Notes under the pieces: model-generated
What the model saw: only the letters and a program-made list of their open reading frames with translations
Databases searched by the model: none
What the model was told of the DNA's origin: nothing
Source of the DNA: Rhodospirillales bacterium
Lineage (GTDB): Bacteria; Pseudomonadota; Alphaproteobacteria; Acetobacterales; Acetobacteraceae
Direction: 5' to 3'
DNA: 52,162 nucleotides
Assembly: GCA_025351925.1 (NCBI GenBank)
Contig: JANXVC010000104.1
Span: forward strand, 1 to 52,162
Shown: in pieces, positions 1 to 52,162 of the stretch
Layout: every line of letters starts with the position of its first letter
Position numbering within the stretch: position 1 is the first letter of the stretch
Made by a program: the position numbers and the translations under genes

Positions 1-162
1 CGTCCGGCTCGAGCGCTCGAAAAGCGCCACGCCGAGCAGCGCCTCGAGCTTGCGGAGCTGCACGGAGAGGGTCGGCTGGCTGACGCCGCAGGCCTTGGCG
101 GCGCGTCCGAAATGCTCATGCTCGGCCATGGCGAGGAGATAGCGGAGATCACGCAGGTTCAT
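1..162 (-). CDS. oxyR: LysR-family regulator, OxyR-like, N-terminal part only
   Basis: Only the first 54 codons are inside the window; the gene runs off the left edge. The visible part reads [22 protein letters not shown] followed by [17 protein letters not shown], a typical LysR winged-helix DNA-binding domain, continuing into LGVALFERS. The DLRYL...HFGRAA..C.VSQPTLS pattern is that of OxyR. It is divergent from katG with about 218 bp between the start codons, the classic arrangement for peroxide-responsive control, in which oxidised OxyR activates katG. The sensing cysteines lie outside the window, so OxyR rather than another LysR protein is inferred from the N-terminal motif and the katG context. 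Confidence 0.85.
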
Positions 163-183
163 GGCGCGGGGCGCAATGCTGTC

Positions 184-220
184 ATAGGCTGCATCTATCA
201 CGTTGATTGACGCATGAGGG
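184..220. promoter_or_regulatory. Candidate OxyR operator between oxyR and katG
   Basis: The sequence is ATAG-N7-CTAT-N7-ATTG-N7-AGGG. The known OxyR site is four tetramers, ATAG-N7-CTAT-N7-ATAG-N7-CTAT. The first two tetramers match exactly, the third matches at 3 of 4 positions, the last is poor, and the 7-base spacing is exact throughout. It begins about 20 bp from the oxyR start and lies about 160 bp before katG. Its use for oxyR autorepression and katG activation is inferred. Confidence 0.65.
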
Positions 221-257
221 TTTCTTTTAACGTCGGTAAGACGCTAGACTGACTTAG

Positions 258-2657
<2,400 letters not shown>

Positions 2658-2909
2658 TCTCGGCGAATTGGCGTTCGGGCGCAGTTGGCGAGCCAGTTGC
2701 GCCCGGGTGCCGGGCCTGGGTCCGGTATCCGGTGCAACCAGTTCACTCCGTAACCTGCGGCCTCAACGGTGCACAGCGCGATCCATGCCCCTTGGGCGCC
2801 CGGCTGGTCTGCCATATATCTGGAGGTTCGGACCATGCTCAATTCTCTCCCGAAATCCATAGCAACGGTTTCGCTCACATTCGAGGCGACGATCAAAGGC
2901 TTCGTGTTG
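2658..2909. other. Intergenic region between katG and pcaB (convergent)
   Basis: About 250 bp with no convincing gene. A plus-strand ATG at 2835 opens a short reading frame beginning MLNSLPKSIATVSL. The words SIATVSL resemble the first residues of sugar-phosphate-isomerase-like 3-dehydroshikimate dehydratases (QuiC), which often neighbour pca genes, but the similarity stops within 10 residues. I therefore do not call a gene. No strong terminator hairpin was evident. Confidence 0.4.
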
Positions 2910-4280
2910 TCAGTCCTCGTTGGTGACGGTGGCCAGACGAGCCCGCACGCGGGCAGCGTCCTGCACGGCACGGTCCACCCACGGGCCGGCCGCCGCGACC
3001 GCGGGAGCAAGTTCGAAGGCCGGGGCAAGATCCACGCCCGCAGCCTCCGGATCTGCGGCAAGCACATCCTGGAGTAAAGTGCCTGTGCGGCGAACCTCGC
3101 CGGCAGCGCGTTCCACCAAGCCATGCGCGGCCTCGCGTCCCAGCTTCGCCCCAAGCCTTGCCGCAGCGGCATCAGCGAACAGCAAGCCCCGGGTCAGCGC
3201 CAGGTTGCCGCGCATTCGATCCGCATCGACCTCCAGCCCCTCGGCGAGCGTCCGCGCCTCGCGCAGCGCTCCGGAGAGCAGGCCGAACAGAGTTGGCAGC
3301 GCGTGCCACTCCGCGTGCCAAAGCCCGACGGGACGTTCGTGCTGCGCCGCCATCGCCGTGAACAGCGTCGCGACGTGTCCGGGCGCCGCGGATTGCGCGG
3401 CCAGGATCACAGTGCAGGAGACCGGGTTGCGCTTGTGCGGCATGGCCGATGAGCCGCCGCGGCCGGGAACGTAGGGCTCCGCAACCTCGCTGACCTCGGT
3501 CGAGCAAAGCTGCGCCACGTCGGTCGCCATCTTGCTCAGCGCGCCCACGACGCCTGCAATCCAGGCGCCCGCTTCGGCGACCCGGCCCCGCCGCGCATGC
3601 CACGCGAGTGGCGACGTCCCGAGGTCCAGCTCTCGCGCAAATGCGTCCAAGACCGCCGGCCCGTGCCCGCCTAGGCCCGCGAGCGTGCCGACCGGGCCGC
3701 CCAGCGAAGCCGTGAGCAGCCGTCGCCGGACTCCGGGCAGCCGGTCCGCGGCTTCGGCCACACCCGCCAGCCAGACGGCCGCTTTGAAGCCAAAGGTGAC
3801 CGGCGCCGCGTGCTGTCCGTAAGTACGGCCAACACAGGGCGTTGCACGGTATGACATGGCCAGCCTCGACAGCCCCGCCAGCACCGCATCCAGCTCGGCT
3901 GTGACAAGGCGGAGTGCGCAGCGCGACTGCAGGACGAGGGCGGTGTCTAGTATGTCCTGCGTCGTCGCTTCCTTGTGGAAGGCGCGCTCCAAATCCGGCG
4001 ATAAACGCTCTTGCACCGCCTTGACGAACGGTATGGTAGGCACGCCGGCCAACGCCGTCTGCCGGCCCAGCGCGGCCATGTCCAGGCTGCCGGGCGCCAC
4101 GTCCTCGACGGCAGCCGCCAAGCCCTCCGGCACAAGGCCGAGGCCGGCCTGAGTCCGCGCAAGCGCCGCTTCGGCTTCGAGCATCGCGGCAAGGCGAGCC
4201 TCGTCTGAAAAGCAAGCCTGCATCGCATCTGTCGCAAACAGCGGACCGAGCAGGGCAGAGTCGAGCGCAGAGAAGGTCAT
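2910..4280 (-). CDS. pcaB: 3-carboxy-cis,cis-muconate cycloisomerase
   Basis: Fumarase/aspartase-superfamily enzyme of the protocatechuate branch of the beta-ketoadipate pathway. It converts 3-carboxy-cis,cis-muconate to 4-carboxymuconolactone. The 456-residue product has the superfamily signature GGSSAMPHKRNPV near residue 285, preceded by VPGR, and an N-terminus (LLGPLFATDAM...F) typical of bacterial PcaB rather than of adenylosuccinate lyase. It lies 27 bp downstream of the BKACE gene on the same strand, and a pcaG tail lies upstream of that, so pathway context supports the name. The upstream sequence shows only a weak ribosome binding site, consistent with translation from a longer transcript. 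The gene itself looks intact. Confidence 0.88.
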   Translation of the reverse strand: MTFSALDSALLGPLFATDAMQACFSDEARLAAMLEAEAALARTQAGLGLVPEGLAAAVEDVAPGSLDMAALGRQTALAGVPTIPFVKAVQERLSPDLERAFHKEATTQDILDTALVLQSRCALRLVTAELDAVLAGLSRLAMSYRATPCVGRTYGQHAAPVTFGFKAAVWLAGVAEAADRLPGVRRRLLTASLGGPVGTLAGLGGHGPAVLDAFARELDLGTSPLAWHARRGRVAEAGAWIAGVVGALSKMATDVAQLCSTEVSEVAEPYVPGRGGSSAMPHKRNPVSCTVILAAQSAAPGHVATLFTAMAAQHERPVGLWHAEWHALPTLFGLLSGALREARTLAEGLEVDADRMRGNLALTRGLLFADAAAARLGAKLGREAAHGLVERAAGEVRRTGTLLQDVLAADPEAAGVDLAPAFELAPAVAAAGPWVDRAVQDAARVRARLATVTNED

Positions 4281-4307
4281 TGTGACCGGGTGAGTTAGGT
4301 GGGCGGC

Positions 4308-5141
4308 TTAGGTGACGGCGGGGAGGCCCAGCAGGGTGCGCGCCTCCATAGGCCTGGCCGCACGCCGGCCATGTCGCTCGATCGCCTGGACCGCAAGTCC
4401 AACCAGCTGCGCATTGCTGCCGGCGAGGCGGTCCCTTGAGAGGCGGATATTGTCCTCAAGCCCGGTCCGCACGCCGTCGCCGCCGCGCGCCAGCACCCAT
4501 TCCATGACCTCGGCCTGATACCGTCCGATCCCGGCCGCGGTCCATGTCGCCTTCGGCAGCTGGTGCCGCAACTCGCCCAGCATGAGATCCAGCAATCGCT
4601 CCTGCGCGGGCATGGCGTTCTGCACTCCCATGACGAGCTGCACATGCGGCCGTTCGTCCATCAGGCCCGCATCGACCAGGCGCCGCGCCCCGTGCAGGTG
4701 GCTCAGGTCGAACACTTCGATCTCCGGCCGCACCGCATTGTCGCGCATCCGCGTCGCGAGGTCAGTGACCAAGACTGCGGAGTTTTCATAGACGATGGTT
4801 GGGAAATTGACCGAACCCGTCGAAAGCGAGGCCATGTCCGGCCGCAGGTCGAGTGCATTACCGCGCAGCGAGGGGTCGCGTCCGCGCCCGCCGGTCGAGA
4901 ACTGCACGATCATGCCCGGGCAGTGCTTGCGGACGCCTTCCTGCACCTGGGCGAACAGCGCCGGGTCGCTGCTGGGGCTTTCGTCGGGGTTGCGGACGTG
5001 GATGTGCACCAGCGCGGCGCCGGCCTCATAGGCCGCCTGAGTGCTCTCGACCTGCTCCGCAGGCGTGGTCGGGACGGCCGGGTTGTCCTTCTTGCGCGGC
5101 ACAGAGCCGGTGATGGCAACGGCAACGACGACTGGGTTCAT
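4308..5141 (-). CDS. Beta-keto acid cleavage enzyme (BKACE, formerly DUF849)
   Basis: TIM-barrel, zinc-dependent family in which members condense a beta-keto acid with acetyl-CoA to give acetoacetate and a new acyl-CoA; the founding member is 3-keto-5-aminohexanoate cleavage enzyme. The 277-residue product is of normal length. The metal-binding His pair is seen in ALVHIHVRNPDE, followed by QFSTGGRGR, LSTGSVNFP and a C-terminal GGDGVRTGLEDNI motif that includes the conserved Glu. GGGAGGAA sits 6 bases before the ATG. It stands between a pcaG remnant and pcaB, so beta-ketoadipate is a reasonable substrate guess: cleavage would give succinyl-CoA plus acetoacetate and replace PcaIJ/PcaF. Family assignment is firm; the substrate is inference. 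Confidence 0.88.
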   Translation of the reverse strand: MNPVVVAVAITGSVPRKKDNPAVPTTPAEQVESTQAAYEAGAALVHIHVRNPDESPSSDPALFAQVQEGVRKHCPGMIVQFSTGGRGRDPSLRGNALDLRPDMASLSTGSVNFPTIVYENSAVLVTDLATRMRDNAVRPEIEVFDLSHLHGARRLVDAGLMDERPHVQLVMGVQNAMPAQERLLDLMLGELRHQLPKATWTAAGIGRYQAEVMEWVLARGGDGVRTGLEDNIRLSRDRLAGSNAQLVGLAVQAIERHGRRAARPMEARTLLGLPAVT

Positions 5142-5162
5142 GATGATTGTTCCTCCCTGGCT

Positions 5163-5231
5163 TCAGACGTCGAAGAACACCGTCTCACGCTCGCCCTGCG
5201 GATGGGTATCGAAATCATAGGTCGGCACGCC
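5163..5231 (-). pseudogene. pcaG: C-terminal remnant of protocatechuate 3,4-dioxygenase alpha subunit
   Basis: On the minus strand, 22 codons ending in a stop 21 bp before the BKACE start read GVPTYDFDTHPQGERETVFFDV. The PcaG C-terminus has the pattern Y-x-F-D-I-x-x-Q-G-E-x-E-T-V-F-F-D-[VIF]. Upstream in the same frame the sequence loses this character (PDVRSRTPSARTGE) and soon meets a stop. About 90% of the gene, and all of pcaH, is therefore missing. The match is short but its position directly upstream of BKACE and pcaB is what a pcaHG-BKACE-pcaB operon would predict. It marks a deletion or rearrangement breakpoint near 5232. Confidence 0.7.
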
Positions 5232-5529
5232 GGGTTCTCCCGTCCGTGCCGACGGCGTGCGCGATCGAACATCGGGAGCGTGTCAAGCTTGGGTATATTG
5301 GTCGATCAGGGTCCATCAGGCGAAAACCTTGGTCGTTGCCCTCCCGCTCGTAAAGGGGGGCGTGTGCGCTTCCTGAATGCCGCTGCCAATTCGCCCAAAA
5401 ATGCCGGAAATAAACGACAGCGTCGTCATTGAAGCCAACAGATCGGCAATCACGGGTACTCGGGCCCATAGGGATGCATATTCGCCATTTTGTCTCTGTT
5501 CCCTGTGCTCGCCGTTGCGGCGATGCCGT
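5232..5529. other. Non-coding junction sequence between two gene remnants
   Basis: About 300 bp between the pcaG tail (minus strand) and the aldehyde dehydrogenase fragment (plus strand). It is less GC-biased than its neighbours, and the reading frames crossing it resemble no family I recognise. It probably represents rearrangement debris. Whether it now supplies a promoter for BKACE-pcaB cannot be told by eye. Confidence 0.4.
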
Positions 5530-6331
5530 CGGCAGTGCCATGGTGAAATCGGCCTACTCCTCGGGCAAGCCGTCCTATGGCGTAGGCGCCCGCAACGTTC
5601 CCGTCGTGATCGACCGCGGCGTGGACCTGCAGGACGCCGCCGCGATGATTACCGCGGGCGCCGCCTTCGACAACGGCATCATCTGCTCGCACGAGCAGTT
5701 CGTGCTCACCCCGGAGAAGCACTACGAGGCGACGATCGAAGCCTTCCTCGCGACCGGCAAGGTGTTTTTCACCGCCGACGAGGCGTAAGTGGAGCGGGTG
5801 CGTCAGGTTGTTTTCCACAATGGCCACTTGAACAAGGACATGGTCGGCCAGTCCGCGCAGGAGATCGGCGCCAAGGCGGGCCTCGATGTCCCCGCCTCCG
5901 CCCGCATCATCCTGGTGCCAGCGGACGGCGCCGGCACCGCTGATGTGCTCGCCAAGGAGAAACTGTGCCCGGTAGTCGCCATCCGACCTTATACGACGTT
6001 CGACGACGCCGTCGCCAAGGCGAGGGCCAACCTGCTGGTCGAGGGCGCTGGGCACTCGGCGGCGCTGCATTCGCACACCCCCGAGCACATCCGCACCATG
6101 GGCCTGGCGCTGCCCATCAGCCGGCTCGTGGTCAACCAGGCCTCGTCGCTGACGACCGGCGGCTCGCTGACCAACGGGTTCGCGCCGACGACCACGCTCG
6201 GCTGCGGCTCGTGGGGCGGCAACTCGATCTCGGAGAACCTCGACTACAAGCACCTGATGAACGTGTCGCGCATCGGCGACGTCATAGCCCACCGCAAGGT
6301 GCCGACCGACGACGAGATCTGGGCGATATAA
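5530..6331 (+). pseudogene. Acylating (CoA-dependent) aldehyde dehydrogenase, N-terminally truncated with in-frame TAA
   Basis: Homology begins at AMVKSAYSSGKPSYGVGARNVPVVIDR and continues through FDNGIICSHEQ, which includes the catalytic Cys of acylating aldehyde dehydrogenases (the SauS, PduP and AdhE N-domain group). At 5786-5788 an in-frame TAA interrupts FFTADEA*VERVRQVVF. Reading continues in the same frame to a normal C-terminus (HSHTPEHIRTMG, NISENLDYKHLMN-type ending). Two ORF-track entries (5429-5788 and 5789-6331) are thus halves of one gene. GAA to TAA is a one-base change that would explain the stop. Roughly the first 200 residues, including most of the NAD-binding domain, are absent. 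The product would be an aldehyde-to-acyl-CoA enzyme, and it is not functional here. Exact aldehyde substrate unknown. Confidence 0.85.
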
Positions 6332-6435
6332 GATTTGGGCGGCGACGGACGGGGAAGCGCTTCGTGCAGCCGGCAGACTCGTCTAACCATACAGTCTAAT
6401 TATGCTAACTTGTGCTCAAAGAATGGAGACAGGGC

Positions 6436-7170
6436 ATGGGCATTGAGACGACGTCTGGGTAAGGCCGGCGCGGCAGGTTCGACAAGGAACGGACCCGGCA
6501 AGGCATCCTGGACGCTGCGCGCGAGGAATTTGCGGAACACGGGCTTTCCGGCGCGCGCGTGGAAGCGATTGCGGCGCGCACCAACACCGTCAAACGAATG
6601 ATCTACTACTATTTCGGCAGCAAGGAGGGGCTGTATCTTGCCGTGCTCGATCAGGCCTACGCGGCTATCCGTGAGGCCGAGAAGCAGCTGGGCCTGCTTG
6701 GCTTGCGGCCTGTCGAGGCCATCCATCGCCTGATTGGCTTCATGTTCGACTATCAGGAGGCAAACCCGGGCTTCATTCGCCTGGTAAGCATCGAAAACAT
6801 CCACAATGGCGCGCACATGGCGCGGTCCGAGACGATCCAGCGGCTCAACAGCGCGGTGGTAGAGACGCTGGCCACCATCCTGGAGCGAGGCCGGAAACAG
6901 GGTGTGTTTCGCGACGACGTGGACGCGGTGGACGTGTACATGCTGATCAGCGCGTTCTGCTTCTTCCGGGTTTCGAACCGCCATACCTTCAGGCTGTCGT
7001 TCGGACGTGACCTTTCGGACCCGGCGCTGCGGAGCCGGCACAAGCGGCTGATCGCGGACGCAGTTCTCCGCACCTTGGAATACCGCAAGGAAACGATGGG
7101 TAGAGACACCGAGGAGGATGAGAAAACCGTAGCCGAGAAGAAGGAAGGCCGTCGCCGCGCTGCGGCCTAA
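6436..7170 (+). pseudogene. TetR/AcrR-family regulator interrupted by in-frame TAA after codon 8
   Basis: ATG 6436, with GGAGACAGGGC upstream, starts MGIETTSG and then meets TAA at 6460-6462. The same frame continues GRRGRFDKERTRQGILDAAREEFAEHGLSGARVEAIAARTNTVKRMIYYYFGSKEGLYLAVL, a textbook TetR helix-turn-helix, followed by a ligand-binding domain and a charged tail (EEDEKTVAEKKEGRRRAAA). No ATG, GTG or TTG occurs in frame between the stop and GTG 6559, where the ORF track starts. That start would remove the first DNA-binding helix. So the regulator is most likely dead unless translation initiates at a rare codon. It lies 35 bp before the alcohol dehydrogenase and probably once controlled that operon. 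Confidence 0.82.
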
Positions 7171-7205
7171 CGACGGCCGTCAATATGGCTGAAGGAGGCA
7201 ACAAC

Positions 7206-8335
7206 ATGAAAATCAGAGCTGCGGTCCTGGACCGCATGGGCGCCGAGACCCCTTATGCCGTGAGCAAGCCGCTGCGCATCGCAACGGCCGAACTGGACGG
7301 GCCAGGCCGGGGCGAGATCCTGGTACGGATCGCGGCGGCCGGACTGTGCCATTCGGACCTGTCGGTCATCAACGGCGACCGCCCGCGGCCGATGCCGATG
7401 GCGCTCGGGCACGAGTCGGCGGGCGTCGTCGAGACGGTGGGCGAGGACGTGCCGGACCTCGTGCCGGGCGACCACGTCGTCATGGTGTTCATGCCGTCCT
7501 GCGGCCACTGCCTGCCCTGCGCCGAGGGCCGTCCGGCGCTGTGCGAGCCCGGCGCCGCCGCCAACGGGGCTGGCACGCTGCTGTCCGGCGCACGGCGGCT
7601 GCATTGCGACGGGGTGGAACTCAACCATCATCTCGGCGTCTCGGGTTTTGCCGAATACGCCGTGGTGTCCCGCCGCAGCATGGTGAAGATCGACCGTGAC
7701 CTGCCGCTCGAAGAGGCCGCGCTGTTCGGTTGCGCAGTGCTGACGGGCGTGGGCGCTGTGGTGAACACGGCTGGGCTGCGGCCGGGCCAGACGGCGGCGG
7801 TGATCGGGCTGGGCGGCGTCGGCCTCGCTTCCGTACTGGGCGCCCTCGCGTCCGGCGCGCGCCAGGTAGTGGCGATCGATCTGTCGGACGACAAGCTGGG
7901 CCTCGCCCGGCAGATCGGCGCGACCGACACGGTGAACGCCCGCGACCCGGACGCGGCTGAGCAGGTGCGCGGCCTCACAGGCGGAGGTGTTGACTTCGCC
8001 TTCGAGATGGCGGGGGCTTCCGGGCGATGGAGCTCGCCTACAAGATCACCCGGCGCGGCGGCACCACCGTGACCGCTGGGCTGCCACCGCCGGGCGCCAA
8101 CCTGCCGCTGCCGCTGGTGCAGCACGTGGCGGAGGAGCGCACGGTGAAAGGCAGCTACATCGGCACCTGCGTGCCGGTGCGCGACATGCCGCGCTATATC
8201 GCGCTGTATCGCGCCGGACGGCTGCCGGTGGACCGGCTGATGAGCGGCAAGCTGCAGCTGGAGGAGATCAACGAGGGCTTCGACCGCCTGCACGAGGGCC
8301 GGGCGGTGCGCCAGGTGATTGAGTTCGCGCAATGA
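7206..8335 (+). pseudogene. Zinc-dependent alcohol dehydrogenase, frameshifted near 8018
   Basis: MDR-family NAD(P)-dependent alcohol dehydrogenase, starting at ATG 7206 behind AAGGAGG. Visible features are the catalytic zinc region GLCHSDLSV and GHESAGVV, the structural zinc cysteines in CGHCLPCAEGRPALC, and the Rossmann motif GLGGVGLASVLGA. Frame 1 runs to FAFEMAGA and then turns to nonsense (SGRWSSPTRS). The correct continuation, RAMELAYKITRRGGTTVTAGL through HEGRAVRQVIEFAQ, is in another frame (ORF 8027-8335). Restoring one base within GGGGCTTCCGGG gives MAGAFRAMELAYKI, so a single-base deletion is the simplest cause. It is followed by the CoA-transferase gene with about 47 bp between, suggesting a former alcohol to acyl-CoA operon. 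A sequencing error is possible, but neighbouring genes are broken too. Confidence 0.85.
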
Positions 8336-8382
8336 ATCCATCCTGAAGAAGCACGACCGGGCGACGCCCTGAGGAGCGGACC

Positions 8383-9996
8383 ATGAAGAACAAGATCGTC
8401 TCGGCGGCCGAGGCTGCGGCCGTTATCCGGGCCGGCGATACGGTCTCGGTGTCGGGCTTCGTGGGCATCGGCACGCCGGACGAGCTGCTGCTGGCGATCG
8501 AACGGCGGTTCCTGGACACGTGCGGGCCCACCGGGCTGACCCTGGTATTCGCGGCGGCGCCGGGCGACAGCAGAGATCGCGGGCTCAACCGCCTGGCGCA
8601 TCCGGGCCTGGTGCGCCGTGCGATCGGAGGCCACTGGGCGCTGGTGCCGAAGCTCGCGCGCTTGGCGCTTGACGATGAGATCGAGGCGTACAACCTGCCG
8701 CTCGGCTGCATCGCCCAACTGTATCGCGACATCGCGGCGCGGCGGCCCGGGCTGCTGTCGCGGGTGGGCCTGAGAACCTTCGTTGACCCGCGGCTTGGGG
8801 GCGGCAAGATCAACGGGCGCACCACCGAAGACCTGGTGTCCGTGGTCGCGGTCGAGGGTGTCGATTATTTGCTATATAAGGCGTTCCCGATCCACGTGGC
8901 GCTGATCCGCGGCACCACGGCGGACACGGCCGGCAACATCACCATGGAGCGCGAGGCGCTGACTCTCGACGTACTGCCGGCGGCGATGGCGGCGAAGAAC
9001 TCCGGCGGCCTGGTCATTGCCCAGGTCGAGCGCATTGCGCAGGAGGGCTCGCTCGACGCACGCCGGGTGCAGGCGCCGGGGGTGATGGTGGACTGCGTGG
9101 TGCTGGCCGAACCGGAGAACCACCGGCAGACCTACGGGACTCAGCATAACGGGGCGCTTTCCGGCCAGATCCGCGTGCCCACGGACCGGATTGCGCCGTT
9201 GCCGCTCGATGAGCGGAAGGTGATCGCGCGCAGGGTCGCGCTGGAGCTGCCGCCGGGCGGGGTCGTGAACCTCGGCATCGGTATGCCCGAGGGCGTGGCG
9301 GCGGTGGCGGCGGAGGAGAAAATTTTGAAATACCTGACCCTCACCGCCGAACCCGGCGTGATCGGCGGCATGCCGCAGGCCGGCCTTGACTTCGGCGCGG
9401 CGCTAAACCCGGATGCGGTGATCCAGCAAAACCAGCAGTTCGATTTCTACGACGGCGGCGGGCTCGACATGGCGTGCCTGGGTATGGCGCAGGCGGATGC
9501 GGAGCGCAACGTCAACGTCAGCCGCTTCGGCGGCCGGCTCGCCGGCGCCGGAGGTTTCATCAACATCAGCCAGAACGCGCGCAAGGTCGTGTTCGCCGGC
9601 ACCTTCACCGCCGGCGGGCTCGAGATTGCCGTCGAGGACGGCCGCCTGCGTATCGTGCGCGAGGGCCGCGGCCGCAAGTTCATCGAGGCAGTCGAGCAGA
9701 TCACCTTCAGCGGCAGCTATGCAGCCGAGACCGGCCAGGCGGTGTTCTATGTCACCGAGCGCTGCGTATTGCGTCGCACGGCCAAAGGCATGGAGCTGAC
9801 CGAGGTCGCACCTGGCGTCGAGATCGACCGCGACATCCTGGCCCACATGGGCTTCCAACCCATCGTGCATGACCCGAAGCCGATGGACCCGCGCCTGTTC
9901 CGCCCGGAGCCAATGGGCCTGGAGCAGCAACTGCTTGGCCTGGGTGTGGCCGGCCGCGTCGGCTCCGATGCCGTGCGGAACGGCGTTGGTGCATAA
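8383..9996 (+). CDS. Acyl-CoA:acetate/3-ketoacid CoA-transferase (fused alpha-beta)
   Basis: Family I CoA-transferase, 537 residues, with alpha-like and beta-like halves in one chain as in YdiF and propionate CoA-transferases. The N-half has the G-rich VSVSGFVGIGTPDELL motif. The C-half has NLGIGMPEGVAAV and the catalytic glutamate in LTAEPGVIGGMP (about Glu323), which forms the glutamyl-CoA thioester. The start follows GAGGAGCGGACC. It transfers CoA between acetyl-CoA (or another donor) and a short-chain carboxylate. It sits directly behind the broken alcohol dehydrogenase and is the only clearly intact member of that cluster. Substrate unknown. Confidence 0.9.
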   Translation: MKNKIVSAAEAAAVIRAGDTVSVSGFVGIGTPDELLLAIERRFLDTCGPTGLTLVFAAAPGDSRDRGLNRLAHPGLVRRAIGGHWALVPKLARLALDDEIEAYNLPLGCIAQLYRDIAARRPGLLSRVGLRTFVDPRLGGGKINGRTTEDLVSVVAVEGVDYLLYKAFPIHVALIRGTTADTAGNITMEREALTLDVLPAAMAAKNSGGLVIAQVERIAQEGSLDARRVQAPGVMVDCVVLAEPENHRQTYGTQHNGALSGQIRVPTDRIAPLPLDERKVIARRVALELPPGGVVNLGIGMPEGVAAVAAEEKILKYLTLTAEPGVIGGMPQAGLDFGAALNPDAVIQQNQQFDFYDGGGLDMACLGMAQADAERNVNVSRFGGRLAGAGGFINISQNARKVVFAGTFTAGGLEIAVEDGRLRIVREGRGRKFIEAVEQITFSGSYAAETGQAVFYVTERCVLRRTAKGMELTEVAPGVEIDRDILAHMGFQPIVHDPKPMDPRLFRPEPMGLEQQLLGLGVAGRVGSDAVRNGVGA

Positions 9997-10105
9997 GTCG
10001 GCCTTTTGACAAAACCTCTGCTGAGCCGGCGTCCGGACCATTCCCATGCTTTACCGGCTTCTGAAGTTGGCTGAGGTTGTGCGTAAACCAGGAAGGGTTT
10101 GCTTG

Positions 10106-10762
10106 ATGGACGAAGCCACATTGATCATTAGCAGCAAAAATTACTCATCATGGTCGCTGCGTGGTTGGCTCATCACTCGCATGTCTGGACTGCCGTTCAA
10201 CGAAAAAAGCATTGCGCTCGATGATGCGTCAACGCGTGAGGAGTTGCTGCTGCGGTCATCCTCGATCCTGGTGCCGTGTCTCCTGCACAATGATGTTTCA
10301 ATTTGGGATACGATGGCCATCGCCGAATACCTCAACGAGCTTCGGCCAGAGGCGCAGATGCTCCCGAGCGAACGCCTGCCACGGGCGCGCTGCCGCTCCA
10401 TCTCCGGCGAAATGCACTCCGGCTTCTCGGCGCTGCGCTCGTCACTTCCGATGAACCTTCGCAGCCGTCGGCCTGACTTTAAGGTATGGTCGAGCGCACA
10501 GGCCGATATCGAGCGCATCGCTTCGATTTGGCGTGAATGCATCGGGATCTGGGGCGGCCCATTTCTCTTTGGCCGGCAGTACACGGTGGCCGACGCGATG
10601 TACGCGCCAGTCTGCACGCGTTTCACAACCTATGACGTAAGGCTCGACGAGACCTGCACCGGCTACAAAGACCATATCCTCGCTTTGCCCGAGATGATCG
10701 AATGGACGCGCGCTGCATTGGACGAGCAGGGTGAGGTTTCGGAGTTGGACGTAGAGTTTTAG
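10106..10762 (+). CDS. Glutathione S-transferase family protein
   Basis: 218-residue GST with an N-terminal thioredoxin-like domain beginning TLIISSKNYSSWSLRGWL, the motif that holds the catalytic Ser in this bacterial GST subgroup. It continues with VPCLLHNDVSIWDTMAIAEYLNE, the glutathione-binding cis-Pro and Ser/Asp region. The C-terminal helical domain contains PFLFGRQYTVADAMYAPV, the usual N-capping motif. ATG 10106 is preferred over the track start at 10046 because AGGAAGGG precedes it and homology starts there. It probably detoxifies electrophiles, substrate unknown. Single gene, convergent with the broken hydrolase downstream. Confidence 0.88.
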   Translation: MDEATLIISSKNYSSWSLRGWLITRMSGLPFNEKSIALDDASTREELLLRSSSILVPCLLHNDVSIWDTMAIAEYLNELRPEAQMLPSERLPRARCRSISGEMHSGFSALRSSLPMNLRSRRPDFKVWSSAQADIERIASIWRECIGIWGGPFLFGRQYTVADAMYAPVCTRFTTYDVRLDETCTGYKDHILALPEMIEWTRAALDEQGEVSELDVEF

Positions 10763-10833
10763 AGCATCGTCCGATCGATCTGCTCTTGCGAGCGGACAAA
10801 GATGCTTGTTAAGACAAAAGGCTAGAAATTTCT

Positions 10834-10853
10834 TCCGATCCACTTCGATCGGA
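10834..10853. repeat. Inverted-repeat hairpin in convergent intergenic region
   Basis: TCCGATC-CACTTC-GATCGGA forms a 7-bp stem with a 6-base loop. It is followed by CAAAGCTCTAG, and a related GAGCATCGTCCGATCGA lies about 70 bp upstream at 10763. The composition, with GAGCAT...TCCGATC...GATCGGA...GCTCTA, resembles short intergenic palindromic repeats common in alphaproteobacteria. It lies between two converging genes and could act as a bidirectional terminator, though no U-tract follows. Confidence 0.45.
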
Positions 10854-10900
10854 CAAAGCTCTAGCGCACCAGTGGCCGCTCGGCTGAGCTCATGCGCGGA

Positions 10901-11829
10901 TCAATTCTCCGGCAGCCCCGCCCGCGTCAGCCAATTCACTACCGTGCCAATCTGCCGATGATCCATCAATGCGGGGGCATGGCCGCAGTCAGGAAACTCG
11001 ACCAGCTTCGCGCGTGGGCCTTGTTGCGTCATCGACCGTGCGATATCGCGGGTCAGCAAATCCGAATGCTCGCCCCGCAGCACGAGAACGGGGCTGCGGA
11101 TCAACTCCCATTGCCGCCACATGCTGACATTGACGAAAAACGCTGACTGAAACGCGCGGCCGATGCCGGGGTCGATCAGCAGCCGAAAGCGCCCGTCCGG
11201 ATCGCGGGCGATGCTATGTTTCGTGAGGTGATACCACTCGGTGTCCCCAAGACGCCCAAATGGCGCAAGCACCTCGCGGAAATAGGCCTCCGCTGCGTAG
11301 AAGTTCGCGAACGACTTCGGCATCCTTTGCACGTAGGAACCGAGACGGCTCAGCGTGTGCCAGGGGAGGAACGGCCCGACGTCATTGATGACCATGCGCC
11401 GGATCGGTGCCTTCGCGAGCGCTGCCAGATGGATGCCGATCAGCCCACCAAGCGACGTGCCAATCCAGTCGATCTCTGCAGCACCGCTTCGCGCCAGCGC
11501 TACAATCATGTCACTGGCATATTGCGGGAGGCCATAGTCGATCGGATTGGCCAGCCACCCGCTGCGTCCACGTCCAGCCAGGTCGGGCAAATGACGCGGT
11601 AGCCGTATTGCGCGAGCGCTACCGCCAGTGCGTCAAAATCGCGCCCTTGCCGTGTTAAACCATGGACGCAAAGCGCAACACGGGGAGCATCGGGGTCACC
11701 CCATTCCGTGTAGGCCATATGATGAAAGCCGGAACTGGACTGGCACATCACCTGACCAAATCGAGGCTCGATCCCGTTGACAAGCTCTGGCTCGCTCAGC
11801 AATGGCAGCTTGGTCAAACCACTCGACAT
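10901..11829 (-). pseudogene. Alpha/beta hydrolase, frameshifted near 11587
   Basis: The N-terminal piece (ORF 11506-11829) reads HHMAYTEWGDPDAPRVALCVHGLTRQGRDFD through YGYRVICP, including the oxyanion HG motif. The true continuation, DLAGRGRSGWLANPIDYGLPQY, is in the frame of ORF 10901-11590. That frame then holds the nucleophile elbow GTSLGG, an acid region VLVLRGEHSDLLT and the catalytic His in PDCGHAPALMD. One missing base around TGCCCGACCTGG explains the break. Repaired, the protein would be about 308 residues, a normal length. It was probably a carboxylic ester or carbon-carbon hydrolase, substrate unknown. Confidence 0.85.
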
Positions 11830-11929
11830 GCTGCCATAGCCGGACTCCGTGAAAGCAAGAGCGTCAGCTTAGGCCAAGCTGTGGAGTGATGTATATTGTA
11901 GGTTCGGCGGCCTTCCGCAAATCGACTGT

Positions 11930-12150
11930 CGCGATGCCAGCTGGCGCCAGAGAGCCACCGCGTTAGACGTGAGCTCAGTGCCCGTGTCAGCTTCGCTGCC
12001 ATGCCTCCGGCGGATCGCTTCGCGCTTTCCGTTGGCTTGCCGTGCGCCAAGACGAAATGGGCGAGCCCACGCGCCACCCGCTTGCCCGAGATCGACGTGT
12101 CCACAACCCCCGCCAGGCACTCGCGCGTGACGCCATCCATGCCCACCGCT
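11930..12150 (-). mobile_element. Remnant of IS3-family transposase (OrfB integrase core)
   Basis: On the minus strand, MDGVTRECLAGVVDTSISGKRVARGLAHFVLAHGKP (about 12140-12033) matches the DDE-domain stretch of IS3-type OrfB. There the pattern is VDGFTREC...DTSISG.RV...L......GKP followed by SDNGTE. The next conserved block, DTGTELTSNAVALW, is found about 11988-11940 in another frame. Both ends of the transposase and the terminal repeats are missing, and one frameshift and a D-N to D-T change are visible. A dead insertion-sequence fragment, which may explain the disrupted surroundings. Confidence 0.75.
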
Positions 12151-12154
12151 CGCT

Positions 12155-12504
12155 CACCGCGAGGCGGGTGCCGCCACTGTCGGCCTCCGGCCTTCATTCG
12201 CGGCGGCGCCCGCCCCGGCATCGCTCGGGGTCTGCGTCATGGGCATGGGCAAGATCATCCTTCAGCACCCTCAAGGCTAAACTCCCGGGGGGACGATGTC
12301 GCATTGTCATTGGCACGGAGGGTTTGAGCGGCGACGAGAGTTTGTCGTACAGACATGAACGGGGTGGATGAGCGAGGTTGCGGTCTGGCAGCGGAGTATC
12401 GGCAACCAAGTGTTTACCGATGCACATCGGCCATCCGTCGCTCACACCGTTCGAAACAGGCGGGCAGCCCGTCAGAGCCGCCCGTCTTTACTTCTCGGCT
12501 GCCG
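12155..12504. other. Intergenic region with no recognisable gene
   Basis: About 350 bp between the IS3 remnant and the sugar-binding protein gene. Reading frames of 80-110 codons cross it on both strands but have skewed composition and no family match. It lies downstream of the ABC operon, so a transcription terminator would be expected here. I saw no clear hairpin with a U-tract. Confidence 0.4.
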
Positions 12505-13467
12505 TTACTGCCCGAGCGTGAACGGCCCGACGAAGCGCCCGGCGTTTGCTTTGGTGATGAGAATGCAGTTGAACAGCTGCTTCTCCGCCGCCACTCCCGT
12601 CTTGCCGGTTTTGATGAACGAGTCCGCCTCATCCACTGCCTTGGCAGCAAAGGTCGCCACCGGCTGAAGCACGGTGTAGGCCAGCTCTCCTGACTTGACC
12701 GCCGCCACCGCATCCGGAGAGCCGTCGAAGCCGCCCACCTTGATGCTCGACAGCTTGCCCGCTTCTTTCAGCGCCGCGATCGCACCAACCGCCATCTCGT
12801 CATTGCCACTGATCACGCCGATGATGTTGGGATTGGCCTGGAGCAGGTTCTGCATCTTGTCGTGGCCCTGGGTCCGGTCCCAGTTGGCGACCTGCGATCC
12901 GGCCTTCTTGAGGTCGGGATACTGGCTGAGCACGGTGTTGAACCCGTTGGACCGGGTGGCAGCGTTGTTGTCGGACGGTGAGCCGAGCAGCTCGACGTAG
13001 TTGCCCTTCTGCCCAAGGTCCTTCACCCACTGCTGAGCACCGAGCGCCGCGCCCTGTGCGTTGTTGGAGACGAGCTGCGCCTTGGCAAGGCCGTCCTGGT
13101 TGATCTCGGCATTGACGAGGATGACCGGGATATTTGCCGCGATCGCCTTCTTCACGGCGCCGACGGACCCGCTGGCGTTTGCCGGGTCGAGGATGATCGC
13201 GACGGAGCGGGTGGTGATGGCCGTGTCGATCAGGTTGCTTTCGGGGTTGGTGTCGCCCTTGGACGCGCCGACATTGGCCGTGTAGCCAAGCTTCTCCGCC
13301 TGGGCTTTGGCCACGTTGCCCTCAGTCTGCCAGTAAGGGTTGGAGGGGTCGTTGACAATGATGGTCATCAGGCCCCCTGCCGCGGCGGCAGGGGCCGCGC
13401 TGTAGCCCAATGCCGGAATGGTCAGAGCGACGACGGCGATAGTCGATAGCAGTGTTCTGCGTGACAC
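12505..13467 (-). CDS. Sugar ABC transporter periplasmic binding protein (tetritol uptake, RbsB-type)
   Basis: 320-residue type I periplasmic binding protein (Peripla_BP_4). The start is GTG 13465-13467 on the minus strand with GGGAGAAAC upstream. A signal peptide, SRRTLLSTIAVVALTIPALGYSAAPAAAA, precedes the mature domain beginning MTIIVNDPSNPYWQTEGNVAKAQAEKLGY. Ligand-site motifs include LLGSPSDNNAATRSNGF and GNDEMAVGAIAALKEAG. It delivers its sugar or sugar alcohol to the membrane complex encoded by the next two upstream genes on the same strand. The specificity for a four-carbon polyol is inferred from the downstream-acting dehydrogenase, kinase and isomerase in this locus. Last gene of the minus-strand operon. 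Confidence 0.9.
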   Translation of the reverse strand: MSRRTLLSTIAVVALTIPALGYSAAPAAAAGGLMTIIVNDPSNPYWQTEGNVAKAQAEKLGYTANVGASKGDTNPESNLIDTAITTRSVAIILDPANASGSVGAVKKAIAANIPVILVNAEINQDGLAKAQLVSNNAQGAALGAQQWVKDLGQKGNYVELLGSPSDNNAATRSNGFNTVLSQYPDLKKAGSQVANWDRTQGHDKMQNLLQANPNIIGVISGNDEMAVGAIAALKEAGKLSSIKVGGFDGSPDAVAAVKSGELAYTVLQPVATFAAKAVDEADSFIKTGKTGVAAEKQLFNCILITKANAGRFVGPFTLGQ

Positions 13468-13542
13468 GATGTTTCTCCCTGTGGATGTGCAGCACGTGCG
13501 GCCTGGTTGCAGCCGTTTCGAGGCCGGAGTGGCCTATCGCTC

Positions 13543-14640
13543 CTAGCCCGCCTTTGGCATAAGCGTCGGATGACCTGGTGGAGGCGTCGTGAGTTTTGCG
13601 GGGCGGCGGCGGTACTGCACGGCGTTCAGCAGCACCGCCAGCACGATCACCGCACCGGTGAAAACCGTCTGCCAGTAAGAGGAGATGCCGATGATGACCA
13701 GCCCGTCGGACAGGAAGCCGATGACGAACGCGCCGAGCAGGGTGCCGCGCACGGTACCGCGTCCGCCGGTCAGGGCCGCGCCGCCGATGACCACCGCGGC
13801 GATGGCCGTCAACTCGTAGGTCACGCCTGCCGTTGGGCCGGCCGAGGTGAGCTGCGACGACAGGATGAGGCCCGCGATGGCGGCGCAGATGCCGGACAGG
13901 ACATAGACGGTGATCTGCACCGGCTTGACCGGAACGCCGGACAGTTCCGCCGCACGCTCGTTGCCCCCTGACGCATACAGCCATCGCCCGAACGCGGTGC
14001 GCGTGAGCGCCAGGTTGCCGATGAGCGCCACCACCACCAGCACGACCACGCCGATCGGCACATCGAGCAGGCGGTTGAAGCCGAGCCAGTTGAAGCCGGT
14101 GTTGCCGAGCTCCGGCCGGCCGCCAAGACTGTTGTAGGTGAGGCCGTTGGTGATCAGCAGCGCGACGCCGCGGGCCACGTACATGACGCCCAGGGTGGCG
14201 ACGAACGCCGGAACCTTGAAGCGCGCGACGAGCACGCCGTTGATCAGGCCCACGAAGCCGCCCATGGCGCAGGTGAGGACCACGACCACCCAGACCGGCG
14301 GATACAGGGTGTAGCCGAGCGCCGGGAACGACACGCCCTGCATCAGGAACCCGGCGATCACGCCGCACAGGCCGAGCGTGGACCCGACCGACAGGTCGAT
14401 CCCGCCGTTCAGGATGACGAGCAGCATGCCGACCGCAAGAATCCCGAAGATGGCGACGTGGGAGGCCATCGTGAGGAAGTTGGCGAACGAGAAGTAGTAC
14501 GGCGACAGCAGCGAGAAGACGATGATGATCGCAATCAGCGCGAAGAACGCCCGACCCTCAAGCAGGATTCTGGCGATGTCGAAGTCGCCGGCGCGCGAAC
14601 CCAGGCTGGAGCGCTTGGTCAACAGGGTCGTTTGGGTCAT
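13543..14640 (-). CDS. Sugar ABC transporter permease (RbsC/AraH family)
   Basis: 365-residue inner-membrane protein of the branched-chain-type permease family (BPD_transp_2). Many hydrophobic helices are visible, including ALIAIIIVFSLLSPYY near the N-terminus and the family signature VAIFGILAVGMLLVILNGGIDLSVGS. A later motif, GRNELAAELSG-like (GGNERAAELSGVPVKPVQ), is the EAA-type loop contacting the ATPase, followed by GGAALTGGRGTVRGTLLGA. The start has AAGAGGCC upstream. It forms the homodimeric channel of the uptake system and lies between the binding-protein and ATPase genes. Confidence 0.93.
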   Translation of the reverse strand: MTQTTLLTKRSSLGSRAGDFDIARILLEGRAFFALIAIIIVFSLLSPYYFSFANFLTMASHVAIFGILAVGMLLVILNGGIDLSVGSTLGLCGVIAGFLMQGVSFPALGYTLYPPVWVVVVLTCAMGGFVGLINGVLVARFKVPAFVATLGVMYVARGVALLITNGLTYNSLGGRPELGNTGFNWLGFNRLLDVPIGVVVLVVVALIGNLALTRTAFGRWLYASGGNERAAELSGVPVKPVQITVYVLSGICAAIAGLILSSQLTSAGPTAGVTYELTAIAAVVIGGAALTGGRGTVRGTLLGAFVIGFLSDGLVIIGISSYWQTVFTGAVIVLAVLLNAVQYRRRPAKLTTPPPGHPTLMPKAG

Positions 14641-14662
14641 TGTCAGGCCTCTTGCTGTTTTA

Positions 14663-16213
<1,551 letters not shown>

Positions 16214-16232
16214 GCTCGTTGCCCAGCCAGCT

Positions 16233-16865
16233 TCATTGTACGGTCAGCTTCACGGGGGTGACCACCCACTCAGCCGGGTCGGACAGCCCGAAGGCGCCGA
16301 CGACCGAGATCATCTTGCCCGTTAGATCGGAGGCGTCGAGCCTCGACAGCACCTCCTGCTTCATCTCGTTGTTCAGTGCCGAGCTGGCGTTCTGGTAGTC
16401 GATCTGGTTGCTGAAATCCCCAAACTTGATCAAGCCTGCGGCGTCGCGCAGGTCGGTGCCGTTGATCGCGGGGCCGGTCTGCACGCTGACGTGGATGGTC
16501 TCGGGAACGCCGGGAATGGCCACGTCATAGACGCCGAAATCCTGCTTGCCGACCTTGCCCGTGAACTTGATGGAATACTCAGGACCCGCCGGCGCAGGCA
16601 CGCCGTATTGCGCTTCGGCCGCTGCCTGATCTTTGGCCAGGGCCGCAGCCAGCGTAGCCGCGTCCACGGCGCGGCTCTCGATCGCGGACTGCACCTTCGG
16701 GAACTGGGCCTTGCCGTATGACGCGGCGGAGAAAATGCCCGCCTGCACGTCCTCGGCGGAGCCGATCTTGACGACCTTCGTATCGACGGCCATCGCCGCG
16801 AGCAGGACGAGGACTGCACCCGAACCCGCAGCGAGTCGCATGTCCAGTTTGCCGCGCCTCGCCAT
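16233..16865 (-). CDS. DUF2291 family protein of sugar ABC transporter operon
   Basis: 210-residue protein with one N-terminal hydrophobic segment (LAAGSGAVLVLLAAMAVDTKVVKIGSAED), followed by a soluble domain with KFTGKVGKQDFGVYDVAIPGVP and FGDFSNQIDYQNASSALNNEMKQEVL. The latter match the DUF2291 family, commonly encoded next to erythritol- and ribose-type CUT2 transporters in alphaproteobacteria. The start at 16865 is chosen because GGGAGGAA lies just upstream. It is probably membrane-anchored facing the periplasm. Its role is unknown; genomic context suggests an accessory of the transporter. Confidence 0.85.
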   Translation of the reverse strand: MARRGKLDMRLAAGSGAVLVLLAAMAVDTKVVKIGSAEDVQAGIFSAASYGKAQFPKVQSAIESRAVDAATLAAALAKDQAAAEAQYGVPAPAGPEYSIKFTGKVGKQDFGVYDVAIPGVPETIHVSVQTGPAINGTDLRDAAGLIKFGDFSNQIDYQNASSALNNEMKQEVLSRLDASDLTGKMISVVGAFGLSDPAEWVVTPVKLTVQ

Positions 16866-16956
16866 CGTTATTCCTCCCCCCTGCCCCGCCGCTGTGACGA
16901 CGTGGGCCATTGTTGCCGCGCTGCTGCCTCCCGGCGCAGACCTCCAAGCTCGCCTG

Positions 16957-18072
16957 TTACGGAACCAACACGATCTTGATCGAGCCTTCGCCCTTCTTCA
17001 TCATGTCGAAGCCCTGCTTGAACTCGGCCAGCGGCAGCACGGTAGTCACGACCCCCTCGGTCGGCAGCCGCCCGTCGTTGATCGCCGCGATGGTGAGCGG
17101 GTAGCAGTAGGGGCCGAGATGGGCGCCATACAGGTCGAGCTGCTTGCGGTCGCTGATGATGCTCCAGTCGGCTGTCACCTCGTGGCCGAACACGCTGAAC
17201 TCCACGAAGCGCCCAAGCTTGCGGATCATGTTCAGGCCCTGGACGACGCTGGACGGGTGCCCGGTCGCCTCGATGTACACGTCGCAGCCGTAACCCTCGG
17301 TCAGGTCCTTGACCGCCTGCACCACGTCCTCCTTGGCCGGGTTCATGACGATGTCGGCGCCGAACCGCGTCGCCAGGTCCAGGCGCTCGGGCTTTATGTC
17401 GAGCACGATCAGCTTAGATGGGTTCTTCAGTCGCGCCGCACCGACCATGCCAAGCCCCAGCGGCCCGGCGCCGGACAGCACGACGACGTCGTCGAGCTGG
17501 ATCAGCCCGCGATTGACCGCGTGAACCGAGCACGCATACGGCTCGATCAGGACCGCTTTCTCCATCGCCAAGTCGCTGGGCACCTTGTAGGTGCGCGACT
17601 CCTTGGGAAAGCGCATGTACTTTGCCATGCCGCCATTGACGTTGTTTTGGAAACCATAGACGTCGTGGCGCTCGCACATCCAATACTCGCCGCGCCCGCA
17701 GTAGCGACAGTGCTCGCAGGGCACGATCTGCTCGGAAATCAGGCGGTCGCCAACCCTGAACTGGCCCTTCCGGGCGACGTTCTCACCGATCTCGACGGCG
17801 TGGCCGATGAACTCATGGCCGGGGATCATCGGCGGCTTGACGTAGCGGGCCTGGCCCTTGTCGTCGCCCCAGAACGACGGCGCGCCTTCAAAGGTCTTGA
17901 TGTCGCTCGCGCAGATGCCGCAGGCTTCCACCTCGATGATGATGTCATCCGGCCCGGCGCGGGGCACGTCCACCATCTCGAACCGGTAGTCGCCGGGCGC
18001 ATAGGCGACGACCGCCTGCATTGTCGCCGGAAGCTGGTTGGGACGGGTGATCGGGTCGGCGGTCTCGCTCAT
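16957..18072 (-). CDS. eltD: Erythritol/L-threitol dehydrogenase (zinc MDR family)
   Basis: 371-residue zinc-dependent polyol dehydrogenase predicted to oxidise erythritol or threitol to erythrulose with NAD. Diagnostic stretches are GICASDIKTFEGAPSFWGDD, IPGHEFIGHAVEIG, and SEQIVPCEHCRYCGRGEYWMC, which holds the structural zinc cysteines. Also seen are YGFQNNVNGGMAKYMRFP, the Rossmann motif GAGPLGLGMVGAARL, and SVFGHEVTADWSIISDRKQLDLYGAHLGPYCYP. The last block is characteristic of the EltD group known from Mycobacterium smegmatis tetritol catabolism. Its start overlaps the dhaL stop by 4 bases (ATGA), so it is translationally coupled to the kinase subunits. Distinction between threitol isomers and erythritol cannot be made from sequence alone. 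Confidence 0.85.
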   Translation of the reverse strand: MSETADPITRPNQLPATMQAVVAYAPGDYRFEMVDVPRAGPDDIIIEVEACGICASDIKTFEGAPSFWGDDKGQARYVKPPMIPGHEFIGHAVEIGENVARKGQFRVGDRLISEQIVPCEHCRYCGRGEYWMCERHDVYGFQNNVNGGMAKYMRFPKESRTYKVPSDLAMEKAVLIEPYACSVHAVNRGLIQLDDVVVLSGAGPLGLGMVGAARLKNPSKLIVLDIKPERLDLATRFGADIVMNPAKEDVVQAVKDLTEGYGCDVYIEATGHPSSVVQGLNMIRKLGRFVEFSVFGHEVTADWSIISDRKQLDLYGAHLGPYCYPLTIAAINDGRLPTEGVVTTVLPLAEFKQGFDMMKKGEGSIKIVLVP

Positions 18073-18749
18073 GGCGATGCTCCTTCCGGGGCGTTGAGGG
18101 AATGTTCGCGCCGCATCTCCCGCAGCAACCCGTCAGCCAAGGTGGCGAGCAGCAGGCTGCAGGATGCGGCGCCAGCGTCGAGCGTGCCGCGCGATCGCTC
18201 GCCGAGGCGGCTGGCCCGGCCGATCTTCGCTACCATGTCGCGGGTCGATTCCAGTCCGGCCGCTGCAGCCTGCTTCATCGCAAGAAGGCAGTCGGCGAAG
18301 CCCTCGTGCCGCTCTCGGGCGGCGTTGAACGCCGCCTCTGCGGGGATCAGCGCATCGACCAGCGTCTTGTCGCCGACCTTGGCGCCGCCGAGATCGACGA
18401 TGGTCTCGCGGCCAGCCCGCAGCATCGCGGCGAAGCGCCCAGCGTCGATACGGTCAGCGCCCTCCAGCGTCTCCGCCATCTCGGTGAAGAACGTGCCATA
18501 CAGCGGACCCATGGAGCCGCCGATATCGCTCAGCAGCGTGTCGCCGAGCGTGGCAAAGCCCTGCGCCAGCCCAAACGCATGGCCGGAAAGCCGTTCGCCA
18601 GCGAGGCGAAAGCCCTTGCTCATGTTGATGCCGTGATCGCCGTCTCCGATCTTGCCGTCGATCTCGCCCAGGAAGCCCTGCTCGCGCACGATGGCGGCGA
18701 CCATGTCGAGCACGATCGGCCCGGCCGCCTGCTGGCTGAAAGAGTCCAT
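18069..18749 (-). CDS. dhaL: Dihydroxyacetone/erythrulose kinase subunit DhaL
   Basis: 226-residue DhaL (DAK2) ATP-binding domain. The two-metal site is seen in GKIGDGDHGINMSKGF (three aspartates/His), with GGSMGPLYGTFF and the C-terminal RASRLGERSRGTLDAGAAS loop that closes over the nucleotide. The preceding gene encodes DhaK, and together they make an ATP-dependent ketose kinase. DhaL modules of this stand-alone length can use either ATP or a phosphorelay partner DhaM. No dhaM or PTS gene is in view, favouring ATP. In a tetritol pathway the substrate would be erythrulose rather than dihydroxyacetone. The start is 2 bp after the dhaK stop. Confidence 0.9.
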   Translation of the reverse strand: MDSFSQQAAGPIVLDMVAAIVREQGFLGEIDGKIGDGDHGINMSKGFRLAGERLSGHAFGLAQGFATLGDTLLSDIGGSMGPLYGTFFTEMAETLEGADRIDAGRFAAMLRAGRETIVDLGGAKVGDKTLVDALIPAEAAFNAARERHEGFADCLLAMKQAAAAGLESTRDMVAKIGRASRLGERSRGTLDAGAASCSLLLATLADGLLREMRREHSLNAPEGASP

Positions 18750-18751
18750 CG

Positions 18752-19756
18752 CTAAGTTCCCGTCACGGTAAGGCCGATCGAGCGCGCCGGACGCGAGAGT
18801 AGCCGGTCCAGCTCGCCGTCGAGCCGGGTCAGCGTCAGCGAAACGCCCATCATCTCGAGCGAGGTGAAGTAGTTGCCGACGAAACGGTGCCGGGGCGTGA
18901 TGCCGCGCTCCCGCAGCAGTTGGTCCACGTGGCCGTATAGCAAATAGAGCTCCATCACCGGCGTGGCGCCGAGGCCGGACACCAGCACGGCCACATCGTC
19001 GCCACGACCGAACGGCAGGTCGTCCACGATACGCTCGACCATCATCGCGGCCATCTCCGCGGCGGGCTTGGTGGGCAGCACGGCGATGCCGGGCTCGCCA
19101 TGATGGCCGATGCCGACCTCCATCTCGCCGTCCTTGATAGTGAAGTTCGGCTTGCCGTTGGCGGGAATGGTGCAGGCAGACAGCCCGATGCCGATCGAAC
19201 GGGTCTGGTCGATGGCGTTTTGCGCGGCGGCGATCACCTCGTCGAGGTCGCCGCCCTCCTCCGCCCGCGCACCGCCGGCTTTCCACATCAGGATCTCACC
19301 AGCGACGCCGCGACGCCGGTCGCGCTCATGCGATCCGGCGGAGGCCACGTCGTCATTGGCGACGACGGTTTTCACTTCGATCCCGTCTTTAGCGGCGAGC
19401 TTCACCGCCATTTTCACGTTCATGTTGTCGCCGGCATAGTTGCCATACAGGCAGGCGACGCCGCGTCCGCGATTGGCTGCGCGAAATGCGGCGTGGAAGC
19501 TCTTCGCGGTGGGCGATGCGAATATCTCGCCGATGGCGACAGAGTCGAGCAGGCCCTGGCCGACATAACCCAAGAAAGCGGGTTCATGACCAGAGCCGCC
19601 CCCAGTTACCACACCGACCCGGCCAGACTCCTTGTGTCCGGCCCGGCAAAGCACACGGGGATGGTCGGTGGACGCCAGCAGGTCGGGATGCGCGGCCAGA
19701 TAGCCTTTCAGGCTGTCCTCGACCACCTGGTCGGGATCGTTGATGACGCGGTTCAT
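18752..19756 (-). CDS. dhaK: Dihydroxyacetone/erythrulose kinase subunit DhaK
   Basis: 334-residue DhaK (DAK1) substrate-binding domain. It has GGGSGHEPAFLGYVGQGLLDSVAIGEIFASP near residue 52, YAGDNMNVKMA near 107, and GIGHHGEPGI near 216. The last contains the histidine that binds ketose substrates covalently as a hemiaminal. The start follows GGGAAGACGAC. It is the first gene of the minus-strand operon dhaK-dhaL-eltD-DUF2291-ATPase-permease-binding protein, facing an RpiB-family gene across a 307-bp control region. M. smegmatis LerK and DerK, which phosphorylate L- and D-erythrulose, are of this kinase family, so this pair is predicted to make an erythrulose phosphate. Confidence 0.92.
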   Translation of the reverse strand: MNRVINDPDQVVEDSLKGYLAAHPDLLASTDHPRVLCRAGHKESGRVGVVTGGGSGHEPAFLGYVGQGLLDSVAIGEIFASPTAKSFHAAFRAANRGRGVACLYGNYAGDNMNVKMAVKLAAKDGIEVKTVVANDDVASAGSHERDRRRGVAGEILMWKAGGARAEEGGDLDEVIAAAQNAIDQTRSIGIGLSACTIPANGKPNFTIKDGEMEVGIGHHGEPGIAVLPTKPAAEMAAMMVERIVDDLPFGRGDDVAVLVSGLGATPVMELYLLYGHVDQLLRERGITPRHRFVGNYFTSLEMMGVSLTLTRLDGELDRLLSRPARSIGLTVTGT

Positions 19757-20063
19757 GTCGTCTTCCCACCCATTTCTCTGTCCGTTTCACAGAGGCCAGC
19801 TTGGGAAGGACCCTGCATCTTCAGCTGAACGTTTGTCAAGCACGTGAAATATCGCTCAGCGTTTTTTACGATATTTTCGGCAATTTATCCGCGATATTGC
19901 CAGAATCTTCTGCTGCAAACCGAATAATGCGACGTCATGCTTGTCTCCGATAGGCTGATCTGCCCATACTCGCACGGTGGCCAGGATACAAAAATTCAGC
20001 ATGCATACATTTGTGCACCGCAACTTGGTGATCTGGCGCTGGTATTGAGGAGGAGAGCGGGGC
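19757..20063. promoter_or_regulatory. Divergent control region of the tetritol locus, with candidate operators
   Basis: The 307 bp between dhaK and rpiB are clearly richer in A+T than the flanks. They contain GAAATATCGC (19846-19855), ACGATATTTTCGGCAA (from 19868) and GCGATATTGCCAGAA (from 19891). The last two are direct repeats of CGATATT about 23 bp apart. The first is their inverted counterpart (AATATCG). Repeated half-sites with near two-turn spacing fit tetrameric SorC-family regulators such as EryD, and such a regulator is encoded just downstream of rpiB. A GAGGAGGAGAG ribosome binding site precedes rpiB. The operator assignment is inferred. Confidence 0.55.
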
Positions 20064-20516
20064 ATGGCGATCGCGATCGGCTGCGACGAGGCAGGCTTCG
20101 AGATGAAGGAAGACCTCAAACGGATGCTGCAGGACATCGGGCAGGACATGGAGGATTTCGGCACCTTTGACACCAAGCCGGTGCTGTATCCCGACATCGC
20201 CTTCGCGGCGGCAAGCTCGATTGCGGAGGGCCGGAACGATCGGGGCGTGCTGATCTGCGGAACCGGCATCGGCATGGCGATCACCGCCAACAAGGTCCGC
20301 GGCGTCCGGGCGGCCCAATGCCACGACACCTACTCGGCCGAGCGCGCCCGAAAAAGCAACGACGCGCAGGTCATCGCCCTGGGCGCCCGCGTGATCGGCC
20401 CAGAACTGGCCCGGTCGATCCTGCGCGCTTGGCTGAACTCGGAGTTCGAACCCGAGCGATCCGGCCCCAAGGTCTCGCGCATGCGGGAGCTTGAGGAGGC
20501 CGGCCGGAAGCTGTAG
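20064..20516 (+). CDS. RpiB/LacAB-family sugar-phosphate isomerase, probable D-erythrulose-4-phosphate isomerase
   Basis: 150-residue product of the RpiB/LacA/LacB family. It starts MAIAIGCDEAGFEMKEDL (phosphate-binding region), then DFGTF and YPDIAFAAASSIAEG. RGVLICGTGIGMAITANKVRGVRAAQCHDTYSAERARKSNDAQVIALGARVIG contains the catalytic Cys of the ICGTGIG motif and the substrate-binding Arg/Asn residues. It converts ketose-phosphate to aldose-phosphate. EryI of Rhizobium/Brucella and DerI of M. smegmatis, which turn D-erythrulose 4-phosphate into D-erythrose 4-phosphate, belong to this family. That activity fits the adjacent dehydrogenase and kinase. Ribose-5-phosphate isomerase B is the alternative. 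Confidence 0.85.
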   Translation: MAIAIGCDEAGFEMKEDLKRMLQDIGQDMEDFGTFDTKPVLYPDIAFAAASSIAEGRNDRGVLICGTGIGMAITANKVRGVRAAQCHDTYSAERARKSNDAQVIALGARVIGPELARSILRAWLNSEFEPERSGPKVSRMRELEEAGRKL

Positions 20517-20548
20517 GCGAATACCAGCCGCAGTGTCCCCGGCGCAGG

Positions 20549-21586
20549 ATGCAGCATGTGAGCGCGACAACTACCGAGAGCCATCGTTCTGCCGATTGGG
20601 GCGACGTTCCAACTGACATCGTAGTCGAGATCGCTAGCCTGTATCACTATCAGAACGTCACCCAAGAAGAACTGTCGCGGCGCTTCTCGATGTCTCGCGC
20701 CAAGATCAGCCGGCTGCTGAAGCGAGCCCGCGAGGAGGGCGTGGTCGAAATACGCGTCCACCAGCATCCCGGCGTGAGCAGCGAATTGGAAGGCGAGTTT
20801 GTCGCCCGGTTCGGCATCGACCGACTGCTCGTGTCGCTCGATCAGCGGGACGCGGAGGCGCAGCGCGTGGCGGTCGCTGGTTTGGTGGCGAGCCATCTTG
20901 CCAAAACCCTGACCGACGGGATGATCGTGGCGACGGGGATGGGCCGCAACGTCGCCGCCGTCGCTGACTGCGTATTGCCGACGCACCGGGCGGTGACGTT
21001 CGTCTGTGCCATCGGCGGGTCGGTGCGCGCCGGGGAGCATATGAACCCGGACCACATCTGCCGTCGGCTGGCGGTGCGCTTCGGCGGGGAGAGCGAGACG
21101 CTGTATGCCCCGGCGCTGGTGGCCAATGCGGCGCTGCGCGACGAGCTGTATCGCAACGATACCGTGAAGCTGGTGCTCGACCGCGCACGCCGGGCCGACG
21201 CTGCACTGGTCGGGATCGGCGACCTCAGCGAGGACAGCAACCTGGTGCGCATGGGCTGGTTCTCGCCCCAGGAAGTCGCGGAGGCGCGCCTGGCCGGCAC
21301 GATCGGCGACATCATGGGCTACGACTTCATCGACATCTACGGCCGCTCGTCGAGCGCCAACATGCAGGGGCGCGTGATCGGGCTGACCACGCGCGACCTC
21401 AGCCGTATTCCCAACGTCATCGCGATCGCCAGCGAAAACACTAAGGCCGCCGCCATTCTAGGTGCTCTCCGCACGGGGGTGATCAACACATTGGCGACCA
21501 GCTCGACGAACGCGCGCACGATCCTGCGGCTCGACGATGCGACCAATCGCCGGCAGGCACCTCTGGAACCGCTGGAGGGGACCTGA
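20549..21586 (+). CDS. SorC-family sugar-binding transcriptional regulator (EryD-like)
   Basis: 345-residue regulator with an N-terminal helix-turn-helix (ASLYHYQNVTQEELSRRFSMSRAKISRLLKRAREEGVVEIRVH) and a C-terminal sugar-phosphate-binding domain. The latter includes LTDGMIVATGMGRNVAAVAD, YAPALVANAALRDELY and ADAALVGIGDLSEDSNLVRMGWFSPQEV. This architecture belongs to the SorC/DeoR-like family that includes the erythritol regulator EryD. The tetritol operons next door are the obvious target, with an erythrulose phosphate as a possible effector. Start uncertain: ATG 20549, or GTG 20558, which has CAGGA at better spacing. It follows rpiB by 32 bp and is probably co-transcribed. Confidence 0.9.
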   Translation: MQHVSATTTESHRSADWGDVPTDIVVEIASLYHYQNVTQEELSRRFSMSRAKISRLLKRAREEGVVEIRVHQHPGVSSELEGEFVARFGIDRLLVSLDQRDAEAQRVAVAGLVASHLAKTLTDGMIVATGMGRNVAAVADCVLPTHRAVTFVCAIGGSVRAGEHMNPDHICRRLAVRFGGESETLYAPALVANAALRDELYRNDTVKLVLDRARRADAALVGIGDLSEDSNLVRMGWFSPQEVAEARLAGTIGDIMGYDFIDIYGRSSSANMQGRVIGLTTRDLSRIPNVIAIASENTKAAAILGALRTGVINTLATSSTNARTILRLDDATNRRQAPLEPLEGT

Positions 21587-21782
21587 ACCCCGAAATCAGG
21601 GCGATCGCATTTAACCGAAGTTGCTGTCGGTATCAAAGACCTCGTCGTTGCGAGCCGGCTTCGGCGTGGCAATCCAGGGCGCCATGGACTGATGGCCACG
21701 AGTATGGCCCTGGATCGCCACGTCGATGCGCTCCTCGCGATGATGAAAGGGGGCAAATGCGACCGCCCTGCGGAGCCCGTGA

Positions 21783-22455
21783 TGCCTATTTTCGACCATT
21801 CCAGAAAACGCCAAGGTGACCCAGACATGCTGGATCCGGCCCGGAGCGGCACCTTCGCGGGCCGCATCGTGTTCGCCGCCGCCTGCGACAAGCGGATCGA
21901 CCTTGACCCGAGCCTCGCCTTCGTGCCGGAGCTTGCGACCTCCTGGGCCTGGGCACCCGACGGGCTCACGCTGACGCTGCAAGACGGCGTTCGATTCCAG
22001 GACGGTGCGTCGATGGACGTGGAAGCCGTTTGCGCGAACCTCGACCGCTGTCGCGCCGCACCGGAGAGCGTGCGCAAAACCGAGCTGAAATCTGCTGAAA
22101 GCGTCGATGTCGCCGACACACGCACAGTCCGGCTGCGTCTCGCGCATCCCGACCTGCCGTCGCTCGCGGTGCTGGCGGACCGGGCCGGCATGATGCTGTC
22201 CCCGCACAGCCCCGCCGACGGCGTGCGGCCGGAACTGCCGGTCTGCACGGGACCATTTCGCATCGTGCGCCGCGTCGCTCAGGACCGCATCGAGCTGGAG
22301 CGGTTCCCCGAATACTGGAACACATCGGCCATCCACTTTGACTGCGTGGTATTCCGCCCGATCGTGGACAGCAGCGTACGGCTGCTCAACCTGCACGCGG
22401 GCCAGCTCGATGTTCTGGAGGAACTCGCCCCCACCAACGTCGAGGCGGTGCAGTC
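21783..22455 (+). pseudogene. N-terminal half of a peptide/opine-type ABC transporter binding protein (SBP_bac_5)
   Basis: Homology runs from RIVFAAACDKRIDLDPSLAFVPELATSWAWAPDGLTLTLQDGVRFQDGASMDVEAVCANLDRCR through VCTGPFRIVRRVAQDRIELERFPEYWN to VRLLNLHAGQLDVLEELAPTNVEAVQSS. This is the first lobe of a DppA/OppA-type solute-binding protein. No signal peptide is visible before it, and the second lobe (about 250 residues) is absent. The frame instead runs into sequence that codes, on the other strand, for an amidohydrolase fragment. The track ORF 21692-22759 is therefore a chimeric accident rather than a gene. Confidence 0.8.
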
Positions 22456-22621
22456 GTCCGCCAGTCCGCCCGTCACTGTCAGCGCCGGCGAGCAGGCATG
22501 GCCCGGGGATCTTGCCCTTGTTGATCTCATTGCGGATGACGATGTCGCGTCGCGGTTCAGCCGACGTGGCGCCGGTCGCCGCCGTGAAACCCATGTCGAG
22601 CGCCGGCTTGGCGTTGTGCAT
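22450..22621 (-). pseudogene. Internal fragment of an amidohydrolase (imidazolonepropionase-like)
   Basis: On the minus strand, HNAKPALDMGFTAATGATSAEPRRDIVIRNEINKGKIPGPCLLA matches the N-terminal part of metal-dependent amidohydrolases, where the usual reading is A..AL..GFTT.RD.G.....D...R..I..G.IPGPR. The next block, SPALTVTGGLADDC, is in a second frame, so there is also a frameshift near 22495. Both the metal-binding N-terminal HxH and the rest of the barrel are missing. It lies inverted between a binding-protein fragment and a LivF tail. Confidence 0.65.
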
Positions 22622-22629
22622 GCTGAGCT

Positions 22630-22759
22630 GCTGGCGATGGTGATGGTGGGCGGGCGGATTGCGCTTGTTGCCGACGCGGCTACGCTTACGACCGACGTGG
22701 CGCTGCAGCGGCGCTATCTGGGCGTCGGCACTTCATTGATCGAGGAGGATGCGGCATGA
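22630..22759 (+). pseudogene. C-terminal tail of a LivF-type ABC ATPase
   Basis: The last 43 or so codons before the TGA at 22757-22759 read [40 protein letters not shown]. This has the pattern of branched-chain amino-acid ABC ATPases (LivF), which end ...VL..GRI...G...EL..D..++..YLGV. No Walker or signature motifs precede it. Its stop overlaps the start of the Tm-1-like gene (ATGA), suggesting that a liv-type transporter operon once led into that gene. Confidence 0.6.
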
Positions 22760-23976
22760 ATGACAGCGGACGGCGCACGGTTTACATCGCCGGAACGTGC
22801 GACACGAAGGCGGCCGAGCTGGCCTACGTCCGGCGTCTGGTGGCGGCTGAGGGCGTGCCCGCGCTGCTGGTGGATCTCTCCACGCGCGAGGCCGGCGCGA
22901 GCGCGGCCGACATTGGGGCGGCCGAGGTGGCGAGCCACCACCCGGGCGGGGCGCAGGCGGTGTTTACCGGCGACCGCGGCAGCGCCGTGGCGGCGATGGC
23001 GGTCGCATTCGAGCGGTTCCTCGCGGCGCAAGGCGGCATCGGCGGGGTGATTGGCCTGGGCGGATCCGGCAACACCGCGCTGGTCACGCCCGCCATGCGG
23101 GCGCTGCCGATCGGCGTGCCGAAGCTGGTGGTCTCCACCGTCGCGTCCGGCAACGTGGCCGCCTACGTGGGGGCGAGTGACATCGCGATGATGTACTCCG
23201 TCACAGACATGGCCGGGCTGAACCGCATCTCGCGGACCGTGCTCGCCAACGCGGCGCGCGCGATTGCCGGGATGGCGCGCGGCGAGCCAGTCGCGGCCGA
23301 AGCGGACGACAAGCCGGCGCTGGGCATGACCATGTTCGGCGTGACCACCGCCTGCGTGAACGCGCTGGTGGCGCAGCTCGAGGCCGAGTACGACTGCCTG
23401 GTGTTCCACGCCACCGGCACGGGTGGGCAATCGATGGAGAAGCTGGCGGAGTCCGGCATGCTCGCGGGCGTGGTGGACGCCACCACGACGGAGGTGTGCG
23501 ACCTGCTGATGGGCGGCGTGTTCCCCTGCTCGGAAGACCGCTTTGACGCCTTCGCCCGCGTCCGCATGCCCTATGTCGGCTCCTGCGGCGCGCTCGACAT
23601 GGTGAACTTCGCAGCGCGTGAGACCGTGCCGGAGCGGTACCAGGGCCGCAACCTGTATGTGCACAACGCGCAGGTCACGCTGATGCGCACGACCGCCGAG
23701 GAGTGCGCACGCATGGGCCGTTGGATTGGCGAGAAGCTGAACGCCTGCGAGGGGCCGGTCCGCTTCCTGATCCCCGAGGGCGGCGTCTCGGCGCTCGACG
23801 CGCCCGGCCTGCCGTTCCACGACCCGGCTGCCGACCGGGCGCTGTTCGACGCGCTCGAAGCGACCGTGCGCCAGACGGAGCGACGACGGCTGCAGCGCCT
23901 GCCGCATCACATCAACGATCCCGCCTTCGCCGCCGCCTTGGCGTCCGCGCTGCGCGATGCGATGGCGGAGGCCTGA
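22756..23976 (+). CDS. Tm-1-like ATP-binding domain protein (UPF0261)
   Basis: 406-residue member of the UPF0261/Tm-1-like family, named after the N-terminal half of the tomato antiviral protein Tm-1. Recognisable parts are the start [67 protein letters not shown] (glycine-rich nucleotide-binding region), [32 protein letters not shown], and [21 protein letters not shown]. The biochemical role in bacteria is not established to my knowledge; ATP binding is known for the tomato protein. It is followed after 1 bp by the TIM-barrel partner gene, and both look intact although everything upstream of them is fragmentary. Confidence 0.9.
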
Positions 23977-23977
23977 C

Positions 23978-24814
23978 ATGGCGCGCATTCCCCGGGCCGT
24001 GCTGCTCGACCGGTTCCACGACATGGTGCGGCGGCGCGAGCCGATCATCGGCGGCGGCGCCGGCACCGGGCTGTCCGCCAAGTGCGAGGAGGCCGGCGGG
24101 GTCGATCTGATCGTGATCTACAACTCCGGCCGCTACCGCATGGCGGGCCGCGGCTCGCTCGCGGGCATGCTGGCCTACGGCAACGCCAACGAGATCGTGC
24201 TGGAGATGGCGCGCGAGGTGCTGCCGGTGGTGCGCTGTGTTCCGGTGCTGGCGGGGGTGAACGGCACCGACCCGTTCTGCCTGTTTGACGCCTACCTCGA
24301 CCAGGTGGCGGCGCTCGGCTTCTCCGGCGTGCAGAACTTCCCGACCGTCGGCATCATCGACGGCACCTTCCGCGCCAACCTGGAGGAGACCGGGATGGGC
24401 TACGCGCTGGAGGTCGAGATGATACGCCTGGCCCGGGCCAAGGAGCTGCTGACCACCCCCTACGTGTTCAACCCCGACGAGGCGGCGGCGATGGCCGAGG
24501 CGGGCGCCGACATGCTGGTCGCGCATATGGGGCTGACCAGCGGCGGGGCGATCGGCGCCGGCACCGCCCGCTCGCTCGACGACTGCGCCGCGCGCATCAA
24601 CGCCATCGCCAAGGCGGGGCAGCGGGTGCGCCCGGACCTGATCGTGCTCTGCCACGGCGGGCCGATCGCCATGCCACAGGATGCCGAATACATCCTCGCG
24701 CACTGCCCAAGCTGCCACGGCTTCTACGGTGCATCGAGCATGGAGCGGCTGCCGGCCGAAACGGCGCTCACCGAGCAGTCCAGGCGGTTCAAGGCGATAC
24801 GGAGGGACAGCTGA
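23978..24814 (+). CDS. Phosphoenolpyruvate hydrolase-like TIM-barrel protein
   Basis: 278-residue TIM-barrel protein of the PEP_hydrolase family. It starts at ATG 23978 ([57 protein letters not shown]). Later motifs are [52 protein letters not shown], and [28 protein letters not shown], then [17 protein letters not shown] and [14 protein letters not shown]. Proteins of this family occur next to, or fused with, the Tm-1-like domain; in tomato Tm-1 both are one polypeptide. Despite the family name the reaction is not firmly known. It is coupled to the preceding gene (1-bp gap) and presumably acts with it. Confidence 0.88.
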
Positions 24815-25079
24815 TGACGAGGGCACTCGCTCGCCTGTGATACGTTTGGAGCCCAGCTCACGAGCCAGGGGACGGTTTAGGATTTGCCATACAAACGTGC
24901 ATTGACATCCATTCCGAAGCGTATCCCGTGCGTTGCTGCATGTGGACGTTGAGTACCGCCGCTGGGGATTAACGAAGTCACCGGGATGTCTGGGGTGACC
25001 CGGACGATGGATCGCCGGCAACTCGGCCATCGACCGTTCTTCGGGCCACTCGGACGCGAGCACCCCACACTTCCTGATG

Positions 25080-25660
25080 TTCTCATTGGCCGGGCGGCGG
25101 CGCTCGACTTCGCGCGTTCGGATGCGAAACTGGTGGTGTGCCTCGACGTGCACCGTGCCGAGGAGACCGCGGCCGCGATCACAGCGGTGGGCGGCAGCGC
25201 GCTGGCGACTGCGATGGACGTGTGGACAGCGCTGGACGGGCAGCTCGTTGGTGAATGGGGCAGCATCGACGTGCTGGTGAACAATGCCGGCGTCGCGATC
25301 CCGGGCGACACCGCGGTGGATGTGGATGAGGCTGGCTGGGACCGCATCATGGAGATCAATGCCAAAGGCGTATGGCTCGGTATGAAGCACGTTCTTCCGG
25401 TCATGTTGCGCCAGCAGGCGGGGGTGCAGTATGCCCCGGCGAACATCCAGATCAACTCGGTCTCGCTGGGCACCACGATGACTGGCCTGCAGCGCGATGT
25501 CACGGAGGCGCAGCGGGCGGCCTTGCTGCCGCTGACAGCGATCGGACGCTTTGCCGAACCCCGGGAGGTATCAGACTCGATCCTGTTCCTTTGTTCGACC
25601 GGCTCGTCCTTCAGCACCGCCGCCGGCCTCAGCATCGACGGCGGCATGGTGGTGGTCTGA
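25080..25660 (+). pseudogene. Short-chain dehydrogenase/reductase with N-terminal and internal deletions
   Basis: The SDR fold is recognisable from IGRAAALDFARSDAKLVVCLDVHRAEETAAAI and VLVNNAGVAIPGDTAVDVDEAGWDRIMEINAKGVWLGMKHVLPVML. The TGxxxGIG dinucleotide motif is cut away: the reading starts at its last residues, and what lies upstream is unrelated. After VMLRQQAG the frame jumps directly to VQYAPANIQINSVSLGTTMT. It skips about 40 residues that should carry the catalytic Ser and YxxxK. The tail (IGRFAEPREVSDSILFLCSTGSSFSTAAGLSIDGGM) is normal. With neither cofactor motif nor catalytic residues, it cannot be an active enzyme, even though the ORF is open. Confidence 0.85.
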
Positions 25661-25732
25661 TCCTGGAGTCAACTCCACGATCTGGCCGACAACCGGCTTT
25701 TCGCCTTTGTACCTCTAGTTTAGCGTTGCCGC

Positions 25733-26494
25733 ATGTTATTCCGTGAATCCCTTTACGCCCCTGCGCTCGCAATCAGCCAGCCCGCCCACGCCTGGGTGTC
25801 TGGCCAGCTCCTGCGCGCCTGGGCAGATCCGCTGGACGAGCCATTGCTGCTGGCGGCCGAGCAGCACGATCTCGGCTGGCTTGACTGGGAAACGGCGCCA
25901 AGCTTCGACCCGCAGACCGGCCGTCCCCACCTTTTCTATGCGGTCGGGGCGGCGGTGCATGCGCCGATGTGGGCCAAAGGCGTGGAGCGGGCACTGGGTG
26001 CGTGGGGCACGCGGGTGGCCCTGCTTGTCTCGCGCCATGGCGGGCTGATCTACACCCGCTATACCGACCGGCACCGGATTGCCGCTGCGGATGCGGCGGC
26101 AGCGAACCACTATCTTGAGACGCAGGCGCCGCTGCAGCTGGCATGGGCGCGGGCGCTCGGGTTGGATGCTGGGATGCTGGCGCATGACTCGGCATTGGTG
26201 GCGCTCGCCGACACGCTGTCGCTTGGACTCTGCGGTGGGTTGAGCACGCCATTGCGGGTGGAGGCGCCGGGTCGCACCGGCGGCACGCAGATGTTGCAGC
26301 TCATGGCGCGGCCAGGAGATGCAGCCGAGTTCACGCTCTCGCCATGGCCCTTCAAAAATAAGGCGCTCGTGGTGGAGGGCGAGGCGCGACCAATGCCGGA
26401 AGCAGGCAGGTTTGCAGGCGAAGCCGAGCTGCGGACCTGGCTCGCCGCGCCGGAACGGGTGATTTTCCGGGCGCGGCTCATCCCACATCTCTGA
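25733..26494 (+). CDS. DUF3891 family protein
   Basis: 253-residue cytoplasmic protein with no signal peptide or membrane helix. Family traits are the start of a His/Asp-rich helical domain, EQHDLGWLDWETAPSFDPQTGRPHLFYAV, followed by VALLVSRHGGLIYTRY and AHDSALVALADTLSLGLCGG. The combination of HD, H and D residues on helices is reminiscent of HD-type metal phosphohydrolases, but that is only a resemblance. The second half (LMARPGDAAEFTLSPWPFKNKALVVEGEARPM) is beta-rich. No helpful neighbours: it follows the SDR pseudogene and precedes an integrase fragment. The ribosome binding site is weak. Function unknown. Confidence 0.75.
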   Translation: MLFRESLYAPALAISQPAHAWVSGQLLRAWADPLDEPLLLAAEQHDLGWLDWETAPSFDPQTGRPHLFYAVGAAVHAPMWAKGVERALGAWGTRVALLVSRHGGLIYTRYTDRHRIAAADAAAANHYLETQAPLQLAWARALGLDAGMLAHDSALVALADTLSLGLCGGLSTPLRVEAPGRTGGTQMLQLMARPGDAAEFTLSPWPFKNKALVVEGEARPMPEAGRFAGEAELRTWLAAPERVIFRARLIPHL

Positions 26495-26600
26495 GAATAT
26501 GCCTGTCGGAGGGTCTCAATCGGCGGTTGATTAGATTGAACGCGGTGAACCAACGAGGTTTGCCGTGCCTATTGGGGTTGTAAGCCCAAACCCTAGAGGA

Positions 26601-26615
26601 TTCTGCTAAGCAGAA
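26601..26615. repeat. Perfect 15-bp palindrome TTCTGCT-A-AGCAGAA
   Basis: A 7-bp inverted repeat with a single central base lies about 50 bp before the integrase fragment and 107 bp after the DUF3891 stop. It could be an operator, a terminator core or a former recombination site. Its position beside an integrase remnant is suggestive, but nothing else supports an att site. Confidence 0.4.
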
Positions 26616-26666
26616 CTCAGCCCCGCCGCGATCGCATTCAGGTCTATGACCTGCGCATTGCCGCGA

Positions 26667-26801
26667 AAGGTGTATGTTGCGGTCGAGATCACCCCTGCTG
26701 GAGTTGCCCGGTTGATCGTCGCCGCCCAACGCCCCGGCCGCCATGGTCAGCGCGACGCCACGATGATCCTGCTTGCCTACCGGCACGGGCTCCGCGTCTC
26801 G
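26667..26801 (+). pseudogene. Fragment of a tyrosine recombinase/integrase
   Basis: About 45 codons read KVYVAVEITPAGVARLIVAAQRPGRHGQRDATMILLAYRHGLRVS. They match the start of the catalytic domain of tyrosine recombinases, where the usual form is LTP.EV..L..AA...GRHG.RDATM+L+AYRHGLR.SEL, including the first catalytic Arg (HGLRVS). After this the frame runs into unrelated sequence, and the HxxR and Tyr boxes are absent. A dead relic of an integrated element or of a transposon-type integrase. Confidence 0.75.
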
Positions 26802-26843
26802 AAGGCGGCAGTTCCTCGATCCTATTCATGCAACACAGCAGCG

Positions 26844-27164
26844 TCAGGCTGAACCTACTAGATCTCCGATCACCACGACCGGCTCTTTGTTGCTAAAATT
26901 GGGCACGTCCCCGAACACGGCGCCGCCTTCGGCCGCAACGGCAGCCTTAAACTGCTGAGCATCGTCGAATTCGAGGTTTGCGATGATGCTGAACAGGGGC
27001 TTTGCACCCGTCGGCGTTCCGACCGCCTTCAGCACACGCCACCCCTTCAAGCCGTAAGGTTTGAACTTTTCGTCAACGAGCGGCATGTGCGTCGCCATGT
27101 AATAGTCAAGATCGAACGTAGCGTCATCGACATTATCATATAAAACAGTGATCGTGGTTGCCAT
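26844..27164 (-). CDS. EthD family protein (dimeric alpha/beta barrel)
   Basis: 106-residue EthD-type protein of the ferredoxin-like dimeric alpha/beta-barrel superfamily. The family N-terminus ITVLYDNVDDATFDLDYYMATHMPLVDEKFKPYGLKGWRVLKAV carries the conserved YxxxHMPLV motif. The track ORF begins further out, but ATG 27164, with GGAG seven bases upstream, gives the family start. EthD is known from ethyl tert-butyl ether degradation, yet most homologues are uncharacterised. It lies 62 bp downstream of the acetolactate-synthase-type gene on the same strand and may be co-transcribed. Confidence 0.88.
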   Translation of the reverse strand: MATTITVLYDNVDDATFDLDYYMATHMPLVDEKFKPYGLKGWRVLKAVGTPTGAKPLFSIIANLEFDDAQQFKAAVAAEGGAVFGDVPNFSNKEPVVVIGDLVGSA

Positions 27165-27226
27165 CTCGGTCTCCGGACTGTCCGTCAAAGTAGTGCAAAC
27201 TCTGTGCCGAATGTCCAGCCAGTCTA

Positions 27227-29068
27227 TTAGGTCTGACAGTCTCGCCAACCATCAAAATCTGGAAAGTTAGCGTCCGGTAGAACTTTGGCGGGCGCACTAG
27301 CGTCGTAGAACGTGTTCTCGTCGCGCATCATCTCGTGATGCCCAGAGCCCGATGCGATCATGGGAAAGCAGTTGGCCTGTTCCGCCACGACCACATCGAG
27401 GAAGAATGGTCCGTCGCTGGCGAGGCACTCGGCCAGAGCGGCGGGGAGTTCGCCGGGATCGGACACCCGCCGGGCACTCCAGCCGAAGCCTTTGGCGACG
27501 GCGACGAAGTCAGGCAGCGCCGCCGTGCAGCTGTGGCTGTAGCGTCCTCCGTGGTTGAGTTCCTGCCACTGCCGGACCATGCCCATGTAGCCGTTGTTGC
27601 TGAGCACAAGCTTGACGGGGGTGCTGTGCTGGACCGCCGTCGCCAGCTCCTGGATGTTCATGAGCACGGAGGCGTCGCCGCTCACGCACACCACCGGTGT
27701 TCCGGGATGCGCCACCTGCGCGCCGATCGCCGCCGGAAGTCCATAGCCCATGGTTCCCGCGCCGCCCGAGGTCAACCAACGGTGTGGCCGCTCGAACTTG
27801 AGATACTGCGCAGCCCACATCTGATGCTGACCGACGTCGGTCGAGACGATGGCGTCGCGACCGTTGAGCACCTGCTGCAGCGCCTGCATCAGGTGCTGCG
27901 GCAAAATGGTCTCGGTGCTCCGGGTAAACCCCAGGCAGTCCTGCGCTCGCCATCCGGCGATCGTGGTCCACCAATCATCCAGGCGGCCCGGCTCCGCCGG
28001 CAGGCCGGCGAGCTCGCCTTCAAGGGCATCAAGGAGCCAGCCGCAATCGCCGATGAGCGGAACGTCAACGCGCACCAGCTTGTTGATCGAGGACGGATCG
28101 ATGTCGATGTGAATCTTGCGGGCGCTTGGGCAGAAGTCTGCCAGTGTCCCGGTGACGCGATCATCGAACCGCGCGCCGACGCACACCACGAGATCAGCAT
28201 GGTGCATAGCGAAGTTCGCTTCGATCGTCCCGTGCATGCCGAGCATGCCAAGAAAGCCCGGGTCGGAGGCGGGCAAGGCGCCGAGGCCCATAAGCGTCAA
28301 GGTGCACGGCGCTCCGGTTTGCCGCACCAGCCGGGTGAAGGATGCGCAGGCCGCAGCGCCCGAATTGATCAATCCGCCGCCGCCATAGAACACCGGGCGC
28401 TTAGCAGCGCGGATCAGGGCAGCCGCCGCATGCAACTCGCGGTGCGGCAGCGGCGCTCCCCTCCCCTCAACGCGGGCTGGCTGAGACAGCGCCATGGGTG
28501 AAACCGTAACCGGCGCGAGCTGGATGTCTTTTGGGAACTCCAGCAGCACAGGCCCTGGACGACCTTCGACGGCCGATGCGATGGCCTTGCGCACAGTGGC
28601 GCTCACCTCGTCAGCGTCCTGCAGCCGCGCGTTCCACTTCGTGACTGGACGTGAAATCCCGATCCCGTCGCATTCCTGGAAGGCATTCGTGCCGATCAGC
28701 GCCGACGCCACCTGCCCGCAGATGCACAGGATCGGCACCGAATCGCACAGCGCGTCGAGCAACCCGGTTGTCGTGTTGGTCATTCCTGGACCCGACGTCA
28801 CCACAACGACGCCTAGCCTGCCCGTCGTGCGAGCATAGCCCTCGGCGGCGTGAACAGCGGCCTGCTCGTGGCGCACCAGCACGTGCCGCAGCCGGCGCTC
28901 GCCGTGCAGCGCGTCGTAGATGGGCAGCACGGCGCCGCCTGGATAGCCGAAGATCACTTCGACCCCAGCTTCGACAAGGGCGTCGAGCAGGGCCTGCGCC
29001 CCGTTCCGGCCGGGTTGGCGGATCTCGCTTGCAACGAGGAGGGATGGCAGATCGACGCAGTTGTCCAT
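27227..29068 (-). CDS. ilvB: Acetolactate synthase large subunit-type ThDP enzyme
   Basis: 613-residue thiamine-diphosphate enzyme with the three usual domains. The N-terminal PYR domain has [14 protein letters not shown] and the catalytic Glu68 in [16 protein letters not shown]. The middle FAD-type domain has [12 protein letters not shown]. The C-terminal PP domain has [12 protein letters not shown] and the ThDP motif [13 protein letters not shown]...[10 protein letters not shown]. The motifs are those of biosynthetic acetolactate synthase, which joins two pyruvates, or pyruvate and 2-ketobutyrate, for branched-chain amino acids. No regulatory subunit IlvN follows; an EthD-like gene does. 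This could therefore be a second, catabolic or specialised paralogue. The gene is divergent from an Lrp-family regulator. Confidence 0.88.
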
Positions 29069-29169
29069 AGGCGGCAGTGTATGGATAAAGGTTCGGAAAA
29101 GGTTTACGAACTTTCCACCAACAGACGCGTTTTTCAGAAATTCTTTTCGTTGAAGGCCATCATACCAGA
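29069..29169. promoter_or_regulatory. Divergent promoter region ilvB / Lrp regulator
   Basis: A 101-bp A+T-rich spacer between divergent start codons. It contains AGAAATTCTTTTCG and several A/T runs of the sort bound by Lrp-family proteins. Exact promoter elements could not be placed with confidence. Confidence 0.4.
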
Positions 29170-29715
29170 ATGGAACTGGATAGGCTCGATCGTGCGATCC
29201 TAGCCGTCCTGCAGCAGGACGCGCGTATCAGCTTGCAAGACATCGGTGTGCGCGTCGGCCTGTCCACGACACCGTGCTGGAGCCGGATCAAGAAGATGGA
29301 AAACGCCGGCGTCATCCAGGGCTATACGGTGCGCATCGACCCCGCAGCGATCGGGTTCGCTGAAACGGTTATCGTCCAGGTCACGCTCGAGAGCCACAGC
29401 GACGAAACGCTGGAGGCGTTCGGAAAAGCACTGGCCGACATCCCCGAGGTGCTCGAAGCGTTCCTGATTTCCGGCGACTACGATTACCACATCCGCATTG
29501 CGGTCCGCGATACCCGGGACTACGAGCGTCTGCTGCGCGAGCGGCTCTACCGCATTCCCGGAATCCGGCACTCAAGATCGTGCTTCGTGCTGCGGCGATT
29601 GAAAGAAAACCTCGCCCCGCCGCTGGAGATCCAGGTGCCGCCCGCCCCGCCGCGGAACGAAGGGACGGCGAAGCGCGACCAGCGCCATCCACGGGGATCA
29701 CGGGGCAAAGTTTGA
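29170..29715 (+). CDS. Lrp/AsnC family transcriptional regulator
   Basis: 181-residue regulator with an N-terminal winged helix ([61 protein letters not shown]) and a C-terminal RAM ligand-binding domain. The RAM domain reads [56 protein letters not shown], then the [18 protein letters not shown] core. A Pro/Arg-rich tail of about 30 residues is longer than usual. It is divergent from the acetolactate-synthase-type gene and most likely regulates it in response to an amino acid. Confidence 0.92.
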
Positions 29716-29803
29716 AGGCTCTTGCCAAGCTGCAGAGAGTGGCCCTGGAATGAGCTAGGTTCATGCTGGGCTGTCCCGCAGATGCTGTGCTAAAAGCGCA
29801 CTC

Positions 29804-30397
29804 ATGAATATTGCCCTTCGCCGGCCTATGACGCTGGACGAGTTCCTCGCCTGGGAGCGCGGGCAGGAGCTGCGCCACGAGTTTGATGGTGTCCGGTCAT
29901 TCGCGATGACGGGCGGCACAGTTGAGCATAGCGTGATCGCGACCAACTTGGTCCGAGCATTGGAAGATCGTTTGCGCGGCAAGCCATGCCGCGCGTTTCG
30001 GGGCGATTTGAAGATTTTGGTGGCCGGGCGTGTCCGTTACCCTGATGCGATGGTGACCTACTCACCAGTGCCGCGGGGCTCTGACGTGATTCCCGAGCCG
30101 GTCGTGGTATTCGAGGTGCTCTCGGCCAGCACTGCCGCCACCGACCGCATCGAGAAAAACGAGGAGTACCGGCTGACGCCGTCAATTCAGCGCTACGTCA
30201 TGCTGGAACAGGCGCGTCGGGCTGCGACCGTGTTCGCACGCGCTGGCGACGACTGGGTTGGTCATGTGCTGACGGGCGATGCCATGCTCGCCATGCCGGA
30301 GATCGGGGTCGAGCTGCCGCTGGCCGAGGTTTATGCCGGAATCGCGTTCGTCACGGACCACCCGGCGCCTGAGGACGCCTGCCCGCACGTCCAGTAA
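29804..30397 (+). CDS. Uma2 family (DUF820) PD-(D/E)XK-type putative nuclease
   Basis: 197-residue Uma2 protein. Features are RRPMTLDEFLAWERGQELRHEFDGVRSFAMTGGTVEHSVIATNLVRALEDRL, the restriction-endonuclease-like core FRGDLKILVAGRVRYPDAMVTYSP (with D and K in the expected pattern), and PVVVFEVLSASTAATDRIEKNEEYR. Many bacteria carry multiple copies, and the physiological role is unclear; nuclease activity is predicted from fold. The gene stands alone. An ordinary start, ATG 29804, follows an A-rich leader. Confidence 0.88.
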   Translation: MNIALRRPMTLDEFLAWERGQELRHEFDGVRSFAMTGGTVEHSVIATNLVRALEDRLRGKPCRAFRGDLKILVAGRVRYPDAMVTYSPVPRGSDVIPEPVVVFEVLSASTAATDRIEKNEEYRLTPSIQRYVMLEQARRAATVFARAGDDWVGHVLTGDAMLAMPEIGVELPLAEVYAGIAFVTDHPAPEDACPHVQ

Positions 30398-30663
30398 ATT
30401 CTCTATCGGTGACTAAAACGCCCGTAGGACGGCAGTTATGGAAATCCTCTCGATCGCCCAAATGTTTAAGGACGGCAGCTTGCATCGTGCCCTGGATCGG
30501 CGGGATATCGACGATGGCCCGAGAAAATGTTGGATACAGGAGACTGAACCGCGCCGGCGGATGCAACAATAGCTCTACTCGCCTCTGTTCCCGTTTCGAG
30601 CCCGTTGTCGAATCGGGCACTCTCTGTGACACAGCTTTGACGCCCCTATCCCGGAGCTTCCCT
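30398..30663. other. Intergenic region upstream of the ParD-like gene
   Basis: About 266 bp. A 44-codon frame from ATG 30438 (MEILSIAQMFKDGSLHRALDRRD) ends in TAG. It has no recognised family and I do not call it a gene. No clear promoter element stands out by eye. Confidence 0.35.
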
Positions 30664-30864
30664 ATGCTGACCAGGACCGTCAAGCTTACCGACCGGCTCA
30701 ATTCCTACATCGAGGCAGTCGTCGCCTCCGGCCGTTATGTGGACGCTGACGACGTCATTCGCGAGGGTCTCCGCCTCCTTGCCCTGCGCGAGTGGGAGGA
30801 TGGCACAGCCCCGGCCTCCGTCCCCCTTCCGGCCGGCGCCACCGTCCCTCGCCAAGCGGCCTGA
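30664..30864 (+). CDS. ParD-like ribbon-helix-helix antitoxin without a toxin partner
   Basis: 66-residue protein reading MLTRTVKLTDRLNSYIEAVVASGRYVDADDVIREGLRLLALREWEDGT. This is the ParD/CopG ribbon-helix-helix domain (beta strand plus two helices), followed by a short Pro/Ala tail. ParD proteins usually have about 80-90 residues, with a C-terminal helix wrapping the ParE toxin; here that part is short and degenerate. The ORF immediately downstream is on the other strand, and no ParE or RelE gene follows. It is either a solitary repressor-like antitoxin or the leftover of a decayed pair. Confidence 0.7.
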   Translation: MLTRTVKLTDRLNSYIEAVVASGRYVDADDVIREGLRLLALREWEDGTAPASVPLPAGATVPRQAA

Positions 30865-30943
30865 CCCAGTCCCGCCTAGCGCTCCAGAACCAACTCGCCA
30901 CCGATCTATGCATCACGCTGAATGAAAGGCGTAGCGCAGCCGT

Positions 30944-31465
30944 TCAGCCCTTCGGCTTGCGACCCCGCAACACAGGCTCCGGCGGCACGTAGGCCAGCGC
31001 TTCATCCATGCTCCAGGAGTTTTCCACGGGAAAGCGGTCAATTTCGATGCCGGTTTCCACCGACGCGAGCCGGCGCGCGTCGGGGTAGGCGCAGGCATAG
31101 AGCTGCGGCAGGAACTGGTGCATCCCTGGCTCGGTTTCGGTGAGGCGTCGTGCGTCCACCTGGTGCAAGGCAATGGAGTAGAGCCCGCTACGGGTCAGCT
31201 TCTCCGGCTGAACCAGCGCCTTGAGCATATGCTGCAACAGCACACGCATCGCGCTTTCAAAGGCGCGATTCTCGGAGGCGGCCATGTCGGTCAGCAAGTT
31301 GGCAAGCGATTGCACGTCGATGTCGTGGACCAGACCGGCACGCAGGAATTCCGCCTGCTGCACCATCCATCCGAACTGGTCCCGGTCATACTCCGCCCGC
31401 ACTGCGCTGCCGGGCGCTTGCGTCCATTCCACCCTTGACACGCTCGCCGCCTTATCCCCGAACAT
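30944..31465 (-). CDS. DUF29 family protein
   Basis: 173-residue helical protein from ATG 31465 (MFGDKAASVSRVEWTQ). The DUF29 pattern is clear: YDRDQFGWMVQQAEFLRAGLVHDIDVQSLANLLTDMAASENRAFESAMRVLLQHMLKALVQPE and the C-terminal YPDARRLASVETGIEIDRFPVENSWSMDEALAYVPPEPV. DUF29 proteins are common in cyanobacteria and alphaproteobacteria and have no known function. No operon partner: it is convergent with the ParD-like gene. The longer track start at 31567 lacks family similarity. Confidence 0.82.
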   Translation of the reverse strand: MFGDKAASVSRVEWTQAPGSAVRAEYDRDQFGWMVQQAEFLRAGLVHDIDVQSLANLLTDMAASENRAFESAMRVLLQHMLKALVQPEKLTRSGLYSIALHQVDARRLTETEPGMHQFLPQLYACAYPDARRLASVETGIEIDRFPVENSWSMDEALAYVPPEPVLRGRKPKG

Positions 31466-31633
31466 CGTATCACTTATTTGCAAGATGGCGCAGTAGTCCC
31501 AACCCGCTACGCGGGGTCGTTGCAAATGCCGCTTTCGAAACAAACCATGCACAGGCACGTAATCCATGCCAACTTGGCCGGCATATAAACCCTTTCCGAC
31601 GACGCCGATCGAGGTCTCGCCACGACAACACTT

Positions 31634-32530
31634 TCAGCGTCGGTGACGACGTAGTGCAAGCAGCCCGGCGAGGCCGGCACCGAGCAGGGCGAGGCTGGCC
31701 GGCTCGGGGACCGCCGCAGGCGGTGTCAGGTCGGTGATGACGACTGAACCGTTGCCGCTGTTGAAGCCGGTCCTCAGCACCTGGCTGCTGCCGCCATCAA
31801 ATGAGCCACCACCACCGCCACCGTCAAAGGAGCCGCCCTCAAGGCCGCCACCGCCGCCGCCACTGAAGCCGCCACCGCCACCGCCTCCCTCAAGACCGCC
31901 GCCGCCGCCGCCGCCGAAGCCACCGTTGCCGCCGCCGCCGAACCCAATGCCGCCCAGGAGGCTGGGATAGCCGCTGCCGCCCGCGCTGGCCCCTCCTGTC
32001 CCGCCCTCGCCGCCCGCGCTGCCGTCGCCGCTGAACCCGCCACCACCACCGCCACCCTGAAATCCACCGCCGCCGCCGGACCCGCCTGCGCCGCCCGCGC
32101 CGCCCGCGCCGCCGCCATAGCCTCCCGCCGCGCCAGTCTGGCCACCGCCGACAGCGGCTCGTAAGCTGCCGCCGCCCCCGCCGGCGATCACCAGGGGCGC
32201 GCTGCCCGGGCCGACCACGAAGCTGCCGCCACCGCCACCGCCGCCACGGGTGGCGTCGGTGCTGCCCGATCCACCAACGGCTATGCTCAGCGTGTCGCCC
32301 GCAGCGAGCATGAAACTGCCGCCGATCTCGGCGCCTAGGCCTCCCGCGATCTTAAAGCCGGAGCTTGCCCCTTGGGCGCCGGAGGCGAGGATGCCGTAGA
32401 GACCGGCGGTGGGCGCAATGAATGTTTGGAAGCCACCGGTGAAGTCAAACGTGGTCGGCAGTGCCGAAGCAGTTGCGACAGAGGCGGTAAGGATCAGCAG
32501 CGAAGTGCTGGCGAGCCGCAGGATGCGCAT
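31634..32530 (-). CDS. Glycine-rich PEP-CTERM sorting-domain protein
   Basis: 298-residue exported protein starting MRILRLASTSLLILTASVATASALP (signal peptide) behind GAGAGGAACG. A short ordered stretch (FDFTGGFQTFIAPTAGLYGILASGAQGASSG, resembling glycine-rich cell-surface domains) is followed by about 150 residues of Gly runs broken by Phe, Ser, Glu and Leu (GGGFSGGGGGGLEGG repeats). The protein ends VPEPASLALLGAGLAGLLALRRHRR, a complete PEP-CTERM signal: motif, membrane helix and Arg cluster. This is cleaved and re-anchored by exosortase during export of surface or exopolysaccharide-associated proteins. No exosortase gene is in this window. The GGX repeat DNA is prone to slippage, so length may vary between strains. 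Confidence 0.9.
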   Translation of the reverse strand: MRILRLASTSLLILTASVATASALPTTFDFTGGFQTFIAPTAGLYGILASGAQGASSGFKIAGGLGAEIGGSFMLAAGDTLSIAVGGSGSTDATRGGGGGGGSFVVGPGSAPLVIAGGGGGSLRAAVGGGQTGAAGGYGGGAGGAGGAGGSGGGGGFQGGGGGGGFSGDGSAGGEGGTGGASAGGSGYPSLLGGIGFGGGGNGGFGGGGGGGLEGGGGGGGFSGGGGGGLEGGSFDGGGGGGSFDGGSSQVLRTGFNSGNGSVVITDLTPPAAVPEPASLALLGAGLAGLLALRRHRR

Positions 32531-32752
32531 GGAGTCGTTCCTCTCGGTTCCAAAACCATACGCACTCTGCATGAGGCTGGTCATTCTTTAAAGTGTGTAT
32601 CGGACGGCTGCGATTTCCTGTGGAGATCCTGGCTGGAATTACCGGATTGAAGTTACGTATTCTGACGTATCAATTATTTGGTTTATTTGTATAGAGTTGG
32701 AGCCTTCGGCAAACCCGGCGCGGTTCACACGGTCAGGACTAAAGACACCCCG

Positions 32753-33166
32753 TCAGTGCAGCTTGATGCTTGGCTCCGGGTTTTGCGAGGAATATCGGGC
32801 GACCGGGCGCCAAAACACCGCGGTGCCGCCATGCAGCGCCGCCTGATGCATTTTGTAGAGCAAGCGGTAAACCACTCGGGCGAAGTAGCCCTCGATGAAC
32901 AGGCTGCGTCCAACCACGAAGCCCATCAGCCTGCCGACCGTGCTGTAGCGGCCAAACGAGACCAGCGAGCCGAAGTCGCGATATACGAATGGCTCCGGCG
33001 CCAACCCATCCAGGCGCCGGCGCAGGATGTGGACCATATGCCACGCCTGCTGGTGCGCTGCTTGAGCCCGAGGCGGGATCATGCCCCCCTCTGCCACCCA
33101 ACGGGCACGCCGCGCAGTCGCCGATGGCAAACACGTCGGGATCCTGGGCGACACGATGGAGCACGC
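32753..33166 (-). pseudogene. ndh: C-terminal remnant of type II NADH dehydrogenase, frameshifted
   Basis: On the minus strand, VLHRVAQDPDVFAIGDCAACP (33164 downwards) is the second FAD-binding motif of Ndh-type flavoproteins. The next block, MIPPRAQAAHQQAWHMVHILRRRLDG, and FVYRDFGSLVSFGRYSTVGRLMG are in another frame, so a frameshift lies near 33085. The C-terminal amphipathic membrane segment (LFIEGYFARVVYRLLYKMHQAALHG) is intact to the stop at 32753. The first two-thirds of the gene are missing and replaced by a fragment of an unrelated gene on the opposite strand. Confidence 0.78.
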
Positions 33167-33194
33167 GCAGGAGAAGGCCGCGCAGCGAGCCGTG

Positions 33195-33407
33195 GACGCG
33201 CCCGCCAATATCGACCAGCGCCTGGCGCAGATGGGCGAGGTGATGCAGGAGGTCGGCGGCGACGGTTTCCTGTTCGCGCTGCCCAACGTCAGCCGCAAGA
33301 GCGTAATGGAGGTCACCAATGGCCTCGTGCCGGCCCTGCAGCAGCGCGGCCTGGTCCGCAAGCAGTATGGCTGCGAGCACTTCCGCGACAACCTGCTGGA
33401 GTTTTAA
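33195..33407 (+). pseudogene. C-terminal remnant of an LLM-class flavin-dependent monooxygenase
   Basis: The last 70 codons before the TAA at 33405-33407 read DQRLAQMGEVMQEVGGDGFLFALPNVSRKSVMEVTNGLVPALQQRGLVRKQYGCEHFRDNLLEF. This is the C-terminus of NtaA/DszA/SnaA-type FMNH2-dependent monooxygenases, where the standard ending is LVP.LQ.RG..R..Y....LR..L. The rest of the TIM barrel is absent. The fragment abuts, head to head, the ndh remnant at about 33170-33195. Confidence 0.75.
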
Positions 33408-33446
33408 CGCCCAGCATGCTCGGCATTATCGGCTCCAATCCGGATT

Positions 33447-33523
33447 TGGCGCGCCCTGAGGGATTCGAACCCCCGACATGCGGATTAGAAGGCCGCCGCT
33501 CTATCCAACTGAGCTAAGGGCGC
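33447..33523 (-). tRNA. tRNA-Arg (anticodon TCT)
   Basis: On the minus strand, GCGCCCTTAGCTCAGTTGGATAGAGC gives the acceptor and D arms, and CTTCTAA is the anticodon loop with TCT (reads AGA). GGGGTTCGAATCCC is the T arm, then AGGGCGC-G-CCA with an encoded CCA. Length 77. The anticodon stem is GCGGC/TCCGC, leaving a C31-U39 mismatch next to the loop, where most bacterial Arg(TCT) tRNAs have A-U. Confidence 0.95.
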
Positions 33524-33541
33524 GTTGTCCCCTGCATACAG

Positions 33542-33850
33542 CTAATGCGTCCAGTTTTCAGCCCGGCCATAGCGGAAATTATCGGCATAGGCTTTCGGCT
33601 TGATCGGCCGGGTTGCGGGCGGCACCTCGAGATCGTAGGTCACGCCCTTTTTTTCGGCGAACGCAACCGCGTCGGCCGACGTGTCGAAACGCAGCCGAAT
33701 TTGGCCCAGCGTGTCGCTGCTGCCCCACCAGCCCATCAGTGGGTCGTTTTTCTCGCGCTCGGTCGGCTGGTATTCCAGCACCCAATTGCCGGCGCCGGCA
33801 TGGCCGGACTGGGTGGCGGTCTTCGGGCGCTGGAAGATGCGGGCACGCAT
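33542..33850 (-). CDS. Complex I accessory subunit, NDUFS4-like (ETC complex I subunit)
   Basis: 102-residue protein of the ETC_C1_NDUFS4 family, a small peripheral-arm subunit of NADH:quinone oxidoreductase in alphaproteobacteria and mitochondria. It reads MRARIFQRPKTATQSGHAGAGNWVLEYQPTEREKNDPLMGWWGSSDTLGQIRLRFDTSADAVAFAEKKGVTYDLEVP and ends PKAYADNFRYGRAENWTH. The family hallmarks are MQ/R-ARIF.P.K.AMQSG, PLMGW.GS.DT..Q+ and NF. ATG 33850 has AGGGAAC upstream. It sits between two tRNA genes on the same strand, a position seen in other alphaproteobacteria. This family is a good indicator of alphaproteobacterial origin. Confidence 0.93.
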   Translation of the reverse strand: MRARIFQRPKTATQSGHAGAGNWVLEYQPTEREKNDPLMGWWGSSDTLGQIRLRFDTSADAVAFAEKKGVTYDLEVPPATRPIKPKAYADNFRYGRAENWTH

Positions 33851-33870
33851 GATTTGTTCCCTAGAATGGT

Positions 33871-33947
33871 TGGTCGGGGCGCCCGGACTCGAACCGGGGG
33901 CCTCTTGTACCCAAAACAAGCGCGCTACCAGGCTGCGCCACGCCCCG
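33871..33947 (-). tRNA. tRNA-Pro (anticodon TGG)
   Basis: On the minus strand, CGGGGCGTGGCGCAGCCTGGTAGCGC (acceptor and D arm) precedes CTTGT-TTTGGGT-ACAAG (anticodon stem-loop, TGG). CCCGGTTCGAGTCCGGG (T arm) and CGCCCCG-A-CCA with encoded CCA complete it. Length 77, and all stems pair. The 3' end lies about 20 bp upstream of the NDUFS4-like start codon. Confidence 0.97.
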
Positions 33948-34006
33948 GACCAGGCGGCAACCTAGGTTCCAGGTCCCAAAAACGCAAGGCCAACGCAAGG
34001 CCCGCG

Positions 34007-34474
34007 CTATGGCGCCGCGCCGAAGATGCGCTGCTGCACCTTGTCGCCCACCCGGATATCCAGGCGCTTCGCCGTGCCGGCTGCAAGCTCCAAGGTCGCG
34101 CGGACCGGCCCGCGGCTCTCGATGGTGGCGAGGCTGCCGGGTACGGTGTCCTCAGCGACACGGCGGATCGTGCCGTCGGCGTTGATGAACAGCATGTCGA
34201 GCGAGCTGACGGTGTTGCGCATCCACATCGTGCTGTCGCGCGCCACGCCCCAGTCGAACAGCATGCCGCCGTCGGCCGGCACGCTGGGCCGGAACATCAG
34301 GCCGGTCGTCTGCTGCCCCGGCGTCAGCGCCATCTCGACCTGGAAATCATGGCGCTTGCCGTCTCGGGTGGTGATCGACAGCGGCTCCTTCGGCAGCTCG
34401 GGCTGGGCGGTGGTCTGGGCCTGGGTCATCAGCGGCGTCATCACCAAGAAGGCAAGCAGGAGGCGGCGGGTCAT
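34007..34474 (-). CDS. DUF192 domain secreted protein
   Basis: 155-residue protein with a signal peptide ([23 protein letters not shown]) and a DUF192 domain. The domain reads [74 protein letters not shown], then [23 protein letters not shown]. The TGLM.R..+....GMLF......+.MWM.NT...LDM+F signature is complete. It is periplasmic, function unknown. Its start overlaps the stop of the histone-deacetylase-like gene by 4 bases (ATGA), so the two are translationally coupled. Confidence 0.9.
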
Positions 34475-35634
34475 GCAGGGTGCTCCAAAAGCGTCTGGTC
34501 GGCGAGATGTCTGATGGCGTCGCGCACCGGCCCGTCGCGCGGCGCATCGCGGATCGTGGTGAACCAGTGTTCCGGCGGGTTGCGCCCGGCGGCACGGTTG
34601 TAGGTCAGCGCGCGCAGCACCGCCTCGGCCTCCGGCGTGGTGCGGTCCGGGATGGGAATGTCGTTCAGCGTCGCCCAGACCCCAGCCCAGCAACGGCCGA
34701 CGGTGTAAGGGTTGTAGCCGCCGCCGCCGGTGACGATCAGCCGCGGGGCCCGGTTGCGAATCGCCGCCACGACGGACCAATGCGCATTGTTGGACAGCGA
34801 CAGCCGGGCCAGCGGGTCCTCCTCCAGCGCGTCGGCGCCGCACTGCAGGAAGATCGCCTGTGGCCGGTGCGCGGCAATCAATGGCAGGATTGCGTGATCA
34901 AGCAGCCAGGCCATCTCGCTGTCATTAAAACCTTGAGGAACCGGCAGGTTGCGCGCCGCACCCCCGGCGCGGTCGGTGACCAGCCCGGTGAACGGCCAGC
35001 GCTTGGCCTCATGCACGCTGATGGTCAGCACGCGCGCGTCATCGTGGAACGCGTCCTGCACCCCGTCGCCGTGATGGGCGTCAATGTCGAGATAGACGAT
35101 CCGCTCCAGCCCCTGGTCGAGCCAGGCGAGGATGCCCAGCACCGGGTCGTTGAGGTAGCAGAAGCCGCTGGCGCGGTCCGGGCGGCCGTGATGCGTGCCG
35201 CCGCCGGGGCAGTGCACGACGCCACCCTGGGCGGTGAGCCCCGCCGAGAGCATGACACCGCCAGCGGAAGTCATCGGACGGAGGTAGATCTCCGGATACA
35301 CTGGGTTGCCCTCGGCGCCGATGCGGTAGCGGGCGCGGTCGTCCTCAGACACCGCCTGCGCCGCCTCGGCCCGCGCCAGAGCAGCAACATAGTCGGGCGC
35401 ATGGAACCGGGTAACGGCGGCGAGGTCGGCCATCGGCGCCGTGATAAACGCTGTGTCCGGCAGCCAGCCCATCGCCCGGCACAGATCGGTGCAGGTAGTG
35501 ACCCGCGGGATTGCCAGCGGATGCTTGGGGCCATAGGTCGAGCGTCGATAGATCTCGCTGCCGACATAGACGGGATGTTTAAGTGGGGGCGGATGTTCAA
35601 GCGGAGCCGGGCGTTGCCTCGGGTCGTGCAGCAT
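34471..35634 (-). CDS. Histone deacetylase-like amidohydrolase (AcuC/APAH family)
   Basis: 387-residue zinc hydrolase of the arginase/deacetylase fold. Zinc and active-site motifs are visible: the His-His dyad in VHCPGGGTHHGRPDRASGFCYLNDP, the metal-binding DIDAHHGDGVQDAFHDD, the third ligand Asp in LQCGADALEEDPLA, and LIVTGGGGYNP with the transition-state Tyr. Bacterial members deacetylate acetylpolyamines or protein lysines such as acetyl-CoA synthetase. The substrate here is unknown. It lies 2 bp downstream of the prpB-like gene and overlaps the DUF192 gene, forming a three-gene operon. Confidence 0.92.
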   Translation of the reverse strand: MLHDPRQRPAPLEHPPPLKHPVYVGSEIYRRSTYGPKHPLAIPRVTTCTDLCRAMGWLPDTAFITAPMADLAAVTRFHAPDYVAALARAEAAQAVSEDDRARYRIGAEGNPVYPEIYLRPMTSAGGVMLSAGLTAQGGVVHCPGGGTHHGRPDRASGFCYLNDPVLGILAWLDQGLERIVYLDIDAHHGDGVQDAFHDDARVLTISVHEAKRWPFTGLVTDRAGGAARNLPVPQGFNDSEMAWLLDHAILPLIAAHRPQAIFLQCGADALEEDPLARLSLSNNAHWSVVAAIRNRAPRLIVTGGGGYNPYTVGRCWAGVWATLNDIPIPDRTTPEAEAVLRALTYNRAAGRNPPEHWFTTIRDAPRDGPVRDAIRHLADQTLLEHPA

Positions 35635-35636
35635 AG

Positions 35637-36575
35637 TCAGTCTCGCTGCGGCATGCCGTGCGGCACCACGGTGCTGACGATGCTGCGGTCGAGCGCCTCG
35701 TAGCCAGCGTAGTCGATCGTGGCATACAGCTCGGCGCGGGTCTGCATCTGGTCCAGCACATTCTGCGTGCCGCCGTCGCGACGGATTGCGGCATACAAGC
35801 GCTCAGACGCCCGCGCCGACACGCGCATCGAGCTGACGGGCCAGATGACCATGCGGTAGCCCATCGCCTCGAACTCGGCGGCGGTGAAGAACGGGGTCTG
35901 GCCGAACTCGGTCATGTTGGCGAGCAACGGCACGCCGGGCATGCGGGCGGCGAACTCGCGGAACATGTCGGCGGAGTGCAGCGCCTCCGGGAAGATCGCG
36001 TCGGCGCCGGCGTCCATGTACAGCTTGGCGCGGGCGACGGCGCCGTCCATGCCCTCGCTGGCGGCGGCGTCGGTGCGGGCCATGATATACAAATGCCGCC
36101 GGGCCTTGCGGGCGGCGGCGACCTTGGCGGCCATGTCGTGCGGGTCGGCAAGCCGCTTGTCGTTCAGATGCCCGCACTTCTTGGGCAAAAGCTGGTCCTC
36201 AATGTGCACAGCGCCGGCGCCGGCATCCTCGAAGCTGCGCACCATGCTCATGACGTTCAGCGCCTCGCCGTAGCCGGTATCGCCGTCCACCAGCACCGGC
36301 AGGGCGCTGGCGCGAGTAACCTGGCGGATGAAAAAGCAGACTTCGTCCACCGTGATCATGCCGAGGTCCGGCAAGCCCATGCTGGCGGTCATTGCGGCAC
36401 CAGAGAGATAGGCGGCTTCAAACCCCGCCGCCTTCGCCTGCAATGCAGCCATGCCATTATGCGCGCCGGGAATTTGCAGGATGCCGCCGCGCTCAAGCCC
36501 CTGGCCTTCGACAAGAGCGCGGAACCGAACGCCGGCGGGCTCGGCAGGAACCTCGCTGGCAACCAGGTATGACAT
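35637..36575 (-). CDS. prpB: Isocitrate lyase/PEP mutase family protein, probable 2-methylisocitrate lyase
   Basis: 312-residue TIM-barrel lyase, starting MSYLVAS. Motifs include PGAHNGMAALQAKAAGFEAAYLSGAAMTASMGLPDLG, the Mg-binding DGDTGYGEALNV, and the loop EDQLLPKKCGHLNDKRL with the catalytic Cys in K-[KR]-C-G-H. IMARTDAAASEGMDGAVARAKLYMDAGADAIFPEAL follows. This fits methylisocitrate lyase (2-methylisocitrate to pyruvate plus succinate), or oxaloacetate-decarboxylase-like and carboxyPEP mutase relatives. No prpC or prpD is nearby, so the methylcitrate cycle role is tentative. It is divergent from the cox-type operon and first in an operon with the deacetylase and DUF192 genes. Confidence 0.8.
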   Translation of the reverse strand: MSYLVASEVPAEPAGVRFRALVEGQGLERGGILQIPGAHNGMAALQAKAAGFEAAYLSGAAMTASMGLPDLGMITVDEVCFFIRQVTRASALPVLVDGDTGYGEALNVMSMVRSFEDAGAGAVHIEDQLLPKKCGHLNDKRLADPHDMAAKVAAARKARRHLYIMARTDAAASEGMDGAVARAKLYMDAGADAIFPEALHSADMFREFAARMPGVPLLANMTEFGQTPFFTAAEFEAMGYRMVIWPVSSMRVSARASERLYAAIRRDGGTQNVLDQMQTRAELYATIDYAGYEALDRSIVSTVVPHGMPQRD

Positions 36576-36701
36576 GGGGCGGCTCCGGAACACGTGAGAA
36601 GGCAAGTCGTTTATCAGGTCTCTACGGGAACGTCAGGTAGGGTCGGTTGCGTGGTTGGCACCCTGCCGGTAACGTCCGGCGCGCTGAAGGAAGGTGACGA
36701 C

Positions 36702-37382
36702 ATGGACATGACAGGCGAGCGGCGTATCCCCGCGCCCCGGCAAAAGGTGTGGGACGCGCTGAACGATCCTGAGGTGCTGAAGCTGTGCATCCCGGGCTGC
36801 GAGAGCCTGGAGAAGACGTCGGACACCGACCTCAAGGCGACGGCGGCGGTTAAGATCGGCCCAATCTCCACCCGGTTTACCGGCAAAGTCCAGCTTACCG
36901 ATCTCGATCCGCCCAACAGCTACCGCATCAGCGGCGAGGGCCAGGGCGGCGTTGCTGGGTTCGCCAAGGGCGGCGCCAATGTGCGGCTGTCCGACGACGG
37001 CGTGGGCACGCTGCTGCAATACGACGTGAAGGCACAGGTCGGCGGCAAGATCGCGCAGCTCGGCGCGCGGCTGATCGACGCGACCAGCAAGCAGATGGCC
37101 GACCTGTTCTTCGACCGTTTCACTGCCGAGGTCGCGGTTCCTGCGCCGGCGGAAGCGACGATGGGTGCCGCCGAGCCGGTCGCCGGCACTTCGGACCCCC
37201 TGGCGCCCGTAACCGCGCCGCAGCCGGCGGTGGCCAAAGCGCGCGCCAAGGCACCGGCCGCGATCAGCATCTTCTCGATGATCCCCGAACAGCCGTTCGG
37301 CTTCCCGCGCATCGCTTTCGTCGGCGCGGCGCTGTATCTGATCATCTTTATCATGATCTTCAAAAGCTACGTCTTTGGCTGA
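36702..37382 (+). CDS. coxG: CoxG family protein (SRPBCC fold, C-terminal membrane anchor)
   Basis: 226-residue CoxG-type protein. The SRPBCC domain spans residues 1-150 (MDMTGERRIPAPRQKVWDALNDPEVLKLCIPGCESLEKTSD through GEGQGGVAGFAKGGANVRLSDDGVGTLLQYDVKAQVGGKIAQLGARLIDATSKQMADLFFDRF). A Pro/Ala linker follows, then a C-terminal hydrophobic helix (IAFVGAALYLIIFIMIF). In Oligotropha carboxidovorans, CoxG anchors CO dehydrogenase to the membrane. Start ATG 36702 has GAAGG upstream. First gene of a six-gene operon. The cofactor enzyme it serves is not in the window. Confidence 0.92.
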   Translation: MDMTGERRIPAPRQKVWDALNDPEVLKLCIPGCESLEKTSDTDLKATAAVKIGPISTRFTGKVQLTDLDPPNSYRISGEGQGGVAGFAKGGANVRLSDDGVGTLLQYDVKAQVGGKIAQLGARLIDATSKQMADLFFDRFTAEVAVPAPAEATMGAAEPVAGTSDPLAPVTAPQPAVAKARAKAPAAISIFSMIPEQPFGFPRIAFVGAALYLIIFIMIFKSYVFG

Positions 37383-38304
37383 CTTGCATCTGGCCGGCAC
37401 ACTGCCCGGCACCGTCGCCGAGACCGCCGCCCTGCTGGCGGCCGGCGGCTACATCGCGGACCGTGGCCTGTCCACCACGGTGCATTTGGCGCTTGCCATG
37501 CGGCGTCCGCTGTTCCTTGAGGGCGAGCCGGGCACCGGCAAGACCGAGATCGCCAAGGTACTGGCAGAGGGATTGGGCCGCAGGCTGGTGCGGCTGCAGT
37601 GCTATGACGGCATGGACCTATCGGCGGCAGCTTATGAATGGGACCATGCGCGGCAGTTGATGGCGATCCGCCTGGCGGAGGCCGGCGGCGACCGCAACCA
37701 GGACCGGCTCGCCGAGAGCATCTTCTCCCGCCCGTTCCTGCAGGCCCGGCCGCTGCTGTCCGCCATCGACCCGGACCTGCCGCCCGCCGTGCTGCTGATC
37801 GACGAGCTGGACCGCGCCGACGAGCCGTTCGAGGCCTTCTTGCTCGAGCTGCTGGCCGATTTCCAGATCACCGTCCCGGAATACGGCACGGTTCGTGCCG
37901 CTATCCCGCCGGTCGTCGTGCTGACCAGCAACCGGACGCGCGAGGTGCACGACGCGATCCGCCGCCGCTGCCTATACCAATGGGTGGACTATCCGTCGGC
38001 GTCCCGCGAGCGCGCGATCCTGGCCGCCAAGGCGCCGGGCCTGCCGGAGCGGCTGTCGCATGAGGTGGTTACTTTTGTGCAGCGGCTCCGGGACACCGAC
38101 CTGTTCAAGCTGCCTGGCGTGGCTGAGACAATCGACTGGGCGGCTGCGCTGCAGTACTTGGACCAGACCGAGCTGAGCACCGAGGCCGTCGATGAGACGC
38201 TGGGCGTGCTGCTGAAATATCAAGACGACATCGCCAAGGTGCGCGGCGCCGAGGCGGGCCGCTTGATGGCGGAGGCCAAGGCGGGAACCCAGGCGGCGCC
38301 ATGA
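37375..38304 (+). CDS. coxD: MoxR-type AAA+ ATPase, CoxD
   Basis: 309-residue AAA+ ATPase of the MoxR family. Walker A is GEPGTGKTE, Walker B is VLLIDELDRAD, sensor 1 is VVLTSNRTREV, and the arginine-finger region is DAIRRRC. In carboxydotrophs CoxD helps assemble the [CuSMoO2] centre and works with the VWA protein CoxE. The start is TTG 37375, overlapping the coxG stop by 8 bases; TTG 37384 is an alternative. The C-terminus overlaps coxE by 4 bases. Whether the partner enzyme is CO dehydrogenase or another molybdenum hydroxylase cannot be decided from this gene. Confidence 0.92.
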   Translation: MADLHLAGTLPGTVAETAALLAAGGYIADRGLSTTVHLALAMRRPLFLEGEPGTGKTEIAKVLAEGLGRRLVRLQCYDGMDLSAAAYEWDHARQLMAIRLAEAGGDRNQDRLAESIFSRPFLQARPLLSAIDPDLPPAVLLIDELDRADEPFEAFLLELLADFQITVPEYGTVRAAIPPVVVLTSNRTREVHDAIRRRCLYQWVDYPSASRERAILAAKAPGLPERLSHEVVTFVQRLRDTDLFKLPGVAETIDWAAALQYLDQTELSTEAVDETLGVLLKYQDDIAKVRGAEAGRLMAEAKAGTQAAP

Positions 38305-39500
38305 CCGCCGCCGCCGGCATGCTGAGCGCGAACGTCATGCACTTCGCCCGCCTGCTGCGACGGGCTGGCTTGCCGGTCGGACCCGCTGAGGTGATCGCCG
38401 CCGGGCAGGCGCTGGAGCTGATTGACCTCGGCGACCGCAGCCAGGCCCGTGCGGCGCTGCGCGGCCTCATGGTGCACCGCCACGAGCACATGGACCTGTT
38501 CGACCACGCCTTCGACCTGTTCTGGCGTGATCCCAACGCGTCGCAGCACGCCGCCGCCATGGCTCTGCTGGAAGGCCGCCCGCCTCAGGAACAGCCGCCG
38601 CAGCCTGGCACCCGCCGCATCGCCGAGGCCATGACCCCGCCGCGCGCCCGTCCGCCCAAGGCGGAGGAGGCACCGCCCGAGCTCGACGCCGTCATGACCG
38701 TGAGCGAGCAGGAGCAGCTGCGCGCCATGGATTTCGAGCAGATGAGCGCCGAGCAGGTTGGGCGGGCGAAGGCGGAAATCCGACGCTTGTCCCTCCCCCT
38801 CGACCTGCGCCGCACCCGACGGCTGCGGCCGGACACGCATGGGCCGCGCATTGACCTCGCGGCCACGCTGCGCCGCAGCCTGCGCCGCGGCGGCGAGATG
38901 GTGGACCTGTCGCGCAGCGCCCGCGTGGTGCGTCCGCCGCCGCTGGTGGTGCTGTGCGACATCTCGGGCAGCATGGCGCGCTACGCCCAGGTCTTGCTGC
39001 ATTTCCTGCACGCGGTGGCGAATGACCGCGACCGGGTGCACGTGTTCCTGTTCGGCACGAGGCTGTCCAACATCACCCGGCAATTGCGCTTCCGGGACCC
39101 CGAGGTGGCGTTCCAGATGGTGTCGCACGCGGTGCCCGACTGGTCCGGCGGCACGCGGATCGGCGAGGCGCTGCAGGAGTTCAACCAGCGCTGGGCCCGG
39201 CGCGTGCTGGGCCAGGGCGCCGTGGTGCTGCTGGTGACGGACGGGCTCGACCGCGACGGCGCTGCGGGCCTGGCCGAGAACATGGATCGGCTGCATCGCT
39301 CCTGCCGCCGGCTGATCTGGCTAAACCCCCTGTTGCGGTGGGATGGGTTCCAGCCCAAATCCAGCGGTATCCGGGCGATGCTGCCGCATGTGGACGAGTT
39401 TCGGACGGTCCATAGCCTCGACAGCCTGCGCAACCTGGTGGACCTGCTGTCCCGCCCGGCGCCGCCGCGCGGACGCGACCTAAGATGGAGATCTGCATGA
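38301..39500 (+). CDS. coxE: VWA-domain protein, CoxE
   Basis: 399-residue protein with an N-terminal helical part (NVMHFARLLRRAGLPVGPAEVIAAGQAL...LMVHRHEHMDLFDHAFDLFW) and a C-terminal von Willebrand A domain. The metal-ion-dependent adhesion site DISGSM lies near residue 220, with the expected Thr (SGGTRIGEAL) and Asp (LVTDGLDRD) further on. CoxE pairs with the MoxR ATPase CoxD as a chaperone-type module for cofactor insertion. It is coupled by 4-base ATGA overlaps on both sides. Confidence 0.93.
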   Translation: MTAAAGMLSANVMHFARLLRRAGLPVGPAEVIAAGQALELIDLGDRSQARAALRGLMVHRHEHMDLFDHAFDLFWRDPNASQHAAAMALLEGRPPQEQPPQPGTRRIAEAMTPPRARPPKAEEAPPELDAVMTVSEQEQLRAMDFEQMSAEQVGRAKAEIRRLSLPLDLRRTRRLRPDTHGPRIDLAATLRRSLRRGGEMVDLSRSARVVRPPPLVVLCDISGSMARYAQVLLHFLHAVANDRDRVHVFLFGTRLSNITRQLRFRDPEVAFQMVSHAVPDWSGGTRIGEALQEFNQRWARRVLGQGAVVLLVTDGLDRDGAAGLAENMDRLHRSCRRLIWLNPLLRWDGFQPKSSGIRAMLPHVDEFRTVHSLDSLRNLVDLLSRPAPPRGRDLRWRSA

Positions 39501-39817
39501 GCGAAACCGAAGACGTGCTGGGCACCGCCGCCGCGTGGTCGAAGGCCGGCGAGCAGGTGGCGATCGCGACGGTGACGGAGACGTGGGGCAGCTCGCCGCG
39601 TCCGGCGGGCAGCCAGATGGCGGTGACGGCGAGCGGCCGGATGGCCGGGTCGGTCAGCGGCGGCTGCATCGAGGGCGCGGTGGCCGACGCGGCTAAGCGC
39701 ACGATGGAGACCGGCACGCCGCAACTGCTGGAATTCGGCGTGACCAATGAGCGCGCCTGGGAGGTTGGCCTGGCCTGCGGCGGCAAGCTGAAGGTGTTCG
39801 TCGAGCGTCTGGGATGA
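39497..39817 (+). CDS. XdhC/CoxI family protein, N-terminal domain only (CoxF-type)
   Basis: 106-residue protein corresponding to the XdhC_CoxI domain: MSETEDVLGTAAAWSKAGEQVAIATVTETWGSSPRPAGSQMAVTASGRMAGSVSGGCIEGAVADAA, then CGGKLKVFVE. The conserved GS.PR..G..M.V.. and GSVSGGC+E motifs are present. XdhC proteins bind molybdenum cofactor and insert it, after sulfuration, into molybdenum hydroxylases. ATG 39497, not the track start 39485, is preferred because it forms an ATGA overlap with the coxE stop and has GGAG eight bases upstream. The matching Rossmann half is the next gene. Confidence 0.9.
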   Translation: MSETEDVLGTAAAWSKAGEQVAIATVTETWGSSPRPAGSQMAVTASGRMAGSVSGGCIEGAVADAAKRTMETGTPQLLEFGVTNERAWEVGLACGGKLKVFVERLG

Positions 39818-40500
39818 GACTGGACCTGCTGGCCGGGCTGGAGGAGGCGCGGGCGGCGCTGCGTCCGGTGGTGCTGGCGACCCGGCTACCCTCCGGCGAG
39901 CAGTTCCTGTTGCCCTACACGGACGCGCCGGACGGGCTGGCGGCGGCTGCCGGATCGGTGTTGCAGGCAGACCGCAGCCAGACGGTCGAGATCGACGGGG
40001 CCCAGTGGTTCCTGCAAGCCTATAACCCGCCGCTCCGCCTTGTGGTGGTGGGCGCCGTGCACATCGCTCAGGCATTGGTGCCGATGGCGGCTGGCCTGGG
40101 ATACGGAGTAACGGTGGCCGATCCGCGCCGGGCCTTTGCCAGCGACGAGCGGTTTCCCGGCGTGACCGTCAGCACGGAGTGGCCGGATGAGGCGATGGAT
40201 GCGCTCCGTCCCGACAGCCGGACCGCTGTCGTGACGCTGACGCATGACCCGAAGCTCGATGACCCGGCGCTCGACCGGGCGCTGCGGTCGCAGGCGTTCT
40301 ACATCGGGGCGCTGGGCTCCCGGAAGACGCACGCCGCGCGGCTCGGCCGGCTGCGCGAATTGGGCCACGATGACGATTCGATGGCGCGCATCCGTGGGCC
40401 GGTCGGCCTCGATATCGGCGCTGTGACGGCGCCGGAGATCGCGCTGTCGATCCTGGCGCAGATCGTCGCGGTCCGGCGCAAGGCGGCGCTCGTCGGGTGA
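39814..40500 (+). CDS. XdhC family protein, Rossmann (XdhC_C) domain
   Basis: 228-residue protein. After a short N-terminal part it has LRLVVVGAVHIAQALVPMAAGLGYGVTVADPRRAFASDERFP, a dinucleotide-type Rossmann segment, and AVVTLTHDPKLDDPALDRALRSQAFYIGALGSRKTHAARLGRLRELG, then GLDIGAVTAPEIALSILAQI. These are the signatures of the XdhC C-terminal domain. In most XdhC proteins the motif reads GxGHIA; here the second Gly is Val (GAVHIA). Together with the preceding gene it makes a split XdhC, as in cox clusters (CoxF/CoxI). Both junctions are ATGA or GTGA overlaps. Confidence 0.9.
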   Translation: MRLDLLAGLEEARAALRPVVLATRLPSGEQFLLPYTDAPDGLAAAAGSVLQADRSQTVEIDGAQWFLQAYNPPLRLVVVGAVHIAQALVPMAAGLGYGVTVADPRRAFASDERFPGVTVSTEWPDEAMDALRPDSRTAVVTLTHDPKLDDPALDRALRSQAFYIGALGSRKTHAARLGRLRELGHDDDSMARIRGPVGLDIGAVTAPEIALSILAQIVAVRRKAALVG

Positions 40501-42134
40501 TTTTCGGCCGGATTGCGCTGGCGGACGCCCTCGGCGCGGTGCTGGCGCACACGCAGCGCCTGCCGGGCAGCGTGCTGCGGAAGGGCGCGGTGCTGGATGC
40601 GGCGGCGATCGAGGCGTTGCGGGGCGTCGGCATGGACGACGTGATCGCGGCTCGCCTCGAGCCTGGCGATGTCGCAGAGGATGCCGCCGCCGCTCGGCTG
40701 GCGCAGGCGCTCGCGACAACGACACTTACGGCGACGCGCGCCAGCACGGGGCGGGTAAACCTCGTAGCGACGACACCGGGGCTGCTGCGGGTGGACCGGG
40801 CCGGGCTTGACGCGCTGAACGCGGTGCATGAGGCGCTGACCGTCGGGACGCTGCCGGACGCCGCCAGCGTCGCGGCGCGGGAGATGGTGGCGACCATCAA
40901 AATCATCCCGTTCGCCGTTGCGGAGAGCGTGCTGGCCGAGGCCGAGCGCGTGGCCCAGCAGTGCCCGCTGCTACAGCTGCATCCATTCCGCCCGCTGCGT
41001 GTCGGCCTGGTCATGACCAGCCTGCCTGGTATGAAACACAGCATCCTGGCCGGCACGGCGGAGGCGACGGCCGCCCGCGTCGCTGGTCTCACCGGCATCC
41101 TGCTGCCGCCGCTGGAGCGCGCCCACGCCGAGGCGCCGATCGCCGAGGCGCTACGGGCGCTGATGGCCCAGGATGCCGATATCCTGCTCGTAGCGGGCGC
41201 CAGCGCGGTGGTGGACCGGCGAGACGTGGGACCGGCGGGGATCGTGGCGGCCGGGGGCGAGATCCTGCATTTTGGTATGCCGGTCGATCCCGGCAACCTG
41301 ATCTGCCTGGGGCGGATCGGGACGCGGCCGGCGCTGGTGCTGCCCGGCTGCGCGCGCAGCCCGAAGCTGAACGGCATCGACTGGGTGCTGTCGCGACTGT
41401 TTGCAGGGCAAGAAGTGGACAGGGCAGTGATCGCCGGGATGGGCGTGGGCGGCTTGCTGAAGGACGTTGGCGTGCGTCCATTGCACCGCGCGAAGGCCGT
41501 GGCGCCGGTTGCGGAGGCCGTCACACCGGTGGTGGCGGGTATTGTGCTGGCGGCCGGCCGGTCCAGCCGGATGGCGCCGCAAAATAAGCTTTTGGTGCCG
41601 GACCGCGCCGGACGGCCGATGGTGGCGCGGGTGGTCGATAACCTGCTGTCGAGCGCCGCGCGCCCGGTGATCGTGGTGACCGGGAACCGGGCCGAGGAGG
41701 TCCGCGCCGCCATCGCCGGGCGCCCGGTGCAGGTGGTGCACGCTGCGGACTACGCGGACGGCCTGTCCGCCAGCCTGCGGGCAGGGATCGCGGCGATTCC
41801 TCCGACAGCCTCGGCGGCATTGGTCTGCCTCGGTGACATGCCGCTGGTGACGGGGCGAATGATCGACCGGCTGATCGAGGCCTACGACCCCGACGAAGGC
41901 CGGTCCGTCGTCGTCCCCACCTGCCGGGGCAAGATCGGCAACCCCGTGCTGTGGGACCGGCGGTTCTTCCCCGATATTGCTGGCCTCGTCGGCGACGTGG
42001 GCGCGCGGCCGCTGCTGGAGCGCCACAGCGAGTATGTAGCGCAGGTCGAGTTGGACGACGACGCCGTGCTACGTGATTTCGACACAGTAGAGTCGCTGGC
42101 GACGCTGCCAGCGCATATCCGACCGGCTGATTAA
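40497..42134 (+). CDS. Fusion of molybdopterin-binding domain (MoeA/MogA-like) and MobA-like nucleotidyltransferase
   Basis: 545-residue two-domain protein starting at GTG 40497, overlapping the previous stop. Residues 1-340 resemble the molybdopterin-binding domain: LADALGAVLAHTQRLPGSVLRKGAVLDAAAIEALRGVGMDDVIAARLEPGDVAEDAAA, then VGLVMTSLPGMKHSILAGTAEATAAR and DADILLVAGASAVVDRRDVGPAGI. Residues 345-545 are a MobA/MocA-type NTP transferase with LAAGRSSRMAPQNKLL, VTGNRAEEVRAAI, LCLGDMPLVTGRMIDRLI and GNPVLWDRRFFP. It predicts cytidylyl or guanylyl transfer onto molybdopterin, giving MCD or MGD. MCD, used by CO dehydrogenase and relatives, fits the cox-like neighbours. Last gene of the operon. 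Confidence 0.87.
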   Translation: MIFGRIALADALGAVLAHTQRLPGSVLRKGAVLDAAAIEALRGVGMDDVIAARLEPGDVAEDAAAARLAQALATTTLTATRASTGRVNLVATTPGLLRVDRAGLDALNAVHEALTVGTLPDAASVAAREMVATIKIIPFAVAESVLAEAERVAQQCPLLQLHPFRPLRVGLVMTSLPGMKHSILAGTAEATAARVAGLTGILLPPLERAHAEAPIAEALRALMAQDADILLVAGASAVVDRRDVGPAGIVAAGGEILHFGMPVDPGNLICLGRIGTRPALVLPGCARSPKLNGIDWVLSRLFAGQEVDRAVIAGMGVGGLLKDVGVRPLHRAKAVAPVAEAVTPVVAGIVLAAGRSSRMAPQNKLLVPDRAGRPMVARVVDNLLSSAARPVIVVTGNRAEEVRAAIAGRPVQVVHAADYADGLSASLRAGIAAIPPTASAALVCLGDMPLVTGRMIDRLIEAYDPDEGRSVVVPTCRGKIGNPVLWDRRFFPDIAGLVGDVGARPLLERHSEYVAQVELDDDAVLRDFDTVESLATLPAHIRPAD

Positions 42135-42161
42135 CGTCGCGTCTGATTAGCCCCCGGCTGA

Positions 42162-43424
42162 TTAACTCAACGCCGCCGCAACCCAGGCCGCCCAGGCCAG
42201 CGCCTCGCGGTCCCGCCCGCGCGGGGCGACGATCTGCAGGCCCAGCGGCATCCCGTTTGGCCCGACGCCGGCAGGGACCGTGACGCAGGGCACGTGCAAA
42301 CTGGTCCAGATGAAGTTGAACCCCGCATCACCGGTCCAGGCCAGCCCAGGCGGCGCCTCCCCGGCGGCGGAGGGCGTCAGCAGGATGTCGAGATCGCCGA
42401 GGATGGCCTCGAAGTCCGACCGCAGAAAGCGGAACAGCGCGTGGCTCTCGATCAGCGCCGCCTCGGGCTGCGCCAGGCCCCACTCCATGCGTTCGCGAAG
42501 CGACGGACTCAACTGGTCGCGGGCGGTGTTCATCTCCCAGCCCAGGGCGCGCGCGCTCTCGTTGTTCATGATGACGGCGTGGGCGGCCTCGAGCGCTGCA
42601 AACTCGGACGGCAGTCCGAAGTCGCGGACGTGGGCGCCGGCGTAGGCGAGCCGGCCGGCAGCGCGTTCGAACAAGGCGGTGGTCTCCGGCGCGGCACGGT
42701 CCCAGGATGGCGAACGGCAAACGCCGATGCGCGGGCTGGATAGCGGCCGGACATCGGGGTCGCCCAGGTCGTGCCCGGACACCGCGCCGGCGAACAGGGC
42801 GCAGTCGGCGACGCTGCGGGCCATGACGCCGACGGTGTCGAGGCTGTCCGACATCAGCTTCATGCCGTTGCGGTTTATCAGGCCGAAGGTGGGCTTGTAG
42901 CCGACCACGCCGCAGAACGCCGCAGGACGGATCACGCTGCCCGCGGTCTGGGTGCCGAACGCCAGCGGGAAGAAACCGGCCGCGACGCCCGCCGCCGAGC
43001 CGCTGCTGGAGCCGCCGGGCGTGCGGCCAGGGTCATGCGGATTGGTGGTAGGGCCGGGCGAGCGGGTGGCGAACTCGGTGGTGATGGTCTTGCCAAGCAC
43101 GACGGCGCCGGCGGCCCGGGCCCAGGCGACGCAGGCCGCGTCGGCTCGCGGGCGGTGGCCACGCCAGATCGGCGAGTTGTATTCGCTGGGCATGTCAGCG
43201 GTGTCCAGCACGTCCTTCACGCCTATCGGCATCCCGTGCAGCGGGCCCGGACGTGGTGTGGCGCCCCTGGCCTGGGCCGGATCGAAGAACGCCATGGCCT
43301 GCACCACGGCCTCACGCGCGGCCATGCGGTCGAGGCAGGCCTCCATCAGCTCGGCAGGCGCCAGGGTGCCGGCGCGGATGGCCCGGGCGGCGGCGGTCGC
43401 GGTGAGCGCGGCGGGGTCGGCCAT
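42162..43424 (-). CDS. Amidase signature family hydrolase
   Basis: 420-residue amidase with the Ser-cisSer-Lys triad in order: Lys70 in GMPIGVKDV, Ser139 in GRTPGGSSSGSAAGVAAG, Ser163 in GTQTAGSVIRPA. Further typical blocks are TTEFATRSPGPTTNPHD and MKLMSDSLDTVGVMARSVADCALF. It hydrolyses an amide bond; the substrate is unknown, and GatA is unlikely without gatB or gatC nearby. Length is slightly short for the family, with a clean C-terminus (IVAPRGRDREALAWAAWVAAAL). It is convergent with the cox-type operon (28-bp gap). Single gene. Confidence 0.92.
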   Translation of the reverse strand: MADPAALTATAAARAIRAGTLAPAELMEACLDRMAAREAVVQAMAFFDPAQARGATPRPGPLHGMPIGVKDVLDTADMPSEYNSPIWRGHRPRADAACVAWARAAGAVVLGKTITTEFATRSPGPTTNPHDPGRTPGGSSSGSAAGVAAGFFPLAFGTQTAGSVIRPAAFCGVVGYKPTFGLINRNGMKLMSDSLDTVGVMARSVADCALFAGAVSGHDLGDPDVRPLSSPRIGVCRSPSWDRAAPETTALFERAAGRLAYAGAHVRDFGLPSEFAALEAAHAVIMNNESARALGWEMNTARDQLSPSLRERMEWGLAQPEAALIESHALFRFLRSDFEAILGDLDILLTPSAAGEAPPGLAWTGDAGFNFIWTSLHVPCVTVPAGVGPNGMPLGLQIVAPRGRDREALAWAAWVAAALS

Positions 43425-43491
43425 AATTCCTCCTGCGTTGTGCTGAACTAGGCTGGCGCACCCGTGGCTGCGGGTCCATCTCTATTGCGTG

Positions 43492-44007
43492 ATGCAGCAC
43501 TCTCCCGCTCCCATCCAGGTCGGCCGCACCCAGGATGGCACCATGACCTACTTCGTCGATCTGCCACCGGAGGCGCTGCCGCCGGTGCTGGGGCGCGACC
43601 TCGCGGCGGCGTGGGAGGCGGCGCGGGACGCAGCTGCCGACGCTGCCTGGGGCGCCGGGCGGCTGTTCCGCTTCCGTCGGCCGGACGGCAGCGTCACCGA
43701 CCTCGCTCTGTCCGACGAGGACGCTCGGTGCTGGGCAAGCGCCGTGGACGGGACCGTGGGGATGCAGACGAGCTATGGCTTGTCCCTGTGCCTGCGGCTT
43801 CTCGCGCTGGTGGACTTGCTGGCGCGGGCGCCCTGGACCGCGAACCTGTTTCAGATCGGCCGCACCGGGACTGCGCTGCATCCGGCCCTGCTGAGCACCG
43901 CCGCCACGGCGCAGTTGACGGCCGATGCCCGGTTTGACGAGACCGGGTTCCGCGCAAGGCTGGCCTTCCTACCCGGCACGACCCCCTCTACAGGAGCGCT
44001 CGCATGA
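43492..44007 (+). CDS. Hypothetical protein
   Basis: 171-residue predicted cytoplasmic protein without signal peptide or clear membrane helix. The middle LSLCLRLLALVDLLARAPW is a hydrophobic helix but short and amphipathic. I recognise no family. Ala-rich N-terminal half (AAAWEAARDAAADAAWGAGRLFRFRRPDGSVTDLALSDEDARCWASAVDGTVG). It overlaps the following lipoprotein gene by 4 bases (ATGA), so it is a real coupled gene rather than a chance ORF. The start may be GTG 43489 or ATG 43492. Confidence 0.65.
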   Translation: MQHSPAPIQVGRTQDGTMTYFVDLPPEALPPVLGRDLAAAWEAARDAAADAAWGAGRLFRFRRPDGSVTDLALSDEDARCWASAVDGTVGMQTSYGLSLCLRLLALVDLLARAPWTANLFQIGRTGTALHPALLSTAATAQLTADARFDETGFRARLAFLPGTTPSTGALA

Positions 44008-44366
44008 CACTCTTCTCAATCAGCCGACCGGCTTTCGCCGTCGTTGGCCTGGCGGGTTTCCTGGTGATGGCTGGCTGCCAAACGGCGCCACGGTCCCGCG
44101 CCGATGCGGCGACCGCGGCGGCGTGCCGGGCTGAGGTGGACCGGGTCTATGCCGCGCAGAACCGGGCCGAACTCTCGCAGCGCGACCAGCGCGACACGCC
44201 ATTTGCCGGCAGCTACAACTCGGGCATCACGTCGCGCGGGTTGGGCACACTTTTTGGCCGGGATAACCAGGTCTCGTCCTGCATGAGCAGATCGAGTGGA
44301 TCCAATGCAGGCGGATCCACGGTCGATAGCGGCACCGGGCCGACCTTCAGCCCGGCGGCACGCTAG
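44004..44366 (+). CDS. Small predicted lipoprotein
   Basis: 120-residue protein with a lipoprotein signal: FAVVGLAGFLVMAGCQTAP, in which VMAGC fits the lipobox, with acylation at Cys25. The mature part has TAAACRAEVDRVYAAQNRAELSQRDQRDTPFAGSYNSGITSRGLGTLFGRDNQVSSC, then a Ser/Gly-rich tail. Two mature cysteines (about 41 and 93) could form a disulfide. A CxxxVDRVY.AQNR.ELS motif recurs in small alphaproteobacterial envelope proteins. Predicted to sit in the outer or inner membrane facing the periplasm. Coupled to the hypothetical gene upstream; function unknown. Confidence 0.78.
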   Translation: MTLFSISRPAFAVVGLAGFLVMAGCQTAPRSRADAATAAACRAEVDRVYAAQNRAELSQRDQRDTPFAGSYNSGITSRGLGTLFGRDNQVSSCMSRSSGSNAGGSTVDSGTGPTFSPAAR

Positions 44367-44450
44367 GCTAAGCGTCGTAATCGCACCGTTGCTGGGCGGC
44401 GGCGCGGGCCGTAAGCCGGTTTGGTCCAACAGGAACCTAGGAGCATCCGC

Positions 44451-44801
44451 ATGAGTAAGATCATCCGCACCGAGCCGAACAAGGTGCTGGCCAAAGCCGT
44501 GGAGTATCATGGCTTCGTCTTCTGCCAGGGCGTGACGGCGCCGGACCTCAGCAAGGACATCACCGGACAGACCGAAGACGTGCTCGCCGGTATCGACGCT
44601 ATTCTCGAAACCCATGGCACCGACAAGACCCGGCTGCTGCAGGCACAGATCTGGCTCAAGGACATCCGTGACCGCGAGGCAATGAATGCCGTCTGGTCTG
44701 CGTGGCTGCCCGAAGGCGGTGCCCCGGCCCGCGCTTGTGTTCAGGCGCACATGGCAGATCCGCGGCATCTGGTCGAGATTATGGTTACGACGTGTAAGTG
44801 A
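44451..44801 (+). CDS. RidA family (YjgF/YER057c/UK114) protein
   Basis: 116-residue RidA-family protein: MSKIIRTEPNKVLAKAVEYHGFVFCQGVTAPDLSKDITGQTEDVLAGIDAILETHGTDKTRLLQAQIWLKDIRDREAMNAVWSAWLPEGGAPARACVQAHMADPRHLVEIMVTTC. The conserved active-site Arg is present in the PARACV motif. RidA hydrolyses reactive enamine/imine intermediates to ketoacids and ammonia; subgroup members differ in activity. ATG 44451 is chosen over the track start because AGGAG precedes it. Single gene, 84 bp after the lipoprotein gene. Confidence 0.92.
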   Translation: MSKIIRTEPNKVLAKAVEYHGFVFCQGVTAPDLSKDITGQTEDVLAGIDAILETHGTDKTRLLQAQIWLKDIRDREAMNAVWSAWLPEGGAPARACVQAHMADPRHLVEIMVTTCK

Positions 44802-45109
44802 CCATAGATATTCAGACGAGTTAGACAGTGATGATTCAACTAACCTGAATACCTTGCTACAATGGCTGATGAGTGGCTGATAAGAGGCACTGTAACTCAT
44901 CTGCCACGCAGCATAATTTTCGTTACGTATTAGGATTGCAACGCGATTATTAGGATGTGAGTCCTTAGCACGACGGTTATCCACAGGCTAATTTGCGTAA
45001 ATGCACTCACGAGCGTGCCAATCCGACATAGCGGGTTGTCAGGTTTCGTGCCCTGCCCCTACCCAAGCCTCACAAGCGAGTGAGTTTTCGTGAGCAAGAG
45101 GGCTGGGGC
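44802..45109. promoter_or_regulatory. A+T-rich intergenic region with one perfect DnaA-box sequence
   Basis: About 308 bp, noticeably richer in A+T than the surrounding genes, upstream of the CHAP-domain gene. It contains TTATCCACA at 44977-44985, identical to a consensus DnaA box. A second box, an AT-rich unwinding element cluster and origin-associated genes were not seen. It probably holds the promoter of the downstream gene. Confidence 0.45.
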
Positions 45110-45946
45110 ATGACGGTACGAAACGGCGGACGATGGACGGCCCTGGGCGTGTTGCTGGTATTATCGACCCCGGTTTGCGTCCAGCCCGCCGCGGCGGCAC
45201 AGGATTGGATGACCTACGCGGCAAAGGTGAGCGCCAACGCCCAGGCGATGCACTCCGGAGCGTCGGGCTATGCCCAACACCGCCGTGGCTACTCGATGGC
45301 CCGCTACGGTCGTGCCGGCAGCGCGCTGCAGTGCGTGCCGTTCGCACGGGACAACTCCGGGATCGCGATCGTCGGCAACGCCGTGAACTGGTGGGGCAAG
45401 GCCGCCGGCGTGTATGAGCGCGGTAGCCGGCCAGAGGTCGGCAGCGTGCTGAATTTCCGCGCAACCGGGCGGATGTACCTCGGCCATGTCGCCGTGGTGT
45501 CGCGAGTGATCGACGCGCGCAACGTGCAGATCGACCACGCAAACTGGTCGAGCCGGGGCGCGATAAGCCGGAACATCAGCGTGGTCGATGTGTCGCCGCG
45601 CAATGACTGGACCGCCGTCCGAGTGGCACTTGGCCAACGCCCCGAGTTCGGCAGCGTCTATCCGACCTATGGTTTCATCTACGACCGTCCCGACCAAGGA
45701 ACCATGGTCGCCAACGTCGGCGTCGCTGCGCCGTTGGCGACAAGCCCGGCGCCTGTCGACTCCCGTCCGGCAGATGGTCGCGCTCTGGCGACCCTCAACA
45801 GCATGCCGGACGAAGAGGTCGCCGAGGCGGCCGACGACGTTCAGCCGGGTACGCGCCGCACCGGCTACAGCCATTCGGCCCGCGCATCGCATGCGCCGGC
45901 CGCGATCCGGGTGCTGCAGAGCGGCCGCGCTCGGCCCTACTTCTAG
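45110..45946 (+). CDS. Exported CHAP-domain peptidoglycan hydrolase-like protein
   Basis: 278-residue exported protein. A signal peptide (MTVRNGGRWTALGVLLVLSTPVCVQPAAAA) is followed by a CHAP (NlpC/P60-like) domain. The catalytic Cys is in SALQCVPFARDNSGIAIVGNAVNWWGKA, the His in MYLGHVAVVSRVIDARNVQIDHANW. The QC-x-x-[YF]-A and G+HVAVV..V motifs are those of CHAP amidases/endopeptidases. The last 80 residues are Ala/Pro-rich and probably disordered, ending RARPYF. It likely cleaves cell-wall peptides; physiological role unknown. ATG 45110 with AGAGGG upstream gives a proper signal peptide, unlike the track start at 45080. Confidence 0.9.
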   Translation: MTVRNGGRWTALGVLLVLSTPVCVQPAAAAQDWMTYAAKVSANAQAMHSGASGYAQHRRGYSMARYGRAGSALQCVPFARDNSGIAIVGNAVNWWGKAAGVYERGSRPEVGSVLNFRATGRMYLGHVAVVSRVIDARNVQIDHANWSSRGAISRNISVVDVSPRNDWTAVRVALGQRPEFGSVYPTYGFIYDRPDQGTMVANVGVAAPLATSPAPVDSRPADGRALATLNSMPDEEVAEAADDVQPGTRRTGYSHSARASHAPAAIRVLQSGRARPYF

Positions 45947-45952
45947 GCCTCG

Positions 45953-46489
45953 TCAGCCCGCGTCGAACAAGATGCCGGTGGCCGCACCGCCGGCGAGCAG
46001 CGCCAGCGGGTGGAGCCGCGTGCCCAGCACGGCCAACGTAACGGCGAGGGTGATGGCTGACGTGAGCAGCCCGGTGCTGGTCGAGGCCACGAGCAGTGCG
46101 GCGCCCGCCATGATCAGCCCGACCGTCACCGGCACCAGCCCGGCTTGAACACGGCGCCGCCAGGGCCGCTCGCGGAACCGGTGCCATGCGCCAGCGGTCG
46201 CCCAGGTGAGCAGGCTGCTCGGCCCGATCATGCCGAGCGTCGCTGCGAGCGCGCCGGGCAGGCCCGCCACGCGCCAGCCCACCAGGGTCGCAACCAGCAT
46301 GTTCGGCCCGGGCGCCATTTGGGCCAGCGCGAACAATGCGGCGAACTCGGGGCCGCCCATCCAGGCGTGCCGCGTCACCACGAGCCGCTGCATTTCGGGC
46401 AGCACGGCGCTGACCCCGCCCACGGCCAGCAGCGACATCTGCGCGTAGCCGAGCGCCAGCCAGCCGACCTCGCCGCTGGATGCGTTCAT
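45953..46489 (-). CDS. chrA: Chromate transporter domain protein (short-chain ChrA, second gene)
   Basis: 178-residue membrane protein with one chromate-transporter domain: LALGYAQMSLLAVGGVSAVLPEMQRLVVTRHAWMGGPEFAALFALAQMAPGPNMLVATLVGWRVAG, followed by several hydrophobic helices. The QMAPGPN motif is diagnostic. In the short-chain subfamily two adjacent single-domain proteins assemble into a transporter equivalent to long-chain ChrA, exporting chromate in exchange for or coupled with protons. Its start overlaps the stop of the partner gene by 4 bases. Substrate may be chromate or another oxyanion. Confidence 0.9.
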   Translation of the reverse strand: MNASSGEVGWLALGYAQMSLLAVGGVSAVLPEMQRLVVTRHAWMGGPEFAALFALAQMAPGPNMLVATLVGWRVAGLPGALAATLGMIGPSSLLTWATAGAWHRFRERPWRRRVQAGLVPVTVGLIMAGAALLVASTSTGLLTSAITLAVTLAVLGTRLHPLALLAGGAATGILFDAG

Positions 46490-47040
46490 GCTGCTCGGCG
46501 GCGCTGGAGCGCGATGCCGATGGGCACGAGGGCCAGCATGGTCGGCAATAATGGGAGCCGGATCAAGGCGATGGCGGTGAACGCCACAGCTGCGACGGCG
46601 ACGTCAACCGGCCGGTTGCGCAGCGGCCAGGCGATCTTGCACGCCGTCGCCAGGATCAGGCCGGCGGCAGCGGCAGCGAGCCCGGCGAAAGCGCGATGCA
46701 CCAAGGGCAGTTCGCCATATCGCGCATAGGCGCTGCCAAGCCCGATCGCGATCGCCATGGGTGCCGCCAGCAGCCCGGCCAGCGCCGCCAGCGCCCCGGG
46801 CGCGCCACGGAACCGCGCGCCCATAGCGACCGTCAGGTTGACGGCGTTCGGTCCCGGCAGAAACTGGCACAATGCCAACAGCTCGGTGAATTCGGCTGCG
46901 GTCAGCCAGCGCCGCCGCTCCACGATCATACGGCGGACCATGGGCAGCGCACCGCCGAACGCCACGACGCTGGCCGTCAGGAAGGCGAGGAACAGGGCGC
47001 GGCTGGTTGGGCGAAGGGTGTCGGCGGGGATTATGCTCAT
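46486..47040 (-). CDS. chrA: Chromate transporter domain protein (short-chain ChrA, first gene)
   Basis: 184-residue membrane protein, partner of the next gene downstream. It reads ALFLAFLTASVVAFGGALPMVRRMIVERRRWLTAAEFTELLALCQFLPGPNAVNLTVAMGARFRGAPGALAALAGLLAAP, with the ChrA signature FGG and Q.LPGPN, and then three or four more helices. The start ATG 47040 (MSIIPADTLRP) is preferred to the track start 47091. No chrB or other resistance regulator is next to the pair, so chromate specificity is by family only. Confidence 0.9.
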   Translation of the reverse strand: MSIIPADTLRPTSRALFLAFLTASVVAFGGALPMVRRMIVERRRWLTAAEFTELLALCQFLPGPNAVNLTVAMGARFRGAPGALAALAGLLAAPMAIAIGLGSAYARYGELPLVHRAFAGLAAAAAGLILATACKIAWPLRNRPVDVAVAAVAFTAIALIRLPLLPTMLALVPIGIALQRRRAA

Positions 47041-47129
47041 CCCGCATGGTAGCGACCGCGGCGATCCGCCAACAAGCCGCGACGATGCCATGCGGATCGG
47101 CTATGATCCAAAAAAAGGGAGCGTTCGGC

Positions 47130-48860
47130 ATGACAGATTCCGCCCAGGCCTTTCTCGCCGCCCGCGACCTGCTGCTGCTGCACCGCCGGGACATTGCGGC
47201 AGCGCGGGCAGCGTTCCGCTGGCCGGTGCTCGACCGGTTCAACTGGGCGCTGGACTACTTTGACCGCATGGCCGTGGGCAACGACGTGCCGGCGCTGCGC
47301 TTCATCGGGCCGGGCGGGCTCGACACCAGCATCGGCTTCGCGGCGCTGTCGGCCCGGTCGAACCAGGTCGCCAACCATCTCCGCGCGCTGGGGGTGCGGC
47401 GGGGCGACCGCATCCTGCTGCTGCTCGGCAACGTGCAGCCGCTGTGGGAGGCGATGCTGGCGGCGATGAAGCTCGGCGCGGTGGTGATCCCGGCGACCAC
47501 AATGCTGACGGAGGACGACCTGCGCGACCGCTTTCAGCGCGGCCGAGTGCGGCACGTGATCGCGGCGGGCGAACTCGCGCCGAAGTTCGCCGCGATCAAG
47601 GGCAGCTACTCGCGCATTGCCGTGGGCGGCGCGGCGGGATGGCAGCGTTTCGAGGACGCTTACACCGGCGATACCACCTTCGTGCCCGATGGGGATACGC
47701 TGGCGGCCGATCCGCTGCTGCTGTATTTCACCTCCGGCACCACGTCGAAGCCGAAGCTCGTGCTGCACAGTCACCAGAGCTACCCGGTCGGGCACCTCAC
47801 GACCATGTTCTGGATCGGGCTGCGGCCCGGCGACGTGCACCTGAACATATCCTCGCCGGGCTGGGCGAAGCACGCGTGGTCCAGCTTCTTCGCGCCGTGG
47901 AACGCCGGCGCCACCATCCTAATCCTGAACCAGCCGCGCTTCGACGCGCCGCACCTGCTGACGGTGCTGGATCAGGCGCGGGTCACCACGTTCTGCGCGC
48001 CACCCACGGTTTGGCGAATGCTGGTGCAGGCGGACCTGTCGGCGCATCCCGTGCATCTGACTGAGGCCGTCGCCGCCGGGGAGCCGCTGAACCCTGAGGT
48101 GATCGACCGGGTGCAGACGGCCTGGGGTGTTGCGATCCGCGACGGCTATGGTCAGACCGAGACCACGCTGCAGATCGCCAACACGCCGGGCCAGGTGGTG
48201 GCGCCGGGCTCGATGGGCCGGCCGCTGCCCGGCTACGACGTGCGCCTGGTCGATCCCGACGGCATGGAGGCCGAGGAGGGCGAGATCGCGCTGGTCCTGG
48301 ACCCGCCGCCGCTCGGGCTGATGCAGGGCTATTTGCAGGAGGACGGCACGCTGCGGCCGCCGGAGGGCGGGCTGTATCGCACCGGCGACGTGGCGATGCG
48401 CAACGCGGACGGCACGCTGACCTATGTCGGCCGCGCCGACGACGTATTCAAATCGAGCGGCTACCGCATCAGTCCGTTCGAGCTGGAGAGCGTGCTGATC
48501 GAGCACCCGGCGGTGGCGGAGGCCGCCGTGGTCCCCTCCCCCGACCCGACGCGGACTGCGCTGCCCAAGGCGTTCGTGCTGCTGGCCGAGGGTTTTGCGC
48601 CGGACGCCGCGACGGCGCGCAGCATCTTCGAACATCTGCGCGCCCGGCTGGCGCCTTACAAAAGGATTAAACGACTGGAGTTTGCGGATCTGCCGAAGAC
48701 GATCTCGGGCAAGATCAGACGGGTGGAGCTGCGGCGGTTGGAAGCTGAGCGTCGGGCGAGTGAGACGACCCGGACGACGGAATTTTCGGAAGAGGTCCGG
48801 AGGATGAAGCCGCGGCTGGTGGATGGGGCAACCTGGCCGATCGAGTTTTTGGAGGAATAG
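47130..48860 (+). CDS. AMP-dependent acyl-CoA synthetase (medium-chain/aryl type)
   Basis: 576-residue adenylate-forming enzyme (ANL superfamily). The P-loop is YFTSGTTSKPKLVLHSH (residue about 200). The A5-A8 motifs include DGYGQTET, YRTGDVAM and GRADDVFKSSGYRISPFELE. The catalytic Lys is in the C-terminal PKTISGKIRR. It activates a carboxylic acid to an acyl-CoA through an acyl-adenylate. The N-terminal layout and SSPGWAKHAWSSFFAPWNAGA motif resemble the acetyl/medium-chain (AcsM-like) subgroup; substrate unknown. ATG 47130 is preceded by GGGAGC; the track start at 47007 is too early. A C-terminal extension (SEEVRRMKPRLVDGATWPIEFLEE) is present. Single gene, divergent from chrA. Confidence 0.9.
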   Translation: MTDSAQAFLAARDLLLLHRRDIAAARAAFRWPVLDRFNWALDYFDRMAVGNDVPALRFIGPGGLDTSIGFAALSARSNQVANHLRALGVRRGDRILLLLGNVQPLWEAMLAAMKLGAVVIPATTMLTEDDLRDRFQRGRVRHVIAAGELAPKFAAIKGSYSRIAVGGAAGWQRFEDAYTGDTTFVPDGDTLAADPLLLYFTSGTTSKPKLVLHSHQSYPVGHLTTMFWIGLRPGDVHLNISSPGWAKHAWSSFFAPWNAGATILILNQPRFDAPHLLTVLDQARVTTFCAPPTVWRMLVQADLSAHPVHLTEAVAAGEPLNPEVIDRVQTAWGVAIRDGYGQTETTLQIANTPGQVVAPGSMGRPLPGYDVRLVDPDGMEAEEGEIALVLDPPPLGLMQGYLQEDGTLRPPEGGLYRTGDVAMRNADGTLTYVGRADDVFKSSGYRISPFELESVLIEHPAVAEAAVVPSPDPTRTALPKAFVLLAEGFAPDAATARSIFEHLRARLAPYKRIKRLEFADLPKTISGKIRRVELRRLEAERRASETTRTTEFSEEVRRMKPRLVDGATWPIEFLEE

Positions 48861-48913
48861 GACTTAGTTGTGCTATGGTCATCAAAAGTAACACCTGTGG
48901 AGCGACCGTTGCG

Positions 48914-49198
48914 ATGTCGGCGTTATCGACTACAAGCGTTAAGCTCGACCCTGAGACCAAGGCCCGTGTGCAACGGCTGGCCACCGCTCAACGGCGGACA
49001 GCACATTGGATTATGCGGCAGGCAGTCGAACTATATGTTGAGCGTGAGGAGGCTCGTGAGCGCTTGCGACAGGACGCGCTTGCAGCTTGGGCTGACTACC
49101 AAGCTACTGGGCAGCATGTGACGGCTGCGGAAGCTGACGCTTGGTTTGCTAAGCTTGAAGCGGGTGAGGATGCAGCACCTCCTGAATGCCACGACTAA
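48914..49198 (+). CDS. Ribbon-helix-helix antitoxin of a type II toxin-antitoxin pair
   Basis: 94-residue antitoxin: MSALSTTSVKLDPETKARVQRLATAQRRTAHWIMRQAVELYVEREEARERLRQDALAAWADYQATGQHVTAAEADAWFAKLEAG. The N-terminal 45 residues are a CopG/RelB-type ribbon-helix-helix. The helical remainder, with WADYQ.TG.HV...EADAWFA.LE, is the toxin-wrapping part typical of antitoxins paired with ParE/RelE proteins. ATG 48914 is taken because GGAGCGACC precedes it. Its end overlaps the toxin start by 13 bp. It probably autoregulates the operon. Confidence 0.9.
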   Translation: MSALSTTSVKLDPETKARVQRLATAQRRTAHWIMRQAVELYVEREEARERLRQDALAAWADYQATGQHVTAAEADAWFAKLEAGEDAAPPECHD

Positions 49199-49476
49199 TT
49201 TGGTCGTCTGCTGCGCTGCGCGACGTCGCTCGGCTCCGGACCTTTCTTGTCCCAAAGAACCCCGACGTAGCGAAGCGTGCAGTGGCAACCATCCGGCAAG
49301 GAGTGAAATTGCTCGGTGACCATCCGGAAGCGGGACGGCCGTTCGAGGCGATGGCACCCGAATTTCGCGAATGGTCGGTTGGATTTGGCTCAGGAGGCTA
49401 TCTCGTCCTCTACCATTTTGACGGGAAGGAGGTGACTATCCTGGCCGTTCGACAGGGCCGTGAGTTTGCTTATTAG
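49186..49476 (+). CDS. ParE/RelE-family toxin
   Basis: 96-residue toxin: MPRLIWSSAALRDVARLRTFLVPKNPDVAKRAVATIRQGVKLLGDHPEAGRPFEAMAPEFREWSVGFGSGGYLVLYHFDGKEVTILAVRQGREFAY. The alternating helices and C-terminal strands (REW.+.FG..GY+VLY..D...+.ILAVRQGRE) are those of ParE-type proteins, which poison gyrase; the RelE branch instead cleaves mRNA. The antitoxin gene overlaps it upstream. Unlike the ParD-like gene at 30.7 kb, this pair appears complete. Confidence 0.9.
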   Translation: MPRLIWSSAALRDVARLRTFLVPKNPDVAKRAVATIRQGVKLLGDHPEAGRPFEAMAPEFREWSVGFGSGGYLVLYHFDGKEVTILAVRQGREFAY

Positions 49477-49520
49477 GCAGAGGCGCCTGTCTGTGCCCCT
49501 GCCTGTTACGAACGAAATTT

Positions 49521-50483
49521 TCAGGGTACCAAATTACGTGGTTCCCGCCCCGCCAGCACCGCGTCGATGCCGTCCAGCACCAGATGGCCCATCGCGTCCC
49601 GCGTCGCGACCGTGGCGCTACCCAGATGCGGCAGCAGCACGACGTTCTCCAGCGCCAGCAGACCCGGCGCCACATTCGGCTCGTTGTTGTAAACGTCGAG
49701 GCCCGCCGCGGCGATCTGCCCGGATTGCAGCGCAGCAGCCAGAGCCGCGTCGTCGATCAGGGTGCCGCGGGCGGCGTTGACCACCACGGCGCCGTGCGGC
49801 AGCCGCCCGATCCGCTCGGCGTTCAGCCAATGCCGCGTACCCTCGCCTCCCGGCGCGTGCAGCGACAGCACGTCGCAGACCGGCAGGAAGCTGTCGTCGC
49901 TGTCGTGGAAGGTCGCGCCCTGCTCCAGCTCGGTCGGCAGGCGGACTTGGTCTCGGTAGTGCACCGTCATGCCGAAGCCACGCGCCATCGGCACGAGTTC
50001 ACGCCCGATGCGGCCCATGCCGAAGATGCCGAGGCGACGTCCGGACACCCCGGTGCCGAGCAGCTGCGTCGGCGCCCAGCCCTGCCAATTGCCCGACCGC
50101 ACCAGGCGCTCGCCCTCGCCAGCGCGGCGGGCGGCGGCGAGGATCAGCAGCATGGCGCACTCGGCGGTGGCGACGCTCAGCACGTCCGGGGTGTTGACGA
50201 CGGCGATGCCGCGCTCGCGGGCGGCGGCGAGGTCGATGTGGTCGAAGCCGACGCTGAAGGTGCCGATCACCCGGACGCTTTCGGGCAGGGCGCGTATGGT
50301 GGCGGCGTCGAGCCGATCCGCCGGACAGCACAGCACGGCGCTGGCACCCTCGGCGCGCGATAGGATGTCGGCGCCCGTCACCGGCGCGTCAGTGGCATTG
50401 AGGCGCGCGTCATAGTCGCGGGCGGAGCGGGCCTCGATCGCGGGCGGCAGGCGCCGGGTCACCAGCAGGATGGCTTTGGTCAT
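49521..50483 (-). CDS. D-2-hydroxyacid dehydrogenase (glyoxylate/hydroxypyruvate reductase type)
   Basis: 320-residue NAD(P)-dependent D-2-hydroxyacid dehydrogenase. The Rossmann motif is GIFGMGRIGRELVPMARGFGM. Catalytic residues appear in VVNAARGTLIDDAAL (Arg), then NNEPNVAPGLLALENVVLLPHLGSAT (Glu and His). VLSLHAPGGEGTRHWLNAERIGRLP is typical of the glyoxylate reductase/hydroxypyruvate reductase branch. The start is ATG 50483 (MTKAILLVTRRLPPA), not the track start. It lies 4 bp downstream of a paralogue, with which it shares the motif order and the C-terminal pattern D.I.AVLAG.....L, so a tandem duplication is likely. Confidence 0.92.
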   Translation of the reverse strand: MTKAILLVTRRLPPAIEARSARDYDARLNATDAPVTGADILSRAEGASAVLCCPADRLDAATIRALPESVRVIGTFSVGFDHIDLAAARERGIAVVNTPDVLSVATAECAMLLILAAARRAGEGERLVRSGNWQGWAPTQLLGTGVSGRRLGIFGMGRIGRELVPMARGFGMTVHYRDQVRLPTELEQGATFHDSDDSFLPVCDVLSLHAPGGEGTRHWLNAERIGRLPHGAVVVNAARGTLIDDAALAAALQSGQIAAAGLDVYNNEPNVAPGLLALENVVLLPHLGSATVATRDAMGHLVLDGIDAVLAGREPRNLVP

Positions 50484-50487
50484 GGCA

Positions 50488-51456
50488 TCAGCTCCAGAGC
50501 GGGTCGATGGCGGGGTTGCCGGCCAGCACGGCCTCGATGTTGTCGAGCGCACGGAAGCCCATGGCGTTGCGCGTTTCCGTCGTGGCGCTGCCCATATGCG
50601 GCGTCAGGAACACGTTCGGCAAGGCGGCGAGTCGGACGTCGAAATCCGGCTCCTTGCGGAACACATCCAGTCCGGCCGCCGACAACTGGCCCGAGGTCAG
50701 CGCGTCAATGAGTGCGTCCTCGTCCACCAGCGTGCCGCGGGCGGCGTTCACCAAGACGGCGCCGCGCGGCAGCAGCCCGATCGTCTCGGCATTCATCAGC
50801 TTGTCCGTCGCCGCCCCGCCCGGCGCGTGCAGCGAGACGATCTGGCAGCGCGGCAACAGCTCTCGCAATGTCGGCACGAACTCGGCGCCATGCTCCAGCT
50901 CCGGAGCCGCGCGGGCGACGTCGGTGTAGACCACGCGCATGTTGAAGCCGCGGGCGCGCTGCGCCACCGCCCGGCCGATGCGGCCGAAACCGACGATGCC
51001 GATCGTCTTGCCGCTGGCCTGGATGCCCAGCATCTCCCGCATGCCGAAGCTGCGGCGCCATCCAGAGCGCATGACCTCGGTGTGCTCCCAGGCACGGCGG
51101 CAGGCGCACAACAGCAGCATGAAGGCCAGATCGGCGGTGCAGTCGGTGAGCACCTCGGGCGTGTTGGTCACGATCAGGCCGCGCGCCTTGGCCGCCGCGA
51201 CGTCGATATGGTCGAAGCCGACGCTGCAGGTGGCAGCGACGCGGACGGATTGCGGCAGGCGGGCGATGAAATCGGAATTGAGCTTGAGATTGCTGCTGAA
51301 AAACAGCGCCTCCGCCCGGTGATCGGCCAAGGCCTGGATGACGGCGTCAGGCGGCATGTCGGCGCTGTCGGACAGCACGGCGTCGAACTCGCTGCTGGCG
51401 CGGTCGGTGACGGCCTGCGGCACAGGCCGCGCGACGACCAGGCGGTGCTTGGTCAT
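50488..51456 (-). CDS. D-2-hydroxyacid dehydrogenase, paralogue of the next gene
   Basis: 322-residue enzyme: MTKHRLVVARPVPQAVTDRASSEFDAVLSDSADMPPDAVIQALADHRAEALFFSSNLKLNSDFIARLP. Rossmann motif GIVGFGRIGRAVAQRARGFNM; active-site Arg in VLVNAARGTLVDEDAL; Glu in FRKEPDFDVRLAALPN; His in VFLTPHMGSATTETRNAMG. It reduces or oxidises a small 2-keto/2-hydroxy acid such as glyoxylate or hydroxypyruvate. AGGGGGAACC precedes ATG 51456. First of two tandem paralogues, divergent from a hydantoinase-type gene. Confidence 0.92.
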   Translation of the reverse strand: MTKHRLVVARPVPQAVTDRASSEFDAVLSDSADMPPDAVIQALADHRAEALFFSSNLKLNSDFIARLPQSVRVAATCSVGFDHIDVAAAKARGLIVTNTPEVLTDCTADLAFMLLLCACRRAWEHTEVMRSGWRRSFGMREMLGIQASGKTIGIVGFGRIGRAVAQRARGFNMRVVYTDVARAAPELEHGAEFVPTLRELLPRCQIVSLHAPGGAATDKLMNAETIGLLPRGAVLVNAARGTLVDEDALIDALTSGQLSAAGLDVFRKEPDFDVRLAALPNVFLTPHMGSATTETRNAMGFRALDNIEAVLAGNPAIDPLWS

Positions 51457-51531
51457 GGATGGTTCCCCCTTATTGTTCGCGCCATGATGGCCGGGCTTGC
51501 CCAGATGCGGAAGGGGCGGCACGCTGGCGCC

Positions 51532-52162
51532 ATGCAGACCTCTCCTCCGCCAGCGCGTCTCGCGGTCGATATCGGCGGCACTTTTACCGATTTGGCGCTG
51601 GAGCATGGCGGCCAGCGCAGCACTGCGAAGCTCCTGACCACCGGGGCGGAGCCGGAACGCGGCGTGCTGGACGGGGTCGCGGCGATCCTGCGCGGCGTTG
51701 GGCTGAGGCCGGCGGATATCTGCATCGTGGTGCACGGCACGACGCTCGCTACCAACGCCATCATCGAGCGCAAGGGCGCGCGAACGGCGCTGCTCACCAC
51801 CCAGGGCTTTCGGGACGTGCTGGCGCTAGGCAATGAGAGCCGCTACGACCAATATGACCTCAACATCACATTGCCGGAGCCGCTGGTGCCGCGCCATTTG
51901 CGCCTGCCGGTGCCGGAGCGGCTGGACAATACCGGCGCCGTGCTGCTGCCGCTCGACGAGGCGGCGGTGCTGGATCTGGTTCCCGTGCTGCGGCGGGAGG
52001 CGGTGCAGAGCGTCGCGGTCGGCTTCCTGCACAGCTTCGTCAACCCGGACCACGAGCGCCGTGTCCGGGACATCCTGAACCGCGCCGTGCCGGACCTGCC
52101 GGTGTCGCTGTCGTGCGAGGTGTCGCCGGAGATGCGCGAGTGGGAGCGGTTCAGCACCACCG
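51532..52162 (+). CDS. Hydantoinase/oxoprolinase family protein, N-terminal part
   Basis: The gene runs off the right edge of the window; about 210 codons are visible. It has ARLAVDIGGTFTDLALEHGGQ (N-terminal ATPase-like motif), VVHGTTLATNAIIERKGARTALLTTQGFRDVLALGNESRYDQYDLN, and AVGFLHSFVNPDHERRVRDIL. These belong to the HyuA/N-methylhydantoinase A or acetone carboxylase beta-like family, which cleaves or carboxylates small substrates with ATP. In-frame ATGs at 51484, 51505 and 51532 are all possible starts. I prefer 51532, which places the DIGGTFTD motif at the usual distance, with AAGGGG further upstream. Confidence 0.85.
   Translation, partial: MQTSPPPARLAVDIGGTFTDLALEHGGQRSTAKLLTTGAEPERGVLDGVAAILRGVGLRPADICIVVHGTTLATNAIIERKGARTALLTTQGFRDVLALGNESRYDQYDLNITLPEPLVPRHLRLPVPERLDNTGAVLLPLDEAAVLDLVPVLRREAVQSVAVGFLHSFVNPDHERRVRDILNRAVPDLPVSLSCEVSPEMREWERFSTT

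Follow-up and report, generated by a model that had tools for sequence, protein, structure and literature searches.

Relics of pcaG and its neighbours beside intact BKACE and pcaB genes in an Acetobacteraceae genome

Described and related gene clusters

The closest described counterpart of the locus analysed here is the pcaH-pcaG-kce(BKACE)-pcaB-pcaL cluster of Methylobacterium (Mnod_2087-2083), which carries BKACE instead of PcaIJ/PcaF (PMC8963497; PMC12379598). The pcaG-BKACE-pcaB order in this genus has been published together with the proposal that BKACE replaces PcaIJ and perhaps PcaF (PMC8963497), the cleavage of 3-oxoadipate with acetyl-CoA has been proposed for BKACE of the 3-oxoadipate type (PMC8963497; PMC12379598), and the cloned cluster has been used for engineering protocatechuate use (PMC12379598). 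The window examined here, by which we mean the whole 52,162-nucleotide stretch of DNA that was analysed (contig JANXVC010000104.1 of the Rhodospirillales bacterium assembly GCA_025351925.1), shares the pcaG-BKACE-pcaB order and keeps it on a single strand, with pcaG present as a relic. It differs from the Methylobacterium cluster in that it lacks pcaH and almost the whole of pcaG, has no pcaL after pcaB, and is flanked by the relics of an SDH and an aldehyde dehydrogenase gene. SDH stands for what we take to be a shikimate/quinate dehydrogenase-type enzyme, a name based on operon context and on what is known of such enzymes; for the relatives' enzymes, too, this substrate is putative.

Related genomes contain several versions of the cluster. 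At locus L177 the order is pcaCD-pcaH-pcaG-BKACE-pcaB, and L178 and L049 share this order with an added transporter gene between pcaG and BKACE; the succession pcaH-pcaG-BKACE-pcaB, which an earlier note on this DNA had expected of related genomes, is therefore found there, with the intervening transporter gene in the latter two. In L184, from the same genus as the window, and in L166, the order is aroQ-DSD-pcaH-pcaG-BKACE (DSD, 3-dehydroshikimate dehydratase), with a spacing of ~10 bp between pcaG and BKACE. These two clusters resemble the window in having BKACE directly downstream of pcaG, and the pcaG tail of the window is 77% identical to L184 at the DNA level; they are intact, however, whereas the window has lost aroQ, the dehydratase gene and pcaH. 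Conversely, pcaB follows BKACE in the window, whereas none was found after BKACE in L166, and the L184 cluster is cut off within BKACE by the edge of its contig. Finally, L050, from an Acetobacteraceae MAG (G041), has an aldehyde dehydrogenase gene divergent to SDH-DSD-BKACE-pcaB, and for the window, too, the relics indicate a divergent aldehyde dehydrogenase gene and SDH next to BKACE-pcaB; in contrast to the window, its aldehyde dehydrogenase and SDH genes are intact, and no pcaHG lies between the dehydratase gene and BKACE. In G017, another genome of the same genus, aroQ-pcaH-pcaG, BKACE-pcaD and pcaB are located on three separate contigs (L196, L168 and L130), with pcaB at a contig end.

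We consider it likely (probability about 0.85) that the locus is what erosion has left of a plant-aromatic degradation cluster leading from shikimate/quinate via protocatechuate to 3-oxoadipate, in which deletions spared BKACE and pcaB, the substrates of which would now be supplied by unlinked genes. The process is ordinary operon erosion, unusually legible in this case: the remains of three neighbours (pcaG, SDH and aldehyde dehydrogenase) let the lost arrangement be reconstructed, and the operon appears to have been caught mid-erosion.

Relics around the spared genes

The minus strand of positions 5163-5231 reads GVPTYDFDTHPQGERETVFFDV followed by a stop codon, and the proposal of the earlier note that this 22-residue tail is the C-terminus of PcaG has held up. 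When the tail was used as a query against 18,950 models, its sole match was the end of TIGR02423 (PcaG; positions 175-193 of 193, E=0.0013), and a search against Pfam gave no match. At the DNA level, a pcaG profile of 24 relatives scored the tail at 49.3 bits (E=2.9e-15), with 40 dinucleotide-shuffled windows reaching at most 8.8 bits, and among individual pcaG genes that of L173 is 79% identical over 68 nt (E=1.6e-11) and that of L184 is 77% identical over 74 nt (E=2e-10). A pcaG protein profile (19.1 bits, where 100 shuffled windows gave no more than 9.7) extends the relic to ~5264, giving a feature at 5163..5264 on the minus strand of which the last 22 codons are certain and ~33 codons are covered by the protein profile. 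A DNA-profile alignment continuing beyond ~5264 toward 5351 was gapped, of low confidence and overlapped the SDH relic, and was discounted. The score of the tail against TIGR02423 (18.6 bits) is below the cut-off of 126.25 and ~22-33 of ~195 codons are left, so this is not an intact PcaG; its sequence marks 5163-5231 as a genuine remnant of the 3' end of the gene. A tblastn search of the window recovered neither pcaH nor the remainder of pcaG, in agreement with the earlier view that both had gone from the locus, and the operon in its defining form, with intact pcaH and pcaG, is not present in the window.

Just upstream of the pcaG relic and in the same orientation lies the 5' relic of an SDH gene (5300..5429, minus strand), comprising the start codon and the first ~43 codons and carrying a 1-nt and a 2-nt deletion. 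Its frame begins with the ATG at 5429 and reads MTTLSFISGIFGRIGSGIQEAHTP, the N-termini of the relatives being of the IGSGIQASLTPALHEREGAEQ type. An SDH DNA profile (nhmmer) aligned its positions 10-121 of 861 to 5300-5408 with 34.0 bits (E=7e-11), the best of 40 shuffled windows scoring 6.8 bits. A first SDH protein profile, the rows of which were clipped at the N-terminus, had missed the relic that the DNA profile recovered; in the whole-window protein-level scan the relic was not significant, as expected given the frameshifts, and its frame had no match in NCBIfam. Further upstream, a divergent pseudogene for an acylating aldehyde dehydrogenase (5531..6331, plus strand) lacks the first 248 residues and has an in-frame TAA at 5786-5788; it matches NF047625/NF010378 and is 74% identical to residues 249-514 of the L050 protein (266 aa). 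The sequence next to the pcaG tail, which had been described as an unrelated replacement of pcaHG, is thus made up of the SDH relic and this truncated gene.

The next gene (6436..7170, plus strand) encodes a TetR-family regulator and is interrupted in frame at codon 9 by a TAA (6460-6462). In 14 related loci, a homologue of this regulator is found no more than ~3 kb from SDH, which is independent evidence for an SDH gene at the window locus. After pcaB, the sequence MLNSLPKSIATVSL (2835..2897, plus strand) is suggestive of a relic of the start of a DSD gene: 10 of 10 residues agree with L050 and blastn gives 86% identity over 28 nt (E=0.005), while the DNA profile missed it and the whole-window protein scan scored it barely over the shuffles. 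The G+C content is ~0.60-0.61 across the relic zone and the TetR gene, compared with 0.65-0.74 over pcaB, BKACE and the nearby alcohol dehydrogenase gene.

The main caveat is that the genome is a draft of 547 contigs, and the contig could, through an assembly or binning artefact, fuse the end of an operon to unrelated DNA. Several stops and frameshifts nearby would fit such an error, and the single ones in the aldehyde dehydrogenase, TetR and alcohol dehydrogenase genes are explicable by sequencing error. We nevertheless regard an artefactual fusion as very unlikely: what adjoins the tail are relics of the same cluster type in the expected order and on the expected strand, the SDH relic carries indel mutations of its own, and the region 5142-5530 is single-copy in the genome, so there is no repeat there to mislead the assembler.

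The spared genes and the scattered pathway

BKACE (4308..5141, minus strand, 277 aa) and pcaB, predicted to encode 3-carboxy-cis,cis-muconate cycloisomerase (2910..4280, minus strand, 456 aa), are both complete open reading frames, and their apparent intactness, already remarked upon in the earlier note, is borne out at the level of conserved residues. BKACE is of the 3-oxoadipate:acetyl-CoA type (NF053568, 442.4 bits, cut-off 350) and retains all 121 residues that are invariant among 23 relatives; pcaB retains 141 of 144, and both values fall within the spread of the relatives themselves. Pairwise dN/dS values of ~0.11-0.23 for the two genes reflect long-term constraint, not selection after the deletions. 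Among the PcaB models, pcaB scores just under the cut-off of TIGR02426 (349.2 bits, cut-off 355.75) and 424 against the cut-off of 595 of NF006554, its assignment being helped by its position and by 73% identity to the gene that follows BKACE in intact pca operons. It is the only strong match in the genome (350 bits; runner-up 167 bits), and there is likewise one BKACE of the 3-oxoadipate type. Equal-scoring BKACE N-terminal fragments (profile positions 1-51) open both contigs C2 and C529 of G000 (4-153), as though a repeated gene had broken the assembly.

The stop codon of the pcaG relic and the start of BKACE are separated by 21 bp (5142..5162, minus strand) that contain a ribosome-binding site, AGGGAGGA. 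The tail might in theory have been retained because it is functional, namely as a short, translated leader to which BKACE is translationally coupled, as an in-frame GTG (5226-5228) is preceded by a purine-rich GGGAGAA and the stop is close to the BKACE start. This is extremely unlikely, given that BKACE possesses a good ribosome-binding site of its own and a stand-alone pcaG tail was found in no other genome.

Statements about the whole genome rest on searches of its contigs, according to which the protocatechuate branch is seemingly whole, its genes being spread across four contigs or more. Contig C374 carries an intact pcaHG pair (TIGR02423, 149.5 bits, cut-off 126.25; TIGR02422, 317.7, cut-off 296.4), C362 carries pcaD (276 bits, cut-off 255.85), and C408 has a pcaC-like gene (142 bits against a cut-off of 155.7). 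The earlier note had called the operon decapitated, with the survivors deprived of their ring-cleavage enzyme, and had advised a look for pcaHG elsewhere; the locus is indeed decapitated, but what replaced the missing part is not unrelated and ring cleavage has not been lost from the organism. The PcaG of C374 ends in SWRLDIRLQGVGETVFLDI and shares 78% identity with its L183 counterpart, and a search for the window tail on C374 gave no match; by these comparisons it belongs to another lineage than the tail. As a 4.4-kb contig, C374 could be a contaminant or stray, though in composition it resembles the window closely (G+C content 0.654 versus 0.665 for the window, tetranucleotide correlation 0.972). 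Contig searches found no dehydratase, and no SDH of the kind seen as a relic in the window, so the loss would be that of the shikimate/quinate entry, not of ring cleavage. The case is a caution against inferring the loss of a pathway from one locus.

Since a separate pcaHG pair, PcaC and PcaD are encoded elsewhere, the two surviving enzymes would still have substrates, and BKACE and pcaB are probably still serving the scattered pathway. They could instead be part of the dead remnant, transcription having ceased and the frames being open only through the recency of the loss. The decay does look recent, the aldehyde dehydrogenase relic being still so similar to its relative, and no sigma-70-like promoter was found in 2600-7300, although such a scan carries little weight in a GC-rich alphaproteobacterium. 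Yet both genes are fully open with nearly all invariant residues kept, and the genome, which retains the other genes of the pathway, has no second good copy of pcaB. We therefore judge it unlikely that the pair is dead, and favour continued function within an otherwise eroded locus.

Proposed course of the erosion

The ancestral locus most likely had the order SDH - (dehydratase/aroQ genes) - pcaH - pcaG - BKACE - pcaB on the minus strand; a divergently oriented aldehyde dehydrogenase gene would have stood next to SDH, and a gene for a TetR regulator would have been close by. The genes proposed between SDH and pcaH are drawn from relatives and the list is complete in no single genome; likewise, all the proposed ancestral genes were found in one operon in no relative. 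One deletion would have fused SDH, from within at codon ~43, with the last part of pcaG, eliminating all genes between, and another would have deprived the divergent aldehyde dehydrogenase gene of its 5' half, while BKACE and pcaB would have escaped both and stayed coding. At least two deletions would be needed, with putative end points deduced from other species, and their number and order are provisional. Ring cleavage would now most likely be carried out by the separate, other-lineage pcaHG pair on C374, while genes at other places in the genome supply PcaC and PcaD. The junctions showed no recognisable insertion element, and no Rfam families were found in 1-12000.

As to the promoter, which the earlier note thought perhaps lost, the start codon of the SDH relic and ~100 bp upstream of it are still present, with no match there to a sigma-70 consensus. 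It is conceivable, if doubtful, that the fused SDH-pcaG relic has newly become a leader, either untranslated or coding for a short peptide, that connects BKACE-pcaB to the former start region of SDH, with the other-lineage pcaHG taking over ring cleavage; if so, the pathway would have been rewired rather than be dying.

Further observations concern the flanks. A 22-nt direct repeat (91%) connects 2882-2903, after the possible DSD start, with 5725-5746, inside the aldehyde dehydrogenase relic. Beyond the TetR gene, a zinc alcohol dehydrogenase gene (7206-8335, plus strand) is split by a frameshift near 8020 beside short G-runs, which may be a sequencing error or mark a further pseudogene. In G086 (L234), an intact aldehyde dehydrogenase gene and the counterparts of the alcohol dehydrogenase (82%) and CoA-transferase (78%) genes of the window lie in that order on a single strand, and by comparison the region 5531-9996 of the window looks like a second cluster with the TetR gene interposed.
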